Of a DNA stretch of 43,503 nucleotides, positions 1 to 43,503 are shown piece by piece (the first letter of the stretch is position 1; the number at the start of each line of letters is the position of its first letter). This stretch comes from Puniceibacterium antarcticum (lineage in GTDB: Bacteria > Pseudomonadota > Alphaproteobacteria > Rhodobacterales > Rhodobacteraceae). Below the pieces are notes generated by a model. That model worked only from the letters and a program-made list of their open reading frames with translations, had not been told where the DNA came from and searched no databases. The DNA is taken from the NCBI RefSeq assembly GCF_002760615.1, contig NZ_AWWI01000179.1, forward strand, positions 1 through 43,503, read 5' to 3'. A program made the translations under genes and the position numbers.

Positions 1-2
1 AT

Positions 3-152
<150 letters not shown>

Positions 153-173
153 TGACGCAAAGAACATAACAAT

Positions 174-230
174 TGGGTGGGTCAAGTCTCGGTGACAATG
201 CCGGTTCAATTCTCAGTGACAATCAACAGC
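174..230. repeat. Tandem IS21-like terminal repeats
   Basis: Two degenerate copies of a roughly 21-bp unit lie in tandem: GGTCAAGTCTCGGTGACAAT followed by GGTTCAATTCTCAGTGACAA. Closely spaced repeats ending in GTGACAAT are characteristic of IS21-family ends. No IS21 transposase (istA/istB) is visible, so this would be a solo end. It starts about 20 bases after the LPOR remnant stops, which fits disruption of that gene by insertion and later deletion. Confidence 0.35.
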
Positions 231-548
231 ACGGAAACAAACACCCAGGCGCCTTGGCGCTGCACAAAAGATTTATCCTGTACCCACATTTTATTCTTTT
301 TTTACCCTTGGAGGGGAAGCGAAAGAATAAGCAGCCCATTATTTTTGCCGTCTCTTTCCAAAATTCAACACCCCAATGACGCACATGCGCACGGCATGAC
401 AGGTCCACTTCAGCAATGGCAGGAGGGGGGCGGCATCGCGCTTACTCATGAACCGCTTCAACGCCTACGGCAGCGTCTATATCGTCCGCTTGGGATGACG
501 CGAGTGGGAAAGGGGAAGTCACACCTAACATGTGAGCTTTGCAACAAC
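231..548. other. Intergenic stretch without a supported gene
   Basis: Both strands hold only short reading frames with no recognisable family and no good ribosome binding site. A short run from 450 (MNRFNAYGSVYIVRLG, then stop) has coding-like composition and may be another gene fragment, but it is too short to identify. Confidence 0.4.
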
Positions 549-1871
549 TCATACTGGGATGAACATCGTCATAGTCGTGCCGGATTGCGATGTCTGGATC
601 TCCAGTCCGCCACCCATGCTATCGGCTAAACCAAAGACCATCGAGAGACCAAGTCCGGTTCCCTTACCTACACCCTTTGTCGTAAAAAAAGGGTCTATGA
701 CGAATTTAAGGACATCCTGTGGAATACCACTACCACTGTCGACCACTTTATAGGCAACGTAGCTTCCACTGTCCAGGGATCGACCGCCCGCAACATGCTT
801 GGACATTTTTGTTTCGACGATGTGAACCGAAAGCGAAATGTTTCCGCCGGAAGGTGTTGCATCAACCGCATTGAGCACGAGGTTAAGGAGCGCTGTCTCG
901 ATCTGACTGGCATCCACATTGATCATGGGGGCCTCGGTAAGAGGGTGGATAGTGAAGCTGACCTTGGAAGGAATGAGATGATCCGTCAGAATTTTCAAAC
1001 TATAAAGCGGCGCATTCGCGTTGATCATCGTAAATCTTAGAGGTGATTGACGCGCATACACTAAAATTTGTTTCACAACTTTGGCAGCGCGAAGGCTTGC
1101 TTCGTGCGCTGCCGCAACCGCCTGATCTTTTTCGTTATCATCCGCCAGAACTTCATAAAGCTCAAGGTTTCCGGAAATCGCGGTGATGATGTTGTTGAAG
1201 TCATGGGCAACACCACCTGCCAATTGCCCAATGGACGCAAGTTTTTGTGCCTGAAAGGCTTGATTGTCTGCGGCATTCTTTGCCATTATTCTTTTTCGCG
1301 CCCCCAACATTGACTGGGCCAGAACTCCCAAAAGCGCCAGCCAACTTGCAACGATACCGAACAATGCTAAGGGACTGGAAATTTGAGGCAACACCAATCC
1401 AAAAAATGCTAACATTCCAATAAATACAATGATTATATTCCCAAATATTAAAAATGAAGACGTGTCTGCCCTATGAACAAGTTGGACAAGCTGAGCTCCG
1501 ATCAAACCGGCGCCCACAAGGAATAAATTTCTATCCAATTGACTGAATGTCCATGCCGGAAACCAAATGTAAGCAGTCGTATTCAACAGGACTAATAAAT
1601 GTGTAACGCGGCATTGAATAACAGAAACTTGGGCGCTTAACTTCTTGGCATATACCCATATGGCGATATAAGATAAAACGTAGAGGATGCTCCAATAGGT
1701 AGACATCATAGAATTAGTATAAACCGATATAAGGATGCCTGCGAGAGGCACTCCAAAAACTCGAAGGGCCACATTCAGGAAATGATCATATTCTAGTGCC
1801 ATAATACGGTCTACCTCGCCTCGGTAACCGTCTTTTGGGCCGGCGAACTGCCTGTACTTCGTTATGTGCAT
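549..1871 (-). CDS. Membrane-bound sensor histidine kinase (HDFNN type)
   Basis: A 440-residue protein with about six hydrophobic segments between residues 31 and 190, then a cytoplasmic kinase core. The H-box is GGVAHDFNNIITAI with the phospho-accepting His near 223. The N-box is LLNLVLNAVDA (Asn near 334), G1 is VVDSGSGIP, and the F/G2 region is DPFFTTKGVGKGTGLGLS. This is the NtrB-like HDFNN subgroup of HATPase kinases. The membrane part matches no named sensor domain that I recognise. No response-regulator gene is adjacent and no receiver domain is attached, so it is an orphan and its signal is unknown. The first ATG (1871) lacks a clear ribosome binding site. An internal ATG at 1802, preceded by GAGG and still upstream of the first membrane segment, may be the true start. 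It is flanked by mobile-element debris but appears intact. Confidence 0.88.
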   Translation of the reverse strand: MHITKYRQFAGPKDGYRGEVDRIMALEYDHFLNVALRVFGVPLAGILISVYTNSMMSTYWSILYVLSYIAIWVYAKKLSAQVSVIQCRVTHLLVLLNTTAYIWFPAWTFSQLDRNLFLVGAGLIGAQLVQLVHRADTSSFLIFGNIIIVFIGMLAFFGLVLPQISSPLALFGIVASWLALLGVLAQSMLGARKRIMAKNAADNQAFQAQKLASIGQLAGGVAHDFNNIITAISGNLELYEVLADDNEKDQAVAAAHEASLRAAKVVKQILVYARQSPLRFTMINANAPLYSLKILTDHLIPSKVSFTIHPLTEAPMINVDASQIETALLNLVLNAVDATPSGGNISLSVHIVETKMSKHVAGGRSLDSGSYVAYKVVDSGSGIPQDVLKFVIDPFFTTKGVGKGTGLGLSMVFGLADSMGGGLEIQTSQSGTTMTMFIPV

Positions 1872-2135
1872 TGACCGACACTTTTTAGGGAGCTTTCGGC
1901 TCGGTAATGGAATTTCACTTCAAGTATACATGTTCTCCGAGAATCCCAAAGTGACCTGTAATTTTACGGAGGATCACCTGATCAAGCTCTGCTACCCGAG
2001 CGGCGTTTGAGATCAGGTAGAAGAGCTTTGACTCGCAGAATTCAATTCGGGCACACTACGCGACTCTCGGTCGTTCGCCCTGAATATGTCGCAAGTGTCT
2101 GAATTTATTTGGCGATCTTGGAAGAACTGTAGCAA

Positions 2136-2181
2136 GAAATTGCAGGGTTTCGCATACTGGGTCCTGAAACCTTGCAATTTC
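2136..2181. repeat. 16-bp inverted repeat upstream of IS5 transposase
   Basis: GAAATTGCAGGGTTTC (2136-2151) and GAAACCTTGCAATTTC (2166-2181) are inverted copies matching at 15 of 16 positions, separated by 14 bases. It sits ten bases before the first recognisable transposase codon. It could be a hairpin that blocks read-through transcription into the transposase, or part of the element's left end. Confidence 0.6.
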
Positions 2182-2190
2182 CGGAGCTGC

Positions 2191-3560
2191 GATGAAGAGC
2201 AGGATGATCTCCTGCGTCCTCGCCTGACCGACATGATCGATCTGCGCCATGAGTTGGCGATGCTGGAAAAGCTGATCGACTGGGAGTTCTTCGAGACGGA
2301 ATGGGCTGGTTTCTTTCCCTACACAACAGGGCGTCCAGCGACATCGCCCCGCCTGGTCGCGGGGCTGCTGTATCTTCAGCACGCCTATCGCCTCTCCGAC
2401 GAAGCTGTTGTCGCCCGCTGGGTCGAAAATCCCTACCACCAGCATTTCACCGGCGAGGTTTTCTTTCAGCACCGTCCGCCCATCGATCCTTCCTCGCTGA
2501 CCCGCCGGCGCAAGCGGATCGGAGAGGAAGGGGCCGATTGGCTGCTCACCAAGACCATCGAGGCCGGGCGCACGTCCGGTGCCCTTGATGACCACAGCGC
2601 TCGGTAACCACGGCCAGCACGAGGACGTTGACGTCGGATTTGCCGATCTTCCAGTTAGAGCACTTTGCATTTGATTTGAATCGCAAGACGCTGCCTCTCC
2701 CTTCGGTCGAACGCGCCTTGCGATGTAACTGCGTCAGATACAATACAAAGCGCTGTAGTTCGGTCGAGACCGCGTTTGAAGGTGACCAGGTCAGGTGCAA
2801 ACGTCTCGATTGCAAGAGCCGTTACAGGACCCACGCCCGGCTCTACGAGAAGGCACGGGTGAAACTGGTCGCGCTGGCGAAAGACCTCGGCCTCGACCTG
2901 CGCCAGACCTATGCGCGCAAGGCACCGCGGCTGGCGATGCAGATCGGCAGGTATGCGCACGCGCGCCAATACAAGCGGATGCGCAAGGCATTGAGAACGC
3001 TGCGCGGATATGAGGGCCGTGCCATGCGCGACATTCGTCAGCGGCTGGACGACATCCCAGCGGGTACAATGCGCGACAACGTGGCCGAGATGCTGGCGCG
3101 GGTTTCAAAGCTTCTGCACCAGGCCCCGAAGGGAAGGGGCAAGATCTACGCCCTGCATGAGCCTGACGTCGACTGAATCTCCAAAGGTAAGGCGCGGGTG
3201 CGCTACGAGTTCGGCTGCAAGGTCAGCCTCGCCACCACTATCGATGAAGGGCTCGTCGTTGGCATGCGCGCCATGCCAGGTAATCCGTACGACGGTCACA
3301 CCCTGGCCGAGGCCCTGGAACAGGTCGAGACGCTCACGGACCGCCGCCCGGACCTCGCCGTCGTCGATCGTGGCTAGCGCGGACACGGCGTCGCAAAGAC
3401 CCGAGTTCTGATATCCGGCATGCGCCGCGGGCTGACGGATGGGCTGAAAGCGTAGCTCCGACGGCGCAGCGCGATCGAGCCGGAAATTGGCCACATGAAG
3501 ACCGATGGGCACCTCGCGCTCCGCCCGCTCAAAGGGACCAATGGTGATCAACGCCTTCAC
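2191..3560 (+). pseudogene. IS5-family transposase, interrupted and decayed
   Basis: The N-terminal part (2191-2600, frame 1) contains the InsH-type N-terminal domain: LLRPRLTDMID, then WEFFETEWAGFF, RLVAGLLYLQHAYRLSDE and DPSSLTRRRKRIGEEGADWL. The reading frame is then lost for about 220 bases of foreign sequence. It resumes near 2830 in frame 3 with RLYEKARVKLVALAKDLGL and YARKAPRLAMQIGRYAHARQ. Downstream motifs (KARVRYEFGCKVSLATT, MRAMPGNPYDGHTLAEALEQ, RRRSAIEPEIGHMKTDGH) continue in that frame, but through three stops: TGA 3174-3176, TAG 3375-3377 and TAG 3453-3455. The expected start ATG (2190) is out of frame by one base, as though one A had been lost after it. The C-terminus fades out near 3560. 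The element cannot encode an active transposase. Confidence 0.85.
2610..2840 (-). mobile_element. IS110-family transposase fragment inside the IS5 element
   Basis: On the minus strand, 2840-2757 translates as PGVGPVTALAIETFAP followed by DLVTFKRGLD. This is the helix-hairpin-helix-like block typical of the C-terminal half of IS110 transposases (PGVGP.TA.A...F.P....F..GRDFAAWLG). Homology stops at the point where FAAWLG should follow. The rest of the insert (2610-2755) holds unrelated sequence, including a short repeat also found near 34090. The IS110 piece and the resumed IS5 frame share the bases CCACGCCCGG at the junction, which suggests joining at microhomology rather than clean transposition. 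Confidence 0.65.
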
Positions 3561-3642
3561 GAACCGATCAATAGCAGTGCAAATCGCCGCGTAGGCGTTG
3601 TTCAATGTCGACTAACTCGTCTTTACGTGCAAGAGCCACCGC

Positions 3643-4038
3643 TCACGCCCTCAGTGCAAAACGCGATCTCTTTGTGTGCGATAAGGCCTTTTTATCTGAG
3701 AACCTGGCTCGGATCAGCGCCCGATGGATCAAAGAGAGCAGCACCGACACGCCATATGTCTCTTGCAGCGCCCCAGCCAGCTCCGCTACGGTGTTGTCGG
3801 GCTTCGGCCTGACGATCTTTACCAGGAACGCACTGTGCGCTTTGAGCTTGCCCGAAGTCCCGGGCGCGCGGCCCTGGCACTTTGGCGTAACGACGCCCCT
3901 ACAGCGAGACTCGGCCGCAAGCCTGACAGCCGTGCTGGCACTGACGCCGAACACCCGCGCCGCTGCGCGTCGCGACTGACCGGCGGCGAGGTAGCCCGAG
4001 ATCCGCTCGTGAAGATCGATTGAGTACGATTTGCCCAT
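3643..4038 (-). pseudogene. IS630-family transposase, N-terminal fragment
   Basis: 131 residues beginning MGKSYSIDLHERISGYLAAG and continuing QSRRAAARVFGVSAST. This is the helix-turn-helix N-terminus of IS630-type transposases, followed by a KCQGRAPGTSGKL linker and a second helix-turn-helix region. The catalytic DDE domain is missing: after KKALSHTKRSR the frame ends where it meets the IS5 remnant. A strong ribosome binding site (AGGAGG) lies just upstream of the start at 4038. It is truncated and cannot catalyse transposition. Confidence 0.78.
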
Positions 4039-4100
4039 CCAACACCTCCTGTTGGAAGTGAATCAGACAAATGATCAAATGGGAATCCCACGCGATTCAG
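4032..4100. repeat. IS630 leader repeat, copy 1
   Basis: This stretch, covering the transposase start, ribosome binding site and upstream non-coding DNA, recurs in the same orientation at about 5441-5510. Shared blocks include CACCTCCTG, GGAAGTGAA and AAATGGGAATCCCA, then CGATTCAG. It marks the left end of an IS630 subfamily present here as two diverged copies. Confidence 0.65.
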
Positions 4101-4514
4101 ATTAAAATCAAACCGCTTTAATCCATTTTTAATACAATTGCAGTTTTATGAAGACGTTCGTTCCTAAATTGCGTAAAGTATTCATATATACATGTACATT
4201 GGCGATCTGATTACCGTGCAGCGCCTCGTCGCCAGACGCAGCATTTCAGATAGCAAAATAGCGACCTGCGTTGCCCTACCCTGCAGGGTTCCCCGTGGCA
4301 CCGCAGAAATGAGACCAAACCGACCCTACTCGGGGTGGCAATGCCTGTGCAGAGATGGGATGTGCAGTTTAACTTTGCGCTTCAATTCGCACAAAACTCT
4401 CCGGCTCCTCAGGCCAATGTGGCTCTTGCCCTCGCTATTAGGCTTGCTGCGGTTACGCCCCACAGCCTCTAGAACTCACCGCCCCGGCGTCGGCCAGATG
4501 CGGAAGACGTAAGA
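4101..4514. other. AT-rich to neutral intergenic stretch, no supported gene
   Basis: An open frame from 4192 exists but shows no family resemblance and has irregular composition. A second frame from about 4340 (MPVQRWDVQFNFALQF, then stop near 4475) has a coding-like look but cannot be identified. It may be the fragment of a lost gene. Confidence 0.4.
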
Positions 4515-4568
4515 ATGGAAACCTTGAGACATCTTAACGCCATGCGTTACATTGTGTGGGAAGACTGA
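4515..4568 (+). CDS. Possible 17-residue leader-like peptide
   Basis: ATG at 4515 opens a 17-codon frame (METLRHLNAMRYIVWED). Its TGA overlaps the ATG of the next small frame as TGATG, an arrangement typical of translational coupling. The ribosome binding site is weak, and no family is recognised. It may be a chance frame or the tail of a degraded gene. Confidence 0.2.
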   Translation: METLRHLNAMRYIVWED

Positions 4569-4639
4569 TGGCCTGGGGCTGGATTTTCATCGCCGCCGCC
4601 ATCCTCTATGCCCTCCTGCTCGGCTGGCTTGTGTTGTAG
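4568..4639 (+). CDS. Possible 23-residue single-membrane-span peptide
   Basis: The frame encodes MAWGWIFIAAAILYALLL followed by GWLVL and a stop. It is one continuous hydrophobic helix with aromatic N-terminal residues, the look of small membrane proteins such as oxidase accessory subunits. It overlaps the previous frame by one base (TGATG). It lies in IS debris with no functional neighbour, so a real role is unproven. Confidence 0.25.
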   Translation: MAWGWIFIAAAILYALLLGWLVL

Positions 4640-4668
4640 TTGCTATGAAGGTGAAAGGGCCATTTATG

Positions 4669-4878
4669 ACGTGATCGCCCCCCGACGGCATCAATTTGCC
4701 AAGGTGGGCCTGGAATGATCCACAAAGGATGACAGTCATGCCGGAGATTCTCACTGTGGGGCTCCCTCTGGTAAAGGATGTGTTTCAGGTTCATGGAGCT
4801 GACGGCGCAACTCGAGGGGTCTTGCGTATGAAACTGCGGCGAGGGCAGTTGCTTGAGTTAGTCGGCCAGTTACCATGA
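4669..4878 (+). pseudogene. IS110-family left end and transposase N-terminus, copy A
   Basis: From the ATG at 4738 the frame reads MPEILTVGLPLVKDVFQVHG, then ADGATRGVLRMKLRRGQLLE and a stop. It matches the RuvC-like N-terminus of IS110 transposases (TVGLDLAK.VFQVHG). The first catalytic Asp of the DEDD set is replaced (GLPLVK instead of GLDLAK), and the rest of the protein is missing. The 70 bases upstream include CCCCCCGACGGCAT and GATCCACAA, which are shared with the inverted copy at 5028-5233. Confidence 0.7.
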
Positions 4879-5027
4879 GATGTGACTTGTCTTATGCTGA
4901 ATTCGGCTCGCGCGGCATGAAGGAGCCGTTGCCCGCCACACCATTTATGGCTGAATCGCAAGTGGCTGGGTCGTGATGGACCATTCGAGAGTTTGATCAG
5001 CCGCCGTGTTCCCCAAGGGCCTGAACA

Positions 5028-5233
5028 GTGAGCCATCCAAAAATCAAGGTCCTCATCCCGTCTAACTTTCTTGCGAAGGACCGCTCTGCCGGAGTCATCT
5101 GTACCGTGGGCTTGGAATCCTTCCTTCGCAAGGTCACGCCCGACCGTGATAATCTGCGACATGACAGCCCTCCGTTGTGGATCATCGCAGGCCAACCTTG
5201 ACACATTTATGCCGTCAGGGGGCGGTCACATAA
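5028..5233 (-). pseudogene. IS110-family left end and transposase N-terminus, copy B
   Basis: On the minus strand the ATG at 5162 opens MSQIITVGRDLAKEGFQAHG followed by TDDSGRAVLRKKVRRDEDL. It is a second IS110 N-terminus, here with the catalytic Asp kept (GRDLAK). Homology is lost after about 45 residues. The upstream leader (CCCCCTGACGGCAT, GATCCACAAC) matches copy A, so the two copies form an inverted pair facing each other across about 150 bases of unassigned DNA. Confidence 0.68.
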
Positions 5234-5316
5234 TCAACGTCGTCTGCATCCTGTCTCCAGAAGGGAACTTTCGACTTACGAGGGTAAAGCATAAAGGCAA
5301 CCGGCTTGGGGAAATG

Positions 5317-5448
5317 CTAATGAATGAGCTGATGCATGACATCGAGTGGCAACTTGATGATCACGCGCGCAGCTGCGCGTGGAGAATGCCCGGCAGAAAT
5401 ATACCCACATATTCGTTCGCGAAGATCCATTGAGAAAGGTCTGCCCAT
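5317..5448 (-). pseudogene. IS630-family transposase stub, second copy
   Basis: Starting at 5448 the minus strand reads MGRPFSMDLRERICGYISAG followed by HSPRAAARV. This aligns with the N-terminus of the 3643-4038 fragment (MGKSYSIDLHERISGYLAAG). After 29 residues homology ends near 5362, and unrelated codons run to a TAG at 5317. The ribosome binding site AGGAGG and the leader repeat precede it. It is a truncated copy. Confidence 0.75.
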
Positions 5449-5530
5449 TCTTCACCTCCTGCCGGAAGTGAAGCAGATAACTTACCAAATGGGAATCCCA
5501 GACGATTCAGGTCAAAGGCAAAATTCTTCA
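5441..5530. repeat. IS630 leader repeat, copy 2
   Basis: Diverged direct repeat of 4032-4100. Shared blocks are CACCTCCTG, GGAAGTGAAGCAGA and AAATGGGAATCCCA, followed by CGATTCAGG. It covers the transposase start and its upstream region. Confidence 0.65.
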
Positions 5531-5912
5531 ACGATTTTTTGGACGACCCTCGCGGAGTGTCGTCCAATTCTGGACACGTCGAACTTCGGGACCTCAAGCC
5601 CCAGCCCCAGAAAGGCGGGCCGTTCGAATTGCACTGAGTAGGGGAGGCACAGTGCTCGCGCAATAGTCATGCCGCCGTCTCTGACGCACTGTGGGCTGTG
5701 TGTCACAGCATGAGTGGAGTCCCTCCAGAAGGAGGGTTGGTTCGTGAGGCAGGGCATGCTTTTTAGAGGACATAACTCCGACAGCTGGGCCATTTTGATC
5801 AACTGTCATTTAAGAGTGCAGCCACGTTCCGTGGACGTTGGGGCTTTTCAGTAAGTGGGTCTGGCAGTCACCGTTGCCCGCTTCTCTTTGCGCGGCCAAT
5901 CGCTGAATGCCA
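5531..5912. other. Intergenic stretch without a supported gene
   Basis: Only short overlapping frames with no family resemblance occur here. It is the right border of the IS-rich region, and the next feature is the end of the Lrp-family regulator. Confidence 0.4.
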
Positions 5913-6377
5913 TCAGGTCAGCCGGATCGGCCGCTGTTCGGCGATTGCTTCCATTCCGAAATACGAGGTGACCGTCTCAAGCTCGATATCTTCGATCAGC
6001 CGTTTGTAGACATCGTCATAGCTGTTCATGTCCCTTGTCACGATCTTGAGCAGATAATCGTAGTCGCCGCCAATGCGGAAAAAATCGATCACTTCCGGGA
6101 GAGTCGAAACATGCTGGCGAAACTGCTTTAGCCAGCTAGCCGAGTGATGGCGCGTCTTGATCATCACAAAAACCACCAGCCCAAAGCCGAGTTGCTTGCG
6201 ATCCAGAACCACGGTGCGGTTGCGCAGGATGCCCGCTGCTTCCAGTGCCTTCAGGCGCCGCCAGCAGGCATTCTGTGACAGGCCGACCCTGTCACTGAGG
6301 GCGCGCTGCGATTGCGCAGAGTCGCGCTGAAGCTCTTCTAGAATTCGTAAATCTATATGATCTAATTTTTCATTCAT
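5913..6377 (-). CDS. Lrp/AsnC-family transcriptional regulator
   Basis: A 154-residue protein of normal family length. The N-terminal helix-turn-helix (about residues 5-60) includes LDHIDLRILEELQRDSAQSQ and GLSQNACWRRLKALEAAGIL. The C-terminal RAM/AsnC effector-binding domain (about 68-145) includes LPEVIDFFRIGGDYDYLLKI. Lrp/AsnC proteins usually bind amino acids or related metabolites and control transport and catabolic operons. The gene diverges from the large operon beginning at 6486, with a perfect palindrome in the shared 108-bp gap, so it is the likely local regulator of that operon. The ligand is probably an amino acid-like substrate or intermediate of the cluster. Confidence 0.93.
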   Translation of the reverse strand: MNEKLDHIDLRILEELQRDSAQSQRALSDRVGLSQNACWRRLKALEAAGILRNRTVVLDRKQLGFGLVVFVMIKTRHHSASWLKQFRQHVSTLPEVIDFFRIGGDYDYLLKIVTRDMNSYDDVYKRLIEDIELETVTSYFGMEAIAEQRPIRLT

Positions 6378-6381
6378 TTTG

Positions 6382-6395
6382 CGATCATATGATCG
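6382..6395. promoter_or_regulatory. Palindromic operator candidate for the Lrp-type regulator
   Basis: CGATCATATGATCG is a perfect 14-bp palindrome four bases upstream of the regulator's start codon and inside the divergent control region. The position fits autoregulation plus control of the operon on the other strand. Binding is inferred. Confidence 0.5.
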
Positions 6396-6485
6396 AATAT
6401 TAATTCTATCAAGGCAAAATCAGGTGAACATTATCCAGTTTCACGTGTCAATCTTGCATCAATTGCCAAAAGTGACGGAGCTGGG

Positions 6486-7946
6486 ATGTCCCCCCTCAAC
6501 GAATTCAAGAAAACCCTTGCTGCGCCTGACCTTCTGGATCGTATCCGAAACGGTCTGATCGGCGATGATATGGAGATCGAAGGCCCATTCGGCGCCCAGA
6601 CCCTCGTCTATGCCGATTACGTTGCCTCGGGGCGCGCCTTGGTGCAGGTCGAGGATTTCATCCGTCAAAAGGTGCTGCCTTTTTACGCCAACAGCCACAC
6701 GCAGGCCTCCTTTTGTGGCGCCTATACAACGCGTCTGCGCGAGGCGGCACGGGCGGAGGTGGCGCGGATTACCGGTGCGGGGCAAGGAACCAGCGTGGTC
6801 TTTACCGGATCCGGATCGACCGCTGGAATCAACCGCATCGTCGGGTTGCTGGATATTGCCGCAATGGCTGCTCGGGGCGGGCGCGCTGTCGTGCTGGTCG
6901 GCCCCTATGAACATCACTCGAACCTTCTGCCGTGGCGGGAAAGCGGGGCGCGGGTCGTCGAGATCCCGGAAGCTGGGCAAGGCGGGCCCGATTTGGTCGC
7001 GTTGGAGGAGGCGCTGAGGGCGGCGCAAGGCGCAGATCTGATAGTTGGTTCGTTTTCGGCAGCTTCGAACGTGACGGGGATCACGACAGATGTGGATGCG
7101 GTGACGCGCCTGCTCAAGCAGAACGGCGCGCTGGCAATCTGGGATTATGGGTGCGGTGCGCCCTATATGACCATGAGAATGGGCGGAGGCACTGATGCGG
7201 CCAAAGATGCGATCGTGTTCTCACCACACAAGTTTCCCGGTGGGCCCGGTGCCTCTGGCGTTATGATCCTGCGGGACGCCATTGCCTGCCGCACGACACC
7301 GACTCTGCCCGGCGGGGGCACTGTCAGTTTCGTATCGCCTTGGGGGCATAGCTATTCGTCAAAGCTAAGTGATCGCGAAGAGGGCGGCACGCCGAATGTG
7401 GTTGGTGACATTCGCGTCGCACTTGCTCTGCTTGTGAAAGAGGCGCTGGGGCAGGACTTTCTGAGCCAGCGGCAGGCCATGCTGCGCGCCCGTGCGCTGG
7501 CGGTCTGGTCGCAGAACCCACGGATCGAACTGCTGGGCAACACCGACGCAGAGTCCCTGCCGATCTTTTCCTTCCGGGTGCGCGACGGTGCAGGTGGCCA
7601 TGTCCACCATCAGTTCTTTACCCGTCTGCTCAGCGATGTGCATGGCGTGCAGGCGCGGGGCGGCTGTGCATGCGCCGGTTCTTATGCGCACAGATTGCTG
7701 GGGCTGGACGCGACGCGATCGGCGCAGATGCAAAATGCGATCGCCTGCGGCGAAGAGCTGGAAAAACCGGGTTGGGTCCGGCTCAATCTGTCGGCGCTTA
7801 TGAGTGACGAGAAGGCAGATGTCGTCATTTGTGCTGTGGACAATCTCGCCCGCGCGGCTGAAAAGTATCAAAGCCACTATCGGGCCGATCCTGCGACCGC
7901 CCGGTTCATCCCTGAAAGCACCCCCGCAGAAAGTCTTGCCTCTTGA
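6486..7946 (+). CDS. Class-V aminotransferase-fold PLP enzyme (cysteine desulfurase-like)
   Basis: A 486-residue fold-type I PLP enzyme. Family landmarks are the SHTQASFCGAYTTRLREAAR region, the cofactor-binding FTGSGSTAGINR, GPYEHHSNLLPWRES, the Asp of WDYGCGAPYM, and the Schiff-base lysine in FSPHKFPGGPGASG (Lys249). A later RGGCACAGSYAHRLLG loop resembles the SufS/cysteine desulfurase and selenocysteine lyase branch. The class includes desulfurases, lyases, epimerases and aminotransferases, so the reaction cannot be fixed from sequence. A GGAG ribosome binding site precedes the ATG. It is first in an operon with an MFS carrier, a flavoprotein, CMD-fold proteins, an opine dehydrogenase-like protein and an ABC importer. 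This argues for a role in processing that transported nitrogen compound rather than in iron-sulfur assembly, since no suf/isc genes are adjacent. Confidence 0.88.
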   Translation: MSPLNEFKKTLAAPDLLDRIRNGLIGDDMEIEGPFGAQTLVYADYVASGRALVQVEDFIRQKVLPFYANSHTQASFCGAYTTRLREAARAEVARITGAGQGTSVVFTGSGSTAGINRIVGLLDIAAMAARGGRAVVLVGPYEHHSNLLPWRESGARVVEIPEAGQGGPDLVALEEALRAAQGADLIVGSFSAASNVTGITTDVDAVTRLLKQNGALAIWDYGCGAPYMTMRMGGGTDAAKDAIVFSPHKFPGGPGASGVMILRDAIACRTTPTLPGGGTVSFVSPWGHSYSSKLSDREEGGTPNVVGDIRVALALLVKEALGQDFLSQRQAMLRARALAVWSQNPRIELLGNTDAESLPIFSFRVRDGAGGHVHHQFFTRLLSDVHGVQARGGCACAGSYAHRLLGLDATRSAQMQNAIACGEELEKPGWVRLNLSALMSDEKADVVICAVDNLARAAEKYQSHYRADPATARFIPESTPAESLAS

Positions 7947-9274
7947 ACAGTCCGCTGTCAGACCCCACCTTTCGCCGCTTGTTCGCGGCACAGATCTGTT
8001 CGCTGGTCGGGGTAGGATTGCTGACTGTCGCCCTGTCTTTGATGGCCTACCGAATTGGCGGTGCGGCTGCCGGCGGTCAGGTTCTGGGACTGTTGCTGGC
8101 GCTCAAGATGGTGGCATACGTGCTGCTAGCGCCACTGGCCGAGACGCTGCTGTCACGGGTTTCGCGCAAACGGGCCATGGTGGGGCTGGATTTCGGGCGC
8201 ATGATGCTGCTTCTGCCCATGGGGCTTGTCACCTCAACCTGGCAGTTGGCGGTACTGGCCTTTGCCTTTTTTGTACTGGCCGCCGGGTTCACGCCGTTGT
8301 TCCAATCCGTGATTCCGGATGTGCTCCCAGAGGAAGAAAGCTATACCCGGGCGCTGGCCTGGTCTCGTATCGCTTATACGCTCGAATCCGTTCTGAGCCC
8401 GGTGATCGCGGCAACATTGCTGAACGTGGTGCCGGGTGAGACGCTGTTTTATGCATCGGCGTTGGCCTTTCTGGGGTCGGTCGTTGCGCTGCTTTCCACG
8501 CGGTTTCCGTCCCGTGGTGAGGCCGAAGGCAAAGGACCATTTCTGAAGCGCGCGTTGCGGGGGCTTTGGATCTATGGGCGCACGCCACGGCTGCGCGGTC
8601 TGTTTCTGCTGAATTTCTCTCTGTCGCTGGCCATGGCCTGGGTTCTGGTGAACTCGGTGGTCTATGCTGGTGCACGTCTGGGAGATGCCGAATATTTCTA
8701 TCCGAGGTTGATGGTCTGCTATGGGCTGGGCGCGGCGCTGGGTGCGATCTGTGCGGCACGGTTTTTGCGCAAGGTGAACGAACGCAGTGTCATGCTTTTG
8801 GGCGCCTTTGGATTTGCGGCCATCGGTGTCGGCTTCTCGGTCCTGCCATCGCTGCCCTTTGCCGGGCTTGCGCCGGTGTGGGTTGCTTTCGGCGCTGCAT
8901 CGTCGCTGGTGCTGACGCCGGGCGGTTTGATCATCACGCGCTCTGCGACACGGGGCAACCGTGCTGCGGTCTTTGCGGCCCAATTTTCGCTGAGCCATGC
9001 GGGTTGGCTGATTGCCTATCCGCTTGCGGGCTGGCTTGCGGCGCAGCTTTCTCTGGAGTGGGCGTTGCTCATTCTGTCACTCACATGTGCCGTTGTTGCT
9101 GCGGCTGCGATGGTCGTCTGGCCAGCGCATGACCCGCTGGAGCGCACGCACAGCCATCCCGAACTTGCCGAGGATCACCCGCATCTGAACGCCGTTCCGG
9201 CCCAAGGGTCGCTGCATTCGCATCTGCATGACTTCAGAATAGACGAGCTGCATCCAGTCTGGGCCAAAGGCTAG
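7943..9274 (+). CDS. MFS transporter with His-rich C-terminal tail
   Basis: A 443-residue major facilitator superfamily protein with about 12 predicted membrane spans (for example AALGAICAARFLRKVNE in the second half). It begins at a TTG overlapping the preceding stop (TTGA), because the first in-frame ATG would remove the first helix. The last 45 residues are hydrophilic and rich in His and acidic residues: THSHPELAEDHPHLN, then LHSHLHDFRIDELHP. Such a tail could bind a metal ion, or be a sensor or tether. Direction of transport is unknown. Co-occurrence with a binding-protein-dependent importer in the same operon makes export of a product or by-product plausible. Confidence 0.88.
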   Translation: MNSPLSDPTFRRLFAAQICSLVGVGLLTVALSLMAYRIGGAAAGGQVLGLLLALKMVAYVLLAPLAETLLSRVSRKRAMVGLDFGRMMLLLPMGLVTSTWQLAVLAFAFFVLAAGFTPLFQSVIPDVLPEEESYTRALAWSRIAYTLESVLSPVIAATLLNVVPGETLFYASALAFLGSVVALLSTRFPSRGEAEGKGPFLKRALRGLWIYGRTPRLRGLFLLNFSLSLAMAWVLVNSVVYAGARLGDAEYFYPRLMVCYGLGAALGAICAARFLRKVNERSVMLLGAFGFAAIGVGFSVLPSLPFAGLAPVWVAFGAASSLVLTPGGLIITRSATRGNRAAVFAAQFSLSHAGWLIAYPLAGWLAAQLSLEWALLILSLTCAVVAAAAMVVWPAHDPLERTHSHPELAEDHPHLNAVPAQGSLHSHLHDFRIDELHPVWAKG

Positions 9275-9318
9275 GACCGGTGCTGAACCAAATCTCCAAT
9301 TTTCCGTAGGATGACCGT

Positions 9319-10791
9319 ATGAAAACGATGGATCCCTCTCCCATAGACGGCCGAGGTCTGCCTGAGCTTGAGGCGCGCCTCAGGGAAGAGCTTGAGTTTC
9401 TGTGCTATCCCGGCAAGGGTTGGGTCCCCCAGCGCGAAGGTGTGAGTGACGTTGTCATCATCGGTGGCGGAATGTGCGGTATGGTCGCTTGGCTTGCCCT
9501 GAACACGGCGGGTATTCGCAATGTGCGCGTTCTGGACCGCTCTGCCGAAGGGCGTGAAGGGCCATGGCTGAACTATGCCCGGATGGAAACCCTGCGCTCG
9601 CCCAAGGTGTTGACGGGGCCGGCGCTCGGGCATGGGATGCTGACCTTTCAGGCCTGGTATCGCGCGCAGTTCGGAACAGAGGCCTGGGACGCGCTGGACA
9701 AGATCCCGCGCCCGATGTGGATGGAGTACCTGGCTTGGTACCGCAAATCGCTGGATGTCCCGGTCGAAAACGGCATCTCGGTCGATCATGTGGAGCCCGA
9801 CGGCGATCTGCTGCGACTGACGGTGTCGGGGTCCGAAACGGGTACGATCCTGACCCGCAAGCTGGTCTTTGCCACCGGGCGAGACGGCACCGGGGGGCCG
9901 AACATTCCGGCCTTTATCAAGGATCTGCCCCGTCATCTGTGGGCGCATAGCGCTGATGACATCGATTTTGACAGCCTCAATGGCAAACGGGTGGCCGTCA
10001 TCGGCGTCGGCGCGTCTGCTGTGGACAATGCCGCCGAAGCGCTGGAACATGGTGCCGCCGAAGTGCGCCATCTGATCCGGCGCAAGGACATGCCGCGGAT
10101 CAACAAGATGATGGGCATCGGCAGCTTTGGCTTTACGGCCGGCTATGCCAGTTTGCCGGACGAATGGCGCTGGCGCTTCATGCGCTACAGCTTTGCGACC
10201 CAAACACCGCCCCCACATGGATCTACAAAGCGCGTCAGCCGTCATCCCAACGCCTATTTTCACTTTGGCAAGGCGACGACACGCATTGAACCGCAGGGGA
10301 AGGGTGCGGTTGTCCACTTTGCCGATGGCACCTCGTATGAGGCGGATTTCGTGATCCTTGGCACCGGGTTCGTCATTGATCCGATGGCGCGGGTCGAATT
10401 TGGTGAGACGGCGGGCGAGATCTTGTTGTGGCAGGATGTCTACGAGGCGCCCGAGGATGAAAAATCCGTCGATCTGGGGAAATTCCCCTATCTGAACCCT
10501 GACTTTACCTTTCGCGAGAAAGAGGCCGGCACGGCGCCGTGGCTGAACCGCGTCTATTGCTTCAACTACGGCGCGGCGGCGAGTCTGGGAAAGGTCAGCG
10601 GCGACATCCCCGGAATCAGCGAAGGCGCGGCATGGTTGTCACGTTCGCTTGCCGCGCAGCTTTTTGGCGAGGATGTGCAGGCGCATTGGCAGGCAATGCT
10701 CGATTATGACACACCAGAGCTGATCGGTGATGAATGGGAGCCCTCAGATCTTGAGGGCAGCGCGCAATCTGTGAAAGGTCGGGTCGCATGA
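9319..10791 (+). CDS. FAD/NAD(P)-dependent oxidoreductase, FMO-like
   Basis: A 490-residue flavoprotein with two dinucleotide-binding folds. The FAD Rossmann motif VVIIGGGMCGMVAWLAL is near residue 45, and the NAD(P) motif RVAVIGVGASAVDNAAEAL is near residue 225. LPRHLWAHSADD precedes the second fold in the place of the flavin monooxygenase fingerprint, in altered form. LGTGFVIDPMARVEF fits the ATG-like motif of the FMO / N-hydroxylase superfamily. This suggests oxygenation or oxidation of an amine or sulfur atom with NADPH. The start ATG follows AGGA by eight bases. The gene lies 44 bases after the MFS gene and overlaps the next gene by ATGA. Its partners suggest it acts on the nitrogenous substrate imported by the operon's ABC system. 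A thioredoxin-reductase-like role is less likely because no CxxC pair is seen. Confidence 0.87.
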   Translation: MKTMDPSPIDGRGLPELEARLREELEFLCYPGKGWVPQREGVSDVVIIGGGMCGMVAWLALNTAGIRNVRVLDRSAEGREGPWLNYARMETLRSPKVLTGPALGHGMLTFQAWYRAQFGTEAWDALDKIPRPMWMEYLAWYRKSLDVPVENGISVDHVEPDGDLLRLTVSGSETGTILTRKLVFATGRDGTGGPNIPAFIKDLPRHLWAHSADDIDFDSLNGKRVAVIGVGASAVDNAAEALEHGAAEVRHLIRRKDMPRINKMMGIGSFGFTAGYASLPDEWRWRFMRYSFATQTPPPHGSTKRVSRHPNAYFHFGKATTRIEPQGKGAVVHFADGTSYEADFVILGTGFVIDPMARVEFGETAGEILLWQDVYEAPEDEKSVDLGKFPYLNPDFTFREKEAGTAPWLNRVYCFNYGAAASLGKVSGDIPGISEGAAWLSRSLAAQLFGEDVQAHWQAMLDYDTPELIGDEWEPSDLEGSAQSVKGRVA

Positions 10792-11261
10792 ATATTTTTG
10801 AAACCACAGCTGTGAAAATGTCCGGCGTGACACAAGACGGCGAAATCGGCAGCGCCGTTGCAACCCGGGCGAATATCATCGAGCTGACCCAAGCGGCAGA
10901 AGATGCGGTGCTGCGTCCGCGGGATTTCGGGGCGTTCGACCATGTCTTGCGCGCGGCGCTTGCGGCCCGCGTGGCACTGCTGGCCGGTGATGAGGCATTG
11001 GAAAGCTACTATCTGACGGGTGCCGGAGATCGTGCCGTTCTGGATCAGACCGGCGCGGATCAGTGGCTTGAGGTCATTCTTTCCTTTGTTGACAAGGTCG
11101 CCAACGAGACCCGCGATGTTGCCGCCGAGGATATCCTCGCGCTTCAAGGTGCCGGGATTTCGGATGCTGATATTGTCCGGCTGTGCGAACTGGTTGCCTT
11201 TCTGGCTTATCAGATCCGCGTGATTGCCGGGCTTCGCCTGATGAAAGGAGCAGCCGCATGA
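10788..11261 (+). CDS. CMD-domain protein (no CxxC)
   Basis: A 157-residue all-helical protein resembling the carboxymuconolactone decarboxylase / AhpD-like fold, of the kind annotated as an Avi_7170-type CMD protein. It shows FDHVLRAALAARVALLAG and a C-terminal VRLCELVAFLAYQIRVIAGL. The catalytic CxxC/His set of AhpD is absent. The overlaps on both sides are ATGA, so it is translated in lockstep with the flavoprotein and the second CMD protein, and the two CMD proteins probably form a complex. Its function is unknown. Confidence 0.72.
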   Translation: MNIFETTAVKMSGVTQDGEIGSAVATRANIIELTQAAEDAVLRPRDFGAFDHVLRAALAARVALLAGDEALESYYLTGAGDRAVLDQTGADQWLEVILSFVDKVANETRDVAAEDILALQGAGISDADIVRLCELVAFLAYQIRVIAGLRLMKGAAA

Positions 11262-11845
11262 GCCGTATTGTCCACAAATTTACCCGTACCGTGCCGCACT
11301 GGCAGCCGCGTGTCACACCCGTCAAGCTGGACGAGGCAACACCTGAGCAGCTTGACGCTCTGAAGATCACGCCGTCGAACACCAAGGTTTCCGACTATGT
11401 GCTGACGCTGGCGCACGATGTCGAAAGTCTGACCGTTCGGTCACCACTGTTCAACGCGATCATGTATGATGCCGGTGGGATGTCCCGGTCGGAAAGAGAG
11501 CTGGGCGCACTGGGCGCGTCGATGGTCAATCGTTGCATTTATTGCGCTGCCGTCCACGCCGACCGGCATGCCAAGCTAGAAAAAGACACCGGAGTCACCG
11601 ATGAACTTTTCGCCAAAGGTGAAAATGCCGATCTCTCGGTGCGAAATCGCGCAATCTTTGATTTTGCCCGCAAGGCTGCAGAAGCACCGCCTGCGGCGGG
11701 GCAGGCGGAGATGGACGCGCTGCGTGACGCTGGACTTTCCGATGAGGAAATTCTCGATCTGATCCTGTCCTCGGCGTTGTTCGGCTGGGCCAACCGGCTG
11801 ATGCATGTGCTTGGCGATCCGGTGCGTCAGGAGGCAACGGCATGA
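11258..11845 (+). CDS. AhpD-like CMD-domain protein with CxxC
   Basis: A 195-residue protein starting at 11258, where AAAGGAG gives a good ribosome binding site. The earlier in-frame ATG at 11183 lies inside the preceding gene. The AhpD signature is complete: NRCIYCAAVHADRHAKL with Cys93, Cys96 and His100. Members of this fold act as alkylhydroperoxidases, disulfide reductases or decarboxylases. The length is about twice a minimal CMD domain, with a second helical region DEEILDLILSSALFGWANRL. It may detoxify peroxide made by the neighbouring flavin oxygenase or serve as a redox partner. Both roles are inferred from context. Confidence 0.82.
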   Translation: MSRIVHKFTRTVPHWQPRVTPVKLDEATPEQLDALKITPSNTKVSDYVLTLAHDVESLTVRSPLFNAIMYDAGGMSRSERELGALGASMVNRCIYCAAVHADRHAKLEKDTGVTDELFAKGENADLSVRNRAIFDFARKAAEAPPAAGQAEMDALRDAGLSDEEILDLILSSALFGWANRLMHVLGDPVRQEATA

Positions 11846-12948
11846 GCGAAGCAATCCGTATCGGAATCGCAGGGGCCGGTGGCATCGCTTTTGGGTCTGC
11901 AGCACTGCTCCACCAGCACGGCCATGATCCGATGCTTTGGTCTCCCTCTGGGGCCGGGACAGAGGCGCTTAAAGCCGCGCCGCTCAAAGCTCAGGGTGTA
12001 ATCGAGGCAGAGTTCAGCCCGCGCGTTGCGGCCAGTGCAAAGCAGCTGGTTGAGGAAAACGACGTACTGATGATCGCGCTGCCTGCCTATGGGCACAAGG
12101 CAGTTATGGATGCGCTTGCGCCCCATATCCGCGAGGGGCAGCAGGTCATCATTTCATCCCACGCCTCGCTTGGTGCAGTGTATCTGATGCAGGCGCTGGC
12201 GGCGCGGAATGTCCATGTGCCGATCACGGCCTGGGGCACCACGGTTGTGACCGGTCGGCGGCAGGACGGGCCCGTTGTGCAGGTCAACACAGTTCGCACG
12301 CTTGTGGACCTCTGTACCGTGCCTGAAACCCGTGCAGATTGCGCCATGGCCGTGTGTCAGCGGCTGTTCGGGGACCGGTTCCGGTCGCGTGACGGGCTGC
12401 TCGCCATATCCCTTTCGAACCTGAACCCGCAGAACCATCTGGGCATCGCCTTGTGCAATATCACCCGCATGGAACAGGGCGAGGTCTGGAGCCAAGGGCG
12501 CAACGTAACACCCAAGGTGGGCAGACTGCTTGAACAGCTCGACCTTGAACGGCTCGCCATCGCCGAAACGCTCGGGTTGAGTGTGAGGACCATCTTCGAG
12601 CATTTTCATCTGAGCTTTCACGTGCCTATCGCGTCGATCTCGGAGATGAACCAGCAGATGCATGCACAAGGCAATGGCGGCACAGGACCCGCAACTGCGG
12701 ACAGCCGATATGTGACCGAGGACGTGCCCTATGGCTTGCAACTGACCGCTGTTCTGGGGCGATTGGCAGGCAAGCCTGCGACCCTGCACGAGGCCGGCAT
12801 TGCCCTTTTTTCGGCAATGTATGGTGTTGATTTTGCTTCTGAAAATACCTTGCTGAATGCGCTGAAGCTGGATTGCTTCAGCCTTGATGATCTGCGGCAA
12901 GCCGCCCGTACCGGTATGCTGCAGACCACGCCCGATATGGTGTCGTGA
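11842..12948 (+). CDS. NAD/NADP octopine/nopaline dehydrogenase family protein
   Basis: 368 residues. The N-terminal Rossmann fold has IGIAGAGGIAFGSAALLHQH, and NDVLMIALPAYGHKAVMDAL is typical of this NAD(P)-binding superfamily. The C-terminal helical octopine/nopaline dehydrogenase domain (about residues 185-340) includes NLNPQNHLGIALCNITRMEQ, whose Asn/His region corresponds to the substrate site. Family members reductively condense an amino acid with a keto acid, or oxidatively split such opines. It overlaps the upstream gene by ATGA and lies 48 bases before a PotD-type binding protein. With an importer present, cleavage of an imported opine-like secondary amine is more natural than synthesis. 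No nicotianamine-synthase-like partner (as in metallophore clusters) is visible. Confidence 0.88.
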   Translation: MSEAIRIGIAGAGGIAFGSAALLHQHGHDPMLWSPSGAGTEALKAAPLKAQGVIEAEFSPRVAASAKQLVEENDVLMIALPAYGHKAVMDALAPHIREGQQVIISSHASLGAVYLMQALAARNVHVPITAWGTTVVTGRRQDGPVVQVNTVRTLVDLCTVPETRADCAMAVCQRLFGDRFRSRDGLLAISLSNLNPQNHLGIALCNITRMEQGEVWSQGRNVTPKVGRLLEQLDLERLAIAETLGLSVRTIFEHFHLSFHVPIASISEMNQQMHAQGNGGTGPATADSRYVTEDVPYGLQLTAVLGRLAGKPATLHEAGIALFSAMYGVDFASENTLLNALKLDCFSLDDLRQAARTGMLQTTPDMVS

Positions 12949-12996
12949 ACGATAAAAGATACGGAAAAAAACGAAGCCAACATGGAGAAGTCACCA

Positions 12997-14103
12997 ATGA
13001 CGAAACTCATCTTTAATCGCCGTCGTTTTCTGGGCACAGCCGCGATGACCGGTGCTGCCCTTGCCAGCCCCGCCTACCTGCGCCGCGCGAACGCCGCGGG
13101 TGGCGAGGTCAACATCTGGACCTACAACGACTTCGTTCCCGAAGCTTTCAAAGAGCAATTCGAGGCTGATACAGGCATCAAGGTCAACATTCGTCTTGTG
13201 GATGATCAGGGCAAGCAGTTTAACCTGCTGGCGGCAGAGGCCCCCAATCCGTCGGTCGATATCATGACCGTCGCCGGTCACCGGTTTTTGCAGTTCATCG
13301 AAAGCGACCTGCTTGCGCCGCTCGACACGGACCGTCTGAGCAACTGGGGCAAGATCAACCCGACCTTTTCGGAAAGCGACTGGTCAACCATTAATGACAA
13401 TAAGTGGGGCATGCCGATCCTTTCGGGGATGGAGGTGCTGTCGTACAATACTGAATTGGTGAGCGCTGAAGAGGCCCAGAGCTGGGACACGCTTTTTTCC
13501 GAGCAATACAAGGGCCAGACCGCCTATGTGATTCAGGACATGATTTCGATCATCATGCTGAAGATGGGTTATGATGGCAACATGGTCGCCTATCTGGATG
13601 ATCCCGAAAAAGCTGCAGCCATCGTCGAGGAGGCTAAGCAGTTCCTGATCGAGAAGAAGCCGCTCGTGCGAAAATACTACGACGGCGGCGCCGAGCTTCA
13701 GCAGATGTTCGTCAACCAAGACATTGCCATGGCTCAAAGCTGGAATGGTCCGGCGGCAGCGCTGATCACGGACGGCTTTCCATTGGCGATGACGATCCCC
13801 AAAGAAGGTTCTTATGGCTTTGTCTACACCTTCAACATCGCCAATAACGCGCCCAATGCAGACAACGCCTATACTTTCATGGATGCCATCCTTGCCTCGC
13901 CGGAAATCGGTGCTGCGATGACAAAGGCATCGGGCTTTATCTCGACCTACAAGGACGCGTCCAACTACCTGAACGATGTCGATAAGAAGGCGACTTCGTT
14001 CTCTGATGAAGAACTGGCCAACCTGCAGTTCTTCCGCGCTGAGGCGAACGAGATGAAATACGGTCTCGTCGATCCCGCCGTCGAAGCGATCAAGGCCGCC
14101 TGA
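12997..14103 (+). CDS. ABC transporter substrate-binding protein, PotD/family 1 type
   Basis: 368 residues counted from the ATG at 12997, which follows GGAGAAG. An ATG at 12982 lies before that site and is less likely. The N-terminus carries a twin-arginine-like signal NRRRFLGTAAMTGAALASPA, so it is probably exported folded. The mature part opens with EVNIWTYNDFVPEAFKEQFE, typical of extracellular solute-binding proteins for polyamines, iron or aminophosphonates (PotD/AfuA/PhnS types). The ligand cannot be told. It is followed by a GC hairpin and then two permease genes and an ATPase, making a complete importer. Operon context suggests a nitrogen-rich ligand, for example an opine or modified polyamine. 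Confidence 0.9.
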   Translation: MTKLIFNRRRFLGTAAMTGAALASPAYLRRANAAGGEVNIWTYNDFVPEAFKEQFEADTGIKVNIRLVDDQGKQFNLLAAEAPNPSVDIMTVAGHRFLQFIESDLLAPLDTDRLSNWGKINPTFSESDWSTINDNKWGMPILSGMEVLSYNTELVSAEEAQSWDTLFSEQYKGQTAYVIQDMISIIMLKMGYDGNMVAYLDDPEKAAAIVEEAKQFLIEKKPLVRKYYDGGAELQQMFVNQDIAMAQSWNGPAAALITDGFPLAMTIPKEGSYGFVYTFNIANNAPNADNAYTFMDAILASPEIGAAMTKASGFISTYKDASNYLNDVDKKATSFSDEELANLQFFRAEANEMKYGLVDPAVEAIKAA

Positions 14104-14126
14104 GCGCTGCAATGAACCGGGCCTGT

Positions 14127-14144
14127 CCCGCCCTTTTCGGCGGG
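14127..14144 (+). terminator. Intercistronic hairpin after the binding-protein gene
   Basis: CCCGCC-CTTTTC-GGCGGG forms a six-pair GC stem between the binding-protein stop and the first permease. There is no U-tract. Such hairpins usually protect the 3' end of the binding-protein transcript or partly terminate it, giving more binding protein than permease. Confidence 0.5.
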
Positions 14145-14179
14145 CGGGCTTCCCGATCTTCCTCGAGAGGACTCCCTAC

Positions 14180-15166
14180 ATGAGTAATGACGCAGCAGCA
14201 CGCGCGCACAGCGGTGCCGTCGCGCCGGGCACCGGCGAGCGCACGTTCTGGGGTCGGCTGACAAGCTGGCCGCTTTATCAGATTCTGATGGCTTTCCTGA
14301 CGGCTTCGCCACGGCGCCAGTTCTTGATCCTGGCGGCCTTCCCGTTGATCTGGGTGCTGACGCAGCATCTTGGCCCGATGCTGCAGATGTTGCGGGTCAG
14401 CCTGACCGATGCGTATCCAGTTGCACCCGGTGTCGAGCAGCATTTCACGCTCGACAACTATATGCGCTTCTTTGGTGATCCGATCTTTTGGCAACCGTTT
14501 TTCAGGACGCTGACCTTTGCCGGCGTGTTCACATTCTGCACGCTTATCCTGACCTATCCGGTGGCCTACTTTCTGGCCCGTCACGTCAGCCGCAAGAATC
14601 AGATGCTGTATCTGCTGCTGCTGCTCATCCCCTTCTGGGTTGGTGAAATCGTGCGCACCTATGCCATCATGATCCTGCTCGGCAATACCGGTGCGGTGAA
14701 CATGATGCTGAAGTGGCTCGGCCTGATCGAAAAGCCCATTCCATTCATGTACACCAGCTTTTCAATGGGCGTCGGTATTGTCTATCTGACCGCGCTTTAC
14801 ATGCTGCTGCCTTTGTATTCCGCGCTGGAAAAGCTTTCCAAGAGCTTCAATGAAGCCGCAGCTGATCTTGGGGCAGGGGCCTGGACCCGGTTCCGGCGGG
14901 TGACGCTGCCGCTGACGATTGAGGGGATTTCCTCGGGTTGCACGCTGGTCTTTCTGATCTCGACGGGCTTCTATGCAACACCAGTTCTGCTGGGCGGGCC
15001 CTCTACAACGGTCTTTGCCGAAACCATTGCCGGGTTCTTTCACGTGGCCGGTGATCAATGGCCCACGGGCGCGGCGTTTGCGACGATCATGTTCCTGACG
15101 GCGTTGATCCTGACCAGCGTGTTCCAGAAACTGATGAATGCCCTGCGCAAGGGAGACAGCAAATGA
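14180..15166 (+). CDS. ABC transporter permease, PotB type
   Basis: A 328-residue membrane protein with about six spans after a roughly 50-residue hydrophilic N-terminus. The EAA-type cytoplasmic loop for ATPase docking is NEAAADLGAGAWTRFRRVTL. GAGAGGACT upstream serves as ribosome binding site. It overlaps the next permease gene by ATGA. This is the first transmembrane subunit of the importer. Relatives are PotB and other binding-protein-dependent inner-membrane components. Confidence 0.92.
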   Translation: MSNDAAARAHSGAVAPGTGERTFWGRLTSWPLYQILMAFLTASPRRQFLILAAFPLIWVLTQHLGPMLQMLRVSLTDAYPVAPGVEQHFTLDNYMRFFGDPIFWQPFFRTLTFAGVFTFCTLILTYPVAYFLARHVSRKNQMLYLLLLLIPFWVGEIVRTYAIMILLGNTGAVNMMLKWLGLIEKPIPFMYTSFSMGVGIVYLTALYMLLPLYSALEKLSKSFNEAAADLGAGAWTRFRRVTLPLTIEGISSGCTLVFLISTGFYATPVLLGGPSTTVFAETIAGFFHVAGDQWPTGAAFATIMFLTALILTSVFQKLMNALRKGDSK

Positions 15167-15954
15167 ACCGTCGCAACCGCATTGTGCTGTCCTGTGTCTA
15201 CTGGGCCTTCGTCCTTTACGTCTTTGTCCCGCTGATCCTGATGATCCTCATGGGATTCAAGGATAGCAAATTCATCGGCTTTCCGATCCGGTCCTGGACG
15301 CTGGACTGGTATACCGGCGTCTTCGAGGATGCTGAGGTCCTTGCTACCCTAGGCTATTCCACTGCAATTGCGGTCCTTTCGACGATTGTCGCCGTGGCCG
15401 TCGGCACCTGGATCGCGGTGCTTCTGGAGGGACGCAAGTTCATTGGCCGGACGGCGATCTTTGGGCTGACCGTCCTTCCCGCACTGGTGCCGGGCATCAT
15501 CTCGGCGATTGCCTTCCGCATCTATGCCCGCTGGCTGGGGATCGAACCGGGCATGGGGGCGATCATCTGGGCCCACGCGGTTCACAACGTCCCGTTCGTG
15601 GCCCTGGTAGTCATGGCACGGCTTTCAACCCTGCCGAAAAGTCAGATCGAGGCAGCCCGCGATCTGGGTGCGGATCCGATCGTCGCCTTTCTGCGGATCA
15701 CTCTGCCGTATCTGATGCCTGCAATTCTCGGCTCCAGCATCTTCTGCCTTCTGCTCAGCTTTGACGATTTTGTCCGCTCCTTCTTTCTGGGCGGCTACGA
15801 TCCGACCTTGCCGGTGCTGATCTTCGCCAAGCTGAAATCGGGCATGTCGCCCGAGATCAACGCAATTGCCACCATAGCGCTTGTTGTCACTGCCGCCATC
15901 GGCATCTGGGCCGAGCGTTTCACCCGCCGCTTGAACAAGGATACTCAGGCATGA
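15163..15954 (+). CDS. ABC transporter permease, PotC type
   Basis: 263 residues from the ATG at 15163, which overlaps the previous stop as ATGA. The longer upstream frame is not a gene extension because it runs within the preceding permease. There are about six membrane spans and an EAA loop QIEAARDLGADPIVAFLRIT. It is the second permease subunit, partnering the PotB-type protein. It overlaps the ATPase gene by ATGA. Confidence 0.92.
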   Translation: MNRRNRIVLSCVYWAFVLYVFVPLILMILMGFKDSKFIGFPIRSWTLDWYTGVFEDAEVLATLGYSTAIAVLSTIVAVAVGTWIAVLLEGRKFIGRTAIFGLTVLPALVPGIISAIAFRIYARWLGIEPGMGAIIWAHAVHNVPFVALVVMARLSTLPKSQIEAARDLGADPIVAFLRITLPYLMPAILGSSIFCLLLSFDDFVRSFFLGGYDPTLPVLIFAKLKSGMSPEINAIATIALVVTAAIGIWAERFTRRLNKDTQA

Positions 15955-17036
15955 ATGACGATACCCCGCTTGTCCGTCTCAAAGGCGTTACCAAGAAATT
16001 CGGAGATATGACCGCGCTGGACAACCTTACGCTGGACATTGCGCGTGGCGAGTTTGTGACCTTCCTCGGCCCGTCGGGCTGCGGCAAATCCACCACGCTG
16101 CGCATTCTTGGCGGGTTTGAGCGCCCGACATCCGGCAGCGTGATCCTGAATGGCGAGGATGTCACGCTGCAGCCACCGGAAAAACGTCAGGTGAACATGG
16201 TGTTTCAGGATTACGCTCTGTTCCCACACATGACGGTGCGCCAGAATATCTCGTTCGGATTGGAGCTGAAGGGCATGGACAAAAAATCCATCCGCCAGCG
16301 TCAGGATGAGATCATGTCCTTCCTCGAACTCGACACTTACGGCGACCGCTATCCTGCCCAGTTGTCGGGCGGGCAACGCCAGCGGGTGGCGCTGGCGCGC
16401 GCGCTGGCGCCAGATCCCGCGCTGCTTTTGCTTGACGAGCCGTTGGGCGCACTGGATGCCAAGCTGCGCGGCCAAGTCCAGCAAGAGCTGAAGTCGATCC
16501 AGCGGCGCACCAACAAGACGTTCTTTTTCGTGACTCACGATCAGGAAGAGGCCCTGACCATGTCCGACCGCGTAGTCGTCATGAACAAGGGGCGGGTCGA
16601 GCAGGACGGCACCCCGGAAGAGCTGTACTTTCACCCCGCGAGCCGGTTTGTGGCCGAATTCATTGGCGAAACCAACCTTCTGTCCGGCAAGATGCGCGGC
16701 CTAGAGGGCGATGCCGTTGTCATGGATTGGTTCGGCCAGACCCTGCGTGGCCATGCACCGGGCGGTGCCCCGCGCACGGGTGACGACATCACCGCCTCGT
16801 TGCGGCTCGAAAAGCTCAGGTTTCACAAGGCGCGCCCCGATAGCTGTAATGCCGTCCAAGGGCGAGTCGTGGGCAAGACCTTCCTCGGAAGCCGCATGGC
16901 AGTAGATCTGATGATCGACGAAGCTGCAGGCGCGTCGCTGCGCGCCTTCGTTGATGCTGAAACCGGTCAGTCCTTTGGTGCTGATCCCGTCTGGGTCGGT
17001 TGGAGTAGTGATGCAATGGCTGTCTTGCGCGACTGA
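15951..17036 (+). CDS. ABC transporter ATP-binding protein, PotA type
   Basis: 361 residues. Walker A is GPSGCGKST (about residue 40), the Q-loop is MVFQDYALFPHMTV, the signature LSGGQRQRVALARALA, Walker B LLLLDEPLGALD, and the H-loop VTHDQEEAL. A C-terminal TOBE-like regulatory region (about 265-361) is as expected for PotA/FbpC/PhnT-type subunits. It energises the importer and is the last gene of the operon, with about 700 bases without a supported gene downstream. Confidence 0.95.
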   Translation: MNDDTPLVRLKGVTKKFGDMTALDNLTLDIARGEFVTFLGPSGCGKSTTLRILGGFERPTSGSVILNGEDVTLQPPEKRQVNMVFQDYALFPHMTVRQNISFGLELKGMDKKSIRQRQDEIMSFLELDTYGDRYPAQLSGGQRQRVALARALAPDPALLLLDEPLGALDAKLRGQVQQELKSIQRRTNKTFFFVTHDQEEALTMSDRVVVMNKGRVEQDGTPEELYFHPASRFVAEFIGETNLLSGKMRGLEGDAVVMDWFGQTLRGHAPGGAPRTGDDITASLRLEKLRFHKARPDSCNAVQGRVVGKTFLGSRMAVDLMIDEAAGASLRAFVDAETGQSFGADPVWVGWSSDAMAVLRD

Positions 17037-17395
17037 GCAGGTATGGGTGTTGCTTGCTGCTGTCAGTTTATTGATGTGAGTGATATGCATGCTTAAGGTC
17101 ATCTGGGCTGTATTGTCATGTCAACTTGAGCCAACCAAAAAATGCCGACCAAAGTCTGCCTCAAGCTACTTTCGCCGCAGCTTGCTGCGGATCTAAGGCT
17201 TGTAGTCGATGTGAACGGGAGGTGAGGGCGGCGGGATGGAACAGGGAAGTGAATATGTGGTGTGGATTGCATTGACCTGACGTCTTGCAATCCATGCGAC
17301 AAACGGATGCTTGCAGCACTCGTTCTCGTTTTATAAATGGCAAATGAGTGTTCTCGGCGTGGTTTTGAGCCCCAAGCAAGGCGAATGATTTAGGC
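17037..17395. other. Intergenic region with a 9-bp inverted repeat, no gene
   Basis: No coding frame is supported here. Besides the hairpin at 17175 there is an inverted repeat TGGATTGCA (17263-17271) / TGCAATCCA (17286-17294) with a 14-base spacer, which could be an operator or a hairpin. Confidence 0.45.
17175..17190 (+). terminator. Hairpin downstream of the ABC operon
   Basis: CCGCAG-CTTG-CTGCGG is a perfect six-pair stem with a four-base loop about 140 bases after the ATPase stop. It lacks a run of T, so it is only a weak terminator candidate. Confidence 0.35.
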
Positions 17396-17605
17396 GAGGT
17401 GTTCAGTCCCGGCATTTTGCGGATCGAATTCTGTCTGGATCAGGTGCCGCAACATCAGATCATCACCCTGCTGCGAGGTCTGGCGCAGGATGAAGGGTGC
17501 GGGCTTTTGCAGGTGTTCCATGACCGCGGCCTGATCCGCCACACCGCTGATGAAGTGCGGCACTTGGAGCCGAAACGTGCCTTCGCTGTGCGATTTCCAT
17601 CTTCA
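17396..17605 (-). pseudogene. Unidentified coding remnant downstream of metH
   Basis: On the minus strand one frame reads VPHFISGVADQAAVMEHLQK followed by PAPFILRQTSQQGDDLML and ends DPQNAGTEHLA with TAA. Composition is protein-like, but an in-frame TGA lies shortly upstream. The better start codons (MSKILHHRMRLD, near 17660) are in another frame, so a frameshift or a GTG start must be assumed. I do not recognise the family. It follows metH in the same direction. Confidence 0.35.
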
Positions 17606-17751
17606 TCGAGTCGCGATCAAGGCAGTCCAAGCGCATGCGATGGTGCAAAATCTTTGACATTCGATGCCTGACTCTTACATCTCACTATCAGCTGGAGACA
17701 TCGCCGCACTTGAATTTTATGTGTTCTCGCCCTCACGTTGCTGCTGCTTCA

Positions 17752-20466
17752 TTACGCCGCAGCAATTACGGTCAGCGGAGCGGGGATGTAGTTGAGGATT
17801 GGCGCAAGCCAGCGTTCGGCTTCCTGCATGTCCATATGTTTGCGGGCGGCATAGTCCGCGACTTGGTCTCGCTCGACCTTTGACACGCCAAAATAATAGC
17901 TGTCGGGATGCGCGATATACATGCCGGAGACAGAAGACCCGGGCCACATCGCCATGCTTTCAGTCAGCTCTACACCGGTTGCGGCTTCGGCGTCGAGAAG
18001 GCTGAACAGGGTTAGTTTTTCGGTGTGATCGGGCTGTGCTGGATATCCCGGGGCAGGTCGAATACCACGGTAAGGTTCTCCGACCAGTTCCGAAGGCGCA
18101 TAAGTTTCATCCGTGGCATAAGCCCAGAGTTCGCGTCTTACGCGCTGATGCAGCATCTCGGCCATTGCTTCGGCGTAACGGTCGGCCAGCGCCTTGACGA
18201 GGATCGAGGAATACGTGTCATTCGCTTGATCAAAGCGCTCTGCAATCGATGCTTCTTCTGGTCCCGCTGTCACGACAAAGCCTCCGACCCAGTCATCGGT
18301 GCCAAGTGGGGCCACAAAATCTGACATGGCAACGTTCGGTCGTCCCGGGCGCTTGGCATGTTGCTGGCGAAGGGTGTGCAGGGTCGCGAGACTTGCGCTG
18401 CGGCTGTTGTCCGTGAAAAGCCGAATATCGTCGCCCTCTGCATTCGCAGGCCAGAATCCAACCACCGCACGCGGACCAAACCATTTTTCCGCGATGATCT
18501 GTTTCAGCATGGCTTGAGCATCGGCAAACAGCGCGCGGGCTGCTTCACCTTGCTTTTCGTCCTCAAGGATCTTCGGATAGACGCCTTTCAGCTCCCAGGT
18601 TCTGAAAAACGGGGTCCAGTCGATATATTCGGCAATCTCCGCCAGATCCCAATCGTCGATGATGCGCGTCCCGGTGAAGGATGGCTTGGCGACGGTATAA
18701 TCAGTCCAGTCGATCTTGGTCGCATTGGCGCGGGCTTCGGCAAGTGGGACCCGTTTTTTTGCCCGCTCGGCCCGTTCGTGGCGTTCGATCACCTCAAGGT
18801 ATTCGGCTTTGATTCCTTGGACATATGCGGATTTTTTATCGGCGCTGAGGAGCTGACTAACAACACCCACGGCGCGGCTAGCGTCGAGCACATAGATCGC
18901 TTGCCCTTGACTGTAACATGGTGCGATCTTGACCGCAGTATGCACCTTTGACGTTGTCGCCCCGCCAATGAGCAGCGGAATGTTGAACCCCTCCCGCTCC
19001 ATCTCGGCGGCCAAATGGGCCATCTCGTCAAGGCTTGGCGTGATGAGGCCTGACAGTCCGATGACATCCACGTTTTCTTCGCGTGCAACCTGCAGGATCT
19101 TCTGTGGCGGAACCATCACGCCAAGGTCGATGATCTCGTAATTGTTGCAAGCAAGCACAACGCCGACAATGTTCTTGCCGATGTCATGTACATCACCCTT
19201 CACCGTAGCCATCAGCACTTTGCCCGCCGTCTCGCGCCCTTTACCGCCCGAAAGCCGCTTTTCTTCTTCCATATAGGGCAGCAGGATCGCGACCGCCTGT
19301 TTCATAACGCGCGCTGATTTTACCACCTGCGGTAGGAACATCTTGCCCGCACCGAACAGGTCGCCGACCACGTTCATCCCCGCCATGAGGGGGCCCTCGA
19401 TCACATGAAGCGGCCTGACGGCCACCAGCCGCGCCTCTTCGGTGTCGGCTTCGATGAATTCCGTTATGCCATTGACCAGAGCATGTTCCAGGCGTTTTTC
19501 CACACTCCAGTCGCGCCATGCCAGATCACGCACTCTTTCCTCACGCGCGCCGCCACGGAACCGCTCTGCAATTTCCAGCATCCGCTCGGTCGCGTCTGGA
19601 CGGCGGTTGAGGACGACATCTTCTGAGCGTTCTCGAAGTTCGGAATCGATCTGGTCATACACTGCTAGCTGTCCGGCGTTGACGATCCCCATGTCCATAC
19701 CTGCCTGAATGGCATGATACAGAAAGACGGCATGCATCGCTTCGCGCACTGTTTCATTCCCGCGGAATGAGAAGGACAGGTTCGACACCCCTCCGGAGAC
19801 ATGCGCATAGGGCAGGTTCTCCCGGATCCAGCGCGTGGCTTCGATGAAATCGACACCGTAATTGTTATGCTCTTCGATTCCGGTCGCGACGGCAAAAACG
19901 TTGGGATCAAAGATGATATCCTCGGGTGGAAATCCGACCTCATCCACCAGAATGCGATAGGCGCGGGCGCATATTTCGGTTTTGCGGGCGCATGTATCGG
20001 CCTGACCTGCCTCATCAAACGCCATGACGACCACCGCCGCCCCGTAGGCAAGACACAGACGGGCGTGATGCCGAAAGGCGTCCTCGCCCTCTTTCATGCT
20101 GATTGAATTGACGATGGATTTTCCCTGCACGCATTGCAGGCCCGCTTCGATCACTTCCCATTTGGAACTGTCGATCATCACGGGAACGCGTGCAATATCG
20201 GGCTCCGATGCGATAAGGTTCAAAAACTCGACCATCGCGGCCTTTGAATCGATCAAGCCCTCGTCCATGTTGATGTCGATGATTTGCGCGCCGTTTTCCA
20301 CTTGATCGCGCGCCACATCCAGAGCGGCAGCATAATCGCGGTTGGTGATCAGCTTACGAAATTTGGCCGAGCCAGTCACGTTGGTGCGTTCACCCACATT
20401 CACGAACGGAATGTCGGGTGTCAGTACGAAGGGTTCCAGTCCCGAAAGACGCAGATAACGGTTCAT
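17752..20466 (-). CDS. metH: Methionine synthase, pterin/B12/activation domains
   Basis: 904 residues covering everything in cobalamin-dependent methionine synthase except the homocysteine domain. In order: the pterin-binding domain (about 18-280, [19 protein letters not shown]), the B12 cap (about 330-420), the B12-binding domain with the cofactor-ligating His in [16 protein letters not shown], and the SAM-dependent activation domain (about 600-890, with [18 protein letters not shown]). It transfers a methyl group from methyltetrahydrofolate via cobalamin to homocysteine and is reactivated with S-adenosylmethionine. Its ATG overlaps the stop of the homocysteine-domain gene by four bases, so the two polypeptides should be made together and assemble. 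Confidence 0.95.
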
Positions 20467-21509
20467 GCTGCCACCTTGTCGCGGAACTGGCGCGGTGCAT
20501 ATGGTGCGACGGCAGCGGCAATTGCCGCAATATGGTCGGGTGTTGTCCCGCAGCAGCCGCCAACCACATTCACCAGACCTTCGGCGGCAAATTTGGCGAT
20601 CTGCCCGGCAGTGTCGTCCGGCCCCTCATCATACTGCCCAAAGGCATTGGGCAGACCGGCATTCGGATAGGCGCAGATTAGGGTATCGGCCACGGTCGCA
20701 AGTTCAGCTATATGCGGGCGCATCGCGGCAGCCCCCAGTGCGCAGTTCAGCCCAACGGTGAAGGGGCGTGCATGGCTGACGGAATGCCAGAAGGCTGTCG
20801 GCGTCTGCCCAGAAAGCGTGCGTCCGGAGGCATCGGTGATGGTGCCAGAGATCATCAGCGGCAATTGTGCGCCCCGATCATGGAATGCTTCGAAGCACGC
20901 GAAAATCGCTGCCTTGGCGTTCAGAGTGTCGAAAATCGTCTCGATCAGGATCAGATCGGCCCCCCCCTCGATCAGCCCGCGCACCTGCTGACCATAAGCG
21001 ATGCGCAGATCGTCGAAGGTGACAGCGCGATATCCCGGATCGTTTACATCCGGGCTCAGAGAGGCGGTGCGATTTGTGGGACCCACCGCACCGGCCACAA
21101 AGCGCCTTTTGCCGTCGATTGCAGTCGCCCGATCCATGGCACGCCGCGCGATCCGCGCACCCTCTGCGTTCAGATCGTGAACGGCATTTTCCATACCATA
21201 ATCGGCCTGTGCAATTGTGGTTGCGGAAAATGTATTGGTCTCAACGATGTCTGCTCCCGCCACCGCGAAGTTGAAGTGGATTTCTTCAACTGCCTCGGGC
21301 TGTGTGAGGATCAGAAGGTCGTTATTGCCTTTCTGAGGATGATCCGAGTGGTGACGACATTTTTGAGTGGCCCCATGGCCTGAATAATCCTCTTCCGCCA
21401 GCCCAAGGGCTTGTATCTGTGTGCCCATTGCGCCGTCCATAATGAGAATGCGCTCTTTGGCCAAGGCTGCAAGATGCTTTGAATGATCAAGGTTGGTGTG
21501 CTGTGTCAT
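20463..21509 (-). CDS. metH: Methionine synthase homocysteine-binding subunit
   Basis: A 348-residue homocysteine S-methyltransferase domain protein, equivalent to the N-terminal module of MetH. It has [14 protein letters not shown] near the start and the zinc-binding cysteines in [10 protein letters not shown] and [13 protein letters not shown]. It binds zinc and activates homocysteine as thiolate. Alone it lacks folate and B12 domains, and these are supplied by the overlapping downstream gene. The same domain also occurs in betaine-dependent enzymes, but the ATGA overlap with the rest of MetH settles its role. Upstream there is an inverted repeat but no recognisable cobalamin riboswitch. 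Confidence 0.93.
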
Positions 21510-21544
21510 GACATCCCCATAGCGCAGAGTCTGGCGATATGAAA

Positions 21545-21572
21545 ATTCATAATACGCTCAATGATTATGAAT
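21545..21572. promoter_or_regulatory. Inverted-repeat operator candidate upstream of metH
   Basis: ATTCATAAT (21545-21553) and ATTATGAAT (21564-21572) are perfect 9-bp inverted arms separated by ten bases, about 36-63 bases upstream of the homocysteine-subunit start. The symmetry and place fit a repressor or activator site for methionine-cycle control. The regulator is not encoded in this window. Confidence 0.5.
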
Positions 21573-21723
21573 CTCTCGCATGTTGCAGGACCAAACAGAT
21601 CTTGACTTGCATCCCGCCCGACGCGTTTACCAAACACTCTCAGGAGCTGACGAAACGTGTCGTTCGGGATGACTTTGAGCGTTTTGAAACCGCTGGGAGA
21701 GGGCGGTTCGAGGTGTCTACGAC

Positions 21724-22704
<981 letters not shown>

Positions 22705-24831
22705 TCAGAGTGTGCAGGATACGCAGCCTTGAACCTCGGTCCCCTCAAGGGCAGTCTGGCGCAGGCGGATGTAATAGATGGTCTTGATGCCCTTTTTCCA
22801 AGCGTAGATCTGGGCACGGTTGATGTCGCGCGTTGTGGCTTCGGCGGGAAAGAACAGCGTCAGGGACAGGCCCTGATCCACATGCTCGGTCGCTGCGGCA
22901 TAGGTGTCGATAATCGCGTCCGGCCCGATTTCATAAGCATCACGGTAGAATTCGAGGTTGTCGTTCGACATGAACGGCGCCGGATAATAGACACGGCCGA
23001 TCTTGCCCTCTTTGCGGATCTCAATCTTGGATACGATGGGGTGGATCGAGGAAGTCGCGTTGTTGATATAGCTGATTGACCCAGTTGGCGGCACCGCCTG
23101 AAGGTTGCGGTTGTAAAGCCCATGCTCCATCACAGCAGCCCTGAGCGCCGCCCAATCGTCGCGCGTGGGCAATGCCATGCCATTGAACAGCGTTTTGACC
23201 TGATCAAGCTCGGGAAGCCAGTCGCGCGTGGTGTAACGGTCGAAAAAGCTGCCATCTGCGTAGGTCGAGGTCTCAAAGCCCACAAAGCTCTTGCCATGTT
23301 CCCGCGCCAGAAGGTTGGACGCGCGGATCGCGTGATAGGCGATAGCAGCGAAATAAATACTGGTGAATTCGATGCCTTCGGCGCTACCGTAGTGGATGCG
23401 TTCGCGCGCCAGATACCCGTGCAGGTTCATCTGGCCAAGGCCGATAGCATGACTTTCGTCATTGCCGCGCCGCACGGACGGTACCGAGTCGATAGCAGAC
23501 ATTTCGGAAACGGCGGTCAGCACGCGGATTGCGGTTTCGACAGTCGCGCCGAAATCCGGCCCGTCCATGGTTTTGGCGATGTTCAGCGATCCGAGGTTGC
23601 ACGAAATATCCGTGCCAAGGTGGTCGTAACCGAGGTGGTCATGAAAGGTCGACGCCTCGTTCACCTGCAGGATTTCTGAACAGAGGTTCGACATCGAAAT
23701 TCGCCCCGCCACAGGGTTGGCGCGGTTCACCGTATCCTCGAACATGATGTAGGGATAACCGGATTCGAATTGGATTTCCGCAATGGTCTGAAAGAATGTA
23801 CGTGCGTTGATCTTTTTCTTCCGGATGCGCTTGTCGTCCACCATCTCGGCGTATTTCTCGGTGATCGAGATTTCCGAGAACGGAACGCCATAAACTTTGG
23901 CCACATCATGCGGCGAGAACAGGTACATGTCCTCGTCCTTTTTGGCGAGCTCGAAGGTGATGTCGGGAATCACCACACCCAGGCTCAGCGTCTTGATGCG
24001 GATCTTTTCATCCGCATTTTCGCGCTTGGTATCCAAGAAACGTAGAATGTCGGGATGGTGCGCGTTCAGATAAACGGCCCCGGCTCCCTGACGCGCACCA
24101 AGCTGATTGGCATAGGAAAAGGAATCTTCAAGCAATTTCATCACCGGAATGACACCAGAGGACTGATTTTCGATTCCCTTGATGGGCGCGCCGGATTCAC
24201 GGATGTTTGTCAGCATCAGGGCAACACCACCACCGCGCTTGGACAACTGCAGCGACGAATTGATGGCGCGACCGATGGACTCCATATTGTCCTCGATCCG
24301 CAGCAGGAAGCACGAAATCAACTCGCCACGGCTCTGCTTGCCCGCGTTGAGGAACGTCGGTGTTGCAGGCTGGAAGCGGCCCGACAGCATTTCCTCCATA
24401 AAGCGCATCGCAAGGGTCTGATCACCTCGTGCGAGGGTCAGCGCGACCATGACGACGCGGTCTTCGTAACGTTCGAGGTAGCGCTGCCCGTCGCGTGTTT
24501 TCAGCGTATAGGAGGTGTAGTATTTGAACGCGCCCAGAAAGGTCGGGAAACGGAACTTGCGCGCAAAGGCGTCGGCCCAGATCGCGTGCAAAAACTCACG
24601 TGGGTAGGCATCGAGAACAGCCGCCTCGTAATAGCCTTCATCGACAAGGTAACCGAGCTTTTCATCCAGAGAGTGGAAGAACACAGTGTTCTGGTTCACA
24701 TGTTGCAGGAAATATTGACGCGCGGCCATCCGGTCGGCGTCAAACCGGATACGTCCTTCATTGTCGTAAAGGTTCAGCATCGCATTCAGAGCGTGGTAAT
24801 CCAGCCCAGCATTCACACCATTGTCGAGCAT
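22705..24831 (-). CDS. nrdE: Class Ib ribonucleotide reductase, alpha subunit
   Basis: 708 residues counted from the ATG at 24831 ([19 protein letters not shown]). The longer open frame upstream lies inside nrdI and lacks family resemblance. A G-rich ribosome binding site precedes this ATG. The catalytic barrel includes [33 protein letters not shown] and the finger-loop region. The C-terminal redox pair is VQGCVSCTL, which is re-reduced by NrdH. It converts ribonucleoside diphosphates to deoxyribonucleotides with NrdF. It overlaps nrdI by 19 bases. Confidence 0.96.
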
Positions 24832-25232
24832 TCGGCCCCCCAGAATTGTTCCAGCCCGGCACGAATGCGGGCAATATCGGTTTGTGTTCCGGCCAGCTCG
24901 AAACGCGTGAGCACCGGAACCTTGCATTTTTTGGCGATTAAATCGCCCGACAGCGCGAAAGTCGCGCCGAAATTACGATTGCCCGCGCCGATCACACCCC
25001 GAAGCAGGGCGCGTCGAGACGGATCATTCAGAAAACGTATGACTTGCTTTGGCACGGCTCCGCGCCCCTCACCGTCGGCATAGGTCGGACAGATCAGCAC
25101 ATAAGGCACATTGATGGGCGGCAAAGGATCGGCTGGGCGGATCGGGATACGGCTCGCCCCTAGCCCAAGCGCCGCCACAAAACGTGCGGTATTACCTGAG
25201 CCCGAGGAATAGTAGACTAGCCCGTTTGTCAT
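24813..25232 (-). CDS. nrdI: NrdI flavodoxin-like protein
   Basis: 139 residues. The FMN phosphate loop is [18 protein letters not shown], with further flavin contacts in [17 protein letters not shown] and [19 protein letters not shown], the latter being the NrdI hallmark. It supplies an oxidant for assembling the Mn(III)2-tyrosyl cofactor of NrdF. It lies three bases after nrdH, and its end overlaps nrdE. Confidence 0.95.
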
Positions 25233-25235
25233 ACG

Positions 25236-25457
25236 TCAGACCAGTTGACCGATCATGTCTGGCCGGAAGCCCGCCCAATGCGAATCGCCGGCAACCACGA
25301 CCGGCGCTTGACGATAGCCCAGATCGGCGACGGTTTGCATGGCCCCCGCGTCCTGAGTCAGATCGACAAGCTCATAGGCGATCCCGCGCATGTCTAGCGC
25401 ACGAGTGGTGGCGGTGCATTGTACGCAAGCCGGTTTCGAATAGACAGTGATGGTCAT
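25236..25457 (-). CDS. nrdH: NrdH glutaredoxin-like electron donor
   Basis: 73 residues counted from the ATG at 25457; a longer open frame upstream runs through the riboswitch and is not coding. The active site is CVQC near residue 11 (YSKPACVQCTATTRALD), and the C-terminal GDSHWAGFRPDMI is the conserved NrdH signature. It has a glutaredoxin fold but is reduced by thioredoxin reductase, and it donates electrons to NrdE. It is first in nrdHIEF, about 115 bases after the cobalamin riboswitch. Confidence 0.95.
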   Translation of the reverse strand: MTITVYSKPACVQCTATTRALDMRGIAYELVDLTQDAGAMQTVADLGYRQAPVVVAGDSHWAGFRPDMIGQLV

Positions 25458-25572
25458 GCCCTTGTCCCTTTTGTATTGCAGCGCAGGTAGCAGGGGCGTG
25501 AAGGTCCTGACCCGGATCGGGCCATGCCGGACAACACGTTCCCCGGACCCTCCGCCCGTGTTCGTCATATCA

Positions 25573-25737
25573 GCCTTGGCAGGTCTCCTGACTTGCGACT
25601 CTAACGTTTTGACCTTCCTTCCCGACGCGCGCGTCAGTGGTTCATCGGCCAGAACTCGCCACTTACAGTTGCGGGGGCAGCGCCGGATTTTCACCGGCTT
25701 CCCTCTTAGCCTGCGACTCTCGCCACAGGAACCAAAG
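25573..25737 (-). ncRNA. Cobalamin riboswitch
   Basis: The minus strand carries the classic features in order: the P3-side AAGAGGGAAGCCGGTGAAAA, the B12 box continuing CCGGCGCTGCCCCCGCAACT, and the terminal CAAGTCAGGAGACCTGCC that closes the core next to P1 (TTTGG / CCAAGG). It lies in the leader of nrdHIEF. The expected logic is shut-off of the B12-independent reductase when adenosylcobalamin is plentiful, presumably in favour of a B12-dependent class II enzyme encoded elsewhere. About 115 bases separate it from the nrdH start, enough for an expression platform. I cannot tell whether it acts on transcription or translation. Confidence 0.93.
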
Positions 25738-25744
25738 AAACCAC

Positions 25745-25774
25745 ATATTGCGTCACTCAAGCACATAATGTCAA
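25745..25774 (-). promoter_or_regulatory. Candidate sigma-70 promoter of nrdHIEF
   Basis: Minus-strand TTGACA (25774-25769), 18 bases, CAATAT (25750-25745). The predicted transcription start near 25738 coincides with the 5' edge of the riboswitch. Confidence 0.5.
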
Positions 25775-25928
25775 CATAGAGTTATGAGATTCTATCGCCG
25801 ACACTTGATTCGTCTCATTCCAATCATGACGGGCAACAAGTAAAAACCAGAACGCAAGCGCCGCCAACAGCTGAGGTGACTGCCGCGCAGAGACGCTTTC
25901 ACGAATTAAAAGTGTTTTCAGAACTGCT

Positions 25929-26662
25929 TCAAGCTCGCTCCGAGCGGAAGCTGACTTTGGTTGCGGAAACGAATGCGGCTGATCGCCCCATTCGATCCTT
26001 GCCACCCTTGGAATGCTGGCGTGACACAAGGCCAAGCCAAGCCGCGAAATCCCGACCACAGCAGAAGTGCGCCATCTTCGGTGCAAAAGCCTCATCGGCC
26101 AGTTCTTTCAGCGAACCGACACCTAGCATGCTTTGCAGGCGTCTCGACGTTTCTGACTCTTTTGCGACGTCCTTCAGGGTCTTAATCCAAGCGTCGATCC
26201 ACTTCACTTTGACAATCCTCAGTGGAAATACGTGGCCGTATTCGTATAGAATTGCCCGCAGCGCATTCACCAACGCGGTGCGCTGGTGGACCACGCGTTC
26301 ACGGCTGCGCAACAGCACTGCCCGCGCCTGCAGATCTCCGCTCTTAGGGGAGACGAACCGCATCTCGGGGCGCTGCACCGCAAAGACAACTGCCTCAGCA
26401 TAAGCAGCATCGTTTTTCTGCCTTTTAACAAACGGTTTGCCATACTGTACCGCGATCAGTCTGGCCTTATGGCCAAGCTTCTCAATCTCCCGCGCGCAGT
26501 AGCTTGCGCTGCCGCAGGCTTCGAACACTACGACGCAGGCCGACTGGTCCGCCATGAAACGACGGAACTGCTCTCGCGTCAGTTTTTTGCGGAATTTGAC
26601 ATGTCCCGCCATAGACGCCCCGTGAGCTGGAAAAAGCGCTTTGCCAAGTGCACTCCAATCAT
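25929..26662 (-). pseudogene. IS110-family transposase, frameshifted and deleted
   Basis: From the ATG at 26662 the frame reads MIGVHLAKRFFQL and then needs a one-base shift (a missing C near 26624) to continue as GASMAGHVKFRKKLTREQFR. The body shows VVFEACGSASYCAREIEKLG and KRQKNDAAYAEAV, but a segment between WIDAWIKTL and ETSRRLQSMLGVG is missing. The C-terminus after GGKDRMGR is replaced. Catalytic acidic residues are also gone: GVHLAK in place of GLDLAK, and NDAAYAEA in place of NDAADAEA. The element is dead. Leader DNA at 26725-26745 shares GACGGCAT and CCAAGG with the IS110 copies near 4.7 and 5.2 kb. Confidence 0.85.
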
Positions 26663-26757
26663 TGTATCCTTCGTCTCGCCGTCCTTTCCGTTTCTGTCGC
26701 GCTAAACACCACGACCTTGGCACGTTGCGATGCCGTCTGCGGAGGGGGAAAACCATC

Positions 26758-27397
26758 CCATCTTGTAGCTCATCAACGGTAGGGGCATCGCTGCCAACGA
26801 TAGCCAGCCCCAGTCAAAATCAACCCAAACCAGACACACTTAATGTCACACCACCGCCAGCGACGTCTTCACGTTCAACATATATTCGATTGTGCGTCTT
26901 TTGCGCAGCCCTAACTCCGTATGGGCCATCTTTGTGTCCCGGTGCCCTCCGACAAGGTAGGGGATTTGCCGCAACCCAATTTTGAAAGAGCGCATGTGCA
27001 TCAAGATATGGTATAATAAAGATTATGTTTAAAATGGGTCTCTGAGAGCATTTGAGAGCATTGTTGTGCAAAAGTCCAAGGAGAAGCTATCTGGTGAGTC
27101 CAGTGTGGTAGCTGGGCAGATTTCATTGCTGCTTCCGCAAATCGCGCAACCAGATAGTTCATGCCGTGTCTAGCCGAAGACACGGCAAGCGAGTGTAATC
27201 TTCGTCACTGATTACATGCAATAAGCATGCGCACCAGCTACGCCCGAGCCGGGGCGATAATTCCAAAATCAGTCTGATGACCTCAAATGCCATTTATCAA
27301 TTGCGCCGGCTAACTGTCTTGTCACATGGAGTGTGTCTGGTTTGGTTGATTTTGACTGGAGCTGGCCATAGTTTTCACACACCCTCTCCGCCAAGCA
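26758..27397. other. Intergenic region without a supported gene
   Basis: Only short frames with no family resemblance. It probably contains the outer end of the IS110 remnant and the 3' flank of the efflux operon. No promoter or RNA structure was convincing. Confidence 0.45.
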
Positions 27398-28993
27398 TCA
27401 ATGTCCGGCCTCTGCCGGACCCTTCCCGGCGGGGCGCATTAGAAGGGCGCCTAGGGCGAGGCTTGCGAAGATCACCGTGATGATCATGAATACGTCTATA
27501 AAGGACATCACTGTCGCCTGCCCATGCACGCGCGCCGCCATCTGCGCCAGTGCACCTTTTTCGCCGTCAAGCCCGCGCGCGCTTAGGTTGCTGGCCATCA
27601 GGTCAAGCTGGCGCACGGCCTCCGGGTTGGTCCAGGATATAGACTCGGACAAGCGCTCGTAATGCAGCGCGCCACGGTCGGTCAGCAGCGTGTTGATCAC
27701 GGCAAGCCCCATGGCCCCGCCAAGGTTGCGCGTCAGGTTATAAAGCCCCGAGGCGCCCTTCATCTTGTCCTTCGGCAGTGTGCCAAGGGCGAGGTTGTTG
27801 ATCGGCACCATACACAGCATCAGCGACAGACCGCGCAGGATCTGCGGCACCAGCAGTTCCTGAAAATCCCAATCGGCGGTCAGGCCGGTCAGCATCCAAG
27901 TGGACGTCGCAAAGCCCATGAACCCGATCAGCAGCATCAACCGCAGGTCGATCTTTGACGACAGTATCCCGGCAATCGGCGCGCTTGCGAACATGGCAAG
28001 GCCCGAGACGAACACTGTCTCGCCGATCATCAGGCTGTCATAGCCGCGAACGGAGCCGAGGTAGAGTGGGTAAAGATAGGTCAGCCCGTAAAGCCCCACG
28101 CCCATCACAAACGAAAAAAGCGATCCGACGGCAAAGTTGACATCCGCAAAGGCCGACATGTCTACAATCGGTTCCTCCCGGGTGAAGGCACGCCAGAATG
28201 TGACGATACCGCCCACCACCATGATCACCGCCATGATGGCCACCGCGTGATCGGCCATCCAGTCGTTTGACGGCCCTTCCTCAAGCACAAACTCCATCCC
28301 GCCAAGGAATGCCGCCATGGCCAGCAGGCCCCACCAGTCGAACCGGTCGAACAGCTTCCAGTTGGGGCGGTCGAAATCAATCAGGCTCCAGGCGCCCAGG
28401 GCCACACAAATGCCGGGAATCACGTTGACCAGAAACAGCCAGTGCCAGGACATCGCATGGCTGAGGTAGCCACCGACGGTCGGCCCGACAGTGGGGGCGA
28501 GCGTCGCGATCAGCCCGATGATGGGCGAGACGATGTTGCGTTTCGACGGTGGAAAAATGGTGAAGGCCGCCGCAAAGACCGAGGGGATCATGCCGCCGCC
28601 CAGAAACCCTTGCAGCGCGCGCCAGAGGATCATCTCGCTTATCGAGCCCGAAGTGGCGCACATGAAGGAGGCCGCCGTGAAGCCAGCCGCCGACATGGTG
28701 AACAAAAGCCGCGTCGACATCATCCGCGCGAGGAACCCGGACAGCGGGATCATGATGACCTCAGCGATCAGGTATGAAGTCTGAACCCAGCTGATTTCAT
28801 CCGGTGATGCCCCAAGACCGGCCTGAATGTCAGGCAGGGAGGCCGAGACGATCTGGATGTCGAGGATCGCCATGAACATGCCCACGACCATCACCATAAA
28901 TGCGGCGATGCGGCGCGGCGTCAGCTCTGTGTCATCCGTTTGCGACGATGCGGGGGATGGGACGGAGCGGTTGGTTGCGGCTGCAATGGCCAC
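27398..28993 (-). CDS. MFS efflux pump, DHA2 (EmrB/QacA) type
   Basis: A 531-residue major facilitator with the roughly 14 spans typical of DHA2 drug:proton antiporters. Motif landmarks are MFMAILDIQIVSASLPDIQA in helix 1, the WVQTSYLIAEVIMIPLSG motif, and LWRALQGFLGGGMIPSVFA. It works with the membrane-fusion protein encoded five bases upstream to export toxic compounds across both membranes. The substrate is unknown. A perfect GTCCGGC / GCCGGAC hairpin overlaps its last codons (27403-27420). Confidence 0.93.
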   Translation of the reverse strand: MAIAAATNRSVPSPASSQTDDTELTPRRIAAFMVMVVGMFMAILDIQIVSASLPDIQAGLGASPDEISWVQTSYLIAEVIMIPLSGFLARMMSTRLLFTMSAAGFTAASFMCATSGSISEMILWRALQGFLGGGMIPSVFAAAFTIFPPSKRNIVSPIIGLIATLAPTVGPTVGGYLSHAMSWHWLFLVNVIPGICVALGAWSLIDFDRPNWKLFDRFDWWGLLAMAAFLGGMEFVLEEGPSNDWMADHAVAIMAVIMVVGGIVTFWRAFTREEPIVDMSAFADVNFAVGSLFSFVMGVGLYGLTYLYPLYLGSVRGYDSLMIGETVFVSGLAMFASAPIAGILSSKIDLRLMLLIGFMGFATSTWMLTGLTADWDFQELLVPQILRGLSLMLCMVPINNLALGTLPKDKMKGASGLYNLTRNLGGAMGLAVINTLLTDRGALHYERLSESISWTNPEAVRQLDLMASNLSARGLDGEKGALAQMAARVHGQATVMSFIDVFMIITVIFASLALGALLMRPAGKGPAEAGH

Positions 28994-28998
28994 CGGCC

Positions 28999-30180
28999 CT
29001 ACTCCGACGCGGTCGCAGCCGTCGCGGTGCCGGGGATCGGCGTCGTGCGGGTGTCGATGGAGATCTCTGTGGACAGCCCGGCGCGCAGCTGGCCGGTGAC
29101 CAAGGCGGCCTCTGGCAGAGAGATGCGGACGGGAACGCGCTGAATGATCTTGGTGAAATTGCCGGTGGCGTTGTCGGCGGGCAGGAGCGAAAACACCGCG
29201 CCAGTTGCGGGCGCGATCGAAGCGACATGCCCCTCGAAGGTCTGGTCGGGAATCGCATCAAAGGTCATCTCGACCGAGGCGCCGGGACCGACGCCCGCCA
29301 TCTGCGTTTCCTTCAGGTTGGCCTCGACATAAAGGCTGCCATCGGGGATCAGCGCGGCCAAACGGGCGCCCGGCGCCACCATATCCCCGACCTGAAGCGT
29401 CATGTTCGCAACGATACCATCCGCCGGTGCCCGCAGCACGGTCAGATCCAGATCGCGGCGGGCCTGATCGACAGCGATTTCCAGTTCGCGGCGCTGGCCT
29501 TCGGATTCGGCGCGCTGTGCCTGCAGCACGGCGACCTGCGCCTCTGCGCTGGAAATTGCGGCTTCGGCGCTGGCAACACCGGCGCGTGCCACGTCAAGAT
29601 CTTCGGTTGCGGTGTCGAGCGCGGCCTGACTTGTCACTTTTTGCGACGCTAGGCGCTGCGTGCGTTCGGCATTTGTTTCTGCGTTGCGCAGCTGCGCCTG
29701 TGACATATCCCGCGCAGCTTCGGACTGGGTCACGCCGGCACGCGCGGCAGCGATCTGCGCGTCGATCCGTGACAATGTTTCCCCCGCCGTTTCGAACCGG
29801 CTTTGCGCTATCGCCAGAGCATTGAGATAGTCGCCGTTGTCCAGCCTTACCAGAACATCCCCCCCATGGACGTGGCCGTTCGATTCCACATTTACCGCGG
29901 CGACATATCCCTGCACCCGGCTGCTGACCAGCGTCACGTCAGAGCTCACGTAGGCGTCATCCGTGGTTTCCATGAAGCGCCCAGTCGCCCAATAGTGTTG
30001 ACCCTGCCATCCCGCAACACACAGAACGACAATCGCGATCAGACCGAGGATGAGTTTCTTGCGCCTGCCCTTGCGGGGTGCTTCGACTGCCTGAGCGGTC
30101 ACGTCAGTGGCAGGAGCGGAACTTTCCGCAGGCCCGCCCTTGGCGGTCGGCTCGGGTGTCATCCGTTCGTATCTGGACAT
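28999..30180 (-). CDS. HlyD/EmrA-family membrane-fusion protein
   Basis: 393 residues: a short cytoplasmic N-terminus, one membrane span (LILGLIAIVVLCVAGW, about 45-60), a lipoyl-like half motif (VQGYVAAVNVESNGHVHGGD), a long Ala/Gln/Glu-rich coiled-coil hairpin (about 110-240), then a second lipoyl half and beta-barrel (DLTVLRAPADGIVANMTLQV). It is the periplasmic adaptor of the EmrB-like pump. AGGAG precedes the ATG. Its promoter contains one of the two palindromes next to the divergent TetR gene. Confidence 0.94.
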   Translation of the reverse strand: MSRYERMTPEPTAKGGPAESSAPATDVTAQAVEAPRKGRRKKLILGLIAIVVLCVAGWQGQHYWATGRFMETTDDAYVSSDVTLVSSRVQGYVAAVNVESNGHVHGGDVLVRLDNGDYLNALAIAQSRFETAGETLSRIDAQIAAARAGVTQSEAARDMSQAQLRNAETNAERTQRLASQKVTSQAALDTATEDLDVARAGVASAEAAISSAEAQVAVLQAQRAESEGQRRELEIAVDQARRDLDLTVLRAPADGIVANMTLQVGDMVAPGARLAALIPDGSLYVEANLKETQMAGVGPGASVEMTFDAIPDQTFEGHVASIAPATGAVFSLLPADNATGNFTKIIQRVPVRISLPEAALVTGQLRAGLSTEISIDTRTTPIPGTATAATASE

Positions 30181-30202
30181 GTTATCCGGTCTCCTGCGAC
30201 TG

Positions 30203-30222
30203 ATCGAACCGCTCGGTTCGAT
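30203..30222. promoter_or_regulatory. TetR operator candidate, efflux-proximal
   Basis: ATCGAACCGCTCGGTTCGAT has 9-bp perfect inverted arms around CT. It lies 22 bases upstream of the membrane-fusion gene and matches the second site at 30261-30280 in 19 of 20 positions. It very likely binds the adjacent TetR-type repressor. Confidence 0.8.
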
Positions 30223-30260
30223 GGCGACATAATGCCATCACAGGCAAGGTTCAAGACTTT

Positions 30261-30280
30261 ATCGAACCGGTCGGTTCGAT
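30261..30280. promoter_or_regulatory. TetR operator candidate, regulator-proximal
   Basis: ATCGAACCGGTCGGTTCGAT is a fully palindromic 20-mer 27 bases upstream of the regulator's preferred start, 58 bases from the sister site. Two sites suggest that both the pump operon and the regulator itself are repressed. Confidence 0.8.
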
Positions 30281-30307
30281 TACATGACTGAAGTGAGAGG
30301 AGTCACC

Positions 30308-30997
30308 ATGATGATCAAAGATGGCCTTAAAGCCGCCGAGGCAAGATGCACCGCCCGACACGCTGCCGGTTCCGATCCGGCAAAGCGCGGCCAGATCCTT
30401 GCCGGGGCAAAACGCATCTTCATGGAGCGTGGCTTTGACGCAGCATCGGTCAACGACATCTGCCGGGCGGCGGGTGTGTCCAAAAGCACTCTTTATATAT
30501 ACTTCGACGGCAAGGAGGATCTTTTTGAGACGATGATCGAGGAAGAGCGTGATCGGCGTTTCGAGACGGTCACCGGGATTCTCACAACTGACGCGCCGCC
30601 GGCAGAGGTGCTGCTGCGCTATGGCTGTGCGGTCGCCTCTATTGTCTGTTCGGACGATGTCGTGCGCGCGCAGCGCATAATCATCGGAATATCTGAACGC
30701 ATGCCAGAGCTTGGCGCGCGCTTCTTCGAGGGGGGCTCGCAGCGGGCAAAAACCGATCTGACCGTCTTTCTTCAGCGCCAGGTTTGCGAGGGACGACTTG
30801 AAGTTTCGGATATTCCCCTCGCCGCCGCCCAGTTCCTCGAACTGTCAATGACTTCTCTTTGGAGGCCGCGGCTCTTTGGTCAACGGCGCGTCGCGCCCAG
30901 CCCCAAGGAGATAGAAACCGTAGTCACCAGCGCTGTCACGATGTTCATGGCCGCCTATAAGATTGCAACAAAGCCAGGGGCAAGCCAGGCAGCATAA
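30308..30997 (+). CDS. TetR/AcrR-family transcriptional regulator
   Basis: 229 residues starting at the ATG at 30308, which is preceded by GAGAGGAG. An upstream ATG at 30284 lies three bases after the operator and has no such site. The helix-turn-helix (about residues 27-75) includes AKRIFMERGFDAASVNDICR and GVSKSTLYIYFDGKEDLFE. The C-terminal ligand domain is of AcrR type. It diverges from the EmrAB-type operon, with two operator palindromes between them, so it should repress the pump until a pump substrate or related ligand binds. Confidence 0.94.
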   Translation: MMIKDGLKAAEARCTARHAAGSDPAKRGQILAGAKRIFMERGFDAASVNDICRAAGVSKSTLYIYFDGKEDLFETMIEEERDRRFETVTGILTTDAPPAEVLLRYGCAVASIVCSDDVVRAQRIIIGISERMPELGARFFEGGSQRAKTDLTVFLQRQVCEGRLEVSDIPLAAAQFLELSMTSLWRPRLFGQRRVAPSPKEIETVVTSAVTMFMAAYKIATKPGASQAA

Positions 30998-31184
30998 CAG
31001 TTGTAAGCTGGTGGCACAAAATACTTCATACCCCGGTCCGCCCCATTATGCTTTGGAGAACAGCACCTACTTGAAACCCCCTCCACGGGGAGACGACAGG
31101 GGCACAGCCCCGTTTCCAGAAAATATTGCCTCCTGCGGCATCCGCTCTCTTCCCCTTTCTGAATGGATAAGGCAGTCAGCAACC

Positions 31185-31538
31185 ATGGTCCATGGTTTTC
31201 GCCGGATGATGTTTGCGTTCTGCACCGCGCTTATGCTCTCGGTGCTCAGCGTCGTGTCCGCCCATCATATGGCGCCGGACCGCGACGATGCGGCCCGTGT
31301 CGAGGCGTTCCATGCCATGGGAATGCTCGCGGAATATCTCTGCGGTCTGGGCGAATCCGCACACGATCATCGCTGTCCCTTCTGCCACAAGCTGCCAGTA
31401 GCCCCGCGGATCACGGCCCCCGACCAGCCGCAGCGGATCGTGCAGGTCGTGGTTCAAAATTCCAGCCATGATCTTGTTCTAGGACCGCAGCTCCTCTCGG
31501 CCCACGTCTCTGTGCGCGCGCCACCGCGCGCCGTCTGA
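31185..31538 (+). CDS. DUF2946-like small exported protein
   Basis: 117 residues: an N-terminal signal or anchor (MMFAFCTALMLSVLSVVSAH), then a His-rich middle and DHRCPFCHKLPVAP with a CxxC pair. It resembles the short DUF2946-type proteins often found beside copper-related YcnI, SCO and PepSY genes. Cys and His residues suggest metal binding in the periplasm. The start is uncertain: 31185 lacks a clear ribosome binding site and an ATG at 31206 is possible. It heads a damaged operon. Confidence 0.6.
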   Translation: MVHGFRRMMFAFCTALMLSVLSVVSAHHMAPDRDDAARVEAFHAMGMLAEYLCGLGESAHDHRCPFCHKLPVAPRITAPDQPQRIVQVVVQNSSHDLVLGPQLLSAHVSVRAPPRAV

Positions 31539-31627
31539 TCCCGACATTGTCTAGCGCGCCGTTTCATCGGCGCACTTCCGTCTTGCGGCGCACAGAACAG
31601 GTGCGTCCGGATCTCTCTGGAGACAAA

Positions 31628-31852
31628 ATGAAATATCTGAACACAACGATGATAGCCCTTTTTGAGCTTGGAATCCTCGTCAGTACGGCCCAGGCCCAGC
31701 CAACCATTGAACAGGCAAAGGCGGCCGTCGGTGCCACAACCAAGATCACCCTGCGCGACCCGCATCGCTGTGAGGGTGAGGCGAGAAATGACGTCAGGAT
31801 CGATATTCCCGAGGGATTTTATGCGCACAAACCGATGCCAAAGCCGGGATGA
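31628..31852 (+). pseudogene. YcnI/DUF1775-like protein, 5' half only
   Basis: The frame encodes a signal peptide (IALFELGILVSTAQAQPTIE) and then TKITLRDPHRCEGEARNDVR and IPEGFYAHKPMPKPG, followed directly by TGA. This is the first half of a YcnI/DUF1775-type exported copper-associated domain, whose conserved block continues KPMPKPGW. The remaining roughly 100 residues are missing, and the DNA passes immediately into SCO1-like sequence. A deletion between two genes of one operon best explains it. Confidence 0.65.
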
Positions 31853-32096
31853 TGCGCAGAAGGTGCCGCTGAAGGACAGCGGCTATGCAATCAACCACTC
31901 GGCCAATGTGCTGCTTTTCGACAGGCGCGGGCGCTTTGATCCGCAGATCAGCTATAGGGAAGATTTTGACCGCGCGATGGGCAAGATCCGCCAGCTGTTC
32001 GCGGGTAGCAGTCAGCTACAACGCATTTTGGTGTGTAAACGCAGCCTTGGTCAGCGTGCTGAACCCAGTGCGCGGATCAATCGCAGCGCGCCCTGA
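31853..32096 (+). pseudogene. SCO1/SenC-like 3' fragment
   Basis: Read in the frame that contains AQKVPLKDSGYAINHSANVL followed by LFDRRGRFDPQISYREDFDR and AMGKIRQLF, this is the C-terminal part of a SCO1/SenC copper chaperone. It includes the conserved His in the NHSA segment and the downstream beta strand. The thioredoxin-like N-terminus with the CxxxC copper site is absent, and the frame differs from that of the YcnI-like piece upstream. It continues to a stop at 32096 with unrelated residues. It is non-functional. Confidence 0.62.
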
Positions 32097-32171
32097 GGCC
32101 TGTTCAGACCATTCTGCCGTTCCGGAGTGTCCCGGAGCGGCCAATCAAATTCCTCAAAGGAACATAGGGAC

Positions 32172-33530
32172 ATGACCCCCACATCCAAACGCACTTCGGG
32201 TGATTGCGCGCTCTATCGCGCCGTCTGGCGCTGGCACTTCATCGCAGGGCTGATTATCCTGCCCTTCCTTCTGACCCTCGCCGTGACCGGTGCTATCTAT
32301 CTGTTCAAGGACGAATTCAACACCGTCGCCTATGCCAATCTGCGCATGGTCGAACCCACGGGGGACACGACACTTGCCCCTTCACAGATCACGGCGGCCG
32401 CGCTGGACAGCCACCCCGGCACACTGAAGGCCTATACGCCAGCGGCGGCACCGGACCGGGCGGCCGAGGTCAAGATCCTCGGAGAGGAAGGGCTGAAGGA
32501 TACGGTTTTTGTGAACCCCTACTCTGGCGCCGTTCTGGGCAGTCAGTGGGATGTCGGCGTATCCGGCAGCCCGGCGATGTATGTTGTGCGCAAGCTGCAT
32601 TCGCTGGAATATGTCGGCTGGCTGGGCAACCGGCTGATCGAGGCTTCGGCGGGCTGGATGGTGCTGCTGGTCGGCACCGGCGTCTACCTCTGGTGGCCGC
32701 GCGGCAAAAAAGTTGGGCTCACCTCGATCAAGGCAACACGCGGTCGGCCCTGGTGGCGCGATCTACATGCGGTAACGGGGATCTATACTGGTGTTTTCAT
32801 CGTGTTCCTCGCCATGACAGGCCTGCCGTGGTCCTCGGTCTGGGGGGGCAAGTTCTACGATCTGTCCTACGCTGCCGGACTGGGCATGCCCGATGGCTAT
32901 TGGTCAAAGACGCCGACATCAGCCGTGCCTGTGGGCGATGTGCTCGACCGCACCCCCTGGATCATGGAAAAGCAGCCGATGCCAGTGTCTGGCGCATCCG
33001 GCGGTGTTCCCGCCAGTCTCGACCAGGTGGTGGCAACAGTAGAACAGCGCGGCATTGCGCAAGGTTATGCGCTGAACATGCCGGGCGGCCCAGAGGGTGT
33101 CTTTACCGCATCGGTCTACCCCGATGATATCACGCAAGAGCGGGTCATTCACCTGGACCAGTATACCGGCGAGGTGCTTTATGATGCGGATCTTTCAGAT
33201 CTCGGCGCGCTTGGCTGGGCGGCGGAATGGGGGATCAGCATCCATATGGGGCAGGCTTGGGGGCTGGCGAACCAGATCGTGCTGCTGCTGGCCTGCGCAG
33301 CGATGGTGATGCTTGCCGTCTCAGCCGCGGTCATGTGGTGGAAACGCCGCCCGGTCGGCGGGATCGGTGTTCCGAAGATGCCAACTGACTGGCGTATTCC
33401 ACGCACCGTTTTGGGCATTGCCGTGGCCGCTGGGGTCGTCTTCCCACTGGTAGGCCTGTCGATGCTGGTCATCATTGTGGTTGAGGTGCTGCTGCATCTC
33501 ATAGCAGGGCGCCGCGCACCGATCGCCTGA
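32172..33530 (+). CDS. PepSY-domain membrane protein (PepSY_TM family)
   Basis: 452 residues from the ATG at 32172, preceded by AGGGA. It has four strong membrane segments, near residues 18-42 (FIAGLIILPFLLTLAVTGAI), 155-175, 195-215 and 370-450, with PepSY-like periplasmic regions between them (for example QITAAALDSHPGTLKAYTPA and LDQVVATVEQRGIAQGYALN). Relatives occur in iron- or copper-regulated operons, often beside TonB receptors or SCO genes, and some act as ferric-siderophore reductases. The surviving neighbours here suggest a metal-linked role. Confidence 0.87.
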   Translation: MTPTSKRTSGDCALYRAVWRWHFIAGLIILPFLLTLAVTGAIYLFKDEFNTVAYANLRMVEPTGDTTLAPSQITAAALDSHPGTLKAYTPAAAPDRAAEVKILGEEGLKDTVFVNPYSGAVLGSQWDVGVSGSPAMYVVRKLHSLEYVGWLGNRLIEASAGWMVLLVGTGVYLWWPRGKKVGLTSIKATRGRPWWRDLHAVTGIYTGVFIVFLAMTGLPWSSVWGGKFYDLSYAAGLGMPDGYWSKTPTSAVPVGDVLDRTPWIMEKQPMPVSGASGGVPASLDQVVATVEQRGIAQGYALNMPGGPEGVFTASVYPDDITQERVIHLDQYTGEVLYDADLSDLGALGWAAEWGISIHMGQAWGLANQIVLLLACAAMVMLAVSAAVMWWKRRPVGGIGVPKMPTDWRIPRTVLGIAVAAGVVFPLVGLSMLVIIVVEVLLHLIAGRRAPIA

Positions 33531-33619
33531 CAAGGCAAGGGGCGTCCGACGCGGATCGGGCGCCCTAGAACCTGCCCGTTGACGGTCAGACGGGCCATTT
33601 TTTCACTCACGATCAAGTA

Positions 33620-33880
33620 CGACAATTGGGCGCGGACCGTCGCCCTGACCTCGGGCAAGTATGACCGGCAATACATCAGAATAGTTGGGGTCATCATCCC
33701 AGAGCGGCCCGCGCCATGGCGGCAGCATAGGCCAATTGTACCGCCAGATTGCAGGGCGTCCCGAATGAACGGTTCGACACTGGTCCATCTTGCGTCGAAT
33801 GCAGCGTCGCGAACAGCATGATCCTTGATCTGCAGATGCACCAAGGCTGCCTCGGTCGGATCAAAAGCTAGGCCGGGCAA
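33620..33880 (-). pseudogene. Dual-specificity/tyrosine phosphatase fragment
   Basis: The minus-strand frame from 33880 reads KDHAVRDAAFDARWTSVEPF, then SGGTIGLCCRHGAGRSGMM, and PEVRATVRAQL. The CX5R phosphatase loop is intact (Cys53-RHGAG-Arg), and the spacing matches short phosphatases of the HCxxGxGR type. The N-terminal beta strands are missing upstream. After about residue 86 the frame runs antisense into the PepSY gene with no family resemblance. I take it as a truncated relic. Confidence 0.5.
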
Positions 33881-34209
33881 ACGATCGTGACCCTCGGAGC
33901 ACTGGTTGGAGCCGCTATCCGCGTCAGAACACTCGTTTCGAGTTTCAAGAGGCGTCTTTGCGGATCATGGCTTCCCGCCTTTGACCTCAAACACACTCAT
34001 CGCTTTTAGCGTTGGTGCAAAAGCCTACAGGCGGCGACCAAGCCGTCAGCTCAAGGCGGGGCACATTACAGCGTTTCGGGTTAAACTTGGATCGGATATG
34101 CGCTGTCTCTCTCTTTGGTCGAACGCGCAATCTGATGCCCGTTGTCTTAGGTTAAACCCTGAACGCTTTATGTGGATTCCCTTCACGCCGCGGCTTTGAT
34201 CCGATCGCT
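33881..34209. other. Intergenic region with a diverged inverted repeat
   Basis: No coding frame is supported. AGCGTTTCGGGTTAAACTT (34070-34088) and AGGTTAAACCCTGAACGCT (34149-34167) are inverted copies matching at about 15 of 19 positions. The DNA between them includes TTGGTCGAACGCGC, related to TTCGGTCGAACGCGC near 2700. It looks like a small dispersed non-coding repeat. Confidence 0.45.
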
Positions 34210-35679
34210 TTACAAAACGCAGGTAGGCAGCATGGCTTCGGCCTCGATCTCAACCCGGTAAGGGCCGATCAAACGGGCGACCTGCAGCAGTGTATTCGCG
34301 GGGCAGACGTCTGAAAAGAACCGGCCATGGGCGATGGACACGGCTTCGACGTCGTCTGCATCCGTCAGATAGACTCGGGTGCGCACGACATGTTCCGGCC
34401 CCGCCCCATGGGCGCGAAGCGCCGCCACGATCTTGTCGAGGATGAAGGTGGTTTGTGCTCCTGCGTTTCCTGGCGCGACGGCGTGATCCTGCATATGGGT
34501 CGCGGTTGTGCCCGATACGAGGATGCGGCCCCCGACCTTCAGCGCGCGGCAGTAGCCTGCAATCGGTTCCCAGCGCGAGCCGCTAAAAACACGCGCGCGG
34601 TCCGGCAGCGTGGCGTCGGGCACCGCAGGATGCATTGGCGCAATTGCGTTGAGGTGATGGGACAAATCCCCCGAAGCGGTCAGAAACGGCGGCTTGCGAT
34701 ATTCATCGCCGCAATCGCCCGGCACGGGCATCATCAGCGCAAACGCAGCTTCCAATTCTGCATGGTCTGCGGCATCGAGCGTAAAGCTGAAGACATTCAG
34801 ATTGTCGGCCCGATGTTCTGCCTCAGTTATGCGCGCGCCGATGATCGTCGCGGCAACCGAGGGCGTGTCCAATACCCAGCGGCTGGCGACGTTCGACAGC
34901 GACACGCCGTGTTTTGCCGCAATCTGGTGGGCGGCGCTTAACAGATCCTGAAAGACGGCCCAGCCACCGGCCGCATCGATAAAGCGCTTGTATTTCATCC
35001 GGCTCCAGTCCGCGATCTCGACCGGTTCGGGTTTGCCAAGCCAGCGTTCCGAGATGAAGCCACCGCAAAGTGTGCCGTAGGCCAGCAGTCGGACGCCAGA
35101 GCGTTTGCAGAGGGATGTCAGTGCCCCTGCGGCGCGGCGGTCGACAATGGAAAAACTGACCTGGTTAGAGACGATTTCGATCCCCTCTGCCAGCGCCAGT
35201 TCCAAATGCGCCGCGTCAAAGTTGGTAACGCCAATGGCGCCGATCAGCCCCTCGGCCCTCAGCTTTTCGAGCTCCTGCAGCGCATCGAGCCAGCGCGGAT
35301 CTTCGAAGCTCCACCAATGGAACTGCAGAAGATCCACCCTTTCGGTGCGCAGCCGGGCCAACCGGTCCTGAACGCCAGCCCGCACGACCGCTGCCGTCAT
35401 CGGGCCAGGTTCGGGGCACCACTTGGTAAAGGCGCGCACGGCCTCGTATCCGGCGCGCGACGTCAGCTCACCAGTGATCACTTCGGCAGAACCGTAATGG
35501 TCGGCCATATCGAACGTATCAAAACCCGCATCTGCATAGGCCGCCAGCCGGTCAGCCGCTGCAACCGGGTCCAGCGTCGTGCCGTCCTTTTCAAGGTCGG
35601 CCACCTGCCAGAGTCCGCAGACAAGACGCGAGATCGACAGCCCGGGGGCGAGGTCGGTACGGGTGGGAATGTCAGTCAT
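34210..35679 (-). CDS. Aldo/keto reductase - RidA fusion protein
   Basis: A 489-residue two-domain protein. Residues 1-335 are an aldo/keto reductase with the catalytic set in DTFDMADHYGSAEV (Asp, Tyr), FTKWCPEPG (Lys) and LLQFHWWSFEDPRW (His). Residues about 350-489 are a RidA/YjgF domain (GRILVSGTTATHMQDHAVAP, VVRTRVYLTDADDVEAVSIA, VEIEAEAMLP). RidA proteins hydrolyse reactive enamine/imine intermediates made by PLP enzymes and some oxidoreductases. Fusion to a reductase suggests one channelled sequence on a nitrogen-containing substrate. Its start overlaps the LivM-type permease gene by eight bases, so it belongs to the ABC operon. A paralogous reductase without RidA is encoded at 40261-41319. 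Confidence 0.93.
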   Translation of the reverse strand: MTDIPTRTDLAPGLSISRLVCGLWQVADLEKDGTTLDPVAAADRLAAYADAGFDTFDMADHYGSAEVITGELTSRAGYEAVRAFTKWCPEPGPMTAAVVRAGVQDRLARLRTERVDLLQFHWWSFEDPRWLDALQELEKLRAEGLIGAIGVTNFDAAHLELALAEGIEIVSNQVSFSIVDRRAAGALTSLCKRSGVRLLAYGTLCGGFISERWLGKPEPVEIADWSRMKYKRFIDAAGGWAVFQDLLSAAHQIAAKHGVSLSNVASRWVLDTPSVAATIIGARITEAEHRADNLNVFSFTLDAADHAELEAAFALMMPVPGDCGDEYRKPPFLTASGDLSHHLNAIAPMHPAVPDATLPDRARVFSGSRWEPIAGYCRALKVGGRILVSGTTATHMQDHAVAPGNAGAQTTFILDKIVAALRAHGAGPEHVVRTRVYLTDADDVEAVSIAHGRFFSDVCPANTLLQVARLIGPYRVEIEAEAMLPTCVL

Positions 35680-36655
35680 GGGTGTTTTGTCCTTCGGAAG
35701 GTGTGGAGGTGGCTTTGGGCTGGCGGCGCAGGGTGCCTGCCTCGCCCAGAATGCCGCGCGGGCGCAGCAGCAGAACCGCGCAAAGTGATACGCCGATCAG
35801 CACGATTTGCAGCGATGCGGCCCGCGCCTGCTGATCCGCCGGGAAAACCGACGATACCACGCTGCCAGACAGCGCCCAGATCGCCCAGACCAGCACCGCA
35901 CCCAGCACCGCACCGCGCATATTGCCGGATCCGCCGATGATCAACATGGCCCACACCTGAAAGGTCAGCGTGGGCAGATAATTTTCAGGTGCGATAAAGC
36001 CGATGAAATGTCCTTGCGCAGCACCGCCCAGCCCCATGACGCACCCGCCGATGGCAAAGGCTTGCAGGCGATAGCTCACCGGGTTTTTCCCCAGAGCGCG
36101 AGCCGCTGTTTCATCCTCGCGCAGCGCGCGCAACACACGCCCCCAAGGCGAGCGGACAAGATGCTGAAGGGCGGCGTAGCAGGCCAGCACAAGCACAACC
36201 ATCACCGCAAGATTGGCAAAGGCAAACAGGTTGGCGCGGTCGGACAGGTCGGCAAAGGGCCGGGGAATAAAGCTTATGCCGAAGGGACCGCCTGTCAGAG
36301 CTTCGAGATTCAGCAGCGCCAGTTGAATCACAACGGCAGCGCCAAAGGTCGCGATGGCAAGATAATCCGACCGCAGACGCAGGGTCAGCGCGCCCAGCAA
36401 GAGGCACAGGAACCCGGCGCCAAGGCCACCTCCGATCCAGCCTACCACGATTGGCAGGTCGAACCCGCCAAGACGTCCGTCGCTAAAAGGAGTGGTCAGA
36501 ATGGCCGAGACATAGGCCCCCACGGCCACAAAGCCCGCAATACCGACGTTGAACAACCCCGTTTGCCCCCATTGCAGGTTCAGCCCCAGTGCGATGACCG
36601 CATAGGTCAGCGCCATGGTCAGAAAGAAGGCTCCATAGGACAGAATTTCGATCAT
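35672..36655 (-). CDS. Branched-chain-type ABC permease, LivM type
   Basis: 327 residues from the ATG at 36655, which overlaps the LivH-type stop by ATGA. The longer open frame upstream runs antiparallel to no gene start and merely shadows LivH. There are about nine membrane segments. Family features are LGLNLQWGQTGLFNVGIAGF near the start, LRSDYLAIATFGAAVVIQLAL, and WGRVLRALREDETAARALGK as the ATPase-docking loop. It transports amino acids or related small solutes (HAAT family). Confidence 0.94.
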   Translation of the reverse strand: MIEILSYGAFFLTMALTYAVIALGLNLQWGQTGLFNVGIAGFVAVGAYVSAILTTPFSDGRLGGFDLPIVVGWIGGGLGAGFLCLLLGALTLRLRSDYLAIATFGAAVVIQLALLNLEALTGGPFGISFIPRPFADLSDRANLFAFANLAVMVVLVLACYAALQHLVRSPWGRVLRALREDETAARALGKNPVSYRLQAFAIGGCVMGLGGAAQGHFIGFIAPENYLPTLTFQVWAMLIIGGSGNMRGAVLGAVLVWAIWALSGSVVSSVFPADQQARAASLQIVLIGVSLCAVLLLRPRGILGEAGTLRRQPKATSTPSEGQNTHD

Positions 36656-37566
36656 GCCATGGCCTTTCCAAAGATACCCTGGGGACGCAGCAACAGTACG
36701 GCTACGAGGATGACAAATGATACTGCAGCGCGCCATTCCGCGCCGATAAACTGCACTGTGAATGCCTCTGCGAGTCCAACGAAAAGACCCGCGAGCATGG
36801 CGCCCGGCACCGATCCGATTCCGCCGAGGATTGCCGCTGCAAACAGCGGCAACAGAAGATCCAGACCCATGGTCGGGCGGATCTGCACGATTACGCCGGA
36901 CATGATCCCGCCGACCGCCGCCAGCGCCGCACCGAGGATCCAGACCATCCGGATCACGGCGCGGGTGTCGATGCCGACCAGCGCAGCAAGCTGCGGATCT
37001 TCGGACACCGCGCGCATGGATCGGCCCGACGCACTGCGCGTCAGCAACAGATGAACAAGAACCACAAGCACGGCGCCCAGACCCAGCACCAGCAACTGGT
37101 CGGGCGTGGCGCGCAGGCCGGGCAGGATCTGTTTGGAAATCTGCAGGGCGTTGGTAAAATAGGCCGGGCTGGAGGTATAGATGAACTCCAGCAGGTTGCG
37201 CAGCGCCAGCGCTGCCCCAAAGGACGCCATGACAAGGATAATCGTCACCGCTCCTGACGCGCGCAAACGCCCGAACAGCAGCCAGTCCACGGCAAGCGCC
37301 AGTACAGAGGTCAGCACTACCGATCCAACAAGGGCGATGGGGACTGACCAGCCAAAGGAAAACGGTCCGATGGGGGTGGCAAGCGCGGGCAGCAGCGCAC
37401 CCAGCAGGCCGCTGAGTGTGAGAGCTATATAGGCGCCCCAGCTCAGCATCTCGCCGTGGGCGAAATTGGCGAAGCGCAGAATTGCATAGGTCAGAGTCAC
37501 GCCGATGGCACCAAGGCCGATGATCGCGCCGTTGACCAGTCCGTCCATGATCGGTTGCAACATCAT
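36652..37566 (-). CDS. Branched-chain-type ABC permease, LivH type
   Basis: 304 residues: GLVNGAIIGLGAIGVTLTYA, then LRFANFAHGEMLSWGAYIAL at the N-terminus. The docking loop is TRSASGRSMRAVSEDPQLAAL, and the C-terminus is FVILVAVLLLRPQGIFGKA, all typical of LivH. It pairs with the LivM-type subunit. It overlaps the LivF-type gene by four bases upstream and LivM downstream. Confidence 0.95.
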   Translation of the reverse strand: MMLQPIMDGLVNGAIIGLGAIGVTLTYAILRFANFAHGEMLSWGAYIALTLSGLLGALLPALATPIGPFSFGWSVPIALVGSVVLTSVLALAVDWLLFGRLRASGAVTIILVMASFGAALALRNLLEFIYTSSPAYFTNALQISKQILPGLRATPDQLLVLGLGAVLVVLVHLLLTRSASGRSMRAVSEDPQLAALVGIDTRAVIRMVWILGAALAAVGGIMSGVIVQIRPTMGLDLLLPLFAAAILGGIGSVPGAMLAGLFVGLAEAFTVQFIGAEWRAAVSFVILVAVLLLRPQGIFGKAMA

Positions 37567-38297
37567 TGCGCGCCCTCCTGCGCCCTGCCACCAAGATAAA
37601 GCTGCGCAACCACAGGGTCATCGGCAAGATCCGCCGAGGGCGCGTCATGCGCCACGCGCCCTTCCACCAGAATGACACCGCGGCTCGCGATGCTCAGACC
37701 GGCGCGCACGTTCTGTTCTACCAAGAGGACCGTGATGCCGCTTGCGTTGATGGCCTTGAGCCGTGCAAAGACGTCGGCGACCATAAGCGGCGACAACCCG
37801 GCTGACGGCTCGTCCAGGATCAGCACTTCGGGTTCGACGATCAGCGCCCGGGCGACAGCCAGCATCTGGCGCTGGCCACCGGACAAAGCGCCCGCGCGGG
37901 TGCCGGGGCGGCTGGCAAGGTCGGGAAAAGTGTCCATCATCGCGGCGATGCGTCCGGCCCGAGTAGCCTTGGGCAGGATCTGGGCGGCCAGTTGCAGGTT
38001 CTCACGGATGGTCATCTGGGCAAAGATGTTTTCGGTCTGCGGCACAAAGGCCAGACCGTGTCGCAGGCGCAAATGCGCAGGCAGGTCGGAAATCTCTTCA
38101 CCGCGCAGCTTCACACTGCCGCCGTGGATCGGGACCAGACCGGCGATCGTCTTGACCAATGTCGATTTTCCCGCGCCGTTCGGCCCCAGCAGAACCACGA
38201 ATTCGCCTGCGTCAACTTTCAGATCCACGCCTTTTAGGATAGACATGTCCGGCTGATAGCCCGCCGACAGGGCGCGCACGCGCAGGATATCGCTCAT
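37563..38297 (-). CDS. Branched-chain-type ABC ATPase, LivF type
   Basis: 244 residues. Walker A LLGPNGAGKSTLVKTIAG, signature LSGGQRQMLAVARAL, Walker B VLILDEPSAGLSP and H-loop VLLVEQNVRAGLSIASRG are all present and intact. Length and C-terminus fit LivF. It overlaps the LivG-type gene by four bases. Confidence 0.95.
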   Translation of the reverse strand: MSDILRVRALSAGYQPDMSILKGVDLKVDAGEFVVLLGPNGAGKSTLVKTIAGLVPIHGGSVKLRGEEISDLPAHLRLRHGLAFVPQTENIFAQMTIRENLQLAAQILPKATRAGRIAAMMDTFPDLASRPGTRAGALSGGQRQMLAVARALIVEPEVLILDEPSAGLSPLMVADVFARLKAINASGITVLLVEQNVRAGLSIASRGVILVEGRVAHDAPSADLADDPVVAQLYLGGRAQEGAQ

Positions 38298-39073
38298 GCA
38301 GCATCCCCCAGATAGGCCCGCACCACGGCGGGGTCCCGGATCACATCGGCAGGGGCGCCCTGCGCCAGTTCTCGGCCAAGGGCCATGACCACGACGCGCG
38401 AACAGAGCCGCGTAATCATCTCCATATTGTGCTCGATCAGCAGGATGGACACGCCGCGCGCGTTCAGCTCCACAACCCGTTCCATGATCTGCTCCAGAAG
38501 TGTCGGGTTCACGCCGGCGGCAGGTTCGTCCAACAGGACCACCTTCGGGTCAGCCATCAGGATGCGGGCAAGTTCGAGCAGTTTGCGTTGTCCGCCCGAC
38601 AGCACGCTGGCGGGCTGCTCGATCAGGTGGGACAAAAGCAGAAAATCGATCAGGTGGCGCGCTTTTTCCGTGGCCCTCGCCTCGTCCTTACGGGACTGGG
38701 CGGGTCGAAAGAACGCGCTCATGACCTTTTCGCCCGATTGGTCCTGCGCACCGCACAGAACATTTTCCAGCACCGTCATTTGCGGAAACGGGCGCGGGAT
38801 CTGAAAGGTGCGGCCTAGACCGCGCGACAGCCGCCGTTCCGCGCCCTCGCCGGTCACATCCTGCCCCATCACCTCAATCCGCCCGGAATCGGGTGCAAGG
38901 GAGCCTGCAAGCATGTTGAACATCGTTGTCTTGCCTGCACCGTTAGGCCCGATCAAACCTAAAAGCTCTCCGCGACCCAGCGACAAAGACATGTCGCCGA
39001 CCGCCTGAATGCCCTGAAAACTTCGGCTCAATCCCCGGGCGGCAAGCACGGGGCCTTCCCTGTGTGCAGTCAT
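38294..39073 (-). CDS. Branched-chain-type ABC ATPase, LivG type
   Basis: 259 residues from the ATG at 39073, preceded by AGGGA. A longer open frame upstream passes through the operator region and is not used. Walker A is GPNGAGKTTMFNMLAG, signature LSGGQRKLLELARIL, Walker B VVLLDEPAAGVNP, and the C-terminal extension (ELAQGAPADVIRDPAVVRAY) is typical of LivG. It is the first gene of the minus-strand operon livGFHM-akr/ridA. Confidence 0.95.
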   Translation of the reverse strand: MTAHREGPVLAARGLSRSFQGIQAVGDMSLSLGRGELLGLIGPNGAGKTTMFNMLAGSLAPDSGRIEVMGQDVTGEGAERRLSRGLGRTFQIPRPFPQMTVLENVLCGAQDQSGEKVMSAFFRPAQSRKDEARATEKARHLIDFLLLSHLIEQPASVLSGGQRKLLELARILMADPKVVLLDEPAAGVNPTLLEQIMERVVELNARGVSILLIEHNMEMITRLCSRVVVMALGRELAQGAPADVIRDPAVVRAYLGDAA

Positions 39074-39120
39074 CGCGATGTCCCTGTGCACGGTCGGATC
39101 GTAGTTCGTCCGACTCTTTG

Positions 39121-39138
39121 TATCTTTGATCAAAGATA
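39121..39138. promoter_or_regulatory. GntR operator candidate in divergent region
   Basis: TATCTTTGATCAAAGATA is a perfect 18-bp palindrome 48 bases upstream of the LivG-type start and 68 bases upstream of the GntR start. It is the only strong palindrome in the gap and is directly followed by TTGACA. It is the natural binding site for the adjacent GntR/FCD regulator. Confidence 0.7.
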
Positions 39139-39205
39139 TTGACATCGCAATACGATGCAAGCACAAAAGCTAAGAGATCACGTGGTTGCCGAAAGCGAGG
39201 GCTAG

Positions 39206-39922
39206 ATGAACGATCTGAAGTCAGACGCGCTGAGCGTACCCGGCCTGGGCCGCGTTGGGCGTTCGTCACTTCAGCAAAGAGTATATGAGGCGTTAACCAA
39301 TTCGCTGATCCACGGAGCCTTTTCGGCGGGACAGGTGCTGCGGATGCAATCGCTTGCCGATACGCTGGATGTGTCGATCATGCCGGTAAGAGAGGCCCTT
39401 GCACGTCTGGTCTCGGAACAAGCGCTGGAAGTTATGGGAAACCGTTCTACCCGTGTGCCTCTTCTGAGCGAGGCGCGGCTTCATGACCTTGCAAAGGTGC
39501 GCTGTTTGATTGAGGGCGAGCTGGTGCGTCAGGCCGTACCGAACCTGACAGACAAGACACTTGCGCTTCTGCGCCAACAAACCGAAGCATGCGAAGCTGC
39601 TTTTGCCCGCTTGGACGAGGAGCATGCGAGCGAAACCTCGGTACTGAACCACGAATTCCACTTTACCATCTACCGCTCTGCAAGTTCAGCGGTGCTCTTA
39701 CCCATCGTACGCAGCCTGTGGATGCAGTCCGGCCCCTGTGTGCGTGCATCTGCGATCATTTATGGCCGAAATCCTTCGCTAACAGCCGTTCACCACCACT
39801 GGGCCCTGATCGAGGCGCTGGAAGCGCGTGACACTGATGCTGCGGTCGCGGCCCTGCGATCCGACATCACCCAGTCCTTTGATCTGATCCGCGCGCAAAT
39901 GAACGAGGATGCCAATGGCTGA
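39206..39922 (+). CDS. GntR-family regulator, FCD (FadR) subfamily
   Basis: 238 residues. The winged helix-turn-helix (about 20-85) contains SLQQRVYEALTNSLIHGAFS and LADTLDVSIMPVREALARLV. The FCD effector domain follows (about 95-225), with the metal/ligand-binding residues in the LNHEFHFTIYRSA and AVHHHWALIEALEARD segments. Regulators of this class sense organic acids, sugars or amino acids of a catabolic pathway. The gene is divergent from livGFHM-akr/ridA and first in the plus-strand set ending with the binding protein, so it should coordinate both arms. Confidence 0.94.
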   Translation: MNDLKSDALSVPGLGRVGRSSLQQRVYEALTNSLIHGAFSAGQVLRMQSLADTLDVSIMPVREALARLVSEQALEVMGNRSTRVPLLSEARLHDLAKVRCLIEGELVRQAVPNLTDKTLALLRQQTEACEAAFARLDEEHASETSVLNHEFHFTIYRSASSAVLLPIVRSLWMQSGPCVRASAIIYGRNPSLTAVHHHWALIEALEARDTDAAVAALRSDITQSFDLIRAQMNEDANG

Positions 39923-40259
39923 AGAGAGTTTCGAATTGTGGGATCTGCGGGTCGAGGTGACGGCCCCCGAAGGCGGCGCGATCTATTGCAACGCTACACC
40001 CGGCGACTGGTTCGAGCTGCGTGGCGAAATGCTGTATCTGCCCCCGGATCAGGGATTTTCGATCTATTCGCTGGCTTCCGTCCTGCCCTTGCTGGCAGCC
40101 AAGCAGCGCGACACACATCCCAACGACTGGATGAGCACCGATGCCGAGGTCGCCTGCCCGGACCCCAATTGCACGACCCGCTTGCGGATCACGCGCACGC
40201 AGAAGCGGCGGTTCAACCATTCCGAAACAACCGCCGTTGCGCTGCCGAAAGAGGACTGA
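39915..40259 (+). CDS. Small conserved protein with CPDPNC motif
   Basis: 114 residues from the ATG at 39915, preceded by GAGGA and overlapping the end of the GntR gene. It reads LWDLRVEVTAPEGGAIYCNA, then MLYLPPDQGFSIYSLASVLP, and ends ACPDPNCTTRLRITR. The layout resembles the uncharacterised TIGR04076-type proteins, which carry a CPDP segment. A metal or cofactor role is possible given the two cysteines, but no function is known. Its fixed place between regulator and reductase suggests it belongs to the pathway. Confidence 0.65.
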   Translation: MAEESFELWDLRVEVTAPEGGAIYCNATPGDWFELRGEMLYLPPDQGFSIYSLASVLPLLAAKQRDTHPNDWMSTDAEVACPDPNCTTRLRITRTQKRRFNHSETTAVALPKED

Positions 40260-40260
40260 C

Positions 40261-41319
40261 ATGACATATCCGCCCCGCTTTACCCTAGCCCCCGGCTATG
40301 ACATTTCGCGCGTCGTGCGAGGGGGCTGGCAACTGGCCGGCGGGCATGGTGCTATTGATCAGAGCGCCGCAATCGAGGATCTGATCGCCTCGGCAGAGTC
40401 TGGCATCACCACCTTCGACTGCGCCGACATCTATACCGGCGTGGAAGAGATCATGGGCGCCTTTCGGGCGGAATACGGCAGGCGTCATGGTGCGCAGGCG
40501 CTGTCCCGGATCCGCGTCCACACCAAATGCGTGCCCGACCTTGAAAAGCTGCCGGTTCTGACACGGCCCATGCTGCAAGAAACAATCGACAGATCCTGCA
40601 AAAGGCTGGGGCTCGAGCAGCTGGACCTCGTGCAGTTTCACTGGTGGGATTACACTCAGGGCGATTGGCTGCAAGCGGCGCAATGGCTGAAGGAGTTTCG
40701 CACCGAGGGCCGGATCGGCCTGCTGAGCGGGACAAATTTCGACACTGACCATGTCGAGACGATATTCGACGCCGGGATCGCGCTGACCAGCCTGCAGGTG
40801 CAATATTCCCTTCTGGACAGCCGCCCGGAAAAGCGGATGGCCGCTGCTGCCACACGCAACGACATGTATTTCCTGTGCTACGGCACAGTTGCCGGCGGCT
40901 TCCTGTCCGATCTCTGGCTCGGCCAGCCCGACCCAATGGGCGAAATGGAAAACCGCTCGCTGACCAAATACCGCCTGATCATCGAGGATTTCGGCGGCTG
41001 GGATCTGTTCCAGACCTTGCTGTCGACCCTGCGCGACATCGCTGATGCCCACGGCTGTGATGTGGCGACAGTCGCCTCTGCGGCCATCCTGACCCGGCCG
41101 CGTGTGGCGGGCGTGATCGTGGGCGCTCGCAACCGCGCCCATCTGGACGCCAATCTGAAGGTGGGCGCACTTGCGCTTGGCACGGATGACATGGCCCGCA
41201 TCGACGCCGTGCTCGCACGTGCGGCCCCGCTTGAGGGTGACGTCTATAGCCTTGAACGTGACCGCCATGGTCGCCACGGGGCCATCATGAAATACAATCT
41301 CAACACAGAAGAGGCCTAA
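40261..41319 (+). CDS. Aldo/keto reductase
   Basis: 352 residues starting at the ATG one base after the preceding stop codon. The catalytic tetrad is visible in TTFDCADIYTGVEEI (Asp, Tyr), RVHTKCVPDLEK (Lys) and LVQFHWWDYTQGDW (His). The cofactor-binding end is VAGVIVGARNRAHLDANLKV. It is clearly paralogous to the reductase domain of 34210-35679: both share QFHWW, NFD, CYGT/AYGT with GGF, and a W-G-P-E/D segment. It lacks the RidA domain. It is NAD(P)H-dependent, probably interconverting a carbonyl and an alcohol in the degradation of the imported solute. Confidence 0.92.
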   Translation: MTYPPRFTLAPGYDISRVVRGGWQLAGGHGAIDQSAAIEDLIASAESGITTFDCADIYTGVEEIMGAFRAEYGRRHGAQALSRIRVHTKCVPDLEKLPVLTRPMLQETIDRSCKRLGLEQLDLVQFHWWDYTQGDWLQAAQWLKEFRTEGRIGLLSGTNFDTDHVETIFDAGIALTSLQVQYSLLDSRPEKRMAAAATRNDMYFLCYGTVAGGFLSDLWLGQPDPMGEMENRSLTKYRLIIEDFGGWDLFQTLLSTLRDIADAHGCDVATVASAAILTRPRVAGVIVGARNRAHLDANLKVGALALGTDDMARIDAVLARAAPLEGDVYSLERDRHGRHGAIMKYNLNTEEA

Positions 41320-41383
41320 GCCTCCGCCCCCATCTGCCCTCATGCCCGAACAAAACAGGGCAATCCCCAACAGGAGTACCGGA

Positions 41384-42640
41384 ATGAAAAAAGCACTATA
41401 CCTCTCGGCGGCCTGCGTCGCCTTTGCCACGCCCACATTCGCCTGCGAGGTCGAGGTGGGTATGGTCATGGAACTGACCGGCCCTGCGGGCGTCTACGGC
41501 CAGGCCGGCGCCAAGGCCGTAGATATGGCCTTTCGCGACATGAACACGGCAGGCGGCGTGCTGGGATGCGACATCGTATCGGATGTACGCGACAGCCAAA
41601 GCCAGGGCAACGTGGCCGTCGATCAGGCCACGCAGCTTGTGAACATCGGCAAGGTGCCGGTTTTGATCGGCGGCATCATCTCATCAGTCACGATCCCGAT
41701 CCTGACTTCGGTCACTGGCCCCGCCAAGGTAGTGCAGGTCTCGCCTGCCTCCTCCTCCCCCACCCTCACCCAGCTGGGTGAAGAGGGCAAAACCGGCGGC
41801 TACTTCTTTCGCACCATCACGTCGGATGCGCTGCAAGGCACCGCATCGGCTCAGTATGCGATGGATCAGGGTCTGAAGAAGCTGGCGATCATTCACGTCA
41901 ACAACGACTTTGGCGTGAACATGATGCGCGAGTTTTCCAAGACCTACGAAGCGCTGGGGGGCGAGATCACGTCGGTCACTGCCTATAACGAAAAGCAATC
42001 CAGCTATTCATCAGAGGCCACCGCCGCGCTCAGCGGAGAGCCAGAGGCGCTCTATCTGATTTCCTATCCCGTGGATGGGGCGACGATTGCGCGCGCCTGG
42101 ATTTCCAGCGGCGGGCCGCAGAGTTTTCTGCTGAATGACGGCATGAACTCGGAGGATTTCATCACCGCCGTCGGCGCGCAATACCTCAACGGCGCTTACG
42201 GGACCTCTTCGGGCACGTCTGAAACCGCCTCAACAACCTACTTTTATGACACGTTCGAAGAGTTCTCGGGTGGGATCGCCCCAGATGCGCCCGCCGCCGA
42301 CCGGTCTTATGATGCTGGGGCCATTGTCGCGCTCGCGATTGCGCAGGCAGGCGAGGCCACTTCTGATAAGATCCGTGATGCCATTCCGGCCGTCACCGGA
42401 ACCGAAGGCGAGCCGATCTACGCCGGTCCCGAAGAGTTCAAGAAAGCGCTCGACCTGATCTCAAAAGGTGAAAAAATCCGCTACGAAGGCGTGATTGGCC
42501 CCGTGGCATTTGACGCGAACGGCGACATTACCGGTCCGTTCCGTCTGTGGAAAATCACCGATGGCACGGTCGAGACTGTCAGCACGATGAGCGCAGAAGA
42601 GGTCGCGACCATCAAAGCGGCAGCTGGCGCGCCGAACTGA
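41384..42640 (+). CDS. ABC substrate-binding protein, branched-chain amino acid type
   Basis: 418 residues from the ATG at 41384, preceded by CAGGAG. A longer frame from 41342 has no such site. The signal peptide is MKKALYLSAACVAFATPTFA. The periplasmic-binding type 1 fold begins VGMVMELTGPAGVYGQAGAK, with the hinge and ligand-site regions VLIGGIISSVTIPILTSVTG and LAIIHVNNDFGVNMMREFSK. It is the missing fifth component of the LivGFHM-type importer on the opposite strand. The ligand is unknown; the family binds amino acids, amides, short-chain acids and aromatics. Confidence 0.94.
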   Translation: MKKALYLSAACVAFATPTFACEVEVGMVMELTGPAGVYGQAGAKAVDMAFRDMNTAGGVLGCDIVSDVRDSQSQGNVAVDQATQLVNIGKVPVLIGGIISSVTIPILTSVTGPAKVVQVSPASSSPTLTQLGEEGKTGGYFFRTITSDALQGTASAQYAMDQGLKKLAIIHVNNDFGVNMMREFSKTYEALGGEITSVTAYNEKQSSYSSEATAALSGEPEALYLISYPVDGATIARAWISSGGPQSFLLNDGMNSEDFITAVGAQYLNGAYGTSSGTSETASTTYFYDTFEEFSGGIAPDAPAADRSYDAGAIVALAIAQAGEATSDKIRDAIPAVTGTEGEPIYAGPEEFKKALDLISKGEKIRYEGVIGPVAFDANGDITGPFRLWKITDGTVETVSTMSAEEVATIKAAAGAPN

Positions 42641-42673
42641 CGCAACACGCGACAGTTAAATGAACTCAATGAC

Positions 42674-42706
42674 TTCAGCGCTCAGGAGCTTATCTTGAGC
42701 GCTGAA
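42674..42706. terminator. Perfect 11-bp hairpin after the binding-protein gene
   Basis: TTCAGCGCTCA (42674-42684) and TGAGCGCTGAA (42696-42706) are perfect inverted arms around an 11-base loop, 34 bases after the binding-protein stop. No T-run follows, so it may stabilise the 3' end or terminate bidirectionally. Confidence 0.6.
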
Positions 42707-42778
42707 TAAATGAGAACCCCCTGCCCCGGCGTAAGATTTTGATCCCGGAATTGGCAGGTATTTTCCAAAGGTCCATTG

Positions 42779-43503
42779 TCACACCGATGAAGCGCGGAGA
42801 ATTATTTCCGTTACCCGGGAGGTGACAATTCGGGGCGAGGGTCTTCCTTCGCTCTGATCAAGCAGGCAAGTCGACGCCGCAGTGGAAACGGCTTCGAGAT
42901 GCAGATTGATCGCCGTGAGCGGCGGCGTTTCCGAAGGGGTATGCAGACCATCATAGCGGGTGACCACGCCGACGACGCCTGCCACGCAGCGCGACGGGTT
43001 TTGCAGCGCCGCCATCGCACCAGTCGTCAAATCATCTGGCGGAACCCAAAGCCCGTCGATCTCAGAAACAGCTGCAAGATGCACGTTGGGGACAGATCAC
43101 CGCGACGCCCACACCCTGGGTTTCATGCACCCGCAACGCGACAGGTTCCATCCCGGGCCGGGCTGTGCAAGCACGGTAGCGCTCTTCAAAAACCTCGGAA
43201 TACCGGCGCGCACTTGCACCAATCAGCAACAAAATTTGATGCGATCCTGCATTCACCAGATCCTCGATTAACAAATCCGCCGTGGCACCTTATTGCAGAT
43301 CGACACGGCCTGAAATCTGAACATGGGCCTCGCCGATTGCCACGCCGGGGATCAAACGTGCCGCAAGCAGGGACAGAAACGGATCGTTTCAGGCTGGTTT
43401 GACCAGCAAAGCACCGCTGTTTGTCAACGTAGTTGTCCGCCGATTTCATGCGGCGTCTCTGATTTCAGGGGCGCTGGTTTCGGTTTCTGGGTTAAGCCAG
43501 ACG
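42779..43503 (-). pseudogene. LacI-family regulator, decayed, runs off the edge
   Basis: Minus-strand pieces in different frames line up with a LacI/PurR regulator. LNPETETSAPEIRDA near the edge corresponds to the end of the DNA-binding domain. NDPFLSLLAARLIPGVA follows, then LLIEDLVNAGSHQILLLIGA with YSEVFEERYRAC in the first ligand lobe. DGLWVPPDDLTTGAMAAL and PPLTAINLHLEAVSTAAS form the second lobe, ending near 42779. Stops interrupt the 43.0-43.4 kb frame (TGA 43389-43391, TAA 43290-43292), and a frameshift near 43075 is needed to reach the C-terminal part. The protein cannot be made intact. Confidence 0.6.

Follow-up and report, generated by a model that had tools for sequence, protein, structure and literature searches.

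Gene content and organization

The window, i.e., the whole stretch of 43,503 nucleotides of Puniceibacterium antarcticum that was analyzed, contains between positions 6486 and 17036 ten co-directional genes, joined at nine junctions, and a divergently oriented regulator gene beside them:

5913..6377, minus strand: regulator of the Lrp/AsnC family that resembles E. coli DecR (DecR/CyuR kind) and is divergent from the operon
6486..7946, plus strand: class-V PLP enzyme, a probable catabolic cysteine desulfurase (Aminotran_5; SufS nearest in NCBIfam and PDB)
7943..9274, plus strand: MFS proton-antiporter-like exporter with a TTG start and a His-rich C-terminal tail (TIGR00900, 182 bits, below cut-off)
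9319..10791, plus strand: FMO, a FAD/NAD(P)H flavoprotein monooxygenase-like protein (Pfam Pyr_redox_3 and Lys_Orn_oxgnase)
10788..11261, plus strand: CMD1, a degenerate AhpD/CMD-fold protein (NCBIfam CMD_Avi_7170, TIGR04029, 69 bits against a cut-off of 100.75)
11258..11845, plus strand: CMD2, an AhpD-like peroxidase-related protein with a CxxC...H motif (TIGR01926, 192 bits, above cut-off)
11842..12948, plus strand: ODH, an opine-dehydrogenase-family enzyme (Octopine_DH, 118 bits)
12997..14103, plus strand: solute-binding protein (SBP) of the PotD/PotF fold (SBP_bac_8)
14180..15166, plus strand: PotB-like permease (NCBIfam PotB, 189 bits, below cut-off)
15163..15954, plus strand: PotC-like permease (BPD_transp_1, 47 bits)
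15951..17036, plus strand: PotA/PhnT2-like ABC ATPase (PhnT2, 376 bits, and PotA, 367 bits; neither reaches its cut-off)

Six of the nine junctions are overlaps of four bases (at 7943, 10788, 11258, 11842, 15163, and 15951) and at the remaining three the genes are separated by 44, 48, and 76 bases. The original prediction, made for the range 6382-17036, had miscounted the operon as nine genes with eight junctions; the six four-base overlaps that it reported agree with the coordinates. Domain and profile scans recovered all the families it named at about their predicted positions, and the divergent Lrp regulator it mentioned lies just outside its range, at 5913-6377.

Conservation of the operon

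A search for the same gene order in related genomes, which the original prediction had proposed, was successful. Among 77 related loci from named genomes, where genes were considered in order when adjacent among those recognized by tblastn, the series FMO-CMD1-CMD2-ODH-SBP-PotB-PotC-PotA is kept in 63, and PLP and MFS followed by these eight, i.e., all ten genes, in 40, of which 39 also carry the divergent Lrp; several of the loci lacking the full order are interrupted by contig ends. This gene order is conserved far beyond chance, and the operon is a widely conserved, uncharacterized bacterial one. Product names from PLSDB were used as written.

The composition of the related loci varies. The MFS gene is missing from many of them, with a MATE exporter in its place in several relatives, and in variant clusters the Pot-type importer is replaced by an amino-acid ABC system or a TRAP system. 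The FMO/CMD module is tied to a LysR regulator, in contrast to the PLP module with its DecR-like Lrp, and distant FMO relatives (34-40% identity) are set among other genes. At the level of whole genomes, PLP and FMO both occur in 4 out of 398 genomes and each in 23, a co-occurrence that was too weak and was dropped as evidence.

A relative of the operon occurs on pSymB of Sinorhizobium meliloti, where homologous FMO, CMD1, CMD2, and importer genes are found with an ODH gene nearby. From its gene content we equate this locus, the record of which is unannotated, with SMb20278-SMb20285. It differs in having a LysR instead of an Lrp regulator, and neither PLP nor MFS was recognized in the 25 kb examined. 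A transcriptome study describes SMb20278-SMb20285 (LysR, Pot-type ABC, flavoprotein, and CMD genes) as a putative polyamine uptake cluster on the basis of expression, and links these S. meliloti relatives to nitrogen control (PMC3596328). Among the papers listed in a literature search for the gene combination or the S. meliloti locus tags, only PMC3596328 and PMC3484140 contain the tags. The earlier description of the cluster as undescribed holds for its function, as far as this search reaches, but an S. meliloti relative has already been mentioned in the literature (PMC3596328).

The PLP enzyme and its regulator

The PLP enzyme matches Aminotran_5 with 134 bits (Pfam), and SufS is its nearest relative in both NCBIfam and PDB. 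It scores 114.4 bits against the curated SufS model (cut-off 475.1), i.e., it is a relative but not a filed SufS. Lys249, Cys394, and Cys396 are invariant in all 89 relatives. Cys396 aligns with the catalytic cysteine of the mobile loop of SufS. With the SufS/CsdA cysteine desulfurases the enzyme thus shares the fold, the Schiff-base lysine, and the loop cysteine, whereas the additional invariant Cys394 (forming CxC), the link to an Lrp regulator, and the lack of Suf genes in its operon are different. Judging from these sequence features, it is probably a catabolic cysteine desulfurase.

The Lrp regulator of the window is 46% identical to E. coli DecR (137 bits, against 82 bits for Lrp and 47 bits for AsnC), and 77 of 78 relatives, which were picked by likeness to it, also prefer DecR over Lrp and AsnC. 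Another regulator of the same genome scores higher to DecR (148 vs. 137 bits), making the Lrp of the window second best; going by these scores, its kinship to DecR is not orthology. As a control, the 12 Lrp-family matches in the genome were compared. Three of them, the Lrp of the window included, show a clear preference for DecR, and each of the three is found at a sulfur-type locus; the other two adjoin a sulfate ABC operon and cysG, respectively. One further match has a weak preference (85 vs. 68 bits). According to two studies, DecR/CcdR/CyuR is activated by cysteine and drives cysteine degradation (PMC9040844; PMC5423876).

In 75 of 85 loci, an Lrp of at least 40% identity lies no more than 2.5 kb from PLP; among these are 23 of the 30 PLP loci that lack an FMO within 10 kb. 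Such an Lrp is found near FMO solely where PLP is present; in Thioclava (L105), a remoter Lrp (34%) lies near FMO and PLP is not nearby. Lrp-PLP is, therefore, a module of its own. It resembles the CyuR-CyuPA regulon of E. coli and the CcdR-CcdA regulon of Pantoea in combining a DecR-like regulator with an enzyme of a cysteine-degrading type, but here the enzyme belongs to the SufS-like class-V proteins, and its operon also contains an oxidative module and an ABC importer.

Genes for sulfur metabolism accompany several relatives of PLP and FMO. An MBL-fold protein related to Blh persulfide dioxygenase follows PLP in six loci and in a seventh, cut locus (L103), and TauE occurs at L103, L104, and L213. 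These dioxygenase links are confined to one clade of the PLP tree; outside this clade, at L185, a TauE-like frame directly follows PLP and a dioxygenase is absent. One PLP relative shares an operon with ATC hydrolase, and one adjoins 5-oxoprolinase-type genes and an EgtC-like gene (166 bits against a cut-off of 219). The FMO/CMD cluster of Palleronia has no PLP nearby and contains a Cds1-like cysteine desulfhydrase and RidA. The operon at 6486-17036 itself contains neither persulfide dioxygenase nor TauE; two strong persulfide dioxygenase homologues are encoded elsewhere in the P. antarcticum genome. At many of the lone Lrp-PLP loci (L183, L186, L188, L193, L195, and L196), the scanned neighbors are not sulfur genes. 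This sulfur theme, i.e., a SufS-like PLP enzyme with its catalytic cysteine, a DecR-like regulator, and sulfur enzymes at related loci, was missed in the original prediction.

The association between the modules is variable. The presence of PLP or Cds1 switches eight times along the FMO tree, the FMO linkage switches five times along the PLP tree, and PLP is placed upstream, downstream of potA (L039), or on the opposite strand (L104). Neither PLP nor Cds1 lies near FMO in 41 of the 81 FMO rows scored, which include remote FMO relatives, so that removal of cysteine is not obligatory in the cluster.

Tdh, an enzyme of threonine breakdown, mostly accompanied by Kbl and an XRE-cupin protein, occurs near PLP in 15 of the 85 loci; an account based on cysteine gives no reason for this. 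One of these loci, in Paracoccus marcusii, has Tdh adjoining PLP without FMO, and in Ensifer canadensis the Tdh link lies beside ODH.

The importer and the oxidative module

The model of the SBP (22 sequences, pLDDT 86.4) is nearest to VcPotD1/PotD, with MotA opine-binding proteins among the more distant fold matches. In PotD, the polyamine contacts include Glu36, Glu171, and Asp257 (PMC4096761). The positions of PotD Trp255 and Asp257 are occupied by Phe275 and Tyr277 in all 74 SBP relatives, that of Glu36 is variable, and that of Glu171 is a conserved Asp. Because of these contact positions, polyamine uptake was rejected as the first choice, and the modified polyamine proposed earlier as substrate is not borne out, even with the PotD fold and one acidic contact retained. 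Thus, the system shares with PotABCD/PotFGHI its four-part ABC architecture and the PotD/PotF fold but lacks Trp255 and Asp257, and SBP, PotB, and PotA, the three proteins covered by this NCBIfam scan, score below the curated Pot cut-offs. In the Pantoea variant, the amino-acid SBP is nearest to YtmK, a cystine-type binding protein. The ytmI-type operon of Bacillus, which serves salvage of cysteine conjugates and cystine, likewise follows the logic of an amino-acid ABC system plus a flavin monooxygenase, the latter luciferase-like and non-homologous to FMO; the CMD pair and ODH are additions in the cluster under study.

For FMO, the nearest folds of the model (36 sequences, pLDDT 80.6) are N-hydroxylases, with 14-20% identity among the best 50 matches listed, which identifies the general class only; by profile, small FMOs and YpdA are nearest. 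That these folds are amine N-hydroxylases and not S-oxygenases counts against a sulfur-based account. The cysteine of the GGGxCG motif, a feature of YpdA-like disulfide reductases, is present in 90 of 110 relatives but replaced by Ala at L104, whose cluster includes the CMD pair, and for this reason a YpdA-like disulfide reductase function of FMO was considered less probable. CMD1 has no Pfam match, and its sequence contains a single Cys and no CxxC; the AhpD-type CxxC-His of CMD2 (Cys93, Cys96, and His100) is conserved in all 93 relatives.

The nearest solved structure of ODH is N-(1-D-carboxylethyl)-L-norvaline dehydrogenase (CENDH, 1bg6; E 1e-29), and its match to octopine dehydrogenase is marginal (E 0.013). 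His199 and Asp294, which have a catalytic role in the family, are invariant in all 80 relatives. The conserved motifs (NPQNH and EDVPYGL) and the Octopine_DH domain support the earlier assignment to the opine dehydrogenases, from which ODH differs in being encoded inside an import operon.

A putative catabolic route for a sulfur compound

With a probability of roughly 55%, the operon serves the catabolism of a small amino-acid derivative that contains sulfur and yields cysteine or a similar thiol amino acid; import of a sulfur compound, release of cysteine, and removal of its sulfur are the most likely functions, and neither a polyamine pathway nor an ordinary opine pathway is favored. This reading is based on which genes are present and how well they are conserved, on invariant residues, on the kinship of the regulator, and on the repeated joining of enzymes of a cysteine-consuming type to the FMO/CMD module. 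From these we infer every reaction, the order of the steps, and a single substrate uniting all parts. The ABC importer would bring the cysteine-releasing compound into the cell, where the NAD(P)H-dependent flavoprotein and the CMD1/CMD2 pair, with the CxxC-His of CMD2, may open it oxidatively. ODH would handle the secondary-amine or imine part, setting cysteine free, and the SufS-like PLP enzyme would take its sulfur as persulfide and leave alanine. The DecR-like Lrp would sense cysteine and control this desulfuration step. The persulfide is possibly oxidized by the dioxygenase homologues encoded elsewhere in the genome, and the MFS protein may export a by-product or excess thiol. Of the original interpretation, the conserved import-plus-oxidation operon and the amino-acid-like substrate are retained, and the modified polyamine is not.

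Import and oxidative degradation of an opine lacking sulfur or of a modified polyamine, with PLP as an aminotransferase and MFS exporting a by-product, would fit the conserved His/Asp motifs of ODH, the PotD/PotF fold with one of three acidic contacts kept as Asp, and the MotA matches. We regard it as rather unlikely in view of the altered PotD contacts, the SufS-type Cys of PLP, the DecR-like regulator, and the sulfur enzymes in sister modules. Moreover, opine catabolic operons of the occ/noc type carry a pair of opine oxidase subunits, and such a pair was not recognized among the operon proteins in domain and profile scans.

Alternatively, FMO could be an S-oxygenase and PLP an EgtE-like C-S lyase, so that a cysteine thioether is converted to its sulfoxide and split, the CMD pair reducing the sulfenic acid. 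The EgtE match of PLP (34 bits) is weak; together with the EgtC-like gene beside one PLP relative, the CxxC-His of CMD2, and the profile matches of FMO to small FMOs, such as the sulfide oxidizer 4a9w, it is consistent with this chemistry. However, a C-S lyase releasing a thiol or sulfenic acid leaves the adjacent persulfide dioxygenase unexplained, the invariant SufS-type Cys suits a desulfurase better, and FMO/CMD clusters without PLP exist, all of which make this unlikely. It is more doubtful still that two unrelated operons have fused, an Lrp-PLP desulfurase module beside an FMO/CMD/ODH/importer module, with no metabolite in common. Each module does occur alone elsewhere and the regulators differ, but the repeated joining in varied arrangements, the Cds1-like protein of the Palleronia cluster, and the four-base gene overlaps argue against it. 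An opine-type, staphylopine-like metallophore, made by ODH, exported by MFS, and re-imported by the ABC system of the same operon, is highly improbable, since the nicotianamine-synthase-like gene that cnt-type operons carry and a TonB receptor were not recognized among the eleven proteins in domain and profile scans and MFS is missing in many relatives.

Within the preferred reading, i.e., catabolism of a cysteine-releasing sulfur compound, a more specific version can be put forward tentatively, although we consider it rather improbable in this form: an N-carboxyalkyl or thiazolidine-type cysteine derivative, a "sulfur opine" that might stem from marine invertebrates, algae, or plants, would be imported, its C-N link opened by ODH, working in the breakdown direction and aided by the FMO/CMD pair, and the freed cysteine desulfurated by a new family of Lrp-controlled catabolic desulfurases. 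More generally, the data indicate that catabolic cysteine desulfurases linked to a regulator form a family of their own, in which some members are coupled to a TauE/SafE exporter or a persulfide dioxygenase. Labels such as "polyamine transporter" and "opine dehydrogenase" can mislead annotation. Because the operon is found repeatedly in marine Rhodobacterales, and its core in rhizobia as well, its substrate is probably a sulfur metabolite that is common but has been missed in current inventories. If the sulfur opine route is correct, its core would be common to marine Rhodobacteraceae and root-nodule bacteria.

Layout and conservation of the operon

The operon comprises ten genes in one direction (6486-17036), which encode, in order, a class-V, SufS-like PLP enzyme, an MFS carrier, a flavoprotein (FMO), an AhpD/CMD-fold pair (CMD1 and CMD2), an opine-dehydrogenase-family enzyme (ODH), a PotD-fold binding protein (SBP), PotB, PotC and PotA, with four-base overlaps at six of the nine junctions. 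An Lrp-family gene (5913-6377) lies divergent from it. The original prediction had named the gene families correctly but counted nine genes and eight junctions. A scan of named genomes with the FMO recovered FMO-CMD1-CMD2-ODH-SBP-PotB-PotC-PotA, adjacent among the genes recognised by tblastn, in 63 of the 77 FMO loci listed (drawn from the best 80 matches), with PLP and MFS genes ahead of these eight in 40 of the 77. These loci belong chiefly to Rhodobacteraceae and Roseobacteraceae, the other taxa listed being Stappia/Roseibium, Jiella, Oricola, Nitratireductor, rhizobia, one Vreelandella and a few records otherwise labelled. One record under an actinobacterial name (Enemella evansiae TN21-6, L052) carries a Rhodobacteraceae-type cluster with an FMO identity of 76% and is probably mislabelled. 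ODH matches of any strength occur in 20 of 149 genomes of the family (at least 45% identity in 12) and relatives at E 1e-60 or better in 4 of 398 genomes of the phylum, the window's genome being among both the 12 and the 4.

Downstream of the operon, on the minus strand (17752-21509), the B12-dependent methionine synthase is encoded by two genes with a four-base overlap:
20463-21509, minus strand: homocysteine S-methyltransferase ORF, half of the split methionine synthase
17752-20466, minus strand: pterin/B12/activation ORF, half of the split methionine synthase

Modules and variant clusters

The CMD2 gene lies at most 3 kb from the FMO gene in 92 of 104 FMO loci, and ODH and PLP are add-ons to this FMO/CMD module. 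The importer of related clusters is of Pot type, of amino-acid type (Pantoea, Rhizobium tumorigenes, Rhizobium N621, Thioclava and Jiella; another amino-acid type in a Bordetella MAG) or of TRAP type (Vreelandella and Palleronia). The exporter also varies, being MFS or, in several Rhizobiaceae and two Rhodobacteraceae loci (L080, L224), MATE. The translated MFS protein of the window (7943-9274) has a His-rich C-terminal tail, perhaps for metal binding. A LysR gene is common at FMO loci without PLP. In the Palleronia locus (L107) membrane dipeptidase and M81 peptidase genes follow the FMO gene. Elsewhere, an ODH of 55% identity adjoins a gamma-glutamyltranspeptidase gene (L222, 9150-12754, a stretch in which no FMO was recognised) and a related ODH adjoins a DAO-type oxidase gene (L223).

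The PLP enzyme and the Lrp-family regulator form a unit of their own. An Lrp of at least 40% identity lies within 2.5 kb of PLP in 75 of 85 PLP loci and is kept in 23 of the 30 that have no FMO within 10 kb, some of which are short. No Lrp of at least 40% identity was found near FMO where PLP is missing; Thioclava (L105), with FMO and no PLP nearby, has a remoter one (34%). Tdh (threonine breakdown), mostly together with Kbl and often with an XRE-cupin gene, lies near PLP in 15 of the 85 loci (L040, L041, L043, L044, L046, L049, L050, L052, L054, L066, L080, L087, L092, L181 and L207), and beside ODH in Ensifer canadensis (L101).

Probable cysteine desulfuration and its regulation

The PLP enzyme has SufS cysteine desulfurases as nearest relatives in both NCBIfam and the PDB, with a score far below the SufS cut-off. 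All 89 PLP relatives possess the Schiff-base Lys, a Cys aligned with the SufS loop Cys, and a second invariant Cys two residues upstream of the latter. On Rhizobium, Aminobacter and Agrobacterium plasmids (six loci and the cut locus L103) an MBL-fold protein follows PLP, and the four scanned with NCBIfam scored 538-562 bits to the dioxygenase part of Blh, the cut-off of 625 applying to a 423-position model of which these proteins span the last two thirds. The dioxygenase-linked PLPs are confined to one clade of the PLP tree. A TauE/SafE gene comes next in Rhizobium N621, R. tumorigenes and Rhizobium WYJ-E13. In a locus from another family than the window's (L185) a TauE-like frame (49% identity) directly follows PLP, with no MBL-fold dioxygenase recognised in between. 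On a Sagittula P11 plasmid (L216) an ATC hydrolase gene (128 bits) is found in one operon with a PLP relative; ATC hydrolase is one of the enzymes that convert aminothiazoline carboxylate to cysteine. The Sagittula operon also contains ABC transporter genes, an L-pipecolate-oxidase-like flavoprotein and an M20 amidohydrolase, and resembles a pathway for degrading a thiazoline or thiazolidine. One further PLP relative adjoins an EgtC-like gene and carboxyltransferase-domain (5-oxoprolinase-type) genes. No sulfur gene was found among the scanned neighbours of the lone PLP loci L183, L186, L188, L193, L195 and L196. Residues, kinship and neighbours together provide good but incomplete evidence for a predicted cysteine desulfuration.

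Compared with E. coli regulators, the window's Lrp-family protein scores 137 bits to DecR, 82 to Lrp and 47 to AsnC, and 77 of its 78 relatives likewise prefer DecR. As a control, the 12 matches to the Lrp family in the window's genome were compared; three clearly prefer DecR, i.e., the window's protein, which ranks second-best, one beside a complete sulfate ABC operon (L247, contig 75) and one beside cysG (L248, contig 121), and one further match does so weakly (85 vs. 68 bits; two overlapping loci). DecR/CyuR is reported to be activated by cysteine and to switch on genes for cysteine desulfidases (PMC9040844, PMC5423876).

Linkage of the modules and nature of the substrate

The position of PLP relative to the FMO/CMD module differs between clusters: upstream together with MFS, after potA in Celeribacter (L039), on the opposite strand with the dioxygenase and TauE in Rhizobium N621 (L104), or without ODH in Vreelandella (L082). 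FMO linkage changes five times on the PLP tree, and the presence of PLP or Cds1 eight times on the FMO tree, gains and losses being counted alike. In Palleronia (L107) a Cds1-like protein (L-cysteine desulfhydrase; 569 bits, cut-off 600) and RidA adjoin the CMD genes in place of PLP. This one case, in which unrelated enzymes of a cysteine-consuming type exchange beside the FMO/CMD module, suggests that the module yields cysteine. Against a link count the 41 of 81 scored FMO rows, remote relatives included, with neither PLP nor Cds1 near FMO, and the weak co-occurrence of PLP and FMO among 398 genomes (23 with each, 4 shared).

The original prediction envisaged import and oxidative breakdown of an opine-like amine or modified polyamine; we lean towards a sulfur compound that would yield cysteine. 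PotD is reported to hold the amines of spermidine via Glu36, Glu171 and Asp257 (PMC4096761). Tyr replaces Asp257 and Phe replaces Trp255 in all 74 SBPs compared; at the site of Glu36 the residue varies, and at that of Glu171 an Asp is conserved, although the modelled fold is still nearest to PotD. In the Pantoea variant the amino-acid SBP is nearest to YtmK and the permeases, below cut-off, to cystine permeases. CENDH is closest to the window's ODH, and amine N-hydroxylases are the nearest folds to the FMO model. Together, these features are compatible with some cysteine derivative that carries a substituent on its nitrogen or sulfur.

From gene content, residues and neighbourhoods we infer the following reactions. 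The importer would bring the substrate into the cell, where FMO and CMD1/CMD2, with ODH, would open it and set cysteine free. The PLP enzyme would desulfurate cysteine to alanine and persulfide, the latter being oxidised by dioxygenases encoded elsewhere in the genome, which has two persulfide dioxygenase homologues outside the operon (55% and 50% identity), and a by-product would be exported.

We equate the S. meliloti relative of the cluster with SMb20278-SMb20285, which is described as affected by nitrogen and as containing a putative system for polyamine uptake (PMC3596328), SMb20284 being given a possible role in polyamine transport (PMC3484140). The literature searched for the gene combination or its tags contained no functional study. 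We judge the operon to be conserved, functionally undescribed and probably catabolic, of a generally known kind, i.e., sulfur amino-acid salvage and degradation; the set of enzymes that makes it up is unusual.
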